This document shows positions 1 to 64,000 of a stretch of 64,000 nt of DNA, one piece after another. The position numbers and the translations under genes are program-made. The notes under the pieces are model-generated. The model was given only the letters and a program-made list of their open reading frames with translations. It did no database searches and had not been told where the DNA came from. This DNA is from Bacillota bacterium. Lineage in GTDB: Bacteria > Bacillota > Sulfobacillia > JAJZYS01 > JAJYTV01. The stretch is from assembly GCA_021793645.1 (NCBI GenBank), contig JAJYSJ010000001.1:62001-126000 (forward strand), written 5' to 3'. Every line of letters begins with the position of its first letter. Position 1 is the first letter of the stretch.

Positions 1-666
1 GACCAGCTGATCGGGCGCAGCGTCGCATCCCACCTGCGGGAACAGCTTGGCGCAGTCGTGGACGTGTTTGCAGGACTCGGAGGAGCCTCGGACGCCCTGG
101 CTGCGGCGGACCTCGTCATCCTTGATCTTCAGCTTGCGGACAGCGACGGAATGGAGACTGTCCGCCGCGTGCGCATCACCGCGCCGGCCGCCTTCCTGAT
201 CGTCATCACGGCGCGGGGGGCAATCTCGGATCGCGTGGAAGGTCTGCGTGTCGGGGCGGACGACTACCTCGTGAAGCCCTTCAGCCTCATGGAGTTGGAG
301 GCTAGAGTGGAAGCGCTCCTGCGCCGCCGGGCCGGGATGTCGCCGCCCTCGGCATCAGACCTCGTGTGGGAGCGCTCTAGCCGCCAGGTCCTGAAGCGAG
401 ACACCACTCTATCGCTCACGCCGCTCGAGTACGCGGTCTTCGCCACGCTAGCCGAGCGGCCAGAGCAGGCCCTCTCACGCGTAGAACTCCTGCGCGACGT
501 GATCGGACCGAACGTCTACGGCTATGAGCGGGTGATCGACGTGCATGTGGGGCACCTGCGCAAGAAGTTGGATCCGGAAGATCCCTACCGCTATATCGCA
601 ACGGTGCGCCACTACGGCTACCGCTGGGACGCAGCCCCGCCTGTGGAGATGCGCGATGCAAGGTGA
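1..666 (+). CDS. OmpR-family response regulator (5' truncated by window edge)
   Basis: Frame is open from base 1. Receiver motifs (VILDLQLADSDG, VITARG, GADDYLVKPF) plus winged-helix C-terminus (VIDVHVGHLRKKL...VRHYGYRW). Confidence 0.93.
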   Translation, partial: DQLIGRSVASHLREQLGAVVDVFAGLGGASDALAAADLVILDLQLADSDGMETVRRVRITAPAAFLIVITARGAISDRVEGLRVGADDYLVKPFSLMELEARVEALLRRRAGMSPPSASDLVWERSSRQVLKRDTTLSLTPLEYAVFATLAERPEQALSRVELLRDVIGPNVYGYERVIDVHVGHLRKKLDPEDPYRYIATVRHYGYRWDAAPPVEMRDAR

Positions 667-1240
667 ACGGGAGGGCGGCATCCTAGTGCTCGTGTACAGC
701 CTTGCGCTTTTGGCCGCCGCCTGTACCACAGCGCCTATGGTGGCTGCTCGCCCGGGCCGCCTTCTCGATCGGAGCGCTTGTCTGGCTGCGCCTGCCCGCT
801 CGCCGGCAAAGGCTCCAGACGGCGGCCGCGTTTCGGGCGCCGGCGGTCGTCTGCACGTGAGCTATGGCGAAATGCGACGGATGTTCGAGGCTGCAGTCGC
901 CCTGTCGCATGCAGAGCAGCGCGCCTAGTTCGCCAGACTGCGCCACCGTTAGAGCGAACGCCCGCCGCTGCCGCGGCGCGCCTTGTGGCTCATGGCGGAC
1001 CCTGTGGCGCCCAATGGCGTCCAATACGACACGATGTGCCTCTTGCGAAGCGCAAGGGACGTCCTCTTGCGTCGAATCGCCCCGTACTGTGGCTCCACTT
1101 GTCGTCTAGAGCGCAGTTCGCGCCCTGTGGACTTTGTAGAAAAGTCTGGGGATAACGTGGCGATTGCCGTCAAGTGCCGCCACCCTGATGCGATGCCAAT
1201 GCTATATACTGCCGGTAGAACGTTGGATGGGGGATGTCCG

Positions 1241-2569
1241 ATGGACCTGCGGCCCACGTGCCACATTGACACCTATGGCTGTCAGATGAATGAGAACGAT
1301 TCCGAGATCCTCCTCGCGTATCTCGAGGAGCTTGGCTATACCTGGACCGACAACGTGGCCGAGGCGGACGCGGTGATGGTCAATACCTGCTGCGTGCGCG
1401 AGTCGGCGGAGGATCGGGCCTATGGGCGGCTCGGGGAATTGAAGTCCCTGAAGGCCCAGCGCCCGGAGCTCTTCATCGGCGTCGCGGGCTGCATGACGCA
1501 GCAGCCCGGTGTGGCCGAGGACATGGCGCGGCGCTTTCCGCACGTCAACCTGATCCTTGGCACGCACAATCTGCGCCGCTTCCCCGAGCTCTTTTCCGCA
1601 AGCCGGACTGCGTCGCGGCCGGTCGTGGACATCGAGGCGGAGCCGGAGGAAATGCCGCTCTTCCCGCGCGGCGTGCGCCAGGGCGGCGTGACCGCCTGGG
1701 TGACGATCCTGCGCGGCTGCGACAAGCGCTGCACCTACTGCATCGTGCCGTACGTGCGCGGTCGGGAGATGTCGCGTCCGGTGGAGGAGATCGTCGCCGA
1801 GGTAGAGGCGCTGGTGCGCGACGGCGTGCGCGAGGTGACGCTGCTCGGTCAGAACGTCAACGCCTACGGCAAGGACCTTCCCGGCGGCAGCATCAACTTT
1901 GCAACCTTGCTCTTCGCTCTCGATGCGGTGGACGGGCTGGAGCGTATCCGCTACACGACCTCGCACCCGCGCGACTTCACGCAGGAGATGGTGGAGGCCA
2001 TCGCGCAGACCCAAAAGGTCTGCGAGCACTTCCACGTGCCTGTGCAGTCGGGCGCGAACCATATGCTGAGGCGCATGGCTCGCGGCTACACCCGTGAGCG
2101 CTACGTCGACCTCATTGAGCGCATCCGCCGTGCCGTGCCTACCGCCGCCATCACCACCGACCTGATCGTCGGCTTCCCGGGCGAGACGGAGGAGGACTTT
2201 GAGGCGACCTTGGACCTTTGCGAACAGCTGCGCTTCGACAAGTCCTACACCTTCATGTACTCGCCTCGGCGAGGGACGCCGGCAGCGGACTTCCCGGAGC
2301 AGATCCCGCTCGCACTCAAGAAGGAGCGGCTCGCCCGACTGATCGCCGTCACCGACCGCTTGTCGCGGGACGCGAACCAGCGGCAGATCGGCACGGAGGT
2401 CGAGGTGCTCGTTGAGGGCGTCTCGAAGAAGAGCGAGGTGCGCCTGATGGGCCGCACGCGCCACAACCAGCCGGTCGTGTTCGCAGGGGACGCCGCATGG
2501 GCGGGCCAGATCCGGCGCGTGCTGGTCGCGCGCGCGAACACCTGGACGCTGGAGGGAGAGGTTTTGTGA
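1241..2569 (+). CDS. miaB: tRNA-2-methylthio-N6-dimethylallyladenosine synthase (radical SAM methylthiotransferase)
   Basis: N-terminal YGCQMNENDSE, radical SAM CDKRCTYCIVPYVRGRE, TRAM-like C-terminus; ATG at 1241 chosen over the longer listed ORF. Confidence 0.95.
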   Translation: MDLRPTCHIDTYGCQMNENDSEILLAYLEELGYTWTDNVAEADAVMVNTCCVRESAEDRAYGRLGELKSLKAQRPELFIGVAGCMTQQPGVAEDMARRFPHVNLILGTHNLRRFPELFSASRTASRPVVDIEAEPEEMPLFPRGVRQGGVTAWVTILRGCDKRCTYCIVPYVRGREMSRPVEEIVAEVEALVRDGVREVTLLGQNVNAYGKDLPGGSINFATLLFALDAVDGLERIRYTTSHPRDFTQEMVEAIAQTQKVCEHFHVPVQSGANHMLRRMARGYTRERYVDLIERIRRAVPTAAITTDLIVGFPGETEEDFEATLDLCEQLRFDKSYTFMYSPRRGTPAADFPEQIPLALKKERLARLIAVTDRLSRDANQRQIGTEVEVLVEGVSKKSEVRLMGRTRHNQPVVFAGDAAWAGQIRRVLVARANTWTLEGEVL

Positions 2570-2856
2570 AAACGAGGCAGGAGATCCTGCACATCGCCCG
2601 CGCACTTGCCGACGCGGTCAGCGACTCCTCAGAGCTCCAAGAACTCCAACGCTGCGAAGCGGAGCTCGGCGAACTCCTTGGCGCCGACTTCTCCGAGTAC
2701 CCGGATGATCCGCGCGTCGTTGCGTACGCAGCCGCGAAGGAGCGCGCAGAGCGCCTCATCCACCAGGTCACGTCCGTCTTCCTCTTCCCCTTGACCGGGA
2801 GCTTGCAGCCCGCCCAGACCATCGGGGTCGGCGGCTGCTCCGGCTGCCAGCGCTAG
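2566..2856 (+). CDS. ymcA: YmcA/YlbF-family protein (RicA-like)
   Basis: YlbF/YmcA-like helical sequence directly after miaB as in Bacillus; GTG start overlaps the miaB stop; C-terminal GGCSGCQR. Confidence 0.75.
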   Translation: MKTRQEILHIARALADAVSDSSELQELQRCEAELGELLGADFSEYPDDPRVVAYAAAKERAERLIHQVTSVFLFPLTGSLQPAQTIGVGGCSGCQR

Positions 2857-2877
2857 CCTAGAGCCAGGAGGGATCGC

Positions 2878-5376
2878 GTGTCGGAGCGTACCCCGCTGAT
2901 GCAGCAGTACGACCGCCTGAAGGCGGAGAACCCCGGTGCGCTGCTCTTCTTTCGACTCGGTGACTTCTACGAACTCTTCGGCGAGGACGCGCAGATCGCG
3001 GCGCCGCTGCTCGAGATCGTCCTGACGTCGCGCGACCAGAAGACGCCGATGTGCGGCGTGCCCTACCACGCGGCCGAGGGCTACATCGGCCGACTGGTGG
3101 AGGGCGGATACCGTGTCGCCGTATGCGAGCAGACCGAGGATCCCGCAACGGCGAAGGGCCTCGTGCGCCGCGAGGTCGTGCGTGTCGTGACGGCCGCGAC
3201 CTACCAGGCGGACGGCGACGATCAGGCGCGCTGGCTTGGGGTGCTGGTGCGTGCGGGCGCAGAGCTGGGGCTGGGACTCGTGGACCTCGGACACGGTCGC
3301 TTCCGGGTCGCTACGCTGCGCGGCGAAGACCAGGAGCGGCGCGCGAGGCGCGAACTTCAGCGTGCGGGTGCTGCCGAACTGCTGCTGTCGGGCGTCGATG
3401 CGGGCGAACTAACCAATGCGGCGCTGGCGCCGCTGCCGTCGGCACAGGCGCTGCACGAAAGCCGCGGGGAGCTCGGCGAGGCGCTCTTGCGCCTGCCGCC
3501 CGCGGCGCAGGAGGCGGCGCTGCTCGGACATGCCTACCTTGCGGAGACCCAGCGTGGCGCGCTCTCACACCTTGAAGCGCCGCGGCTGTACGAAGTGGAC
3601 CGGGGCCTCGGAATCGACCCCGCGACGCGACGCAACCTCGAACTGGTGCAGCGACTCGATGGAACGCGGGAGGGCACGCTGCTCTGGGTGCTTGACGAGA
3701 CGCGCAGCGCACTTGGACGGCGCCTCTTGCGCGAGTGGGTGGAGCGTCCACTGCTCGAACGCGAGGAGATCGTCGCGCGCCACGATGCGGTCGGCGTCTT
3801 GCTGAACGAGGGGATTGCTCGTGCGCGCCTGCGGGAGGCGCTTTCCTCTGTGCGCGACCTGGAGCGGCTCCTGTCGCGTGCAGGCGCGGGACAGGCCGGA
3901 CCCAGGGACTACCTGGCGCTTGGGCAGACGCTGCAGCTGTGCCCGGACGTGGCAGAGATCATCGGCTCTATGGCAGGAGAGCTGCTCCCGAAGCTCACCG
4001 AGCCGCTTGGCGACGCACTGCCCGTCGCAGCGGAGGTGCTGCGCGCGATCGCCGACGACCCGCCAGCCAGTGCGCGCGAGGGTGGCTTCGTCCGCGCGGG
4101 ATTCGATGCGGAGATCGACCGTCTGCGCGAGGCGCAGGGCGGCGCGAAGGACTACCTAGCGGGCCTCGAGCGCACGGCGCGCGAGGTAACCGGCATCCGC
4201 TCTCTGAAGGTCGGGTTCAACAAGGTATTCGGTTACTACATCGAGGTAAGCCGGGCGAATGTCGCACTGGTGCCGCCGGATTGGGAGCGGCGCCAGACGA
4301 CTGCGAACGCCGAGCGCTATGTCACGGCGGACCTGCGCCGCCAGGAGGAGCTGATACTGCGCGCCGAGCGCGAACTGGTGCAGCGCGAAGGGGCGGTGCT
4401 CGAGGCGCTCCGGCAGACGGTTCTCGCAGAGGCCGACGCCATCCGGCGGCGTGCGGCGGCGCTCGCTGCGCTCGACTGCCTGCAGTCCTTCGCGGAGGTT
4501 GCCCGGCGGCGGCGCTACGTTCGGCCGGAGATGCGCGAGGAGCCTGTGCTCGATCTGCAGGATGCGCGCCATCCTGTCGTCGAGGCGCTGCTGCCGGCGG
4601 GGGAGTTCGTCGCGAACGACACGGCGCTTGATGCGCGCGGCACGCGTCTTTCCCTGATCACCGGCCCGAACATGGGCGGCAAGTCGACGTATCTGCGGCA
4701 GGTCGCTCTCTTGCAGGTGATGGCCCAGGCGGGGTCGTTCGTTCCGGCCAAGCGCGCGCAGATCGGCCTCGCCGACCGGGTGTTTACGCGCGTCGGCGCA
4801 TCGGACGACCTTTCGCGGGGAGTTTCCACCTTCATGGCTGAGATGCTGGAGGTGTCCTTGATCCTCCGGGAGGCGACGGCGCGCAGCCTCGTCGTGCTGG
4901 ACGAGGTCGGCCGCGGCACCGGCACGGCGGATGGCGTCGCGATTGCGGCCGCCGTCGCCGAATACCTTGCGTCGGTGGTGCGCTGCCGCGCGCTGGTGGC
5001 GACGCACTACCTCGAACTGTGCGCCCTCGCGGAGGAGTACGGCGCGATCCGCAACCATACCGTTGCGGTCGCCGAAGAGGGGCGAAGGGTTGTCTTCTTG
5101 CACCGCATCGTTCCAGGGGCCGCGAGCCGATCCTACGGTCTGGATGTCGCACGCCTCGCGGGTCTGCCGGAGGCGGTGCTGGGACGGGCCGAACAGCGCC
5201 TGCGCGACGGGGGGACGCCGCGTCCCGCACCCGAGACGCACCAGCTCGCTCTCTTCCCAGTGGCGCCGCATCCGGCGCTCTTGCAGCTGCAGGCCCTGGA
5301 TCCCTTGCGCATGACGCCGCTCGAGGCGCTCGTCGCGCTCAGCGACCTGAAACGGCTGGCCGAGGAGGAAGACTGA
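2878..5376 (+). CDS. mutS: DNA mismatch repair ATPase MutS
   Basis: TPLMQQYDRLKAENPGALLFFRLGDFYELF; Walker A GPNMGGKSTYLRQ; DEVGRGTGTADG. Confidence 0.97.
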   Translation: MSERTPLMQQYDRLKAENPGALLFFRLGDFYELFGEDAQIAAPLLEIVLTSRDQKTPMCGVPYHAAEGYIGRLVEGGYRVAVCEQTEDPATAKGLVRREVVRVVTAATYQADGDDQARWLGVLVRAGAELGLGLVDLGHGRFRVATLRGEDQERRARRELQRAGAAELLLSGVDAGELTNAALAPLPSAQALHESRGELGEALLRLPPAAQEAALLGHAYLAETQRGALSHLEAPRLYEVDRGLGIDPATRRNLELVQRLDGTREGTLLWVLDETRSALGRRLLREWVERPLLEREEIVARHDAVGVLLNEGIARARLREALSSVRDLERLLSRAGAGQAGPRDYLALGQTLQLCPDVAEIIGSMAGELLPKLTEPLGDALPVAAEVLRAIADDPPASAREGGFVRAGFDAEIDRLREAQGGAKDYLAGLERTAREVTGIRSLKVGFNKVFGYYIEVSRANVALVPPDWERRQTTANAERYVTADLRRQEELILRAERELVQREGAVLEALRQTVLAEADAIRRRAAALAALDCLQSFAEVARRRRYVRPEMREEPVLDLQDARHPVVEALLPAGEFVANDTALDARGTRLSLITGPNMGGKSTYLRQVALLQVMAQAGSFVPAKRAQIGLADRVFTRVGASDDLSRGVSTFMAEMLEVSLILREATARSLVVLDEVGRGTGTADGVAIAAAVAEYLASVVRCRALVATHYLELCALAEEYGAIRNHTVAVAEEGRRVVFLHRIVPGAASRSYGLDVARLAGLPEAVLGRAEQRLRDGGTPRPAPETHQLALFPVAPHPALLQLQALDPLRMTPLEALVALSDLKRLAEEED

Positions 5377-7088
5377 TGCCGATCCGGGAGCTGAGCCCGG
5401 AGGTGATCAACCAGATCGCGGCCGGCGAGGTGGTGGAACGCCCGGCGTCTGTGGTCAAGGAACTCGTCGAGAACAGCCTCGACGCGGGCGCGCAGCGTAT
5501 TGTCGTGCGGATCGCCGAGGGCGGGATTGGACGCATCGAGGTGATGGACGACGGAAGGGGCATGGCACAGGACGAGCTGGCGCTCGCCTTGCGCCGCCAT
5601 GCGACATCTAAGCTTTGGACGCTCGACGACCTGCAGAATCTGCCGAGCTACGGCTTTCGCGGCGAGGCGCTGCCGGCGATCGCAGCCGTCTCCAGCCTGC
5701 GCATCACCTCACGTGCGAGCGGCTCGGACACAGCGTTCACCTACACTGCGGGCGATGAGCGTCCGGCCCCTGCCGCGATGGCATCCGGCACGCGCATCAC
5801 CGTGGACGGCCTGTTTTCTGCCATCCCTGCGCGCCGCAAGTTCATGCTCGCGCCCGAGGCGGAGGCCCGCCGCGTGGCCGGAGTGCTGGAGCGGCTGGCG
5901 CTGGCTGCGCCGGGCGTCTCTCTGCTCCTTGAGGTCGAGGGGCGCGAGGTGATGCGCACGGGCGGCAGCGGCAATCTTCTTGAAACGTTCGCAGACCTTT
6001 TCGGCCGGGAGATCTCAGAGACGCTCGAGCCTGTTTCGTTCAAGGGTCCAGGCGGCGAGGTGCATGGCCTCACCAGCCGTCCCGGCCGCGACCGCGGCAA
6101 CCGTCAACTGCAGTTCTGGATCGTCGGAGGCCGGCCGGTCATGCCGGGCAGCTTGCGCTTCGCAGCGGAGGCTGCCTACCAGGGACGGCTGCTCAAGGGG
6201 CGCTACCCGATCCTCTGCCTGCGCGTCGAAGTGCCTCCGGGGGACGTCGACGTGAACGTCCATCCGGCGAAGCTCGAAGTGCGTTTTCGCCGCGAACGCG
6301 AGGTGGCAGGCCTGGTGCGCGCCGCGGTCGGAGAGGCGATCGGCGCGCGCGTGCAGCCCATGACGCAGGGGGAGATTGGGACGCAATCACCCTCCCCGAT
6401 GGCTGCACCGCTCTTTTTCGGCGAAGGGCGCATTCCCTACGCGGATGTCGGCTTCCCAGCGTCGGAGACCGCCGCCGCCACGGCGTCTGCCGATGCACCG
6501 CCTCCAGGCGGGCTGCCAAGAGGTGCGGCGCCACGCCCGATTGGACAGTCGCACGGACTCTTTTTGCTGGCGGAAGACAGCGAGGCGCTGTACTTATTCG
6601 ACCAGCACGCTGCCCACGAGCGCATCGGCTACGAGCGGCTTGCGGAGACGGCGGAGCGCTCGGCGCAGCTGCTGCTGTCGCCGGTGGTGCTGCGCCTTGG
6701 CCCCGAGCAAGCGGCTGCGCTCGCGCAGAGCGGACCATCGCTCGCCGAGTACGGTTTCCTCGTCGAGCCGTTCGGTGCGCGCGACGCTCTCGTGCGTTCG
6801 GTGCCGCGCATCTTCGGCAAGGCTGCCGACGCGAAGGTGCTGCTGGACCTGCTTGATGGCCTTGGCGTTGAGCGAGAGAACCCTGTGGAACATTTGGAGC
6901 GCGTGCGCCGCGAGATCGCGGCCTGCCGCGCTTCGGTGAAGGCCAACGACCGGCTCTCGCTGATGGAGCAGGCCGCGCTGATCGAGCAGCTTTGGCGCTG
7001 CGAGGAACCGCGCTTTTGTCCGCATGGGCGCCCAACCTTCCTGCGCTTTGGCGCGGACGAACTGCGGGCCCGCTTCGGACGGCGATGA
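5376..7088 (+). CDS. mutL: DNA mismatch repair protein MutL
   Basis: IAAGEVVERPASVVKELVENSLDAGA, GFRGEALPAIAAV; ATGA overlap with mutS. Confidence 0.96.
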   Translation: MPIRELSPEVINQIAAGEVVERPASVVKELVENSLDAGAQRIVVRIAEGGIGRIEVMDDGRGMAQDELALALRRHATSKLWTLDDLQNLPSYGFRGEALPAIAAVSSLRITSRASGSDTAFTYTAGDERPAPAAMASGTRITVDGLFSAIPARRKFMLAPEAEARRVAGVLERLALAAPGVSLLLEVEGREVMRTGGSGNLLETFADLFGREISETLEPVSFKGPGGEVHGLTSRPGRDRGNRQLQFWIVGGRPVMPGSLRFAAEAAYQGRLLKGRYPILCLRVEVPPGDVDVNVHPAKLEVRFRREREVAGLVRAAVGEAIGARVQPMTQGEIGTQSPSPMAAPLFFGEGRIPYADVGFPASETAAATASADAPPPGGLPRGAAPRPIGQSHGLFLLAEDSEALYLFDQHAAHERIGYERLAETAERSAQLLLSPVVLRLGPEQAAALAQSGPSLAEYGFLVEPFGARDALVRSVPRIFGKAADAKVLLDLLDGLGVERENPVEHLERVRREIAACRASVKANDRLSLMEQAALIEQLWRCEEPRFCPHGRPTFLRFGADELRARFGRR

Positions 7089-7966
7089 GCGCGCGGGTGG
7101 CCGTGTTCGGTCCGACGGCGGTCGGGAAGACGGAGTTCGCGATCGCGCTCGCCCAAGAAGTGGGCGGGGAGATCGTAAGCTCCGATGCGGTGCAGCTCTA
7201 CCGCGGCTTCGACCGCGGTAGCGCGAAGCCGACGCTTGCGGAGCGCGGAGGCATCGCGCACCACCTGCTGGATGTCGCGGACCCGGAGATGGGCCTTAGC
7301 GTGGCGGTCTACCAGACCTTGGCCGAGGAGGCCATCCGCGGGATCGAGCGTCGCGGCCGCGTGCCGATTGTGACGGGCGGATCGGGTCTCTATCTGCGAG
7401 CGGCGCTCGGCGAGTGGTCCAGCTTCGGCGCCCCGCCTGACCCAACCCTCAGAGCGTGGGCCGCGTCCGCTGGGCTTGAAGCGGTTCGGGAGCGAGCGAT
7501 GTCGCTGGACCCTTCAGGCGCCTCGCGCCTCTCGGCAACCGACCTGCCGCGTCTTTTGCGCGTGATCGAACGCGCGCAGCAGCGGGCGCTTCCCCACAGC
7601 CTCGCGCCTTCCGAACACTTTTTGAAGATTGGCCTGCAGCGGCCGCGCAGCGAGCTGTACGCACGCATCAATGCGCGCAGCATGGTACTTTGGCCGGCGC
7701 TCCTCGAGGAGGCAGCTGGCATGATCGCACGGGGGGGAGCCATCAGCGCACTCGCAGATCGCACGATCGGATACCGCGAGGCTGCGCAGGCGCTGCGCGG
7801 CGCACTGAAGCAGGAAGAGGCGATCGCGCTGCTGCAGCGGAACACGCGGCGCCTCGCGAAGCGCCAGTTGACCTGGTGGCGGCGCGAGACAAACACCATC
7901 TGGGTTCGTCCGGACGAGGGCCTTGCGCAATTGAGCCCATCGCTCCAGATGCTCTTGGCCCATTGA
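7085..7966 (+). CDS. miaA: tRNA dimethylallyltransferase
   Basis: VFGPTAVGKTEFAIALA, ISSDAVQLYRG-like motif, RTIGYREA; overlaps mutL. Confidence 0.94.
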   Translation: MSARVAVFGPTAVGKTEFAIALAQEVGGEIVSSDAVQLYRGFDRGSAKPTLAERGGIAHHLLDVADPEMGLSVAVYQTLAEEAIRGIERRGRVPIVTGGSGLYLRAALGEWSSFGAPPDPTLRAWAASAGLEAVRERAMSLDPSGASRLSATDLPRLLRVIERAQQRALPHSLAPSEHFLKIGLQRPRSELYARINARSMVLWPALLEEAAGMIARGGAISALADRTIGYREAAQALRGALKQEEAIALLQRNTRRLAKRQLTWWRRETNTIWVRPDEGLAQLSPSLQMLLAH

Positions 7967-8110
7967 CAGCGAAGCATCGAATCGATGCAGGAGAAAGGAT
8001 TTTTAGGAATACCTCACGAACTATGCTGACCAACCCGCATGGAGTGAGGTGGTGTTTGCTCCGCGGAATCAGACAGCGGTTTCATGTCTTGAAAGGAGGG
8101 TTACCTGAAG

Positions 8111-9739
8111 TTGGCAACCAACACAGCCACGTCCGCGGGCGGTCGTCTGCGCCACGAACTGAGCTATCTTGACCTAACGATGGCCTCGCTGGGAGGCATC
8201 ATCGGATCGGGCTGGCTCTATGGCGCGTGGAAGGGTGGATTCCTTGCGGGCCCCGCGTCGACCTTGTCGTGGGTCATCGGAGGCATCGCCGTCCTGCTGA
8301 TCGGACTCGTCTACGCGGAACTGGGCGGTGCCCTGCCGGAAGCCGGCGGCATCGTGCGCTACCCGCAGTACTCCCACGGCACCTTCGTCAGCTACATGAT
8401 GGGCTGGGGTGCGCTCATCGCCTATGCATCCGTTCCGCCGATCGAGGCGGAAGCGGCGGTGCAGTTCATGTCCCACTACATCCCGGCGCTCTACTCAGCG
8501 AGCTCGCTGACGGCATTGGGCATCTGGGTGTCCGTCCTCTTCATGATCCTGTTCTTCCTCATCAACTACTTCGGCGTCGGCATATTCGGCAAGACGAACA
8601 CCGTGTGGACGTTGATCAAGCTGGGCGTGCCGCTTCTTGCCATCGTCGTGCTGTTCTTCAGCGGGCACTTCAACAGCGCGAACTTCTCGTCGTACGGCGG
8701 CTTCACCCCGTCCGGCAGTTCGGCAGTGCTCGCGGCGGTGCCGCTGGGCGGCATCATCTTCGCTTACCTCGGATTCCGGCAGGCGCTGGACCTGGCGGGG
8801 GAGGCGAAGAACCCGCAGCGTGATGTGCCGCGCGCAGTGCTGACAGCCATCATCATCGGCGTTGTGCTCTACGTGCTGCTGCAGACCGTCTGGGTCGGCA
8901 CCATGCCCGCCTCGAAGCTGGTCCATGGCTGGGCCGGTACCCAGGCGCTGTTCACGGCTCCGTTCACGGACCTCGCCGCAGTGCTCGGCTTCGGTTGGCT
9001 GGCCGCGCTCCTCCTCGCAGACGCCGTCTGGTCCCCGAGCGGCACGGGCAACGTCTACCTGGCGTCGACCTCTCGCGTGATGTACGCGATGTCGAAGAAC
9101 CGCTACTTCCCCCGCATCTTCCTCTGGGTGCATCCGAAGAGCGGAGTGCCTGTCTGGGCGCTGTTCGGCACCTTCGTCATCGGCCTCGTGTTCCTGCTGC
9201 CGTTCCCCTCGTGGTCGGCCCTCGTGGGCATCGTCTCCTCAGCGACGGTGTTCACGTACATCATCGGACCGGTCTCGATCGCCGTTCTGCGGCGCACGAT
9301 GCCGGACATGAAGCGCCCGTTCTACCTCAAGGGCATGAGCGTGATCGGCCCAGCGGCGTTCGTCATCGCCTCCCTGATCATCTACTGGTCGGGTTGGGCG
9401 ACTGACTCGCTGGTCCTCCTCGTGATCCTCTTCGGCGTCGTGCTGTACGCCTATGGCACGTCGACCTTCGCGGACGACACGACCATCTACGCCGGCCGCT
9501 ACCTGAAGGCCGGCGTCTGGCTCGTCGTCTACCTGGTCGTCATGCTGGCGCTGACGTACATCGGGTCGTCGAACTTCGGCGCACCGCACCAGCTGATCCC
9601 GTATCCGCTGGATCTCGTGGTCGTCGTGATCATCTCCCTGATCTTCTACTACTGGGCTGTCGCGAGCGGCATCCCGACGTATGAGACCGAAGCGAAGAAC
9701 AAGGAGATCGCGAGCGGACAACAGGCCTCCGCAGACTGA
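8111..9739 (+). CDS. APC-superfamily amino acid permease
   Basis: About 12 TM segments; N-terminal GGIIGSGWLYG, FAYLGFRQALDLAGEAKNPQRDVPRA; TTG start with AAAGGAGGG SD. Confidence 0.9.
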   Translation: MATNTATSAGGRLRHELSYLDLTMASLGGIIGSGWLYGAWKGGFLAGPASTLSWVIGGIAVLLIGLVYAELGGALPEAGGIVRYPQYSHGTFVSYMMGWGALIAYASVPPIEAEAAVQFMSHYIPALYSASSLTALGIWVSVLFMILFFLINYFGVGIFGKTNTVWTLIKLGVPLLAIVVLFFSGHFNSANFSSYGGFTPSGSSAVLAAVPLGGIIFAYLGFRQALDLAGEAKNPQRDVPRAVLTAIIIGVVLYVLLQTVWVGTMPASKLVHGWAGTQALFTAPFTDLAAVLGFGWLAALLLADAVWSPSGTGNVYLASTSRVMYAMSKNRYFPRIFLWVHPKSGVPVWALFGTFVIGLVFLLPFPSWSALVGIVSSATVFTYIIGPVSIAVLRRTMPDMKRPFYLKGMSVIGPAAFVIASLIIYWSGWATDSLVLLVILFGVVLYAYGTSTFADDTTIYAGRYLKAGVWLVVYLVVMLALTYIGSSNFGAPHQLIPYPLDLVVVVIISLIFYYWAVASGIPTYETEAKNKEIASGQQASAD

Positions 9740-9757
9740 TCCAACTCCCGCACCAAG

Positions 9758-9793
9758 CGCAAGGCCCGGCCTCTTCGGAGGTCGGGCCTTGCG
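9758..9793. terminator. Bidirectional intrinsic terminator between convergent permease and pepV
   Basis: CGCAAGGCCCGGCCTC-TTCG-GAGGTCGGGCCTTGCG: 16-bp stem with one wobble and a UUCG tetraloop. Confidence 0.85.
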
Positions 9794-9815
9794 GCGTCTG
9801 GCGAGTGCGGTGCGG

Positions 9816-11150
9816 CTAGTCTGCCGCGAGCTCGACGATGGCGTCCGCGTAGATCCTGGCGGCACGCAGCAGGTCTTCGACGAAGACGTGTTCGTCGGCT
9901 TGGTGGGCGACTTCGGGACGGCCGGGGAAGGCGGGCCCGAAGGCAACGGCACGGCCGAGGGTGCGGGCATAGGTCAGGCCGCCCATCGTAAGGGGCGGGG
10001 AGTCATCCCCCGTGTGCGCGCGGTAGACCCCGAGCAGCCGCTGCACCAGCGGATCGTCTTTTGCAACCCAATGCACAGGGGCGTCGAATTCCGTGACGAC
10101 CCGAACGCCGAACGGCTGCAGGCGCTGCGCGAGGCGACTGGCGATCTCTTCGCCGGTCAGACCGCGGGGGTAGCGGACGTCCAGCCAGATGCGCGTCCCA
10201 GCGGCGTCGTGACGCACCACGCCGAGGTTGATCGTCAAGCGACCGAGATCGGGCTCTTCGTGGGCGATGCCGAGCGCCGTGCCGTCGCTGTCGGCCGCCA
10301 GCAGTTCAAGGAGAGGGTCCGAGAGCTGATCCTGGAAGAGGCGCACGGCCTCGCGCACGGCGTTCGTGCCGAGGTGCGGCACCGATGCGTGGGCTCCTTG
10401 GCCGAGGACCTCGAAGACGCGCCGGGGGTCCGTGTCGTCCGGAACCATCTGAACGCCGAGTTCGAGAGCGCGTTCGGTCGCCAGGGCGGTCGGCACGGGC
10501 TGTGCGAGCTCGAGGCGCGCGCGGTCCGGAACGACGTTCGGCTGCGAGCCGGCTTCAAGAAGGTAGCGCTGCGGTCCTCGCGGGTCGCGCTCCAGCCGGA
10601 GCGTCAGCCCGCCCTTCTCGCCGTGGATCAGGGGGAAGTCGCTGTCTGGGGTGAAGCCAAGCGTCGGGTGCTCAGCAGTCTTCAAGTAGTGGTCCATGCA
10701 CTGCCAGTAGCTTTCTTCATCGCCGCCGGCGATCAGGCGCACGCGGCGGTGCAGCGGGGGCCCCAGCCTTGCGACGGCTGAGAGCGCGCACAGCGCGGCT
10801 GCCGCAGGGCCCTTGTCGTCCAGCGCGCCACGGCCGAAGAGGCGACCGTGCTCTACGATGCCTGCGAGCGGCGAGACGGTCCAGCCGTCGCCTTCGGCTA
10901 CTGTGTCGAGGTGCACGAGCACGCCCAGGATCTCGTCTCCTTGCCCGATCTCCGCTTCGATCGCGTAGCCGTCGTAATCCCGGATCTTGTGAAGACCGAG
11001 ACCCTCTGCTTCTTGGCGAAATGCATCGAAGGCCTGGCGCACGCCCATGCCGAATGGGGCGCCGGGCTGCGGCGCCTCACGGATCGAGCGCACGCGGATC
11101 AGGGAACGGGCCACCTGCACGATGTCTTCGGACGAGATCTGCCAGTCCAT
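9816..11150 (-). CDS. pepV: M20 family dipeptidase (PepV-like)
   Basis: LGVLVHLDTVAEGDGW, GRGALDDKGP, GGDEESYWQCMDHYL; typical M20 dipeptidase. Confidence 0.88.
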   Translation of the reverse strand: MDWQISSEDIVQVARSLIRVRSIREAPQPGAPFGMGVRQAFDAFRQEAEGLGLHKIRDYDGYAIEAEIGQGDEILGVLVHLDTVAEGDGWTVSPLAGIVEHGRLFGRGALDDKGPAAAALCALSAVARLGPPLHRRVRLIAGGDEESYWQCMDHYLKTAEHPTLGFTPDSDFPLIHGEKGGLTLRLERDPRGPQRYLLEAGSQPNVVPDRARLELAQPVPTALATERALELGVQMVPDDTDPRRVFEVLGQGAHASVPHLGTNAVREAVRLFQDQLSDPLLELLAADSDGTALGIAHEEPDLGRLTINLGVVRHDAAGTRIWLDVRYPRGLTGEEIASRLAQRLQPFGVRVVTEFDAPVHWVAKDDPLVQRLLGVYRAHTGDDSPPLTMGGLTYARTLGRAVAFGPAFPGRPEVAHQADEHVFVEDLLRAARIYADAIVELAAD

Positions 11151-11183
11151 GCGGCGCACATCTCCTCCCCGTGGGAACAAGGA

Positions 11184-12389
11184 TCACTTCCCCAGCGCGC
11201 CCTCCGTTCCTGCTCTGCCGCGAGATGCGATGAGGGCTGCTCCTGCGGCCAGTGCGAGCAATGCGGCGAGGGAGATCCATGCGAAGGGGAAGCCACCGAC
11301 GCGCGCGGCCTCTCCAATCAGCGGCGGGAAGGCGACGGAACCGGCGAAGACTGATGCCCCGATCAGGGCGATGGCGCGCGCGGCATGCTCCGGCGCGACC
11401 CGCTCGCCTGCCCAGGTGAGCAGCAGGGCGTTCCAACCGATCGCGCCGCTGCCGGTCAGAAAGTACAACAGCATGCGCAGGCCGTACGGAACGGTCGCTC
11501 CGAGGCGCGGCACGAGAAAGATCCCGAGCGCGCCCAGCCCAGCTGCCAGCGCGATCACAGCGGAGCGCGTGCGCAGTCGGTCGCTGACGGCGCCGAACAG
11601 GACGCGGCCCACGACGCCGCCCACCTGGGATCCGGCGAGCAGTGCACCAGCACCGGCCAAGCCGACGACGGGCGCCTCCGACGTGACGGTGTAGGTAAGC
11701 AGGCCATATTGGCCTGCCGCGAGGCAGAACGCGAGGAGCGACGGGAACAGAAGCATCCGCAGGTCTCGGCCGAACGGGGAGGAAGGCGGGGCGCCCTTCG
11801 CTTGCGCCGGGGCTTTCGTGATCTGCACGGCGAAGAGCAGGCCAAGCACGCATGCCAGGACGGCGAGGAAGAGCCACGGCGCGTACGGCCCGTGGGCCGC
11901 GGCGTACGCGGGCAGGAACGCCGCGGCCAGTGCCGCGCCCAGGGGTACGCCGGTTTGTCGTATGCCCATCGCAGTACCGCGCCGCGGACCCGTGAAGCGG
12001 AAGAAGACTGCACGCGCGCCGCCGACGGGGACCGCGCCGACCGTGAGGCCCACCAAGGACAGCGCACAGAGGAGCAGCACGTAGCTGTGTGCGAAGGTCA
12101 GCGCCAGTGCGGCGATTGGTGCGAGGCAAGCGGAGAGGATCAGCACTGGCCTTGGGCCATAGCGGTCCGTTGCGCTGCCGCCCAGCAGCATTGCGATCAT
12201 GACGCCGAGAGACGTCGCGCTGACGAGTCCTCCGGCCTGTGGCAGGCTGAGGCCCAGACTGCTGCGGAAGGCGAAGCTCAATACTGCAATGCCCTGCTGG
12301 ATCGTCGATACGCCGACCTGCGCCAGCGTCGCAAAGAGCAGAAAGGGAATGCCAAGGTTACGCATGCGGCGCAGAAGCAATGACTTCAC
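11184..12389 (-). CDS. MFS transporter
   Basis: About 12 TM; GGSATDRYGPRPVL motif after TM2. Confidence 0.85.
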   Translation of the reverse strand: MKSLLLRRMRNLGIPFLLFATLAQVGVSTIQQGIAVLSFAFRSSLGLSLPQAGGLVSATSLGVMIAMLLGGSATDRYGPRPVLILSACLAPIAALALTFAHSYVLLLCALSLVGLTVGAVPVGGARAVFFRFTGPRRGTAMGIRQTGVPLGAALAAAFLPAYAAAHGPYAPWLFLAVLACVLGLLFAVQITKAPAQAKGAPPSSPFGRDLRMLLFPSLLAFCLAAGQYGLLTYTVTSEAPVVGLAGAGALLAGSQVGGVVGRVLFGAVSDRLRTRSAVIALAAGLGALGIFLVPRLGATVPYGLRMLLYFLTGSGAIGWNALLLTWAGERVAPEHAARAIALIGASVFAGSVAFPPLIGEAARVGGFPFAWISLAALLALAAGAALIASRGRAGTEGALGK

Positions 12390-12485
12390 CGCACGCTTCC
12401 TTCCGTCCGGCGGATGTGTTCTCCTGCCTGCGGACGGGCTAGGAGATCGGTTGCGCAGGGCGAAGACGCCTTGCTAGGAGCGGAG

Positions 12486-13415
12486 GTGAGCGCCATCGGC
12501 CGGCAGAGCATCACCGTTGTGCGGCCGCTCGGGCAACGGCCCAACCCGCCCGAGCCAACGTCGACCGCGCTCGACGCCTTTGGTCGACTCGTTGGACTGC
12601 GGGAGGTCAAGGAGACGATCGACGAGGTCCTCGCGCTGCATCGGGTCGCTATGCGGCGCAGTGCGATGGGTTTGCGCGCAGAGCCGCAGACATTGCACAT
12701 GGTATTTCGCGGCAATCCGGGCACTGGCAAGACCACGGTTGCGCGCCACCTCGGTGCGGTGCTGCGGGAAGCCGGCGTTCTCAGCCGGGGTCACCTGGTG
12801 GAAGCGGAACGGGCCGACCTTGTCGGAGAGTACATCGGCCACACCGCGCAGCGGACCCGTGCCCTCGTCCAGCGCGCCCTGGGAGGCATTCTGTTCGTTG
12901 ACGAGGCATACGCCTTGGCGCGCGGCGGTGAGCGGGACTTCGGCCGCGAAGCCATCGATACGCTGGTGAAGGAGATCGAGGATCGGCGCCGAGACCTCCT
13001 CTTGATCCTGGCCGGGTACCCGCGCGAGATGGACGCCTTTCTCGGCAGCAATCCTGGCCTTGTCTCGCGTCTGCCGATCATCCTCGACTTCCATGACTAC
13101 TGTGCGCAGGAACTGATGGAGATTACGAACGCTCTCTTGCGCGACCGCGAATACTACCTCGACGACGTGGCGCGGCACGAACTCGCCGAGGGATTCCGGA
13201 CGCTGGTGGCGCAGGACCGGATCGCGTCGGGCAACGCCCGCTTCGCCCGCAACGTGGTGGAATCGGCCATCCGTCGGCATGCAAGGCGCATCGACCAAAA
13301 GGGTGCCGCGACCCGGCAGGAATTGGCGCGCGTCACGCTCGAGGACCTGCCAGATCTTCAGCGGATGTCTGGCTTCGGCCAAGCGCCCTTGCGAGGTTGG
13401 GCGGCGCCAGGCTGA
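12486..13415 (+). CDS. spoVK: AAA+ ATPase, SpoVK/CbbX-like
   Basis: FRGNPGTGKTTVARHLG, LFVDEAYALARGG; GTG start with AGGAG SD; located upstream of hflX as in Bacillus. Confidence 0.85.
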   Translation: MSAIGRQSITVVRPLGQRPNPPEPTSTALDAFGRLVGLREVKETIDEVLALHRVAMRRSAMGLRAEPQTLHMVFRGNPGTGKTTVARHLGAVLREAGVLSRGHLVEAERADLVGEYIGHTAQRTRALVQRALGGILFVDEAYALARGGERDFGREAIDTLVKEIEDRRRDLLLILAGYPREMDAFLGSNPGLVSRLPIILDFHDYCAQELMEITNALLRDREYYLDDVARHELAEGFRTLVAQDRIASGNARFARNVVESAIRRHARRIDQKGAATRQELARVTLEDLPDLQRMSGFGQAPLRGWAAPG

Positions 13416-13511
13416 GATAGCACCGATCTCACAGACGGCGGCCCTAAGCAAAAATGCCCCTAACGCACAAAAAGTGTTGGCGTAACAAAAAGCATTTGTG
13501 CTATCCGGCTC

Positions 13512-13673
13512 TTGTACGGACCTCTGGAAGAACTACTTGCCGTGATGCTGGCTGACACCGAGTACGCGACAGCACTGCGGCAGGCTACACCGTTTTCTGG
13601 CGTTTTGACCGCAGAAGAAAACTGGGCTATCTATCGGTCGTTTCGAGAGGAGTGGCAAAATGCGGCGCGATGA
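13512..13673 (+). other. Short ORF immediately upstream of a DUF6036-like pseudogene (possible remnant partner gene)
   Basis: In-frame LYGPLEELLAVMLADTEYATALRQATPFSGVLTAEENWAIYRSFREEWQNAAR; ends overlapping the next reading frame. Confidence 0.35.
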
Positions 13674-14198
13674 GATGGAGCACCTGGTTCGCGGGCAATC
13701 CTCAACGAAAACCGGATTATCGTGGTTGGCAACCAATCCATCCTTGGGACGTACCCCGAAGGCCTTCCGGCCGAGGCCACCGTTTCACATGAACTCGCTC
13801 TGTTGCCTTTTGACGATGCAGATGAGAGAAAGGCAGACTTGATTGACGGGACTCTTGGATAGGGGTCGTTGTTTTACGATACGTTCGATGTCTACGCAGA
13901 CGGCGTCAACAGGTCGACCAGTACGTTGCCACGAGACTGGGAAGAGAGACTGATTCCGGTTCGTAGCGAAGGCACAGCGGGGGTCACGGCTTACTGCCTT
14001 GACCCCCACGACCTCTTGATCGCGAAGTACCTCGCCAACCGCGAGAAGGACATGACCTTTTGCCGTGCGGTCGTCCAAGCCGGGCTTGTTCTAAGGGAGA
14101 CGCTCGAGGAGCGTCTTGCGAAGACGGACTGTGCAGATGATGAGAGACAGCGTGTTACGCGGGCGATCCACAGCGACTTTGGATTGAGTACGGAGTGA
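13660..14198 (+). pseudogene. DUF6036-like nucleotidyltransferase-fold gene, frameshifted and with in-frame amber stop
   Basis: MRRDEMEHLVR (frame 1) then RAILNENRIIVVGNQSILGTYPEG...LIDGTLG (frame 0), TAG at 13860-13862, then GSLFYDTFDVYADGV...LPRDWEERLIPVR in the same frame. Confidence 0.7.
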
Positions 14199-14710
14199 AC
14201 CCGCTTGGGAAGTCGCCTTCTCGCAAGCAAGTCAAGCGGCACGACGGCCCGAAACTCTAAGGGCTACCACGTACGCGTGGAGCGTCCTACGGGGCACTCC
14301 GCTTTGTATGCTCAGGGGAGGTGAACGCCTGGGACGCGCCGAGGCGCGTGCGGGAATCTGGCGTCCAGCGGGGGGTCGCATGGCTGACTGGTCTGCCAGC
14401 ACGGTGCAAGCGTGGCTGGTGAGCGCCCGGGTTGCCTGGCTGATCGGCCCTTCGGCCCGCCAGGCGAGTGCGAGTCGCCCGCGCAACTGGGAGCGGGTGA
14501 TGGCGTACTTGCGTCGGATGAGCGTTGGCGACGGATTTGGGCGGAATGGCCACGCCGAGCTTCCTGCTGGCGAGATGATCGAGGACCGGCGGGTCGCTGG
14601 CCTTGGAGGCGATGTACTTGGTTGGAAGCCCGCAGTGGCACGGTCGACATGCAAGTGACCATCGATGAAACACAACCACTTGGCACCGCCCGATGAAGAA
14701 AGGCAGGTTG

Positions 14711-15076
14711 ATGAGAGTGATCGGTGGACGGGAGCGGGCAACTCAGCCGGAGGATCTGACGCGGCTCTTCGTGGAACGGGTGAACGCCGGTGACGCAGTG
14801 GGGATCGCGGAACTCTACGCGCCGGACGCGGTGCTTGCGTTTCCACCTGGGCAGATAACAGTCGGGCGGGAGGCAATCCGTGCGCTATACGAAGAGATGG
14901 TCGCAAAAAGACCACAATTCGAGCCAGAGAAACCGCTGCCCACGCTGCGTACTGGCGATCTCGCCCTGACGTCAACGCGCTCGGCCGATGGTACTGGCGT
15001 CAGGGTTCAGGTCGCACGCCGCCAGTCCGACGGGACCTGGCTGCGGGTCATCGACCGACCTGAGGCACCGCAATAA
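14711..15076 (+). CDS. SnoaL/NTF2-like (DUF4440-type) protein
   Basis: DLTRLFVERVNAGDAVGIAELYAPDAVLAFPPGQITVGREAIRALYEEM; SD AAAGGCAGG. Confidence 0.8.
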   Translation: MRVIGGRERATQPEDLTRLFVERVNAGDAVGIAELYAPDAVLAFPPGQITVGREAIRALYEEMVAKRPQFEPEKPLPTLRTGDLALTSTRSADGTGVRVQVARRQSDGTWLRVIDRPEAPQ

Positions 15077-15238
15077 GCCAGCATGAATTTGATGAGCGGA
15101 GCGCCCTTCGGGGTGCTCCGCCTTCGTGCAACATGAGTCCTCTAAGCAATGAATGGTGATGCGCCTCAGAGCGGACGCTAGGTCAGCAGGGGGCATCAGG
15201 CGGTTTGGGGAATCCCACGACTGCGGGGGGAAGGCAGC

Positions 15239-15823
15239 GTGGAGCACTACTTTACATCGGTACCGAATGCGCGCTCAGAAGAGCAGGAAGTTCTCTTGGA
15301 CGTGCTCGGAGAGGAAATCCGCTGTACGACAGACCGTGCCGTCTTTTCGGGCCGGGGGCTCGACGAAGGGACGCGGATCCTCCTGGAGACGGTGGAAGTG
15401 CCGCGCGGGGCGCGCATTCTCGACCTTGGCGCTGGCTGGGGCGCGATTGCCGTAACGCTGGGGGTATATTACGGGTGCGAGGTCGTCTGTGTCGAGCGCA
15501 ACGAACGCGCTGCGGCGCTTTGCGCGCGCAACCTGCAGCAAAACCGCGTCGAGGGCACGGTGCTCGTGGGCGATGGACTCGACCCGGTCGCGGGCCAGCA
15601 GTTCGATCTGGTGCTGCTGAACCCGCCGATCCGGGCAGGCAAGGCGGTTTACTATCCCTGGCTCGCCGCCGCCCGGGGCCACTTGCTCCCGAACGGGGCG
15701 CTGTGGGTCGTGGTGCGCACGAACCAGGGGGCGAAGAGCCTGCGGCGCGAGTTGGAGGCACACTACAGCGACGTACGCGAAGTGGCGATCGAACGTGGCT
15801 ACCGCGTCTACTGCGCGAGGTAG
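15239..15823 (+). CDS. Class I SAM methyltransferase, RsmC-like
   Basis: ILDLGAGWGAIAVTLG, LVLLNPPIRAGK. Confidence 0.88.
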   Translation: MEHYFTSVPNARSEEQEVLLDVLGEEIRCTTDRAVFSGRGLDEGTRILLETVEVPRGARILDLGAGWGAIAVTLGVYYGCEVVCVERNERAAALCARNLQQNRVEGTVLVGDGLDPVAGQQFDLVLLNPPIRAGKAVYYPWLAAARGHLLPNGALWVVVRTNQGAKSLRRELEAHYSDVREVAIERGYRVYCAR

Positions 15824-16533
15824 CGCACGAGCCACTCTGCCTCGAGCGAGAGGCGAACGGCCTGCGCAGACGGCCGCCAAGTGCAGGCCGGACCGTGTTC
15901 TTCAGGAAAGCGGCGGAGTTCCGCGACTGCCGGCAGCAGGCGCGCGGGCAGGGTCTTTAGGTCGCTCAGCGTCTCTGCGTTGTCCATCAGGAGTACCGCT
16001 GATCTATACCCGGCGGCGTCCGATGCGGACGGGTGGCATACCGGTGCCGTCTGGGGCAGGTTGGTGAAGGCAGCCGCCACGGCGCGCCCGTCCTCGAGCA
16101 GGGGGAGGGCGAGCAGCGCGTCATCCCCCTCTGCGGCAATGCCGAAGCGCTCCCTATCCAGTTGGGGGAGCGTGGCAAGGGCCGTGCCGAGTGCGGCATG
16201 GAGATCCCCAGAGGGCGCTGCGATGACGGCAAGGCCGTGCGAGGCGAGCGCCTGCGCCTGGACGGAAAAGCCAAGAGGACGGCGCGAGGCGAGCAGTACC
16301 GAGGGGATCGGAGTGGCCGCCTCGGGAAGGTAGATGTGCGCGTGGCCGCCGCCAGGCAGCGGGAGATCATTCGCCATGATGCGATGAACGCCCGTGAGCG
16401 CCGGATCATCGTGCCGTGAACGCAGCTGCAGGCGTCCGGCGGGGTCGCGCAGCTCGAAGCGGGCCGGAGCGACGTGCTCCTCGACGACGAGAGCGGCGCG
16501 GCTGCCGGCATCGTCGAGCGCGAAGCGACGCAC
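15808..16533 (-). pseudogene. C-terminal alpha/beta-hydrolase half of an S9 peptidase-like gene, frameshifted from the N-terminal half and lacking the nucleophile motif
   Basis: Tail FPEEHGPACTWRPSAQAVRLSLEAEWLVRYL resembles S9 C-termini; the expected G-x-S-x-G-G region reads RFGIAAEGDDALL. Confidence 0.6.
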
Positions 16534-16535
16534 AC

Positions 16536-17444
16536 TCAGCCTGCTGGCGTGCGCAGGCGGTAGTCGCCTTGCGGGCGCACTTCAGCCAGGCGCCAAGTGC
16601 CATCTTCGCCCAGAAGGGTGTATAGCGAGCCGCCGTCCGCGGCATAGACCGGCGCCTGGCGTAGGGTTGGCGCGAGGCCTTCGGGCAGCGCGGTGCCATA
16701 AGGCTGTGGCTCGCCGCCAGCGGCCGACACGGTGTAGAGTGCAGGAGCCAGAGCGCCGATCGGCTGTGCGGCGAAGGCGAGCGCACCATCTGGCGAGAAA
16801 TCTGCAGGACCCGGAGCGAACTCGGCGGGGACGAGGCACTGTGCGATGCCGCCGTCGGTGGGCAGGCCGGCGAGGCAAGCGGCCGGGTCGCGCGGCCTGC
16901 GAACGAGGCAGGCAATGCGCCTGCCGTCGGCCGAGAATGCGGGATGTGCGCAGTCGACACCGTCTGGCGACAGCTGACGCCATGTGCCGTCCATCTGCAT
17001 CAGCAGCAGTGCATGTACGGCACCCGCGGGTGCGGGGTGCGCATCCGCATCCGCGGCGAGCGGCAGCGGCCCCTCAGGACCGATCGGCGTCACCGCCGCG
17101 ATGGCGCGGCTATCCGGAGACCATGCGAAGTCGCACACGCCAAAACGCAGGCGCGTGAACGGCATGGCTTCCCCGCCGCGGCGATCGAGCAGGTAGATCT
17201 GCGACGCGCCGCCCTCGCCCCGCAGAAATGCGATCTGGGTCTGATCAGGCGCGTAGCGCGGCTTGTGGTCATGCGGTCCGCGGGTGAGGGGACGAGGGTC
17301 TCCGGCGTTTTCGTAGCCGCGCCAAAGTACACTGCTCCCGTCCCCTGCGGCGAGTTCGTAGGTAAACTCCTCGCCTCCAGGAGCGATTGCGGCGTCGACG
17401 ACGGCGCGCAGGTGGAGAAGATCCAAAGGGCGAAATTGCCGCAT
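16536..17444 (-). pseudogene. N-terminal beta-propeller half of an S9 (acylaminoacyl-peptidase-like) gene
   Basis: WD40/TolB-like repeats (RPLTRGPHDHKPRYAPDQTQIAFLRGEGGASQIYLLDRRGGEA). Ends in TGA two bases before the start of the C-terminal half in another frame. Confidence 0.6.
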
Positions 17445-17555
17445 CGTGAAGAACACCCCCGTTACCTTTGTTGTCATTCGCGCCGCAAAAGGGACATCCT
17501 TCGGGGGCGGGCATAAGATTACCCGCAGCCGCATGGCAAGGAAGGGAGCGACTGG

Positions 17556-18770
17556 TTGGAGCGCGCACTGCTTGTCTACGCCGGGCCACTGCGCGGCGAG
17601 GACCTAAATTTCTATCTGGAGGAACTGCGCGGACTTGTGCATGCTGCCGGCGCAGACGTTGCCGGCGAGGTTGTACAGGCGATGACGGATCCGGACCCGC
17701 GCACTTACATCGGACGCGGCAAGGTACAGGAGGCGCGCGAGGACGCGGAGGAGTTCGCAGCTACCTTCGCAGTGGCTGCGCATCCATTGAGTTCGGCGCA
17801 GCAGCGGCATCTCGAAGAGGAGCTGCACCAGCCGGTCGTTGATCGAACGGCGCTCATCCTCGATATCTTCGCGCAGCGCGCGCAGAGCAGCGAGGGCAAG
17901 CTGCAGGTAGAACTGGCACAGCTTGCCTACTGGCTGCCGCGGCTGCGGCGAACAGCTGGCAGTCTCTCGCGTCTCGGAGGCGGCATCGGAACGCGCGGAC
18001 CGGGTGAATCAAAGCTCGAGACCGATCGCCGGCGCATTCGTACGCGCATGTCGGAGATCCGTGGACGTCTGGCGCGCGTCGAGCGGCAGCGCGCGGTTTC
18101 GCGCGCGCAGCGCGGCGAGGTGCCGCGCATTGCGCTCGTCGGGTACACAAACGCTGGCAAGAGCACGCTGCTGCATGCGCTGACGGCGTCTGGCGGCGGC
18201 GAGGATCAACTGTTCGCCACGCTCGATCCGACCACGCGGCGCATGGAGGTGCCGGGTCACCAGGAGGTGCTTGTGACCGATACCGTCGGGTTCGTGCAGG
18301 ACCTGCCGACAGAACTGGTCGCGGCCTTTCGCGCCACCCTCGAGGAAACGCGGCTGGCGGATGCGCTGGTGCATGTCGTCGACGCGTCGCATCCGCGCTG
18401 GGTGGACCAGGAGCGAGCCGTCCAGGAAACCCTCGAGGAAATCGGCGCGGACGGCCAACCTGCGCTCATCGTCTACAACAAAATCGACCGCCTGCCACCC
18501 GCCGCGCGGCTGGAATTGCCCGGGATCACCATCTCTGCCGCCACGGGCGAGGGGATCGAAGCGCTGCGCAGCGCGGTGACGCAGCTCTTGGCGTCCCGGC
18601 GCGTGCGACGCGCGTTCCTCGTACCCCACGCGCGCGGGGACCTCTTGGCATTGATCCTAGCCCACGGCGAGGTGCTGGCACAGCGCTCGGACGGCGAAGG
18701 GACGACGGTGGAAGTGGAGATCGAGCGCAGTTGGGCCGGGCGCATCGCGGCGCTGCTTGCCCGTGGATAG
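17556..18770 (+). CDS. hflX: GTPase HflX
   Basis: GGIGTRGPGESKLETDRRRIRTRM, GYTNAGKSTLLHALT, VTDTVGFVQDLP. Confidence 0.96.
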   Translation: MERALLVYAGPLRGEDLNFYLEELRGLVHAAGADVAGEVVQAMTDPDPRTYIGRGKVQEAREDAEEFAATFAVAAHPLSSAQQRHLEEELHQPVVDRTALILDIFAQRAQSSEGKLQVELAQLAYWLPRLRRTAGSLSRLGGGIGTRGPGESKLETDRRRIRTRMSEIRGRLARVERQRAVSRAQRGEVPRIALVGYTNAGKSTLLHALTASGGGEDQLFATLDPTTRRMEVPGHQEVLVTDTVGFVQDLPTELVAAFRATLEETRLADALVHVVDASHPRWVDQERAVQETLEEIGADGQPALIVYNKIDRLPPAARLELPGITISAATGEGIEALRSAVTQLLASRRVRRAFLVPHARGDLLALILAHGEVLAQRSDGEGTTVEVEIERSWAGRIAALLARG

Positions 18771-19968
18771 GTTCGCAACTGCGGAGCGTGCTGCGGAGAG
18801 AGCGCTGGAGGAGAGCCGGCGGTTGCACTTCGCAACCGCTCGCACCAATGCGCGGCGGGTGCTTGAAGCCTTCCGGGCGGCCCGCGTCGGCGAGTACGAC
18901 TTCGCGCCGTCCGTCGGCTACGGCTACGGCGATCGGGGACGCGATACGCTAAACGCCGTCTTCGCGTCCGCGTTGGGATGCGAGGCTGCGTTGGTGCGCC
19001 AGCAGATCGCGTCGGGCACGCACGCGATCTCGCTGGCGCTCTGGGGAGTGCTGCGCCCGGGCGGAGAACTGCTGGTGGCGACGGGGGAACCCTATGACAC
19101 GCTGCAGTCGGTGCTGGGGCTTCGGGCGACGCCGCGATCCTTTGCGGAGTGGGGGATCACGACGCGGCTACTGGACCTTGCCGAGGGCCTCGATCCGCAG
19201 CAGCTGCGCGCAGCCCTTTCCGCACGCACGCAGGCCGTGCTCTTTCAGCGCTCGCGCGGCTACCACGACCGCCCTGCACTCTTGCCGCAAGACCTCCTTC
19301 CAGCACTCTTGGAACTGCGCAAGGCGGGGGTCGTGTCGCTCGTCGACAATTGCTATGGCGAATTTGTCGCCGAGGAAGAGCCTGCAGCGGATCTTTTGAT
19401 CGGCTCCCTGACGAAGAACCCCGGTGGCGGGCTTGCCCTGGGCGGCGGCTACGTCGCCGGGCGCAAGGAACTTGTCGAGGCGGTCGCGGACCGTCTGACG
19501 GCGCCGGGGCTCGGGGCAGATGTCGGGAGTTTCCCTGCAGGCAAGCGAAGCTTGTTCCAGGGGCTCTTCCTCGCGCCGCACGCGGTGGCTGAGGCCCTCG
19601 CGGTGGCGGACTATGCGGCGGCGTTCGCCAAATCGCTAGGGTACCACGTGGATCCCTTGCCGCTTTCCGAGCGTGGCGACATCGTGCAGGTGCTGCGCTT
19701 CGGGGCGAAGGAGCCGCTATTGCGCTTCGCGCGCGCGCTGCAGGAGCATTCACCCGTCGAGAGCAGTGCGCGGCCTGAACCCGCGGAACTGCCGGGGTAT
19801 CCTGATCCTGTCTTGATGGCGGGGGGTACGTTCGTCGCGGGGGCGTCTCTTGAACTGAGCATGGACGCCCCGCTGCGCGCACCCTACGCCGGCTACCTGC
19901 AGGGCGGCATCTCGAGCGCCTATGGCGTGGAGATCCTGCGCCAGGCCTTTCTTGCGGCCGAGCAGTAA
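18757..19968 (+). CDS. ynbB: YnbB-type PLP enzyme (methionine gamma-lyase family / aluminium resistance protein)
   Basis: Sequence and position after hflX; SLTKNPGGGLALGGGYVAGRKELVE. Confidence 0.9.
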   Translation: MPVDRFATAERAAERALEESRRLHFATARTNARRVLEAFRAARVGEYDFAPSVGYGYGDRGRDTLNAVFASALGCEAALVRQQIASGTHAISLALWGVLRPGGELLVATGEPYDTLQSVLGLRATPRSFAEWGITTRLLDLAEGLDPQQLRAALSARTQAVLFQRSRGYHDRPALLPQDLLPALLELRKAGVVSLVDNCYGEFVAEEEPAADLLIGSLTKNPGGGLALGGGYVAGRKELVEAVADRLTAPGLGADVGSFPAGKRSLFQGLFLAPHAVAEALAVADYAAAFAKSLGYHVDPLPLSERGDIVQVLRFGAKEPLLRFARALQEHSPVESSARPEPAELPGYPDPVLMAGGTFVAGASLELSMDAPLRAPYAGYLQGGISSAYGVEILRQAFLAAEQ

Positions 19969-20006
19969 GGATGGCGAGTGAAGTGGCCGCATAGGCGTGA
20001 GCCGGG

Positions 20007-20471
20007 GTGAGCGCCATGGCCTTTCTGCTCGCGACGACCGTCGCCTTCGGCTGGCTCCTGGTGCTGGCAGGAGTCCGCCAGGGCCACTGGGTGATGGGCG
20101 TCGGACTCGTCCTTGCTCGTCTCACGGGTGCAATCGGCACGCGCTACTTCATCGAGGTGGGTCTGCTCTTGCTGGTTGCCGTCGGCTTCGACCGCATCCT
20201 CAACTCGGCGCTGCAGAACAGCGGCTTCGCGCGGGGGCTGCCGCGGTGGCTGCCGCTTGCGGGGGGCTGCGCCGGCGCGGCGATCGGTCTGATGCTAGCC
20301 GGCAACCAGACTGGGATGCTTTATGGGGGGTTCCTCGGTGCGCTCTTGGCCGGGTGGGTGCGCGGGGCGGGAGAACTGCGCCACCTGAGTCCACTCTTTT
20401 GGATCTCGGAGTTCATCCGGGTGCTTAGCCTCTTCGTTTCCGCCGTTTGGCTGATCTTCCGCCTGTCCTGA
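20007..20471 (+). CDS. Small integral membrane protein, unknown function
   Basis: Several hydrophobic helices, glycine-rich; codon bias consistent with coding. Confidence 0.5.
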   Translation: MSAMAFLLATTVAFGWLLVLAGVRQGHWVMGVGLVLARLTGAIGTRYFIEVGLLLLVAVGFDRILNSALQNSGFARGLPRWLPLAGGCAGAAIGLMLAGNQTGMLYGGFLGALLAGWVRGAGELRHLSPLFWISEFIRVLSLFVSAVWLIFRLS

Positions 20472-20614
20472 GCCGTTCGAAGCACGCGGCAGGGGTCTTC
20501 GCGCAGGTCTGTCGAATTGGGGCGGCGGGGTGAAGTCGTAAAAATCGTCGTGCGACCGGTTTAGAGCGGAGGACGCCTCGGCGCCGCACGCCATCCAGCT
20601 GAGGGCGCAGGTGC

Positions 20615-20917
20615 TTGCGTACATCCTGGCTCTGCCTAGCCTGCGGGTGTCGCAGCGGCGCGTTGTTCCTCGCCGTGCAGCCGGAGCGGCACGCACAGGG
20701 CATCGGCACGGCGAGGCTCCACGCGATCATCGACCTCGTCGACAACCGGCTGATGCTCGAGCGGCTGGAACTGACGGTGCTTGCGACGAACCCGCGTGCG
20801 CAGGCGCTCTACGAGCGGCTCGGGTTCGTCGTCGAGGGACGGAAGCGCGGGTCCGTGATCAGCGCCGGACGCCACGTCGACGAGGTGATGATGGCGGGCT
20901 GCGGCCGGGCGGGCTGA
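20615..20917 (+). pseudogene. C-terminal fragment of a GNAT acetyltransferase
   Basis: FLAVQPERHAQGIGTARLHAIIDL...LTVLATNPRAQALYERLGFVVEGRKRG matches the GNAT core; no N-terminal half or clear SD upstream. Confidence 0.5.
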
Positions 20918-20976
20918 TCGCCCAGGAGCGCGCCTGACAGCCGCCCACGTGCCTTCCCACAGGAAGACATGGTAGA

Positions 20977-22323
20977 TTGATGGCGAAGGGCGGCGAGAGG
21001 TTGGCGGAAGATCCGCGCGAAGACGTCCTGCGCATGGCGGAGGAGCAGCAGGTCGAGATCGTGCAGCTGCAGTTCACGGACATTCTCGGCACGATGAAAA
21101 GCGTCAGCATCCCGCGGCGAGAACTGCCGCGGGCTTTGGAGCGCGGCATCATCTTTGACGGCTCGTCGATCGAGGGCTTCGTGCGCATCGAGGAGTCGGA
21201 CATGTTCTTGCGGCCCGATCCCGCGACATACCTGCGCTACCCCTGGCAGCCCGAGGCGGCGCGCCTCCTGTGCGACATCGTTCGGCCTGACGGCGCGCCC
21301 TTCGAGGGATGTCCGCGTACGGCGCTGCGGCGTGCACTCGCACAGGCGGAAGGGGAAGGATTCTCGTTCGTTGCCGGGGCGGAGCCGGAGTTCTTTCTCT
21401 TTCCGCTTGGCAAGGATGGCCGGGCACAGGTGGCCACGACAGACCAGGCAGGCTACTTCGACCTCTCGCCTGCTGATGCCGGAGAGCGGGCGCGTGCGGA
21501 CATCGTGCGCCATCTGTCGGAGATGGGATTCGCCGTAGAGGCGGCGCATCATGAGGTGTCGCCAGGCCAGCACGAGATCGACTTCCGCTACCTGCCGGCG
21601 CTTGAGATGGCTGACCTCATCGCAACGTTCCGCATTGTGGCTCGCACGATCGCGGAGCGCCATGGACTGCACGCGACCTTTATGCCAAAGCCCATCTTCG
21701 GGCAGAACGGTTCGGGCCTGCACCTGCACCAGTCTCTATGGCGCGACGGGCAGAACGCATTCTGGGATGCCGAGAGCGAAGACGGACTCTCCAAGACCGC
21801 CCGCCACTTCATTGCAGGCCTGATGACGCATGCCAAGGCGATCACGCTCGTGGCCAATCCTCTAGTGAACTCTTACAAGCGGCTCAAGCCCGGCTACGAA
21901 GCGCCGGTACACATCGCCTGGTCGCTGCACAACCGCTCGCCGCTCATCCGGGTGCCCGACGAAAAAGGGGAACACACCCGTATCGAGCTGCGTTCGCCGG
22001 ACCCTTCGTGCAACCCGTACCTCCTGCTTGCCGCGGCGCTGATCGCGGGTCTCGACGGCGTGCGGCGCAAGCTCGAGCCTCCGCCGCCGATCCCGCGTGA
22101 CATGTTTCGGCTGACGCGGGAGGAGCGTCAGGAACTTGGGGTTGAAGAGCTGCCGCGCACCCTTGCGGCTGCCGTGCGCGCCCTGCGTCAGGACGACGTT
22201 GTGCGCGAGGCACTGGGGGAGCATATCGCCCACCAGCTGATCGAGGCGAAGCAGATCGAGTGGGAGATCTACGAGGCGCAGGTCCACGGTTGGGAGATTG
22301 AACAGTACCTGATGTCCTACTAA
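20977..22323 (+). CDS. glnA: Type I glutamine synthetase
   Basis: FDGSSIEGFVRIEESDMFLRPD, PKPIFGQNGSGLHLHQSLW, NPLVNSYKRLKPGYEAP, RIELRSPDPSCNPYL. Confidence 0.96.
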   Translation: MMAKGGERLAEDPREDVLRMAEEQQVEIVQLQFTDILGTMKSVSIPRRELPRALERGIIFDGSSIEGFVRIEESDMFLRPDPATYLRYPWQPEAARLLCDIVRPDGAPFEGCPRTALRRALAQAEGEGFSFVAGAEPEFFLFPLGKDGRAQVATTDQAGYFDLSPADAGERARADIVRHLSEMGFAVEAAHHEVSPGQHEIDFRYLPALEMADLIATFRIVARTIAERHGLHATFMPKPIFGQNGSGLHLHQSLWRDGQNAFWDAESEDGLSKTARHFIAGLMTHAKAITLVANPLVNSYKRLKPGYEAPVHIAWSLHNRSPLIRVPDEKGEHTRIELRSPDPSCNPYLLLAAALIAGLDGVRRKLEPPPPIPRDMFRLTREERQELGVEELPRTLAAAVRALRQDDVVREALGEHIAHQLIEAKQIEWEIYEAQVHGWEIEQYLMSY

Positions 22324-22332
22324 GAGCGCGAG

Positions 22333-22362
22333 CAAGCCCGCCTCCCGAGTGAGGCGGGCTTG
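22333..22362. terminator. Bidirectional intrinsic terminator between glnA and lexA
   Basis: CAAGCCCGCCTC-CCGAGT-GAGGCGGGCTTG: perfect 12-bp stem. Confidence 0.85.
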
Positions 22363-22373
22363 TCCGCGCTTGG

Positions 22374-23000
22374 CTAGTGCTGCGGGAATGCTGCGCCGCC
22401 GCCATAGAGGCGCAAGAGGCCGACCACCCGTCCGACGATGCCCAATTCTGCAGGTCGCAGATCAGCATAGGCCGGGTTGGCCGCTCGCAGGATCCAGGCC
22501 TGCCCATCGCGTTCAAGCGTCTTGACCGTCGCTTCGTCGCCGATCAGTGCCACGACCAGCGTTCCGCGTTCCGCCGAACTCGCCTGCCGCACGATGACGA
22601 GATCGCCGTCGTTGATGCCGCGCCCGATCATGGAATCTCCGCGGACGCGAAGGAGGAAGTGGGCGCCTGGTCCGACGAGATCCTGCGGCAATGCGATCTC
22701 GCCCTCGCGGAATTCCTCTGCTAGGATCGGCCGGCCAGCGGCAACCTTGCCGAGGAGAGGGAGCCGCACGAACTGAGGACGTTTTTCGACCAGTTCGATT
22801 GTGCGGCTCTTCGCCCCATCGCGGCGAATGAGGTTGGCCTGCTCGAGGCGCAGCAGGTACGAGTGCACGGTCGAAGTTGATTTCAGTCCAGCCGCTTGGC
22901 AGATCTCCCGAATGGACGGGGGATAGCCGCGCTCTTCGGTGCTTTTGCGTATGAACTCGAGGATCCGCTGTTCCCGGTCGTGAGACCGCGCCCGCGGCAT
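22374..23000 (-). CDS. lexA: LexA repressor
   Basis: GYPPSIREICQAAGLKSTSTVHSYL (HTH), VRGDSMIGRGINDGDLVIVR (Ser), DEATVKTLERD (Lys). ATG at 23000 preferred over the longer listed ORF. Confidence 0.95.
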   Translation of the reverse strand: MPRARSHDREQRILEFIRKSTEERGYPPSIREICQAAGLKSTSTVHSYLLRLEQANLIRRDGAKSRTIELVEKRPQFVRLPLLGKVAAGRPILAEEFREGEIALPQDLVGPGAHFLLRVRGDSMIGRGINDGDLVIVRQASSAERGTLVVALIGDEATVKTLERDGQAWILRAANPAYADLRPAELGIVGRVVGLLRLYGGGAAFPQH

Positions 23001-23015
23001 CGCGTCACCTTCCTC

Positions 23016-23039
23016 TGTCTGGAGCAATTGCACCAGACA
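23016..23039. promoter_or_regulatory. 24-bp near-perfect palindrome in the lexA leader (candidate LexA operator)
   Basis: TGTCTGGaGCAATTGCaCCAGACA; symmetric except two positions; 15 nt upstream of the lexA ATG. Confidence 0.5.
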
Positions 23040-23095
23040 AGGGGAGAATTCCTGCAGATGAAAACATGCGGGGCGGAAATCGACCGCAAACGGCG

Positions 23096-23275
23096 CTAGT
23101 AGCGCTGCGGTGTGCGCTGCTGCAGGTTTTGCTCCGCGACCTCCAATGCCGCCTGTACGAGCCGGCCGCAGTCCCTCGACGAGACAGATCCCCAGCCCTC
23201 GCTCGCGACGGTGGGGCCGACACCAAGCTTCGACGCGAGCTGCTGCTTCAACTCTTCACTCATCAGCTTCGCCAA
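23096..23275 (-). CDS. Alpha/beta-type small acid-soluble spore protein (59 aa, not in ORF track)
   Basis: LAKLMSEELKQQLASKLGVGPTVASEGWGSVSSRDCGRLVQAALEVAEQNLQQRTPQRY; TTG start with AGGAGGCG SD; KxxxASxLGV...GWGxVSSRDCGRLV pattern. Confidence 0.8.
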   Translation of the reverse strand: MAKLMSEELKQQLASKLGVGPTVASEGWGSVSSRDCGRLVQAALEVAEQNLQQRTPQRY

Positions 23276-23374
23276 ACCGATTCGCCTCCTCGTTCGTCAT
23301 TGTTCGCACTCACTCGCCTGCCGACGCAGGTGGAACTTGGTGCGGCTGCCTGTTTGCAAAGCGGGCCGGCACGG

Positions 23375-24217
23375 TTAGGCGCCCAAGCCAAGCGCGATGG
23401 CGCCCGCGGTAATCAGCGCGGCGCCGAGGATGCGGTGGCGGCCGCCTGGTTCGCGCAGTACGTAGATGCCCAGCACGGTGCCGAAGACGATGCCGAGTTC
23501 TCGCATCGGCGCAAGCGCCGCCACTGGAGCATGTGTGAGCGCCCAGAGGAAGAGGAGATAGCTGAGCGGCGAAAGGATGCCAGCCGCCGCAATGGAGCGC
23601 CAGCTGTGCCGCCACTCCGCAAGCGCGCGTCCCGTACGCAGAGCGGGGATGGTGAGGACCGCGAGGTTTCCGGCGCTGCTCAGGGTGTTGAGTGCGATCG
23701 CCGGGATGTAGTGCAGGGTCACCTTGTCGACCAAGGTGTAGGAAGCGATCGCGAGGCCTACGGCGAGGCCGAGTTGGATGGCCGTGTGCCGAGCGTGCGC
23801 GAAGGAGAACCCTCCGCCGATGGTGAGTACACCGATTGCGATGAGCGCTACGCCCAGCCAACCGAGGCCCCTTAGGTGTTCGCCCAGCAGCAAAACGCCC
23901 AGCAGCGGGACGAACAGCGGCGAGGTGCCGCGCATCAACGGGTAGACTTGCGACAGGTCAGCAAGGGCGTAACTGCGCGACAAAAGCAGCACGTAGATCC
24001 CGTGCAGCGCGATCGTAAGCGCGAGGAAGGCCACGCCGGCGCCCGAGACCGCTAGGCCGCGAAGGCTCCACCACGCAAACGGAGCGTACACTGCGAGTGC
24101 AACCCACTGGAAGGACCAGAGGAAGAGAAGCGGGTTCTCGCTCCGCTTCGCCCAGAGATTCCAAAGCGCATGTACAAAGCCGGAAGCGACCACGAGAACG
24201 ATGCTGAGGGTAGACAA
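23375..24217 (-). CDS. EamA/DMT-superfamily transporter, candidate riboflavin (flavin) importer
   Basis: About 10 TM; MRGTSPLFVPLLGVLLLGEHL and a second EamA repeat; TTG start at 24217 with AGGAGG SD; preceded by FMN riboswitch. Confidence 0.85.
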   Translation of the reverse strand: MSTLSIVLVVASGFVHALWNLWAKRSENPLLFLWSFQWVALAVYAPFAWWSLRGLAVSGAGVAFLALTIALHGIYVLLLSRSYALADLSQVYPLMRGTSPLFVPLLGVLLLGEHLRGLGWLGVALIAIGVLTIGGGFSFAHARHTAIQLGLAVGLAIASYTLVDKVTLHYIPAIALNTLSSAGNLAVLTIPALRTGRALAEWRHSWRSIAAAGILSPLSYLLFLWALTHAPVAALAPMRELGIVFGTVLGIYVLREPGGRHRILGAALITAGAIALGLGA

Positions 24218-24246
24218 AAAGAGAGCCTCCTCTATGAGGGAGACTC
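24216..24246 (-). promoter_or_regulatory. Expression-platform hairpin sequestering the SD, followed by a U-tract overlapping the TTG start
   Basis: Minus strand GAGTCTCC-CTCATAGA-GGAGGCTC, then TCTTTTTG; the 3' arm contains the GGAGG Shine-Dalgarno. Confidence 0.75.
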
Positions 24247-24279
24247 TTCAGGGCAAAAGCAAAGCAGGGCTCTGCAAGA

Positions 24280-24411
24280 CCTTCTTTCATCCGGACTATA
24301 CCGTCGGTACAGGAGTCACACCTGTTCGTGCCGTGCGGCTCGTGGACTTCGCCTTGACGGCGTCACCACCGATTGGGAATTGGGGTTCCCCCCTCACCCT
24401 GCCCCGAAGGC
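24280..24411 (-). ncRNA. FMN riboswitch (RFN element)
   Basis: Minus strand contains CTTCGGGGCAGGGTGA...TTCCCAATCGGTGGTGACG...AAGTCCACGAGC...ACAGGTGTGACTCCTGTACCGACGGTATAGTCCGGATGAAAGAAGG, matching the conserved RFN blocks. Confidence 0.95.
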
Positions 24412-24530
24412 CATCGTCATTGTCGCACGAGCGGCAGCTGATGTCTTTAGCGACGCAACAGCTGCCCCTCGATTGCAGCGCAGATGGGACCTCCGGCAGA
24501 TGCGGGAGTGCGGCGGGCCCGCCGTGCGCA

Positions 24531-25916
24531 CTAGAGCGGTTCGAACTCCGCGGCGAAGTGTCGGAGGGTGGGCGGCTCGAAGGTGAAGCGGTATCCAGGG
24601 ATGGAGTCGCGCCGGGCCAGGATGCGTCTGCAGGCCTCCGCGACCTGCGAAAGGTGCGCCTGACTGTAGACGCGCCGTGGAATTGCCAGGCGCACGAGGT
24701 CGAGCGCAGGGTAGTCATGGTCGCCGGTTGTTTGATTGCGTCCCGCCATCACCGTACCGATCTCGACGCCGCGTATGCCGCGCTCGCGGTAGAGCTCAAT
24801 GCTCAGCGCCCATCCGGGGAAGGATCCTTGGGGAATGTGCGGCAGCATGCGTCCGGCATCGATATAGACCCCGTGCCCTCCGACTGGCGACATTACAGGC
24901 ACGCCCATCGCGCGCAGGGCGGAGTGGAGTTCGGCGACCTGCGCGGTGCGGTACGCGAGGTGGCGCTGCATTACGGACTCGCGAAGCCCCTGGGCGAGCG
25001 CGGCGAGATCGCGTCCGGCGAGCCCGCCGTAGGTGGCGTAGCCCTCGTAGAGGATGCCGAAGTCTCTCACACTGCGATAGAGATCTTCCGAACGCAGCGC
25101 GACGAATCCGCCGATGTTCACCATCGGATCCTTCTTCGCGGACATCGTGCAGCCATCCGCGAGGGACATCATCTCCCGCGCGATCTCCGCGACGCTGCGG
25201 CTTGCCTGGCCTGCTTCGCGCTGCTGGATGAGGTAGGCGTTCTCCGCGAACCGTGCTGCGTCGAGGAAGAGCGGTTTTTGGTAGCGCGTTGCAAGCGCCC
25301 GCACCCCACGCAGGTTCTCCAGCGAAACCGGCTGACCGCCGTTCTGGTTCGATGTGACGGTGACCATCACCAGGGGAACGCGGGCGCCCGCGTCCCGCAA
25401 GAGGGTCTCCAGCCGCGAGAGGTCCACGTTCCCTTTGAACGGGAAGTCGCCTTCCGGATCCTCGCCTTCCGAGACGACGAGGTCGACGGGCTCTGCCCCG
25501 CGGTTCAGGACGTGTGCCTTCGTCGTGTCGAAGTGCAGGTTGTTTGGTACGAGGTCGCCTTCCTTGACCAGCGCCCGGAAGAGCACGTGCTCCGCGGCGC
25601 GGCCCTGGTGGGTGGGCAGAACCAACGGGAAGCCGAGCACATCGCGCACGGATGCCTGCAGGTCCTGGAAGCTGATGCTGCCGGCGTACGACTCGTCCCC
25701 GCGCATCAGGGCGCCCCACTGCTCCTGGCTCATCGCCGACGTGCCTGAGTCGGTCAAGAGGTCAATGTAGACCTCCTGGGCCAGCAGCTTGAACGGGTTG
25801 TATCCCGCGCGCCGTATGGCGTCCTCGCGCGCTGCGGGGGGGAGCAGGTCGATCCACTCGATCATCTTGGTCTTGTAGGGTTCTGCAAGCGGCCACCCCT
25901 GGTCCTGATCCGGCAT
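24531..25916 (-). CDS. tnaA: Tryptophanase / beta-eliminating lyase
   Basis: TDSGTSAMSQEQWGALMRGDESYAGS, GCTMSAKKDPMVNIGGF (PLP-Lys), RLAIPRRVYSQAHL. Confidence 0.88.
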   Translation of the reverse strand: MPDQDQGWPLAEPYKTKMIEWIDLLPPAAREDAIRRAGYNPFKLLAQEVYIDLLTDSGTSAMSQEQWGALMRGDESYAGSISFQDLQASVRDVLGFPLVLPTHQGRAAEHVLFRALVKEGDLVPNNLHFDTTKAHVLNRGAEPVDLVVSEGEDPEGDFPFKGNVDLSRLETLLRDAGARVPLVMVTVTSNQNGGQPVSLENLRGVRALATRYQKPLFLDAARFAENAYLIQQREAGQASRSVAEIAREMMSLADGCTMSAKKDPMVNIGGFVALRSEDLYRSVRDFGILYEGYATYGGLAGRDLAALAQGLRESVMQRHLAYRTAQVAELHSALRAMGVPVMSPVGGHGVYIDAGRMLPHIPQGSFPGWALSIELYRERGIRGVEIGTVMAGRNQTTGDHDYPALDLVRLAIPRRVYSQAHLSQVAEACRRILARRDSIPGYRFTFEPPTLRHFAAEFEPL

Positions 25917-26027
25917 GAGCACGCCCTCCTTCGAACGTGACGAAGAGTTCGCAGGGCGCTGCTGCATTTCCTCGTAACTTCCCGATGGGAAGTGAAACAG
26001 ACCAAAGGATGCCCATACGCCTTGCGG

Positions 26028-26801
26028 CTACAGGCCGAGGCGACCCTGCGTGAACGAGAGGGCGGTCTCGACGGCTGCGCGCTGCATGCGCACGCGGACA
26101 TCCAGGGGCTGGCGCCCAGGGGTCTCGACGGTGATGACGTGATCAGCGACGAAGTAGAGGTAGAACGCGAGCGGCCACTTGTCGCGCGACTTCGCGATGT
26201 CCGTCAGGGAAGTTCCCGGCGGCCAATCCGTGACGACGAGCCCCTTGTCGATCTCCGGTTCTTCCCCTTCTTCTCCGTACGAAATCGGGCCTTCGAGCGC
26301 CATGCGTGCCAAGAGTGCAGGTGCCACGGTCGGTCCCTTCGGCAGCCGCTCGTAGACGTAAAACCCGAAGTAGTCGCAGTCTTCGTGCATGTCTACGGCC
26401 ATGGCGAACTGTGTTCCTTCGAGTACTTCGCGAACCATGCGCACAGCGGGCGGCGGATTCTCCTCGCGGAAGCAGCGGTTGAGGTCACGGCCAGCGGCGT
26501 CGTGGCGCTGGCCGCGCTCGAAGCCGTAGGGATTCAGGCAGGGGAAGGCGTCGATGCGGAAGATGCGCAGCCACTTCGCGGCGTCGCGCTCCAACCAATG
26601 CAGAAAGCCTGTCGTGCCGCCGGGTTCTTCGCCGTGGATGCCGGTAGAGAGCAGAAAGCGTGGCGCGTTCTTGGGGCCGGGCAGTTCCAGGTGATAGAGG
26701 GGGAAGCCGTCGGCCTCCGCGCGCTGCGTGACAGAGCCTCCAAGGTCCTCCGTAGCGCTCTGCAGCCGGTCTACGAGTTCTGCGTAGCTGGGACGTTCCA
26801 A
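26028..26801 (-). CDS. M14-family zinc carboxypeptidase-like protein (AstE/AspA type)
   Basis: STGIHGEEPGGTTGFL (HxxE), GRDLNRCFREENPP, VDMHEDCDYFGFYVYE, ITVETPGR. Confidence 0.8.
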   Translation of the reverse strand: MERPSYAELVDRLQSATEDLGGSVTQRAEADGFPLYHLELPGPKNAPRFLLSTGIHGEEPGGTTGFLHWLERDAAKWLRIFRIDAFPCLNPYGFERGQRHDAAGRDLNRCFREENPPPAVRMVREVLEGTQFAMAVDMHEDCDYFGFYVYERLPKGPTVAPALLARMALEGPISYGEEGEEPEIDKGLVVTDWPPGTSLTDIAKSRDKWPLAFYLYFVADHVITVETPGRQPLDVRVRMQRAAVETALSFTQGRLGL

Positions 26802-26992
26802 CGGCTAGGCTCCTTTCGCGTGAAAAGCCAACTGCGGCGCAGGAAAAATGCGTCGCAGGAAGGAAGCCGCATGACATCAATCATGAGTACGTACAGCACG
26901 TTGTTCCTCTGAACCAGCGGGGATTCCTGCCGCCGCGATACGGATGGCCGCGTGCGGTGTTCTATAGGGTGCGCAAAATGGGCGGGGGCGCG

Positions 26993-27538
26993 ATGGACGA
27001 GGCGGAACTGATCCGACGGGCGAAGGTGGGCGACCGAAATGCGGCCGGCGCGCTGTGCACACTGCACTGGCGGACGGTCTATGCCCTCATGTTTGCGAGA
27101 CTGGGGGACCGGGCGGAGGCGGAGGACGTGACGCAGGAAGCCTTCATGCGTCTTTGGGGGGCGTTCGCGCGCTTCGAAGGTGAAACGATCGGACCGTACC
27201 TGCGGACGATCGCGCTCAACCTGGCGCGAAATCGACTGCGCGACACCGGACGCCATCCGCAGGAACCCTTGTCGGAAACCCCTCCGCCGGATCCAGGCCC
27301 GTCGGTCGAGCAAGAGGTCGTGACGGCGGAGATCCGGGGCGAGCTACTTGCGGCACTGGCGCAGCTGATGCCGGAACACCGGGAGGTGCTGACGCTGCGC
27401 TTGATGGACGGGCGGTCTGTGACCGAGGCCGCGCAGATCTTGCGGCGCACGCCGGAAGCCGTTCGCGCGCTGCAGTACCGAGCCTTGCAGAAACTGCGCG
27501 CAATCGTTCAGGACGCGGCCCGCGTGGGGGAGGTCTAG
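26993..27538 (+). CDS. ECF-type RNA polymerase sigma factor
   Basis: Sigma-70 region 2 (DRAEAEDVTQEAFMRLWGAF) and region 4 (LTLRLMDGRSVTEAAQILRRTPEAVRALQYRALQKLR). Confidence 0.9.
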   Translation: MDEAELIRRAKVGDRNAAGALCTLHWRTVYALMFARLGDRAEAEDVTQEAFMRLWGAFARFEGETIGPYLRTIALNLARNRLRDTGRHPQEPLSETPPPDPGPSVEQEVVTAEIRGELLAALAQLMPEHREVLTLRLMDGRSVTEAAQILRRTPEAVRALQYRALQKLRAIVQDAARVGEV

Positions 27539-27540
27539 CC

Positions 27541-28536
27541 ATGATGCTCGAGGACAGGCTGTCACAGGCGATCGACCGGCTGATCGCCGGCGACGTGACG
27601 AGCGAGCTAGAACTCTCGCTCGAGGAGCAGGAGCTACTCTCGCTTACGCGCAGTCTGCGCAATGCTCGCGGGGCGTTCTGGCCGGCCGACGAGGCGACGT
27701 TCACGACGCGACTGCTGGATGGCTTCGCCGGACGGCAAGCGCAGCCAAGGCGCCCCTTCCTATTCGCACTTGGAGCGGCGGCCGCAGCCGTGGTGGCCGC
27801 CGCCATACTCGGGCAGACCGGCGGTCGCACGGGGCAGGTGGCGGCATTGATGCTCCCACCGCTCGCCCCGCATGCGGCGCACGGTACGGCGGCGGCGGCC
27901 ATGGCGCCGCTTGCAGCGCCGCAGGCATCCCTAAACAAGAAGGTGACATTCGAGGGAAGCACTTTCGTGGTTCTGCGGATCGCCCCGCTGCATCTGCAGG
28001 TACATTCCGTTGGGCTGGGCGTCGTGGCGCTGCGGATGCCGACCCAGGGACTGCTGCAAGGAGGGGAGATTCGGGCGACATCGCTCACCCGTCGGACTTA
28101 CGAGGTCGCAGCGGTGACCATGAAGGCCCCGGAAGGCAACGGGATCGCGCTTCTTCAGACGAACGGCCTGCCGAGTGGCTGGTATCGTCTCGAAACGGGC
28201 AGTGGTGAGGCGGCATTATTCATCTCCTCGTCGGTGGTCCCGCCGCTCAAGAAGGGCTGGACGGCACCGTCCGGTGCATCGTCGCCAGGAGGACCCTTCG
28301 CGATGCGGTTTACGGCGACGCGTACGGAGGCTGCATTCCCGCTCAGAGAGGCGCAGAGCACGGCGGGCTTGCAGCTACTCGGCCCACTGGGCCCCGAGGA
28401 CCCTTTGTGGTCTACCCAAGAAGTGGTCGAGGGGCGGCAGGCAATCGTGCTCGTCTTCGATCCGACGCCGCGCGGTACACGTCAATTGACCTTCCTGAGC
28501 GGTGGCCATGCAGAGACGATGGTGCGACTGCCTTAG
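27541..28536 (+). CDS. Putative membrane-anchored anti-sigma factor
   Basis: Immediately downstream of the sigma gene; cytoplasmic N-terminus, single TM (FLFALGAAAAAVVAAAILG), extracytoplasmic C-terminus. Confidence 0.6.
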   Translation: MMLEDRLSQAIDRLIAGDVTSELELSLEEQELLSLTRSLRNARGAFWPADEATFTTRLLDGFAGRQAQPRRPFLFALGAAAAAVVAAAILGQTGGRTGQVAALMLPPLAPHAAHGTAAAAMAPLAAPQASLNKKVTFEGSTFVVLRIAPLHLQVHSVGLGVVALRMPTQGLLQGGEIRATSLTRRTYEVAAVTMKAPEGNGIALLQTNGLPSGWYRLETGSGEAALFISSSVVPPLKKGWTAPSGASSPGGPFAMRFTATRTEAAFPLREAQSTAGLQLLGPLGPEDPLWSTQEVVEGRQAIVLVFDPTPRGTRQLTFLSGGHAETMVRLP

Positions 28537-28596
28537 CATCACGGGATGCGAGGTGCGGGGTTCATTGGCTAGACGACCATCGGGAGGTTATTCATC

Positions 28597-29301
28597 ATGC
28601 AGTGGCCGAGGTGGTCCGAGGCGGTGCTCGCACTTGTCGCGCTGCTCGCGGCTGGGCTGATCGGATTCGGTGTTGGCGGTGCGAAAACGGCTCCGACGAC
28701 AGGGAGGCTCACGGTCACCGCGAGCGGTACATTGCAGGTGACGCCCAATGTCGCGCAAGTCAACCTGGGCACGAGCGTACAGGCATCGACTGCGCAAGGG
28801 GCTCTCGCGAAGCTCACTGTGGCCTCTGCTGCCATCGTTACCGCGGTTGAGAAGGACGGGATCAGCGCGAAGGATATCCAGACGAGCAACCTGAACGTCG
28901 GCCAGCGCTACGACAACCAGAACCAGCCTTCCGGCTACCAGGCAAACGAGCAGTTCAACATTACGGTGCGCAAGGTGAGCGACGCGGGCAAGGTCGCTTC
29001 GCTGGCGATGGCGGCGGGTGCAAACCAGTTCAACAATGTGAGCTACAGCGAACTCGACCCCAACGCAGGCACACGACAGGCAGTGCAGCAGGCCCTGCAG
29101 GCCGCGAAGAAGCAGGCGAAGGCCGAGGCATCTCAACTTGGCGTCACCCTCGGCAAGGTTGTCTCCGTCAGCCTGCAGAACCAGGCGGCACCGGGACCAA
29201 TCTTTGCGGCCAGGGCGGCTGTTCAAGCCTCGCCGGCCATCCTTGAACCCGGCACACAGATAGTGACTGTGCAGGTGCATGTCACCTACAGCTACCAGTA
29301 A
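28597..29301 (+). CDS. SIMPL domain-containing secreted protein
   Basis: LTVTASGTLQVTPNVAQVNLGTSVQA...VQVHVTYSY with N-terminal TM. Confidence 0.85.
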   Translation: MQWPRWSEAVLALVALLAAGLIGFGVGGAKTAPTTGRLTVTASGTLQVTPNVAQVNLGTSVQASTAQGALAKLTVASAAIVTAVEKDGISAKDIQTSNLNVGQRYDNQNQPSGYQANEQFNITVRKVSDAGKVASLAMAAGANQFNNVSYSELDPNAGTRQAVQQALQAAKKQAKAEASQLGVTLGKVVSVSLQNQAAPGPIFAARAAVQASPAILEPGTQIVTVQVHVTYSYQ

Positions 29302-29314
29302 CATAAGGCGACCC

Positions 29315-29345
29315 AAGGGTCCGGACGATCGTCCGGACCCTTCTT
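29315..29345. terminator. Intrinsic terminator after SIMPL gene
   Basis: AAGGGTCCGGACGATCGTCCGGACCCTT, 28-nt perfect palindrome followed by a T-rich run. Confidence 0.8.
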
Positions 29346-29397
29346 GTTCCGTGCTACACTGGGCGCAATAGTTGACCCCTATCCGTAGGAGGATCTT

Positions 29398-30651
29398 ATG
29401 CAACGCAGTTCGGGCGCATATGGGGCGATTGCGCTGTCTGCCGTCCTCTTGGTCGGCTGCAGCGCTCAAGGTTCGCAGACTGCGGTGAAGGCGCAGACGA
29501 CGGCGACCTTGACACCGACGAAGCTGCTCGGCCCTACCGGGTATGTAACATCCGAGACGCTGCGCGCGCCCCTGACAGGCGGCCCGAAGAGCGACGAGCT
29601 CCGCGTGACGACGGCCCAGAGCCCGTACGGCCTCCTGGGAACCCTCACGATCACATCGCCATCCGGCAAGGTCCTGCGGACGGTTCCGCACATCGGTTGG
29701 GTCGGTGTGCTGGAATTCGGGAGGCAGCATCTGCCCGTCTTCGTCACGCGCAGCGACGCGGGCAACTGCGGAAGCGGCGGCTGCTACTACGTTAGCTACC
29801 GATGGGTACCTACCTCACATCGCTTTGCCGAGGTGCGGGTCGCATCCAACACTTGGCCCAGCCAGCCACAGAACTATGCCTGGGACGCCAAACAGGGGCG
29901 ATTCCACGCTGCCGCAGCGACTGTGCAGTTCCCGAAGAACACCCTCTGGGGCTTCCTTGCCCTGACCCACAACGGCCTTCGGCTGGTTAACCGAACATTC
30001 GATCTTAACCAGAACTACTTACAGCAGGATTACGTCTACCTACTAGGTCAAGGCCCAGCCGGGGCTTGGCAGCCCAAGGGGCAGCCAGTCTATGGGCCTG
30101 CGACGCTCCAGACGCCCTATCCGTCACAGCCCCTGGAGGTGGCAGAGGCCCTGATGGACGCCGTCGCGCTGAATCTGCCGCGGCAGGCCAAGGCTCTTGC
30201 AAGCAGCCCAGCGGCTGAGCAGTCGTTCTTTGGGAACGCGCACGAGGCATGGGGGCCCTTAGGAGAACCCATCTACGATGCGCAGGTGTTCGATGCGAAG
30301 GCAGCGGAGGCGGGCAAGCCGGTTCAGCTGCCGATGTGGGAGATCTACGGGACAGGCGCGGCCCTACGGCTGCATGCCTTTTCAGGAACGCTGCAGTTTG
30401 CACACGTTTCGGGTCAGTGGCACGTATCGTCGCTATCGGTCGCCGCGATCCCGCTGAAGGTCGCCACGGTTGGAGAGGTCTTGTCAACGCTGCGGCAGGA
30501 CAGCTCTTTCGTCGCCTACCTGCGCGCACATCCTGGCGCGAAGATCGATGCACCGATTCCACAGAGCGCTACGGTATGGAGAGTGGGCTTCCCCAGTGGC
30601 GCCTTTGCGACAGTGGACGCGCGCACCGGAGCGGTGACGCTGAAGCAGTAG
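29398..30651 (+). CDS. Predicted lipoprotein of unknown function
   Basis: SD AGGAGG; lipobox VLLVGCSAQ; no recognised domain. Confidence 0.7.
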   Translation: MQRSSGAYGAIALSAVLLVGCSAQGSQTAVKAQTTATLTPTKLLGPTGYVTSETLRAPLTGGPKSDELRVTTAQSPYGLLGTLTITSPSGKVLRTVPHIGWVGVLEFGRQHLPVFVTRSDAGNCGSGGCYYVSYRWVPTSHRFAEVRVASNTWPSQPQNYAWDAKQGRFHAAAATVQFPKNTLWGFLALTHNGLRLVNRTFDLNQNYLQQDYVYLLGQGPAGAWQPKGQPVYGPATLQTPYPSQPLEVAEALMDAVALNLPRQAKALASSPAAEQSFFGNAHEAWGPLGEPIYDAQVFDAKAAEAGKPVQLPMWEIYGTGAALRLHAFSGTLQFAHVSGQWHVSSLSVAAIPLKVATVGEVLSTLRQDSSFVAYLRAHPGAKIDAPIPQSATVWRVGFPSGAFATVDARTGAVTLKQ

Positions 30652-30695
30652 CGCGCCTGGCTGCGGTATCCGTTCATCGTGCCAGGGTATGGCGG

Positions 30696-32327
30696 CTATG
30701 GTGCGTTCGGGGTGATGCGGAACAGGCGTACGTGCGAAGGCCCAGGGAACTGGTGGACGAGCCTGGCCCACGGTACACTGCCAGACCAGAGTTTGGGGTA
30801 GGCGCGGTTGATGGCGTCCAGTTGTGCGATGCCCTTCGGCTGCGGGACGAGGAAGGAGGACACCCGGCCGCCGGGATAGTGCAGGAGACTTTGGAAATTC
30901 AGGTCTGATGTGATGACGAACTGCTTGGGATTGCGCGAAGCGAGCACGACGCCCCAGAGGGAGAAGGTGTCGAGCAGGACGACGAGACGAGGGTGGGCAT
31001 CGATGTAGCTCGCGATCGTCCGGAACTGTCCATTTCCGGAGGAGATAGGTTGGCTGCTGAGTACTGAGGCGATATACACTGAATCGCCATGACCCAGGAT
31101 AGGGTTTTGCAAAGCTACTAAAGTACCCACATCGCCTACGAGCAGGACGAGCGCGGCCGCGATGCCAGCGACTGCGCGGCGGTGCACGGACACGTGGCTG
31201 AACAGGAACGCGATCAGCAGGAAGCCTCCGGGCACGTAGGTGATGAAGAACCGGTCCCAACCGGCAGACTTGCCAAGGTACAGCATCAGCATCTGCAATC
31301 CCGCCACGGCCACAGTGCCCAGGAGAAGGAGCGGGCCGAGGCTGCTGCGCCCTTTCCTGCGCATGAGGAGGAGGGCGCCGATCGCTCCCGGGACGACTGG
31401 CCAGAACAGCAGAGCGAACTGCGCTGCGTATAGAAAGGCCGCCAGCAGGTGGTGCGTCACTCCAGCAAGGCCAAAGTAATAGTAGGAGCCCGTGCCTACC
31501 GACGAGGCATTGCCGTAGGCGGAGTTCATGAAGTAGAGGGGGTTTTTCATGATCAGCCAGTTCATGTAGACCCACCAGGCACCGACGTAGACGATCGGGG
31601 TGAGGAAGATGGTCAACGCACCCTCGATCTCCGGTGCCGGCCGACGTTGCCAGTACAGGCCGAGCAGCATGCCGCCGGCGAGCATGAACGCGAAGGGAAC
31701 AGCCTCATAGCGGATCAGGAAGGCGACGGCCAGCCAGAGCGCCGCAGCCGCGAGGGACCCCAGGCGCCGATGCTGGAGGTAGGCGATCGCGCCCTCCCAG
31801 GCTGCGAGAAACGTCGCAACCATCATCGCGTCGCTCATGCCGTTGGCGCCGTAGAAAAGGATCAGCGGGTTGAGCAGGTAGAGAGCGCTGAAAAGCAGAC
31901 GCCACAGGCGCCCTAGGCCGATGCGTGCCAGGATGCGGTTCATGTAGAGCGCACCCAGGGCGGCGAACCCAGCGCTCACGATATTGCCTGCAAATCCGTC
32001 CGCGACCAGCGGCGGCCACAGCGGGCGTAGCACCGTCAACGGAAGTTCCAGCAGGCTGGGCAGAGGATTCCAGACGAAGCCGATCGCTCCGAGGTGCGGC
32101 TCGCGGCTGAAGAGCACATAGTAGGCATTCGCGACGCGGGCAATGGTATCGTCCGGCACAATGTGAAGCTGCAGCACCATGTGCAGTCCGAGCAGCAGCG
32201 ACAGGGCAAAGGTTATGCCGGCAAGCGCCAGGCCCTCTGAGAGGGGCGGCCGGTTCGGATCGACGGAGTGTGTGAGGCCGGGGCGCGCGGCCCGCTCTCG
32301 CGAGGCCCACTCGGAGAGGGTGCTCAT
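30696..32327 (-). CDS. Polytopic glycosyltransferase (GT39/ArnT-like)
   Basis: VPDDTIARVANAYYVLFSREPHLGAIGFVWNPLPSLLELPL, many TM segments; start overlaps the GT2 stop (ATGA). Confidence 0.75.
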   Translation of the reverse strand: MSTLSEWASRERAARPGLTHSVDPNRPPLSEGLALAGITFALSLLLGLHMVLQLHIVPDDTIARVANAYYVLFSREPHLGAIGFVWNPLPSLLELPLTVLRPLWPPLVADGFAGNIVSAGFAALGALYMNRILARIGLGRLWRLLFSALYLLNPLILFYGANGMSDAMMVATFLAAWEGAIAYLQHRRLGSLAAAALWLAVAFLIRYEAVPFAFMLAGGMLLGLYWQRRPAPEIEGALTIFLTPIVYVGAWWVYMNWLIMKNPLYFMNSAYGNASSVGTGSYYYFGLAGVTHHLLAAFLYAAQFALLFWPVVPGAIGALLLMRRKGRSSLGPLLLLGTVAVAGLQMLMLYLGKSAGWDRFFITYVPGGFLLIAFLFSHVSVHRRAVAGIAAALVLLVGDVGTLVALQNPILGHGDSVYIASVLSSQPISSGNGQFRTIASYIDAHPRLVVLLDTFSLWGVVLASRNPKQFVITSDLNFQSLLHYPGGRVSSFLVPQPKGIAQLDAINRAYPKLWSGSVPWARLVHQFPGPSHVRLFRITPNAP

Positions 32328-34588
32328 GGAGCCTCCTGCTGCATGGGCGGCTGTACAGCGCCTTGCATCGTCTCGAGCAGCAGCCCGTGCTCGGTCTTTT
32401 CCCAGTAGAACGGGCGCGTCAGGAGCTGGAGCGCTGCCTTCCAGGCTGCGACCGACATCATCGACCAGTAGACAGGCATGGCGACTTCGTACTTGATCAG
32501 CCGCCAGTCGCCGCGTCGAGCGGCGCCGACCATGTTGATGAAGATAAAGCTGAAGTTTCCGGCGAAGAGATTGATCGAGGCGAGATAGTAGAGCCAGCTG
32601 GGAAAGATCAACGGAACCGAGCGCCATAAGGACAGGAACCAAAGCGTAGTCATCAGCCAGTAGAGGGGATTCACCAGGAACGGAAACGGCGTGCCTCCGA
32701 CGACGAGCTGGAACCCGAGAAAGCCCTTCGGCCCAAGTTCTCGGTAGAGTCGCACGGGGTGGCGCATGTGTACAAACCAGGTCTGGATGTATCCCTTTAC
32801 CCAGCGGGAGCGCTGGCGGATCCAGTTGACGAAGTCCGAGTTCGCTTCCTCGTAGGTCGTGGAATCCATCACGAGCGTCTGGTAGCCGGCCTTGTACAGC
32901 CGAATGCCCAGGTCGGCATCCTCCGCGACGTTGTAGGGATCCCAGGCGCCCACGTCGACGAGCGTTCGCACCAGGAAATGATTTGACGTGCCGCCGAGGG
33001 GAATGGGTAGCCGCGCTCCGTGCAGCGCTGGGAGCAGAAGGTCGAACCAGGCCGCGTACTCTGCTGTGAACCAGCGGGTAAGGATGTTCTGGTCCCAGTT
33101 GAAGTAGGAAAGCTTGGCCTGAACACAGGAGACGTTTGCGGGGGCCTTGCGGAACGCTGCGATCGCTTTCTTCAGTTGGTCGCGCTCTGGAATGTCCTCG
33201 GCGTCGTAGATGACGAGGTACTCGCCCCGGGCGTGCGAAAGTCCGTAGTTGCAGGCCTTCGGCTTCGTCTTCGGCTGAGACGGGGGAACGACGAGGATCT
33301 CGATGTAGTTCGGCAGCCGCATGGCTTTGGCGGCGTCGATCGTCTCAAGGTCGTCCTCCTCCAAGAGCAGCTTCACGTCGAGCCGATCCTTCGGGTAGTC
33401 GAGCTCTGTGAGGGCCTTCGTGAGGATCGGCAGCACGGCCGCTTCGCGGTAGGCTGGCACCAGCACGGTGTAGGGGGGCAGGCTGGCGGGATCGAGCGCG
33501 TCGAGATCCTCCTGCGTGATGCCGATCTCGAGGAGTTCGTCCGTCGGGCGCATCAGCAGAATCATCTTGTGCACAAGCACCCAGAAGTAGAGGACGCCGA
33601 GCACAGCGTTCACCACCGTGAGCGTCGGCATGACCGCGACCGCCATCCCGATCGCGAGCAGGATGACGATGGCGATCAGTACGGACCGCTGAAGCAGCGA
33701 GAGCAGCTGGTGCGCGCTGTCCTCAGGCCTGCGCTGGACAAGATCGGCCAGACTGCGGTACGTGTACTCCTGCTGGTAGTGTTCCTCCAGGGCTGCCAGG
33801 ACATCGCGGTAGCCAGTCACAGCCAACCGCAGCGGAACGCCCGACGCCGCCTGCAGGGACTGCGCAGCCGCGGTATCCTCGGGGTCGACCATGGCGATGC
33901 GCAAGCCGAGGCGGGACCGTCCAATGGGCACGGCCAAGTGGGAGCGCCAGAAGCTTTCGGGCATCAAGTCGAAGAGCGTGGCGTCGAGCCGGCTCGCAAC
34001 TGCGGAGGAGCCGCCCTCGCCGTTCAAGAGATCGACGAACGGCAGGCCGTGCTGCTCTGCGACAGCCTCCGCGACGTCAAGGTAGGTCACTTCGTTGCGG
34101 CTGGTCAGCAGCCAGCCGAGGCGCCCGCCATCAGTCGCCTGTGACTGCAGGGCTTCGTCGATTGACGCTGCGGGCAACTTGCCGCCTTGGCGCAGCAGAT
34201 CGCCGATGCGTATCTTCTGGACGGCCGCCTTGGCGCGCGATGCGGTCGCGCTGGGCTTCGCGGACTGCTTCGGCGGATGGGAGGGGTAGACGCGGTCGTA
34301 GGCGGCGGCGAGGTCGGCGCTTGTGGCCTGTGCGAGTCGGATCCTGCGCCCCAGTGCTTTCAGTACGCCGCGCGCGGTGTCGTTCATCGGAAGGCGCGCG
34401 GCGACGTAGAGCGATCCTGGGGTCTGGGCGTAGATCAGCAGACCATGCTCGCGCGCCCCGTGCTCGTCCAAGAGCTGCGCTGCCCGCGAGTCGATGGGGT
34501 CGACCAGGATTGCGCGCGGGCCATAGCGGAACGGGCGCAGGGATACGAGCGGAATCCGCGAGAGATCCCCAAGCACCTGATCGATCAT
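32324..34588 (-). CDS. GT2 glycosyltransferase with N-terminal MshEN (GSPII_E_N) domain
   Basis: RIGDLLRQGGKLPAASIDEALQSQ + RLGWLLTSRNEVTYLDVAEAVAEQ (MshEN repeats); GT2 core VLVPAYREAAVLP...YDAEDIPERDQL...EDADLGIRLYKAGY...QRSRWVKGY. Confidence 0.88.
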   Translation of the reverse strand: MIDQVLGDLSRIPLVSLRPFRYGPRAILVDPIDSRAAQLLDEHGAREHGLLIYAQTPGSLYVAARLPMNDTARGVLKALGRRIRLAQATSADLAAAYDRVYPSHPPKQSAKPSATASRAKAAVQKIRIGDLLRQGGKLPAASIDEALQSQATDGGRLGWLLTSRNEVTYLDVAEAVAEQHGLPFVDLLNGEGGSSAVASRLDATLFDLMPESFWRSHLAVPIGRSRLGLRIAMVDPEDTAAAQSLQAASGVPLRLAVTGYRDVLAALEEHYQQEYTYRSLADLVQRRPEDSAHQLLSLLQRSVLIAIVILLAIGMAVAVMPTLTVVNAVLGVLYFWVLVHKMILLMRPTDELLEIGITQEDLDALDPASLPPYTVLVPAYREAAVLPILTKALTELDYPKDRLDVKLLLEEDDLETIDAAKAMRLPNYIEILVVPPSQPKTKPKACNYGLSHARGEYLVIYDAEDIPERDQLKKAIAAFRKAPANVSCVQAKLSYFNWDQNILTRWFTAEYAAWFDLLLPALHGARLPIPLGGTSNHFLVRTLVDVGAWDPYNVAEDADLGIRLYKAGYQTLVMDSTTYEEANSDFVNWIRQRSRWVKGYIQTWFVHMRHPVRLYRELGPKGFLGFQLVVGGTPFPFLVNPLYWLMTTLWFLSLWRSVPLIFPSWLYYLASINLFAGNFSFIFINMVGAARRGDWRLIKYEVAMPVYWSMMSVAAWKAALQLLTRPFYWEKTEHGLLLETMQGAVQPPMQQEAP

Positions 34589-34791
34589 GGCTGGTCGCCA
34601 TTTCGCGGGCTGCGTCCGCCGGGTCGGCGACGTCCCATCGCCGAGAGGATCCAGTAGAGGACTGTTGCGCACAGGAAGAAGATGATCGGGAATGTGCCGA
34701 TCAGCCAAAAGGTGCCGCCCAGCGCAAAGGCGGTAAGCACAGCGACCATGCCGGTCGCGACGACAAGGCGGACCGCCCCGCGCGGTTTCAC
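34585..34791 (-). CDS. Small two-TM membrane protein
   Basis: GTG start overlaps upstream stop (GTGA); VKPRGAVRLVVATGMVAVLTAFALGGTFWLIGTFPIIFFLCATVLYWIL. Confidence 0.6.
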   Translation of the reverse strand: MKPRGAVRLVVATGMVAVLTAFALGGTFWLIGTFPIIFFLCATVLYWILSAMGRRRPGGRSPRNGDQP

Positions 34792-35525
34792 TGGCTGCCA
34801 CTGGGGCGGATCTCGATCCGCTCGGCGTCCAGTGTCGCGTGTGCAACAAAAGGCAAGGTCAAAAGCCACGCGAGCAGAGCGTGACGGTCTTCCGCCATGC
34901 CGTCGATGCGATATACGCCGTCACGATACAGGCGGAAGCGAATGTGCAGGCCAGGGGCCGCCTCCAGGAGATCGATGAGCTCCTCGATGTCGGTCAGCCG
35001 CAATACGGGATCGACCACCACGGTGATTGACTGTGTCGGCGTGCGGCCTGGCAGGGCGCGAGCGGTCTCCTCCTGGCGATCTTCTTCGGGGGAAGGCGGC
35101 GCAACATCGCTCGCGGCGGCGGTCTCCGCCTCCACTACATGCGACTCCTGCTCGGGCGCGGGGCGAGCATTCAGTCCCGCAAGTCCAATGTGGACCTGCT
35201 GCGCTTCGGCGATCAGCGCGGGAAGGCGTGGGGCCAACCGACCGAGCGGCTCAGAAGCCGCGCTAGCTGCGGATGCGATGCGCTGCAGCATCCCGCGGGC
35301 GATCGATGGATCAGCGGGAAGGCTTTGCGAGAGCAAGACCGGCAGTTCGATGGCACCCACCTCGGGTGGAAGAACCGTGTCCGTCACGACGATGTCGGCG
35401 GGTTCACGGAGCACGGCGAACGGAACTTCCAGGGGAGTGCGGACGATGCGGACGCTGAGTTGCGGCGTGGCCCAGTCCGGGAGACGGTCATCCGGCGTCG
35501 AGCGCAGCAACACTACGCGCGTCAT
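34788..35525 (-). CDS. Hypothetical protein with C-terminal small alpha/beta domain, in glycosyltransferase operon
   Basis: MTRVVLLRSTPDDRLPDWA...SITVVVDPVLRLTDIEELIDLLEAAPGLHIRFRLYRDGVYRIDG; operonic overlaps. Confidence 0.55.
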   Translation of the reverse strand: MTRVVLLRSTPDDRLPDWATPQLSVRIVRTPLEVPFAVLREPADIVVTDTVLPPEVGAIELPVLLSQSLPADPSIARGMLQRIASAASAASEPLGRLAPRLPALIAEAQQVHIGLAGLNARPAPEQESHVVEAETAAASDVAPPSPEEDRQEETARALPGRTPTQSITVVVDPVLRLTDIEELIDLLEAAPGLHIRFRLYRDGVYRIDGMAEDRHALLAWLLTLPFVAHATLDAERIEIRPSGSQ

Positions 35526-35526
35526 G

Positions 35527-35982
35527 TCAGGCTCCCTGCCGCCGATGGCGTTCGGTGGAAGCGTCCGACGCGTGCGGACTGCTTGACGACTCGTCCGACA
35601 GACTCGTGTGGGTGGGCAGCGACTCGTAGGTGCTGCGCGCGGTGGCAATCTGCTGTTTGAGAACCTGCAGTTCCTCGCGCGCCTCCTCTTCCTGTGCGCG
35701 CCAGTGCAGACGCAGCAGGTCAGCGTCTAGCAGCGCCTCGCGCCGAATGCGCTGCGCCTCTGCGTCGGCACTGAGGATCCGTTCGGCAAGGAGCTCGCGT
35801 TCAGCCCGCAGCGCCGCCACTTCAGCATTCACCTGGCTGAGGTGGACCTGCAGGATCTCTCGCAGGCCTTCGGCGAGGCGTTCCCGTTCCTCCGAGATCC
35901 GCAGTCGTTCTTCCAGCGTCGAAAGTCGGCGATCTACCGCGCGTGGCGAATAGCCGAACAACGTGCGACGGAAGCGCTGCAA
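35527..35982 (-). CDS. DivIVA-like coiled-coil protein
   Basis: FRRTLFGYSPRAVDRRLSTLEERL resembles the DivIVA N-terminus, followed by long coiled coil. Confidence 0.65.
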   Translation of the reverse strand: MQRFRRTLFGYSPRAVDRRLSTLEERLRISEERERLAEGLREILQVHLSQVNAEVAALRAERELLAERILSADAEAQRIRREALLDADLLRLHWRAQEEEAREELQVLKQQIATARSTYESLPTHTSLSDESSSSPHASDASTERHRRQGA

Positions 35983-36083
35983 GGCGTTCGCCCCTTGTGC
36001 TAAGATCCACCTAGGCTAACAATATAATGGCAGTTGTTGTCGATCCTTGGCAAGACATGAATCCAATTGGCGAGGTGTGGCAA

Positions 36084-36596
36084 GTGCGTTCAGTTCTTAG
36101 GGCAGTCACCGTGTTGTTCTCCCTTACGACGCTGGTCACGGCTGCAGTCGCGCTTCCTTCCAACGCACTTGCCCACAAACCGCCAAACCAGTTGAGAGTC
36201 GTCGTGGAGCAGGTGACGCCGTCCGCCGCAGGCCCGGGACAGACAGTCACGCTGAACATCAGCCTCTCGAACGCTCAACCGTCGGCTCAGCCCAGCATGC
36301 AGGTGGACATCAATGTTCCGCGGTTGCACATAGACCACAGCGTGCAGGACCTGCCTGCGTCGCAGAATTTCCAGGTGTCCTTCACGGTGCCGCTGGATGC
36401 GCAGCCGGATTCGTATGATGGGTCGGTGACTGTCCACTACGGCTCGAATGAGAAAGGCACGGCCCCGTTCTCCCTGAGCGTCCTTCCCGTGGGAGCGTTG
36501 CCTGAGGTTCCCTATCCGGTCGTTCTTCCTGCACTGCTGCTCGTCGGGGTTTCGGCCCTACGCTGGGCAGGCGGTCGCCGGCGCGCGGTCCGGTGA
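36084..36596 (+). CDS. Secreted Ig-like protein with C-terminal sorting-type tail (candidate exosortase substrate)
   Basis: Signal peptide; beta-rich domain; C-terminus LPEVPYPVVLPALLLVGVSALRWAGGRRRAVR (motif + TM + basic cluster); overlaps the exosortase start. Confidence 0.65.
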   Translation: MRSVLRAVTVLFSLTTLVTAAVALPSNALAHKPPNQLRVVVEQVTPSAAGPGQTVTLNISLSNAQPSAQPSMQVDINVPRLHIDHSVQDLPASQNFQVSFTVPLDAQPDSYDGSVTVHYGSNEKGTAPFSLSVLPVGALPEVPYPVVLPALLLVGVSALRWAGGRRRAVR

Positions 36597-38209
36597 CCGA
36601 TCGGACCTCGCTGTCTTCACTGCGAGCACGCAGACGCTGGATCGCCCTTTGGCTACTCGTTGCGATCGCACCGCTGATTCCCTATGCGCTGCCGCTGGCG
36701 CAACAGGCGCTCAGCGACACACCCCTTGCATACCTCGTGTGGATTCCGCCGATCGGCTTCGCCTGGGCCGTCTGGGTTCTGCGTGAGCATCCCGACTACA
36801 ACAATGACCTCGAGACGAACCTCATCCTAGGCAGTGGGCTGGTCGGCATCGTCGGCTTGATCCTGGTTGCCGGTCCGAGCATGTGGCCGTACTCCTTTGT
36901 CGGTCAAGAAATGGGGCTCGTGCTCTGGCCGCTCTGGGCGCTTGGCACAGCGTGGCTGGTGTTCGGAGTCACTGTGACACCACGCATCGCAGCGCCGCTC
37001 ATCTACCTGGTCTTCGCGTGGCCGCCTCCCCTGACGTGGCTGATCACACGGGTGCAGGGACTGCTCACGACAACTGCGCTCGCCGCGACGCATCTCGGCG
37101 CGGGAGCACTGCCCTGGATCGCTGCCAGGAGCAGCGGCACGTTTCTTGTACAGCACGGGAGCGCCATGGTTCCCGTGATCATCAACTCAGCCTGCAGCGG
37201 CGCGGACAGCGTGCTGGCTGTGGCTATCGTGCTGCCCGTCCTTCTGGCCCAGTTCGCGGGACGCTGGCAAGCGAAGGCCGCGCTGGTCGCTCTCGGAGCT
37301 GTGCTCGCACTGGTGCTCAACCTGCTGCGACTTGGGCTGCTGATCCTCGCCCTGCATCTTTGGGGGAGCTACCTGGCGTTCGACGTGCTCCACCCCGTAC
37401 TGGGGTTCGTACTGTTCGCCCTGCTCGTGGTCCTCCTGCTTCGTGTGACGATTGCCCTTGGCCTCTCGCCGCACGACACAGCGAAGCCGTTCGCCGCGCT
37501 GCGGGGCCCGAGTTTGGCGACGGTCGTCGTGGCGGTCATAGCCGCGCTGGTCGTGACTTTCAGCCTCCTCCCGCTGATCTACGCGAGGAACGAGCTTCCT
37601 GGCACGTCGGTGCCGGTGAAGAGCACCAATCTTGCGCGCATCGCACCGCAGCTGCCCGGGTTCAGACGAGTGCTCATCGGCCGCTTTGATGACGCGAGTG
37701 TGCTCGGGAGCGGCTCCAGTTCGATCGCCTACGCCTACTCCACGCCGCAGGGCGCGTACGTGCTGGCACAGATCTACGAAACGCCGAACCTGGGTGCACT
37801 GGAGAGCTACACCTACGGCAATTGTGTCGCGTACCACGGTGACCGTACGGTGGCAACCCTGCCGTTTCTCGTAGGGAGCGGAAAGGTCGCGAAGGAGTAC
37901 GGCGTCTTCTTGCCGCCTGCCAAGGTCGGCGGGACGGGTGCCCCAGTCGCCGATGCGGAGTGGACGCTTTCCGTGAAATCCGGCGGAGAGACCATTTTCC
38001 TTCGGGTGGCGCTATCGGCGCCAGCCGAACCTGCCGAGTACTGGAAGGCGAGCTACTTTGGGAGTTACCGGCGGCCTCTCGGTCTGCTGGCGTTGGCAAG
38101 CGCCCCCGCGCAGGGCGCAATGCCCGCTGGCCTGGGCACGAGTGCGCAGGTGTTGCGCCAGTTCGCAGCGGACTATGAGAGCGCGCTTGTGCGCGCTGGC
38201 GGACGCTGA
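36593..38209 (+). CDS. Exosortase/archaeosortase-family transpeptidase with C-terminal extracytoplasmic domain
   Basis: Cys in IINSACSGADS, Arg in LNLLRLGLLI, His in FDVLHPVLGFVLF within a polytopic core. Confidence 0.85.
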   Translation: MTDRTSLSSLRARRRWIALWLLVAIAPLIPYALPLAQQALSDTPLAYLVWIPPIGFAWAVWVLREHPDYNNDLETNLILGSGLVGIVGLILVAGPSMWPYSFVGQEMGLVLWPLWALGTAWLVFGVTVTPRIAAPLIYLVFAWPPPLTWLITRVQGLLTTTALAATHLGAGALPWIAARSSGTFLVQHGSAMVPVIINSACSGADSVLAVAIVLPVLLAQFAGRWQAKAALVALGAVLALVLNLLRLGLLILALHLWGSYLAFDVLHPVLGFVLFALLVVLLLRVTIALGLSPHDTAKPFAALRGPSLATVVVAVIAALVVTFSLLPLIYARNELPGTSVPVKSTNLARIAPQLPGFRRVLIGRFDDASVLGSGSSSIAYAYSTPQGAYVLAQIYETPNLGALESYTYGNCVAYHGDRTVATLPFLVGSGKVAKEYGVFLPPAKVGGTGAPVADAEWTLSVKSGGETIFLRVALSAPAEPAEYWKASYFGSYRRPLGLLALASAPAQGAMPAGLGTSAQVLRQFAADYESALVRAGGR

Positions 38210-47119: not shown

Positions 47120-48040
47120 ATGGCCCTGCGCGTTCGGGAGATAACGTTGGCTGACGCGTCGGCTGAGCGGAACAGGACACCGCTGCAACTGTTCATGCGA
47201 CGTTTCCTGCGCAACCGTCTGGCTGTGCTGGGAGTCGTGCTGGTTCTTTTTATGGTGGCCGTTGCACTCTTTGCGAGACAACTGGCGCCCATGAACCCGC
47301 ACATTAGTTTCCCTGACGGAACGACCGCGCAGGGGCTGCCGCTTCCCCCAACATGGAACTGGCATCATTTCTTCCTTGGTACGGACTCTTCGGGCCGCGA
47401 CGAGATGAGCCAGCTCCTCTACGGGACGCAGGTTTCGATGGAGGTCGGCTTCATGGCGACCCTGATCACGCTCGTAATCGGCGTGTTCATCGGCATGATC
47501 TCGGGTTTCCTCGGCGGGTTCTGGGACAACGTGCTGATGCGGTTCACGGACATCGTATTGGCGTTCCCGCAACTCCTGTTCATCATCCTCCTGCGCTCCG
47601 TGATCCCGAACCCGACAGTGGCAACCGTTTACATCGTGATCGGAGTGCTCGGCTGGGCTGGCGTCGCGCGCATCGCACGAGGGCAGACGCTAGCCGCTCG
47701 GAAGATGGAGTACGTCGATGCGGCGCGCTCACTCGGCTCACGCAACCTCCGCATCGTGTTCATGCACATCTTTCCGAATATCATGAGCCCGGTCATCGTC
47801 TATGCCACATTGCTCGTCGCGAACAACATCATCTTCGAGTCGGCGCTCTCCTTCCTGGGCATCGGCGTTCCCGATCCCACGGTGTCGTGGGGCAAGATGA
47901 TCAACCTCGGACTCAGTTGGTACCAAACCGATCCCTGGCTCATCGTCTGGCCCGGTGTGGCTATCGCCATCGCCACCCTGGGCTTCAACCTCCTCGGGGA
48001 TGGCCTCAACGATGCGTTCAATCCGCGGGCGGGCGAATAA
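47120..48040 (+). CDS. Oligopeptide/dipeptide ABC transporter permease (DppC-like)
   Basis: FLGTDSSGRDEMSQLLYGTQVSMEVG; EAA motif YVDAARSLGSRNLRIVFMHIFPN. Confidence 0.93.
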   Translation: MALRVREITLADASAERNRTPLQLFMRRFLRNRLAVLGVVLVLFMVAVALFARQLAPMNPHISFPDGTTAQGLPLPPTWNWHHFFLGTDSSGRDEMSQLLYGTQVSMEVGFMATLITLVIGVFIGMISGFLGGFWDNVLMRFTDIVLAFPQLLFIILLRSVIPNPTVATVYIVIGVLGWAGVARIARGQTLAARKMEYVDAARSLGSRNLRIVFMHIFPNIMSPVIVYATLLVANNIIFESALSFLGIGVPDPTVSWGKMINLGLSWYQTDPWLIVWPGVAIAIATLGFNLLGDGLNDAFNPRAGE

Positions 48041-48139
48041 CCGCTGCAGCAGGAACGGACGCCGACAGGGGGTGATCGTGCAGAGGTGCCTTTAGGGAAC
48101 CGCAGCGATGCATAGCACTCATGTTTAGGAGGGTTGTGA

Positions 48140-49813
48140 ATGGCCAACACGGGTTGGAAACGATGGTCCCTGCTCGCGTCGGGCGCCTTGACCGCCGCGG
48201 TGGCGCTGTCTGGTTGCGGCAGTTCGACGCCCGCCACTTCTTCCGCGCAACAGGTGCTGCACTTCTCGTTCTCCAGCAACATCGAGACGCTCGACCCAAC
48301 CGAATGGACGGACGTCAGTTCGATGTACCCGATGCAGGAGATCTACGACACCCTGGTCGAGTACAACCAGACGAACTCCGGTCTACACCCCGGCCTCGCC
48401 ACATGGACGGCATCGTCTGACGGCAAGACCTATACCTTCACCCTGAAGAAGGGCATCAAGTTCTCGAACGGCGACCCGGTCACCGCGCAGGACGTCATCT
48501 ATTCGCTGAACCGCGTGACGCGCGGGGACGCGAACTCGAGCGGCGCTGCCCCGTACGGCTTCGCCTACTCGGACATCGTTGGATACAATGCTTGGTTCAA
48601 CAAGGGCAACCCGCCGCCCGCAGGGATGTCTGGCATGTCCGGCCTGACCTCTCCCGCGCCGGGAGTCGTCCAGATCCAGCTAACGACGCCGCAGGCGTTC
48701 TTCCTCAACGAACTCGCACTGATGTCGGCCGCGATCGTCGACCCGAAGGTCGTGCAAGAGTACGGGCAGAACTACCAGCTCCACGCGGTCGGCACCGGCC
48801 CGTACATGCTGAAGAGCTGGAACCAGGGACACCAGATGATCCTGGTGGCGAACCCGCACAGCTGGCGCGGCTCGCCGAAGGTGCAGAAGGTCATCATCGA
48901 CGAGAACGTGAACCCCGACCTCGCGCTGCTGCGCTACCAGCAGGGTACATACGACTTTCTCTGGGGTCCTTTGCCGTCTGAGGTCTACGCCAAGATCATC
49001 AGCTCGCCGACGCTGAAGAAGCAGTACTCCAACGTACCGGAGAACGGCGTTGTGTACCTTGCGTTCAACACGACGAAGGCGCCGTTCAACAACGTCTACA
49101 TGCGCCAGGCGGTCAACTACGCCATCAACAAGCAGCTGCTGATCAAGGACATCACGAACGGCCGCGCAGTCATGCAGACCCAGCCGCTGCCGCCGGGCAT
49201 CCCCGGGTACGACTCCTCGATCACGAACCCGTACCCGTACAACCAGGCGCTGGCGAAGTCCCTGTTGCAGAAGGCCGGCTACAATGGCCAGCCGATCACG
49301 TTCATCTACCCGAGCAACACCACGGACCACATCCGCACGGCCGAGATGATCCAGACGGACCTCAAGGCGATCGGCCTGAACGTGTCGATCCAGGGTACGA
49401 GCCAGATTGGCAACTACTGGCCGACAGAAGCCAACCCGAAGGGCAACTGGAACATCGCCTGGACCGACTGGTTCCAGGACTATCCGGACGCGCAGGACTT
49501 CCTCGAGAACCTGCTTGGGAACGAAGCCAACAACGCGACAAACGTCGGCAACTACTACGACAAGACCTTCCAGACCCTCATCGACACCGCTGACGCGCTG
49601 CCGGCCTCGCAGCAGGCGCAACGCGTGACGCTCTTCAAGCAGGCGGAACAGATCGCGGTCAAGCAGGCGGCCTGGGCGTTCCTCTACACCGAATGGAACG
49701 ACGCGCTGATCCAGCCATGGGTACAGCCGCAGGGAACGCACAGCGACCTCATGCTGTACCTGCATCCGGTCAAGACGCCGCAGTTCGAGTACATGACCGT
49801 GAAGTCGCACTAA
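48140..49813 (+). CDS. Oligopeptide ABC transporter substrate-binding lipoprotein 1
   Basis: Lipobox ALSGCGSS; SBP_bac_5 motifs (YTFTLKKGIKFSNGDPVTAQDVIYSLNRV). Confidence 0.92.
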   Translation: MANTGWKRWSLLASGALTAAVALSGCGSSTPATSSAQQVLHFSFSSNIETLDPTEWTDVSSMYPMQEIYDTLVEYNQTNSGLHPGLATWTASSDGKTYTFTLKKGIKFSNGDPVTAQDVIYSLNRVTRGDANSSGAAPYGFAYSDIVGYNAWFNKGNPPPAGMSGMSGLTSPAPGVVQIQLTTPQAFFLNELALMSAAIVDPKVVQEYGQNYQLHAVGTGPYMLKSWNQGHQMILVANPHSWRGSPKVQKVIIDENVNPDLALLRYQQGTYDFLWGPLPSEVYAKIISSPTLKKQYSNVPENGVVYLAFNTTKAPFNNVYMRQAVNYAINKQLLIKDITNGRAVMQTQPLPPGIPGYDSSITNPYPYNQALAKSLLQKAGYNGQPITFIYPSNTTDHIRTAEMIQTDLKAIGLNVSIQGTSQIGNYWPTEANPKGNWNIAWTDWFQDYPDAQDFLENLLGNEANNATNVGNYYDKTFQTLIDTADALPASQQAQRVTLFKQAEQIAVKQAAWAFLYTEWNDALIQPWVQPQGTHSDLMLYLHPVKTPQFEYMTVKSH

Positions 49814-49824
49814 CAAGGGACGTC

Positions 49825-49854
49825 GGGGACCGGCGGCTTTCGCCGCCGGTCCCC
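49825..49854 (+). terminator. Intra-operon hairpin between SBP1 and DppB-like permease
   Basis: GGGGACCGGCGGC-TTTC-GCCGCCGGTCCCC; perfect 13-bp stem without a strong U-tract. Confidence 0.6.
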
Positions 49855-49881
49855 CACCCCCGAAAGTTTGGGTGATGTCGC

Positions 49882-50799
49882 TTGGGCTCATTCATCGTCC
49901 GCCGGCTGATCTGGACCATCGTGACCATCTGGGCGATTCTCACGGTGACCTACTTCATCGCGTTCCTGGTGCCCGCCGACCCGGCGCGCCTCATCGCGGG
50001 CCAGCACGCGAGCGCGGCGACCCTTGCGGCTATTCGCCACCACCTGGGCCTCGATAAACCGCTCTGGTGGCGTTATCTTGCCTACTTCAACCAGTTTGTT
50101 CACGGCAACCTCGGGTACGACTTCATCATGCGGCGCACGGTTTCCGGAATGGTCCTGCAGGCCGCTCCCTACACTCTTTACCTCGCTGTGGTGGCCGTGT
50201 TCTTCGAGATCCTGATCGGGATCCCCGTCGGCATCATCTCGGCGGTCAAGCGGTACTCGTTCATTGACAACTTCCTGCGCTTTATGACCATCCTCGGCAT
50301 TTCGATGCCGACCTACTGGGTAGGATCGCTCCTGCTCGTATTGGTGGCGTTCAAGCTCGGTGTGTTGCCGCTGGGCGGGGTGTCCCCCGCCGGCGCCATC
50401 CTGCCTGGCCTCGCCGTCGGCATCACGGGGAGCGCCTTCTACGCGCGCATCCTGCGCTCCGCGACACTCGACGTGATGCGGATGGACTATGTGCGGACCG
50501 CACGGGCGAAGGGCATCCCCAATTGGGGGGTCCTGATGAAGCACACGGTCAGAAACGCGCTGATCCCTGTCGTGACCTACTTTGGCCTCGATTTCGGGAC
50601 CCTGCTGGGGGGCCTCATCGTTACGGAGACCATCTTCAACTGGACGGGACTCGGCTTTCTCCTGAACACGGCAATCGGCAATGCAGACGGATCGCTCATC
50701 ATGGGCATCACGCTGTTCTCCGCATCCAGCATCGTGATCATGAACCTGCTTGTGGACATCGCCTATGCGTTCCTCGACCCGCGGGTAAGCTACTCCTAA
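49882..50799 (+). CDS. Oligopeptide/dipeptide ABC transporter permease (DppB-like)
   Basis: LGLDKPLWWRYLAYFNQFVHGNLGYDF; EAA motif YVRTARAKGIPNWGVLMKHTVRNALIP. Confidence 0.93.
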   Translation: MGSFIVRRLIWTIVTIWAILTVTYFIAFLVPADPARLIAGQHASAATLAAIRHHLGLDKPLWWRYLAYFNQFVHGNLGYDFIMRRTVSGMVLQAAPYTLYLAVVAVFFEILIGIPVGIISAVKRYSFIDNFLRFMTILGISMPTYWVGSLLLVLVAFKLGVLPLGGVSPAGAILPGLAVGITGSAFYARILRSATLDVMRMDYVRTARAKGIPNWGVLMKHTVRNALIPVVTYFGLDFGTLLGGLIVTETIFNWTGLGFLLNTAIGNADGSLIMGITLFSASSIVIMNLLVDIAYAFLDPRVSYS

Positions 50800-50807
50800 A
50801 GGCAGGG

Positions 50808-50857
50808 AAACGAAAGCAAGACGCCTGGCTGACCAGCCCGGCGTCTTGCTTTCGTTT
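50808..50857. terminator. Strong bidirectional terminator after DppB-like gene
   Basis: AAACGAAAGCAAGACGCC / GGCGTCTTGCTTTCGTTT; 18-bp perfect stem. Confidence 0.85.
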
Positions 50858-51075
50858 TCGTCCGCCATGGGGCATGGCCACCAACGAGGCATGTTTTGGC
50901 GCGAATTGTCGAACGGACAAAGGCGCATGTCGGATGGAGGCGATTGGGGGCAGGACTTGGCTCGGGCCGAGTGTAATACGGCAGTGCGAAGGTTCGGAGT
51001 AGCCCGTCTCTAACCGCGCGCGGCGGGACAGCCCGCCGCGCGCTGCGTGAGGTTACCGCTGAGGAGGATCCCAAT

Positions 51076-52728
51076 TTGCGTAGCCGATCCGCCCGCACCC
51101 TGATCGCCATCCTCGGAGCCGTCGGCATCACCGCGCTCGTCGCGGGATGCTCCAGTACCCCGGCGGTCACCATCCCGACTACCCTCCGCTTGGCCCAGGC
51201 CAGCCCTATTCCGACACTTGACCCGGCCAGCTGGTTTGATGGCGTATCCCAGGGGTACATGCATGCCATCTACGACACACTGGTGCAGTATGGGCCGGAT
51301 AACGCCACGATCGAACCGGACCTCGCAACCAGTTGGAATGTGACGAACAACGGCAAGACCTACATCTTCAACCTGCGCAAAGGCGTCAAGTTCTCGAACG
51401 GAGACGCTTTTGACGCGCAGGCTGTGCAGTACAACATCCAGCGCATGACGTCGAAGGCGGCCGGCGCGCCGTACGCCTTCGCCTACAGCATGATCCAGGG
51501 CTTTGCGGCGTGGAACGCCGGAACGGCGTCAAGCCTCACGGGAGTGAAGGTGCTCGGAAGCCACCGGATCGAGTTCGACCTGACGGCGCCGAGCGGGACG
51601 TTCCTCAACGCCATGGCGCTGGTGTCGGCAGCGATCGGTGATCCCAAGGCGGAGGCGAAGTACGGCTTCACATCCTATGAGGACAACGCGATCGGGACTG
51701 GGCCATACGTGCTGTCGAAGTGGGTGCACGGACAGGAGCTTGTCCTCACCCGAAATCCGCACTACTGGGGCCGTAGACCGAGCATCAAGACGATTTCCAC
51801 GACCGTCGGGCTCAGCCCAGCACAGCAGCTGCGGGACTTCCAGAAGGGGCGCCTCGACATCGTCGGTACGTTCGGCAGCAACGGCATCAATGCGCAGACC
51901 TTCTCAGCCATCCAAGCGAGCAGGTCGCTGAAGCAGCGCTACCACTCGGCGCCCGCCGATTCTGTCACCTTCCTTGGGTTCAACGTCACGGCATATCCCT
52001 TCGACCAGCTGGCGGTGCGACAGGCCGTGAACGTGATTCTGAACCGCGACGCCCTCGTCGCCGCGTTGACTGCCGGCCGCGGAACCCTCGACAATGACGG
52101 GCTCTTTGCGCCAGGTATGCCGGGGTACAATGCGGGCGCCGTCTACCCCTATTCGGTGGATGCCACCAAGGCGGCTGCGCTTCTGAGGTCCGTGGGCATT
52201 ACGCCCACGCATCCCGCGTCCTTTGAACTCGCCTTCCAATCCGGCGCCCCGACCGTAATGAAGGCCATGCAGGTAGTGAAGGCGGAGCTCCAGCCGCTCG
52301 GGCTCGATGCGACCTTGAAGCCGATCCCCTGGACCACCTTCTTTACCAATGCGCACAACGCGTCGCAGACGACCTACGGCATGTATCTGCTGACCTGGGC
52401 AGCCGATTATCCGCAGCCCGAGGATCTCTTCGACAACCTCTTCGCTACGAACGGCACAGCGAACTTCTCAGGCTTCAACGACACGGCGCTGCAGAACCTG
52501 CTCGCGCAGGCGGACATGCTGCCGCCATCTCAGCAGGCCCAGCAGATCTCGATCTATCGGCAAGCGAACCAGATCCTGCTCCAGCAGGCGCCGGCGGACT
52601 TCCTATCGTACGGATGGAACGAGGTGCTCGTGCAGCCCTGGGTGCAATACACGTCGGTGGGCGCTCTTGGGCTCGGGCCAGTGTACACGGCAGAATTCGC
52701 TGATCTTACGCTGCGTGCACACAAGTAG
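51076..52728 (+). CDS. Oligopeptide ABC transporter substrate-binding lipoprotein 2
   Basis: Lipobox ALVAGCSS; SBP_bac_5 motifs (YIFNLRKGVKFSNGDAFDAQAVQYNIQRM). Confidence 0.92.
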   Translation: MRSRSARTLIAILGAVGITALVAGCSSTPAVTIPTTLRLAQASPIPTLDPASWFDGVSQGYMHAIYDTLVQYGPDNATIEPDLATSWNVTNNGKTYIFNLRKGVKFSNGDAFDAQAVQYNIQRMTSKAAGAPYAFAYSMIQGFAAWNAGTASSLTGVKVLGSHRIEFDLTAPSGTFLNAMALVSAAIGDPKAEAKYGFTSYEDNAIGTGPYVLSKWVHGQELVLTRNPHYWGRRPSIKTISTTVGLSPAQQLRDFQKGRLDIVGTFGSNGINAQTFSAIQASRSLKQRYHSAPADSVTFLGFNVTAYPFDQLAVRQAVNVILNRDALVAALTAGRGTLDNDGLFAPGMPGYNAGAVYPYSVDATKAAALLRSVGITPTHPASFELAFQSGAPTVMKAMQVVKAELQPLGLDATLKPIPWTTFFTNAHNASQTTYGMYLLTWAADYPQPEDLFDNLFATNGTANFSGFNDTALQNLLAQADMLPPSQQAQQISIYRQANQILLQQAPADFLSYGWNEVLVQPWVQYTSVGALGLGPVYTAEFADLTLRAHK

Positions 52729-52777
52729 CCGAGCGGAGTATGTGCAAGCCCCCATATTGTCATTCTTGAGACGAGCA

Positions 52778-52813
52778 GATATGGCGGTGCACCATTGTGC
52801 GCACCGCCATATC
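52778..52813. repeat. Perfect 13-bp inverted repeat upstream of the DUF1003 gene
   Basis: GATATGGCGGTGC-ACCATTGTGC-GCACCGCCATATC. Confidence 0.7.
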
Positions 52814-52851
52814 GATCGGATTGGGACTTGGCCTACGCAGGAGGTGGAGGC

Positions 52852-53319
52852 TTGCAGTTTCCGGGCCGCTTTCAACACAACCACGCACCAGTGAAGAACG
52901 TGAACCAGGTCTTCGAGGAGCAGCGGACGCCGGGCGATCGCATTGCCGATCGCTTCGCCACAATCATGGGATCCTGGACATTCATCATCACCCAGAGCGT
53001 CCTATTGGTCGCATGGGTAACCCTCAATGTAACCGCGTGGATCTTTCACTGGGATCCCTACCCATTCATCCTGTTGAACCTGACGCTCTCGTTCCAGGCG
53101 GCGTATGCCGCGCCGATCATCATGATGTCGCAGAACCGTCAGGCCTCGAAGGACCGCGTCGAGGCGCACCTCGACTACGAAGTGAATCAGAAGGCCGAAG
53201 AGGAGGTGCGGGTCATTTTGCAGCACCTCGAGGCGCAGAATGAGGCCATCCTCGAGATTATGCATCGGCTGGAGCGTCTGGAGGCCGCTCAACAGAACGC
53301 AGGAGCCGCGCCCGCTTGA
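52852..53319 (+). CDS. DUF1003 membrane protein
   Basis: GDRIADRFATIMGSWTFIITQSVLLVAWVTLN...DPYPFILLNLTLSFQAAYAAPIIMMSQNRQ; TTG start, SD AGGAGGTGGAGG. Confidence 0.85.
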   Translation: MQFPGRFQHNHAPVKNVNQVFEEQRTPGDRIADRFATIMGSWTFIITQSVLLVAWVTLNVTAWIFHWDPYPFILLNLTLSFQAAYAAPIIMMSQNRQASKDRVEAHLDYEVNQKAEEEVRVILQHLEAQNEAILEIMHRLERLEAAQQNAGAAPA

Positions 53320-53334
53320 CGGGTGCGGCTCCTG
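53300..53334. terminator. Bidirectional terminator between DUF1003 gene and amidase
   Basis: CAGGAGCCGCGCCCG-CTTGA-CGGGTGCGGCTCCTG. Confidence 0.75.
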
Positions 53335-53364
53335 GAAGTTGACGGCAGGCGGTAGCGACCGACG

Positions 53365-54783
53365 TCAGCGAGCGGCCGGCGGTCGGCGTAGCAACGTGGC
53401 CTGTTCGAACGCGTGGGCGAACTCCAGAAGCCGCGCCTCAGAGAATGCGGGTCCCGTCAATGTGAGTCCAACCGGCTCACCCTGCTGCGTGTAGCCGGCC
53501 GGCACGCACACCGAAGGGTAGCCGGCGCGCGCGGCGATATCCGCGCCATAGCTCGACGGGAAGACCAGCGCATCGAGGCGGCCCTGCGCAAGGACTGCGT
53601 CGATGCCTTCCTCGCGGGACCAGCGCAGGTCATTGCGGCGCGACTGCAGGTAGTCCGCTTCGATGAGGGCGCCGCTCGTCGCTTCAGCTGCAACCAGCAG
53701 GGACTGTCCGTAGCGGAGCATCTGACGACGGTGGCGCTCGTTGAATGCAACGAGTTCGTGCAGGTTGCGCACCCCAAGATCCGGCCTTACGGTGCGCAGG
53801 TACGCGTTGAGGTCAGCCTTGAACTCGTGAATCAGCACGTCCAGTGTCCACTCCGCCTCCGCGGTGGGGATCTCGAAGGGGTCCAGCACTTCGGCTCCGA
53901 TCCCGCGCATCATGCCGAGCGCCTCGTTGAAGACGCTGGCCTCCGCAGCCGGGAGGTCTTCCGTGAACCCCTTTCGAGGAACGCCGATACGCCGGCCGCG
54001 CAGCGCGTCGAGCCGGAACTGCGGCGGTGCGGGGACGTCAGCCGACCAGGTCGACGGGTCGCGCCGGTCCCGGCCCGCGATGGCCCAGAGGAGCTGTGCG
54101 GCGTCCCTTACCGTGCGGGCGATCGGACCGGCCGTATCCTGGCTGTGCGAGATCGGGACGATGCCTGAGCGGCTGACGAGGCCGATGGTCGGCTTGACGC
54201 CGACGACGGAGTTCTGGCTGGCGGGATTAAGAATCGAGCCCGACGTCTCTGTGCCGATCGCCAGCATGGTGAGGTTCGTTGAGACGGAGACGCCAGAACC
54301 GGAGGAAGAGCCGCCAGGGTCAAACGGGCCGTAGGCGTTCTTCACCTGGCCGACGCGCGAACTGTAGCCCGATGGCATGCCATCGGTCATGAAGTTCGCC
54401 CACTCGGTCATCGAGGCCTTGCCGAGGATGACCGCTCCCGCGCGCCGCAGTCGTGCCGCCACGTGGCTATCACGGGCGGCGACATGGTCGGAGATGGCCA
54501 AGGACCCTGCAGTCGTATGCAGGCGATCCGCAGTGTCGATGTTGTCCTTGAGCAGCACGGGAATGCCATGCAAGGGACCGCGCACGCGTCCTTCGCTGCG
54601 CTCGCGGTCCAGGGCGGCCGCGATTGAGGGCGCGTCGGGATTCACCTCGCAAACGGCTCGCAGACCAGCCAACGCGGCAATGCGATCAAAGTAATGCCAT
54701 ACGAGTTCTTCGGCGGTCAGTTCACCCGTTTCGAACTTCCCTTGGATCTGAGAAAGATCTGCCTCCTCGAGCCAATCAGGCAC
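53365..54783 (-). CDS. Amidase (amidase signature family)
   Basis: GIPVLLKDNIDT, DPGGSSSGSGVSVSTNL, IGTETSGSILNPASQNSVVGVKPT. Confidence 0.92.
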   Translation of the reverse strand: MPDWLEEADLSQIQGKFETGELTAEELVWHYFDRIAALAGLRAVCEVNPDAPSIAAALDRERSEGRVRGPLHGIPVLLKDNIDTADRLHTTAGSLAISDHVAARDSHVAARLRRAGAVILGKASMTEWANFMTDGMPSGYSSRVGQVKNAYGPFDPGGSSSGSGVSVSTNLTMLAIGTETSGSILNPASQNSVVGVKPTIGLVSRSGIVPISHSQDTAGPIARTVRDAAQLLWAIAGRDRRDPSTWSADVPAPPQFRLDALRGRRIGVPRKGFTEDLPAAEASVFNEALGMMRGIGAEVLDPFEIPTAEAEWTLDVLIHEFKADLNAYLRTVRPDLGVRNLHELVAFNERHRRQMLRYGQSLLVAAEATSGALIEADYLQSRRNDLRWSREEGIDAVLAQGRLDALVFPSSYGADIAARAGYPSVCVPAGYTQQGEPVGLTLTGPAFSEARLLEFAHAFEQATLLRRPPAAR

Positions 54784-54899
54784 GTCCAGAACCTCCTCCG
54801 GAGCGCGGCGGTCGCCGTGGGTGAAGAAGAGAATGCGCCGCAGGCAGAGCCAATCCCTGCCGTGGTGGTAGAGTGGAAGCGAGGTGTAAGACGATCGGA

Positions 54900-56726
54900 A
54901 TGCATATGGGCGGCGGTTTCGGCGGCATGTGGACGCAGCAGCGTAGCCTTCGGTACCTAGAGGACGGCCAGCCAGACGCGCGACGCACGCTGCGGCGGCT
55001 GCGACCGGTGCTGCGGCCGCACCTCCGACCGATCGGCATCGGGGTCCTCCTGGTCTGTGTCGGTGTCGTGCTCGGCCTCGTGCCGCCGCTCCTGATCAGG
55101 GCAGCGATCGACCAGGCGATCCCGTTGCACCGTCTCAATGAACTCCTCTGGCTTGCTTTCGGTATGCTCCTCTTCCCCGCCGCGTCAGCGGTGGTAGGCG
55201 TCGGCCAGAATTATCTGAGCACTGTGGTCGCACAGCGCATCATCCACGACCTGAGGCAATCTCTCTACCGCCACGGACAGCGGCTCGGCCTCGACTTCTT
55301 TACTTGGACTCGGCCCGGAGAAATCCACGCGCGCTTCATTAGCGACTTGGGGGCGGTGCAGCAAGCCCTAGCCCAGAGCCTCATCGGAACGTTCGTCAAC
55401 GTCCTCACCGTACTGCTCACGCTTGGCACGATGCTCATTCTGAACTGGCGTCTCGCGCTCATCGCGGCCATCTCCCTGCCGGCCTTTGCCATCCCGGTGC
55501 TGCACTTCGGCAAGCGCCGGTACGAAGCGACGCAGGAGACACAGACCGCGCTTGCGGACCTCACCAGCCTTCTGGAGGAGACGCTCTCGCTGTCCGGCGT
55601 AACTGTCGTCAAGAGCTATGGGCGCGAGGACGCCGAAGCGGAGCGCTTTGGCAAGGCGAGCGAACGGGTGCGTGACACCTCGATCCGCCAATCTCTGGTC
55701 GGACAGTGGGTGATGCTGGTCGTACAAGTTCTGTCGGCGGTCGGACCAGCTGCGCTCTATGGCTACGGCGGCTATCTGGTAGTGCAAGGTCAGGTGGCAC
55801 TGGGCACCATCGTTGCGTTCGCGACGTACCTGGCGCGGCTCTACGGCCCTGCGTCGTCTCTCGCGTCGGTGAACACGACGGTGCTTGGCGCGCTTGCGTT
55901 GTTCGATCGCGTGTTCCACTTTCTCGACGTGCCGGTCAGCGTGCCTGATCCCCGGTCCCCTCTCCCCCTGCCACCGCGCGGTTCTGGACTCGGTGTCGCC
56001 TTCCGGGGCGTGCACTTTACCTACCCGCAGGGTGCGGAGATCTTGCACGGCATCACCTGCGAGGCGCCGGCAGGCCAACTCACCGCGCTCGTCGGCCCGA
56101 GCGGCGCAGGCAAGACTACGATCCTTTCCCTGGCTTCCCGCTTCTACGACCCGGAGGAGGGCGAGGTGGAGATTTCAGGTGTGCCGCTGCGGCGGGTAGC
56201 AAACGCGGAACTGCGTCAGCGCTCGGCGGTAGTGACCCAGGAAGTATTTCTCTTCCATGCAACCCTGCGTGAGAACATCGCCTATGGGCAGGCGGACGCA
56301 CAGACGGAGGCTGTCGAACGCGCAGCGCGCCAGGCCCAGCTCGGAGACCTGTTGGACAGCCTGCCGGAGGGGCTCGAAACGGTGGTCGGCGAGCGGGGAT
56401 ACCGTCTTTCGGGCGGTGAGAAGCAGCGCGTGGCAATCGCACGCGCTATCTTGCACGATCCCGAACTCCTGCTGCTCGACGAGGCAACGAGTTCACTGGA
56501 CTCTCAGGCTGAGGCCCTGATCCAGCAAGCCCTCTCTGAGCTCTTTTCCGCGCGCACCGTGATCGCGATTGCGCATAGGCTCTCGACGATTCTGCAGGCG
56601 GATCAGATCCTGGTCGTGGACGAAGGGCGCATCGTGGCGAGCGGCACCCACCAGGAACTCGTGGTGCAGGACGGACTCTACCGCAAACTGTATGAGACGC
56701 AGTTCGCCGCGGCAAAGGCGCGCTAG
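54900..56726 (+). CDS. ABC exporter, fused TMD-NBD
   Basis: Walker A GPSGAGKTTIL, signature LSGGEKQRVAIARAIL, LLLDEATSSLDS. Confidence 0.92.
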   Translation: MHMGGGFGGMWTQQRSLRYLEDGQPDARRTLRRLRPVLRPHLRPIGIGVLLVCVGVVLGLVPPLLIRAAIDQAIPLHRLNELLWLAFGMLLFPAASAVVGVGQNYLSTVVAQRIIHDLRQSLYRHGQRLGLDFFTWTRPGEIHARFISDLGAVQQALAQSLIGTFVNVLTVLLTLGTMLILNWRLALIAAISLPAFAIPVLHFGKRRYEATQETQTALADLTSLLEETLSLSGVTVVKSYGREDAEAERFGKASERVRDTSIRQSLVGQWVMLVVQVLSAVGPAALYGYGGYLVVQGQVALGTIVAFATYLARLYGPASSLASVNTTVLGALALFDRVFHFLDVPVSVPDPRSPLPLPPRGSGLGVAFRGVHFTYPQGAEILHGITCEAPAGQLTALVGPSGAGKTTILSLASRFYDPEEGEVEISGVPLRRVANAELRQRSAVVTQEVFLFHATLRENIAYGQADAQTEAVERAARQAQLGDLLDSLPEGLETVVGERGYRLSGGEKQRVAIARAILHDPELLLLDEATSSLDSQAEALIQQALSELFSARTVIAIAHRLSTILQADQILVVDEGRIVASGTHQELVVQDGLYRKLYETQFAAAKAR

Positions 56727-56730
56727 AGAC

Positions 56731-64000: not shown

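What the first reader, a model, noticed from the sequence alone, without database searches (positions are those of the whole stretch)
23375..24411. FMN riboswitch controlling an EamA/DMT transporter: predicted flavin importer
All conserved RFN blocks are present on the minus strand (24280-24411), directly ahead of a 10-TM EamA protein and no riboflavin biosynthesis gene. EamA-type proteins under RFN control have been proposed as flavin transporters (ImpX in some Firmicutes/Fusobacteria, RibN in Proteobacteria), while most Firmicutes use ECF RibU. Substrate assignment here is inference from the riboswitch.
Basis: partly seen in the sequence, partly recalled or inferred. Interest (0 to 1): 0.75.

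Follow-up and report, generated by a model that had tools for sequence, protein, structure and literature searches.

The report
Riboswitch-controlled EamA transporter, likely flavin importer
A bacterium of the Bacillota carries a vitamin-B2-sensing RNA switch (FMN riboswitch) in front of a lone EamA membrane-transporter gene, and relatives keep the two together, so the protein most likely imports riboflavin where most related bacteria use a different kind of importer; the cargo itself is untested.

Summary
Rfam calls RF00050 at window 24415-24275 (-), 91 bits against a cut-off of 66.2, 57 nt ahead of a 280-aa EamA protein (24217-23375, -). The genome's other FMN riboswitch heads a complete ribD-ribE-ribBA-ribH operon. 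No ECF riboflavin S component was found in the ten genomes of its family. The pairing is conserved: EamA relatives in 13 other genomes, including Alicyclobacillus sp. ALC3, carry the riboswitch (47-68% identity where intact). The 12 intact proteins (window included) form one clade with a single riboswitch-less row. Fourteen of 14 leaders keep a hairpin that buries the Shine-Dalgarno sequence and a competing pairing with the aptamer's P1 5' strand: the layout of an OFF switch. A second EamA subfamily, with no detectable relation beyond the EamA domain, is RFN-linked in two other Bacillota families, so EamA proteins probably came under FMN control more than once. Flavin import is the best reading but is inference. 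ImpX and RibN sequences could not be obtained, so membership of those families is untested.

The parts
24275..24415 (-). FMN riboswitch aptamer (RFN element, RF00050)
   Evidence: cmscan 91 bits, E 1.6e-19, full length
24400..24412 (-). 5' strand of P1 and the next bases (GGCCTTCGGGGCA); pairs either inside the aptamer or with the downstream anti-sequestor strand
   Evidence: core 8 pairs kept in 14 of 14 leaders, 3 more pairs across a one-base bulge in 13 of 14; helix present in the MFE fold
24242..24255 (-). anti-sequestor/antiterminator 3' strand TGCCCTGAAGAGTC
   Evidence: CCCTGA(A/G)GAGTCTCC conserved in 14 of 14 leaders
24222..24247 (-). terminator-like hairpin AGAGTCTCC...GGAGGCTCT followed by CTTTTTG; its 3' arm holds the Shine-Dalgarno GGAGG (24226-24230)
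   Evidence: 8 of 8 hairpin pairs in 14 of 14 leaders; terminator scan
23375..24217 (-). EamA (DMT superfamily) transporter, 280 aa, TTG start in the U-rich tail of the hairpin
   Evidence: Pfam EamA, two repeats; AlphaFold/Foldseek DMT fold

Best explanation
An FMN-responsive OFF switch controls a secondary transporter of the EamA/DMT superfamily that most likely imports riboflavin or a close flavin into a bacterium that can also make riboflavin. When FMN is low, the 5' strand of aptamer stem P1 pairs with CCCTGAAG-A-GTC downstream; this holds a hairpin open, so the Shine-Dalgarno GGAGG and the TTG start are free and the gene is expressed. When FMN binds, P1 closes and releases that strand, and the GAGTCTCC...GGAGGCTC hairpin forms. 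It hides the ribosome-binding site and, where a U tract follows as here, probably also terminates transcription. Shown: riboswitch, gene, conserved linkage, conserved competing pairings (by sequence). Inferred: FMN response, direction of transport, flavin as cargo.
For: RF00050 at 91 bits. Relatives in 13 further genomes with the riboswitch: G001, G005, G009, G086, G087, G097, G098, G117, G118, G120, G121, G123 and Alicyclobacillus sp. ALC3. The 12 intact proteins fall in a 100/99-supported clade with one RFN-less row. Sequestor 8 of 8 and anti-sequestor 8 of 8 pairs in 14 of 14 leaders, the anti-sequestor in the MFE fold in 11 of 14, its extension overlapping the hairpin arm by GAGTC in 13 of 14. 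Where the aptamer is gone (G119, L080) the gene is broken too. The RFN-less in-clade homologue (G255) lacks Q37, N177, N184, T167 and Y170, which 11 or 12 of the 12 RFN-linked proteins keep and which are absent or nearly so from the other EamA proteins. PF07155 has no match in the ten genomes of the family and the weak PF12822 hit is BioY, while elsewhere the second FMN riboswitch mostly heads an ECF S component.
Against: No transport, binding or expression data. EamA proteins often export amino acids or drugs. The closest NCBIfam model is a phosphonate-associated family (136 bits, far below its 288 cut-off). The gene is patchy: only 4 of 10 genomes of the family have it, and it is split between frames in G005, G119 and G121, all metagenome assemblies. 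RfnT-like proteins, once assigned to riboflavin by clustering with rib genes and by E. coli complementation, proved to move copper (PMC6362234).
Confidence: 0.74

Rival explanations
1. The protein imports something linked to flavin metabolism other than riboflavin itself, such as a precursor, a breakdown product or a flavin analogue.
For: The riboswitch only says that low FMN turns the gene on; the closest non-RFN relatives are EamA proteins of unknown cargo. The genome already encodes riboflavin synthesis.
Against: Transporters known under FMN riboswitches and shown to work move riboflavin or roseoflavin (RibU, RibM, RibN; PMC4418817). The complete rib operon leaves no obvious precursor need.
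Confidence: 0.13
2. It is an exporter that removes excess flavin or a toxic analogue.
For: Many EamA proteins are exporters (family knowledge); structural matches include YddG (5i20) as well as importers such as LicB.
Against: The conserved platform would switch the gene off when the aptamer closes; a flavin exporter would be needed when FMN is high.
Confidence: 0.06
3. The EamA protein moves an unrelated compound and the riboswitch link has no flavin logic (chance capture of a leader).
For: Patchy distribution; one in-clade homologue lacks the riboswitch.
Against: The pair is kept in 14 genomes of at least three families down to 47% protein identity, with the whole expression platform conserved.
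Confidence: 0.05

Closest known systems
ImpX (Fusobacterium nucleatum, Desulfitobacterium hafniense; PMC4418817)
   Same: FMN riboswitch upstream, commonly a single-gene unit, found in bacteria that also make riboflavin
   Different: Sequence kinship not tested: no ImpX sequence could be obtained here
RibN (Rhizobium, Vibrio; DMT transporter, riboflavin uptake shown, PMC6362234, PMC10012899)
   Same: DMT-type transporter; FMN riboswitch in alpha-proteobacteria
   Different: Reported only from Proteobacteria (PMC4418817); orthology not tested
Second RFN-linked EamA family found here in families f69 and f51 (L220, L229, L230, L242-L250)
   Same: EamA domain, FMN riboswitch directly upstream
   Different: No significant BLAST or profile match to the window protein; nearest NCBIfam model TIGR00950, not TIGR03340
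RibU / ECF S components (PF07155, PF12822)
   Same: The usual non-rib gene behind FMN riboswitches in Bacillota
   Different: Unrelated protein family and energy coupling; not found in the window's family
TIGR03340 phn_DUF6
   Same: Closest named model, aligned over full length
   Different: 136 bits against a cut-off of 288

Membership tests
FMN riboswitch (RF00050) | covariance-model score above the curated gathering threshold, full-length aptamer | tested here: met
   91 bits against 66.2, positions 1-138
FMN riboswitch (RF00050) | an expression platform with mutually exclusive folds | tested here: met
   anti-sequestor and sequestor pairings in 14 of 14 leaders, overlapping arms in 13 of 14; prediction, not probing
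FMN riboswitch (RF00050) | binds FMN | not testable with these tools
   needs in-line probing or a reporter
EamA / DMT superfamily | two EamA repeats, ten membrane helices, DMT fold | tested here: met
   PF00892 twice; model pLDDT 83.5 with ten main helices; top Foldseek hits are DMT transporters
ImpX | orthology to F. nucleatum ImpX (the 2015 survey used more than 38% identity over 80%) | not tested
   no reference sequence reachable with these tools
ImpX | FMN riboswitch and co-occurrence with the riboflavin pathway | tested here: met
ImpX | single-gene transcription unit | tested here: inconclusive
   a 59-aa ORF and lexA follow on the same strand; no terminator-like site was listed in between
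RibN | orthology to RibN | not tested
   no reference sequence reachable; reported only from Proteobacteria (PMC4418817)
phn_DUF6 (TIGR03340) | score above the curated cut-off | tested here: not met
   136 against 288 bits
RibU / ECF S component | PF07155 or PF12822 match | tested here: not met
   the protein matches EamA; PF07155 not found in the genome or family

The most novel reading that the evidence does not exclude
This clade is a separate, so far unnamed family of EamA flavin importers, brought under FMN control independently of the RFN-linked EamA family of families f69 and f51 (and of RibN), and standing in for ECF RibU in its lineages. Q37 and N177, which sit at matching places of the two internal repeats, and N184 are the clade's candidate flavin-recognition residues.
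Probability: 0.4. Interest if true: 0.6.

Novelty: new member of a known kind. Interest (0 to 1): 0.45.

Why it matters
EamA transporters are numerous and mostly have no known cargo; a conserved riboswitch gives one clade a testable substrate. Vitamin-uptake reconstructions that look only for RibU would score these genomes as lacking riboflavin uptake. Two unrelated EamA subfamilies under the same riboswitch would be a natural experiment on how one transporter fold comes to recognise flavins, with named residues to mutate and a sequenced named strain (Alicyclobacillus sp. ALC3) that carries an ortholog.

Tried and rejected
phn_DUF6 (phosphonate) membership: rejected, far below cut-off. RibU in the same genome: PF12822 gave one weak hit, which proved to be BioY. 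Terminator-only switch: rejected for the clade as a whole, because most orthologs lack a U tract and only the SD-burying hairpin is common to all; in the window both may act. Getting ImpX or RibN references failed: the plasmid protein search gave DMT proteins of 33-38% identity among the best rows, and in the four annotated regions opened none lay next to rib genes; the plasmid search with the aptamer found nothing; an RFN pattern in viral contigs found nothing; the founding papers (Vitreschak 2002, Garcia Angulo 2013) are not held. A sequence search of the PDB with the clade profile found nothing. The upstream tryptophanase-like gene was considered as part of the unit and dropped, because it is upstream in G001 but not in G005 or G009.

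Full report
OBSERVATION. Rfam's FMN riboswitch model matches window 24415-24275 on the minus strand over its full length with 91 bits (cut-off 66.2, E 1.6e-19); it is the only Rfam match above cut-off in the 64 kb. After 57 nt comes a 280-aa ORF, 24217-23375 (-), with a TTG start. Pfam gives EamA twice at 75.6 bits. The nearest NCBIfam model is phn_DUF6, TIGR03340, at 136 bits, far below its 288 cut-off. The AlphaFold model built from seven orthologs has mean pLDDT 83.5 with ten main helices. Foldseek against the PDB returns DMT-superfamily proteins at the top: triose-phosphate translocator, SLC35B1, YddG (5i20; name from my own knowledge), CMP-sialic acid transporter, the choline importer LicB. 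A sequence-only PDB search finds nothing.

GENOME CONTEXT. The genome (3.4 Mb, 94 contigs, 96% complete) has two FMN riboswitches. The other, 110 bits, heads ribD, ribE (riboflavin synthase), ribBA and ribH in a row (gene names read from the sequences), so the organism should make riboflavin itself. No ECF riboflavin S component was found: PF07155 has no match in any of the ten genomes of the family, and the only PF12822 match in the genome, 26.9 bits, is BioY, a biotin transporter. Upstream of the riboswitch, on the same strand, lies a tryptophanase/tyrosine phenol-lyase-like gene. It is also upstream in G001 but not in G005 or G009, so it is not part of the unit.

CONSERVED LINKAGE. In the window's family four of ten genomes have the pair (G000, G001, G005, G009). 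Across the 154 held genomes of the class, EamA relatives at E < 1e-40 next to an FMN riboswitch also occur in G086, G087, G097, G098, G117, G118, G120, G121 and G123. A scan of named genomes added Alicyclobacillus sp. ALC3. Of its 11 loci, eight Bacillota loci all have RF00050 above cut-off; two Acidimicrobiia homologues (33-36% identity) and one broken copy do not. Protein identity to the window within the intact RFN-linked set is 47-68%; the next EamA proteins are at 37% or less, apart from G255 (42%). In a maximum-likelihood tree of 43 proteins the 12 intact RFN-linked ones fall in one clade (100/99) with one RFN-less member, from G255 (cmscan of its flanks). Two of the 14 genes (G005, G121) are split between frames, as decay or assembly error.

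DECAY AND LOSS. In G119 (L080) the gene is split between frames and the aptamer is gone; only the last piece of the sequestor hairpin, GGGGGCTCATTTTG, remains before the start. The G255 homologue, without riboswitch, lacks Q37, N177, N184, T167 and Y170 while keeping most other clade residues. Q37, N177 and N184 are present in all 12 RFN-linked proteins and in none of the 31 others. Q37 (helix 2) and N177 (helix 7) lie 140 residues apart, the same spacing as K24 and D164, so they probably sit at matching places of the two internal repeats (inference from numbering). G255 carries the other RFN-linked EamA instead (L245). Clade-specific residues arise in any clade, the comparison was made after the fact and G255 is a long branch, so this is a pointer, not proof.

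EXPRESSION PLATFORM. The leader after the aptamer is strongly conserved: CCCTGA(A/G)GAGTCTCC, a loop of 4-8 nt, GG(A/G)G(A/G)CTC, then TTG, GTG or ATG within about ten bases. The P1 5' strand CTTC(A/G)GGG can pair with CCCTGA(A/G)G, 8 of 8 in 14 of 14 leaders; the hairpin arms pair 8 of 8 in 14 of 14, with one-sided changes that keep pairing. The anti-sequestor runs on across one bulged A through GTC, with all three extra pairs in 13 of 14 leaders and varied 5' letters (GAC, GGC, GAT), so it overlaps the hairpin's 5' arm by GAGTC and the two cannot form together. In the unconstrained fold of the window leader the anti-sequestor forms (that fold is only 1.7 sd below shuffles); it forms in 11 of 14 leaders. 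Because the motifs are nearly invariant, covariation is thin and the support is conservation plus complementarity. The hairpin's 3' arm contains the Shine-Dalgarno GGAGG. In the window a U tract follows, so the hairpin also looks like a terminator (where shuffles give 1.8 such sites); in most orthologs there is no U tract. The reading is an OFF switch acting on translation, with termination probably added in the window's lineage.

WHAT OTHER LINEAGES DO. Of the other FMN riboswitches sampled in the class and phylum, most head either ribD or a small hydrophobic ORF; two such ORFs were checked and match PF12822/PF07155, and many PF07155 matches lie right behind riboswitch coordinates. Three sites in family f69 head an EamA protein of another subfamily (L220, L229, L230). 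It has no significant BLAST or profile match to the window protein and is nearest TIGR00950. A search with it found ten genomes of families f69 and f51, all with the riboswitch upstream, and relatives in G002, G005 and G052 of the window's own order; the G002 copy has no riboswitch, the other two were not checked. EamA proteins have thus probably come under FMN control at least twice.

LITERATURE. The 2015 survey lists RibU, RibM, ImpX, RibN, RfnT, RibXY, RfuABCD, RibZ and RibV, and finds ImpX only in bacteria with the riboflavin pathway (PMC4418817). A 2013 survey counts five FMN-regulated transporter orthologs (PMC3766115). A gut-genome survey finds facilitator-type riboflavin transporters only in riboflavin prototrophs (PMC6593275), which fits here. 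A caution: RfnT-like proteins were re-tested and move copper, and the E. coli ribB deletion strain used in the earlier assays reverts (PMC6362234). The one held paper that mentions both Alicyclobacillus and the FMN riboswitch names neither EamA nor DMT transporters.

VERDICT. The riboswitch and its control of this gene are close to certain. Flavin import is the best inference (about 0.74). It is a new member of a known kind, RFN-linked DMT transporters; whether it is ImpX, RibN or a separate family is open because those sequences could not be compared.

Noticed in passing
L220:309-1289, L229:480-1538, L230:465-1421; also L242-L250: A second RFN-linked EamA family in Bacillota families f69 and f51 (genomes of 4-7 Mb), unrelated in sequence to the window's; could be ImpX, not tested.
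   Followed up: partly
L251:1477-2409 (G002), L252 (G005), L253 (G052): Relatives of that second family in the window's own order; G002's copy has no riboswitch above cut-off.
   Followed up: partly
L080:2950-3706 (G119): Ortholog broken by frameshift, with the aptamer deleted but the last part of the sequestor hairpin still in place.
   Followed up: yes
window 23096-23275 (-): A 59-aa ORF just downstream that reads like a small acid-soluble spore protein (EELKQQLASKLGVG...); Pfam gave no match.
   Followed up: partly
window 24534-25967 (-): Tryptophanase / tyrosine phenol-lyase-like gene upstream of the riboswitch (NCBIfam subfamily model 639 bits), below the cut-offs of the specific tryptophanase and tyrosine phenol-lyase models.
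   Followed up: no
L152 and L159 (family f67), downstream of the FMN riboswitch: FMN riboswitch followed by an ORF that reads like an ABC transporter ATPase; possibly a RibXY-type system with its own ATPase.
   Followed up: no
L077/L013 (G005) and L079/L058 (G121): RFN-linked EamA genes split between two frames in metagenome-assembled genomes; decay or assembly error.
   Followed up: partly

Follow-up and report, generated by a model that had tools for sequence, protein, structure and literature searches.

Exosortases and archaeosortase A use a Cys/Arg/His set to cut the tail of their substrates at the outer membrane face. To our knowledge, the acceptor to which bacterial exosortases attach these substrates is still open. 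In the PEP-CTERM/EpsH system (XrtA, PMC1569441) the tail is tripartite (motif, TM segment and basic end), the genes are linked to those for exopolysaccharide and one enzyme has many substrates. The 2006 survey did not find PEP-CTERM in Firmicutes (PMC1569441), and a comparison of bioleaching genomes that included Sulfobacillus named Leptospirillum ferriphilum as the sole carrier of a PEP-CTERM exosortase system (PMC5418355). The surface exopolysaccharide of other bacteria is stabilised by exosortases and PEP-CTERM proteins (PMC12188702). The system of XrtG from Lactiplantibacillus plantarum consists of a CTERM protein, an exosortase and two glycosyltransferases (PMC12854382), and XrtG/Firmicu-CTERM of lactic acid bacteria (PMC12854382) is the closest known arrangement to the locus analysed here, which lies in a 64-kb stretch of DNA (all 64,000 nucleotides of which are referred to below as the window). 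Its closest relatives come from Bacillota MAGs and Sulfobacillus, in agreement with the Gram-positive-type genome assumed in a preliminary description of the locus.

The window module and the XrtG system have in common a Gram-positive host and a single locus that unites an exosortase, one CTERM protein and two glycosyltransferases. By contrast, the window module has a larger exosortase with a fused C-terminal domain, another tail and an MshEN domain on one of the glycosyltransferases (GT2). The exosortase reaches 19.2 bits against the XrtG model TIGR03110 (cut-off 102.75), GT2 displays a weak likeness to the XrtG-associated glycosyltransferase model TIGR03111 (36.3 bits, cut-off 363.95), and the Firmicu-CTERM model was not reported for the LPEVPY-type tails of the module. 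With PEP-CTERM/EpsH the window exosortase shares the superfamily and the catalytic residues, and all three of the system features listed above recur. Unlike PEP-CTERM, however, the window system resides in a Bacillota host and its exosortase family lacks an EpsI/DUF3485 domain (0 of 36 sequences). The exosortase scores 47 bits against TIGR02602 (cut-off 105.55) and 45.1 against the XrtA model (cut-off 208), and PEP-CTERM tail models had no match among the tails up to E=5.

The exosortase gene (36593–38209, forward strand) starts with GTG and encodes 538 aa. The preliminary description had recognised it by Cys, Arg and His residues in SACSGADS, NLLRLG and DVLHPVLG, all of which are located in this ORF, and the identification holds. 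Pfam PF09721 (Exosortase_EpsH) is matched with 51.8 bits (cut-off 25.7) and TIGR04178, the exosortase/archaeosortase signature, with 41.5 bits (cut-off 23); both models are matched by all 36 aligned exosortase sequences. In this alignment C201, R246 and H267 never vary, nor do S202, G203, D205, N243 and D42-T43-P44. The comparison with the EpsH/Xrt families that had been proposed thus confirmed the superfamily but not a subfamily, since all named Xrt/Crt/Art models of NCBIfam 20.0 that were reported for the protein scored below their cut-offs. Judged by its sequence, the protein is a genuine superfamily member of an unnamed subfamily. The AlphaFold2 model (mean pLDDT 89.4, pTM 0.85) consists of a helical membrane core, an extra TM helix (residues 308–330) and a beta-rich C-terminal domain (residues ~340–478) with an NCxxxHG motif, in which C411 and H415 are conserved in at least 90% of the 36 sequences. 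EpsI/DUF3485 was considered as the identity of this domain and rejected at the HMM level: PF11984 was matched by 0 of 36 homologues, and nothing exceeded the cut-off in 10 genomes, so that any relationship to EpsI would be a distant one. No solved structure is clearly similar to the exosortase; a structure search with the model returned nothing at E ≤ 0.001 and weak matches only to LpqN/MTC28-like and START/PYR-like folds. A plasmid collection contained no relative. Exosortases of ~330 aa without the C-terminal domain occur in four loci (L119, L120, L123 and L139), where they overlap or adjoin a gene whose product, ~100 aa long, has [VL]PETPY or TPQTPY and then a TM segment at its end. Downstream of the window exosortase lies a prepilin peptidase (A24) gene (38327–39043, forward strand), found in the same position only in the closest relative (L015).

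Immediately upstream, and overlapping the exosortase gene by 4 nt (GTGA; stop TGA 36594–36596, exosortase start GTG 36593), is the substrate gene (36084–36596, forward strand). Its product comprises a signal peptide, a weak CARDB/Ig-like body and a sorting tail, LPEVPY-TM-GGRRRAVR (36498–36593, forward strand), and terminates in LPEVPYPVVLPALLLVGVSALRWAGGRRRAVR. The longest form of the ORF begins at ATG 36027; the alternative GTG at 36084 is the better start, because GAGGTG lies just upstream, the signal peptide follows directly and the closest homologue (L015) starts at the same place. The overlapping secreted protein was correctly described, and so was its tail, which was said to be PEP-CTERM-like without being classic: motif, TM segment and Arg cluster are all present, and none of the NCBIfam CTERM models was reached at cut-off by the tails. 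Likewise, LPXTG_anchor matched the tails below cut-off or not at all. As had been noted, no second LPEVPY-like tail exists in the window, the two further matches of a TM plus Arg filter being polytopic proteins. Substrate and orthologue are identical at 22 of 32 positions in the tail, as against 47 of 131 (36%) in the body. The tail pattern lies far above chance, since the tail outconserves the body and recurs on unrelated bodies next to exosortase relatives. A short DNA pattern for PExPY gave counts similar to those of a reversed control and is too degenerate on its own, and the literature texts contained no mention of LPEVPY, LPEVPW or LPEAPY.

Relatives of the exosortase are found in 12 of 61 genomes of the same class, where small secreted proteins bearing this tail are encoded next to them. 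In named genomes, a single-sequence query had no match, whereas an alignment query retrieved 39 loci, from Bacillota MAGs, Sulfobacillus thermotolerans Kr1, S. benefaciens, S. acidophilus AMDSBA3, Alicyclobacillus sp. SP_1 and two deeper lineages; the family thus recurs among acid-loving relatives of Sulfobacillus. Tails are present in 30 of the 39 loci, mostly in the gene adjacent to the exosortase, and several of the remaining loci are on cut-off contigs. The suggested gene-neighbour survey therefore bore out the pairing of tail and exosortase, but the preliminary description had missed two conserved glycosyltransferase genes, GT2 and GT-C (30696–34849, reverse strand). The consensus of 37 tails from related loci is L-P-E-[VA]-P-[YWLF]-A-A-x-L-P, a TM segment and then Arg/Lys. 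Within it L is found in 30 tails, P and E in all 37, V in 27 or A in 5, the second P in 34, and Y, W or L in 17, 10 and 7, followed by A-A; a TM proline at +9 is kept in 34 of 37. The bodies that carry this constant tail differ, being NHL-like, GLUG-like or Ig-like as judged by eye. Comparative evidence of this kind supports the conserved tail as a putative sorting signal. On the exosortase tree, residue +4 of the motif (Y/W/L) undergoes five changes, W being largely confined to a single Sulfobacillus clade and L concentrated in one clade of tandem paralogues, a distribution suggestive of co-inheritance and not proof of specificity. Tandem exosortase paralogues, each with separate tailed proteins nearby, occur in five loci (L095, L096, L089, L091 and L102); LPE[VA]PL tails accompany one paralogue clade and [YF] tails the other, a hint of tail specificity. 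Very small tailed proteins are encoded in L019 (114–797, reverse strand) and L154 (2261–2548, forward strand). If its internal start is right, the L019 protein has scarcely more than a signal peptide and a sorting tail and is a possible natural minimal substrate.

The two glycosyltransferases are the best clue to the function of the module. They are encoded on the strand opposite to the exosortase in the window and thus not in one operon with it. GT2 (32324–34849, reverse strand; the similarity to relatives sets in near 34591, which is probably the true start) matches PF13632 and PF13641 and has an N-terminal MshEN domain of the c-di-GMP-binding type (PF05157, 81.6 bits, cut-off 23.1) with both motif repeats, a predicted c-di-GMP receptor. 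NfrB-type c-di-GMP-activated glycosyltransferases also combine GT2 and MshEN, and NF008411 has a local match to the window GT2 far below cut-off. However, MshEN precedes the glycosyltransferase domain in the window protein, whereas the matched stretch of the NfrB model is at the C-terminal end, and the window GT2, unlike NfrB, is linked to an exosortase. The second enzyme (30696–32411, reverse strand; the ORF extends upstream to 32642) is a polytopic glycosyltransferase of the ArnT/PMT type with a predicted GT-C fold: its AlphaFold2 model matched ALG12, ArnT and PglB in Foldseek (best E 1.6e-5, probability 1.00), and PMT_2 is found in 15 of 21 homologues. A small conserved accessory ORF (34788–35648, reverse strand, 286 aa as called) has no Pfam or NCBIfam match; in several relatives, its last ~80 aa are found again upstream of the MshEN glycosyltransferase. 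Among 61 relatives, GT2 and exosortase occur together in 11, exosortase only in 1, GT2 only in 1 and neither in 48; for GT-C the corresponding numbers are 12, 0, 1 and 48. Exosortase, tail, GT2 and GT-C thus co-occur, and none of the four is present in G004, a 99% complete genome from the same family. In S. thermotolerans Kr1 (L136:7338–14569) the order is substrate, GGDEF protein, exosortase, GH113 glycosidase, GT2 and GT-C, which argues for c-di-GMP control of exopolysaccharide; the window's own genome (G000) has 9 GGDEF matches. Elsewhere in the window, an FMN riboswitch (24275–24415, reverse strand, 91 bits) is located upstream of a 280-aa polytopic ORF (23375–24217, reverse strand), which looks transporter-like, an EamA/DMT permease by eye, and is possibly a riboflavin transporter.

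The distribution of tails bears on what processes them. Among 151 genomes from the class, 31 contain both exosortase and tail, 3 the exosortase only, 2 the tail only and 115 neither (Fisher 2e-26, a value that ignores shared ancestry). Some of the loci used to train the tail profile adjoin exosortases; many matches are nonetheless at unlinked sites. With the first tail profile, applied to 20 genomes, all 12 exosortase-positive genomes reached at least 22 bits and none of the 8 exosortase-negative ones exceeded 16.4. In one of the two tail-only genomes, G129, the tail gene lies 0.36 kb from a contig end; in the other, G073, exosortase was not detected. The latter case and the commonness of TM plus Arg tails would suit an ordinary stop-transfer membrane anchor, with the exosortase acting on something else. 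Yet the tails track the exosortase, the LPExP motif and the TM proline are kept on unrelated bodies and conservation is stronger in the tail than in the body, so that a mere anchor appears quite improbable. It is more improbable still, to the point of being very hard to credit, that a sortase of the LPxTG type is the processing enzyme. LPE does resemble the LP of LPxTG, and several relatives carry sortases. However, the distribution of sortases does not track the tail: the tail-bearing G000 and G001 have no PF04203 sortase, whereas G004 and G035 are sortase-positive and tail-less, and the response of the tails to LPXTG_anchor described above points the same way.

The overlap of the two genes and the presence of a single tail in the window's assembly (36.0 bits by profile, next best 12.9) could indicate an exosortase that serves its neighbour alone, the one-substrate system of the preliminary description. 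This is correct as a count for the window's genome only (genome-wide profile scan; 96% complete, 94 contigs), but relatives with the same exosortase carry 2–7 tails, many of them far from the exosortase locus. Since genomes have 1–7 tails and the bodies are interchangeable, the system is a tail-recognising one, and a strict pair is unlikely. We similarly doubt that the exosortase mainly serves assembly or export of polysaccharide, the tailed protein playing a minor accessory part. Both glycosyltransferases co-occur with the exosortase as tightly as the tail does, and G110 (L097/L132) and G122 (L094/L133) keep an exosortase of the same family with no LPExP tail detected. These two genomes are exceptions, though, in which the exosortases may use a different tail, and the family HMM and the C/R/H set belong to protein-sorting exosortases.

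Collectively, the data make it likely that the locus encodes a module in which an exosortase sorts surface proteins in Gram-positive bacteria of the Sulfobacillia type, and which would tether or organise exopolysaccharide. The most likely role of the exosortase is to cut a surface protein linked with c-di-GMP-controlled exopolysaccharide and to anchor it anew. Substrates would be exported by their signal peptides and stay in the membrane through their C-terminal LPExPY-TM-Arg tail. The exosortase, with Cys201 as the nucleophile together with Arg246 and His267, would recognise LPE[VA]P[YWL] at the outer membrane face and cut there; Cys-dependent cleavage is what we infer from the family. The cut protein would be released or transferred to an acceptor. 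The most probable acceptor is a lipid or glycan belonging to the surface polymer that the co-conserved enzymes GT2, putatively under c-di-GMP control through MshEN, and GT-C make. Because glycosyltransferases are conserved, a lipid-linked or polymeric glycan is the most plausible partner, and the net effect may be an exopolysaccharide tethered or organised at the cell surface. A more specific possibility, which we regard as speculative and rather unlikely, is that the exosortase is a transpeptidase joining LPEVPY-tailed proteins covalently to the polysaccharide or lipid precursor made by GT2/GT-C, with the NCxxxHG domain as the acceptor-binding site. In that case, Gram-positive bacteria would possess a protein-polysaccharide conjugation system gated by c-di-GMP.

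What is new, and well supported, is a variant of known exosortase sorting systems: an unnamed subfamily marked by a tail motif of its own and by a fused domain. The sorting module proposed here is a compact, four-component exosortase module in Bacillota, and it has a cultured, fully sequenced member in S. thermotolerans Kr1, with five tails. Since this cultured strain exists alongside single-substrate, sortase-free genomes, demonstration of cleavage and identification of the acceptor would be unusually direct. Furthermore, the LPExP tail motif provides a ready annotation rule for an unnamed family of sorting signals.
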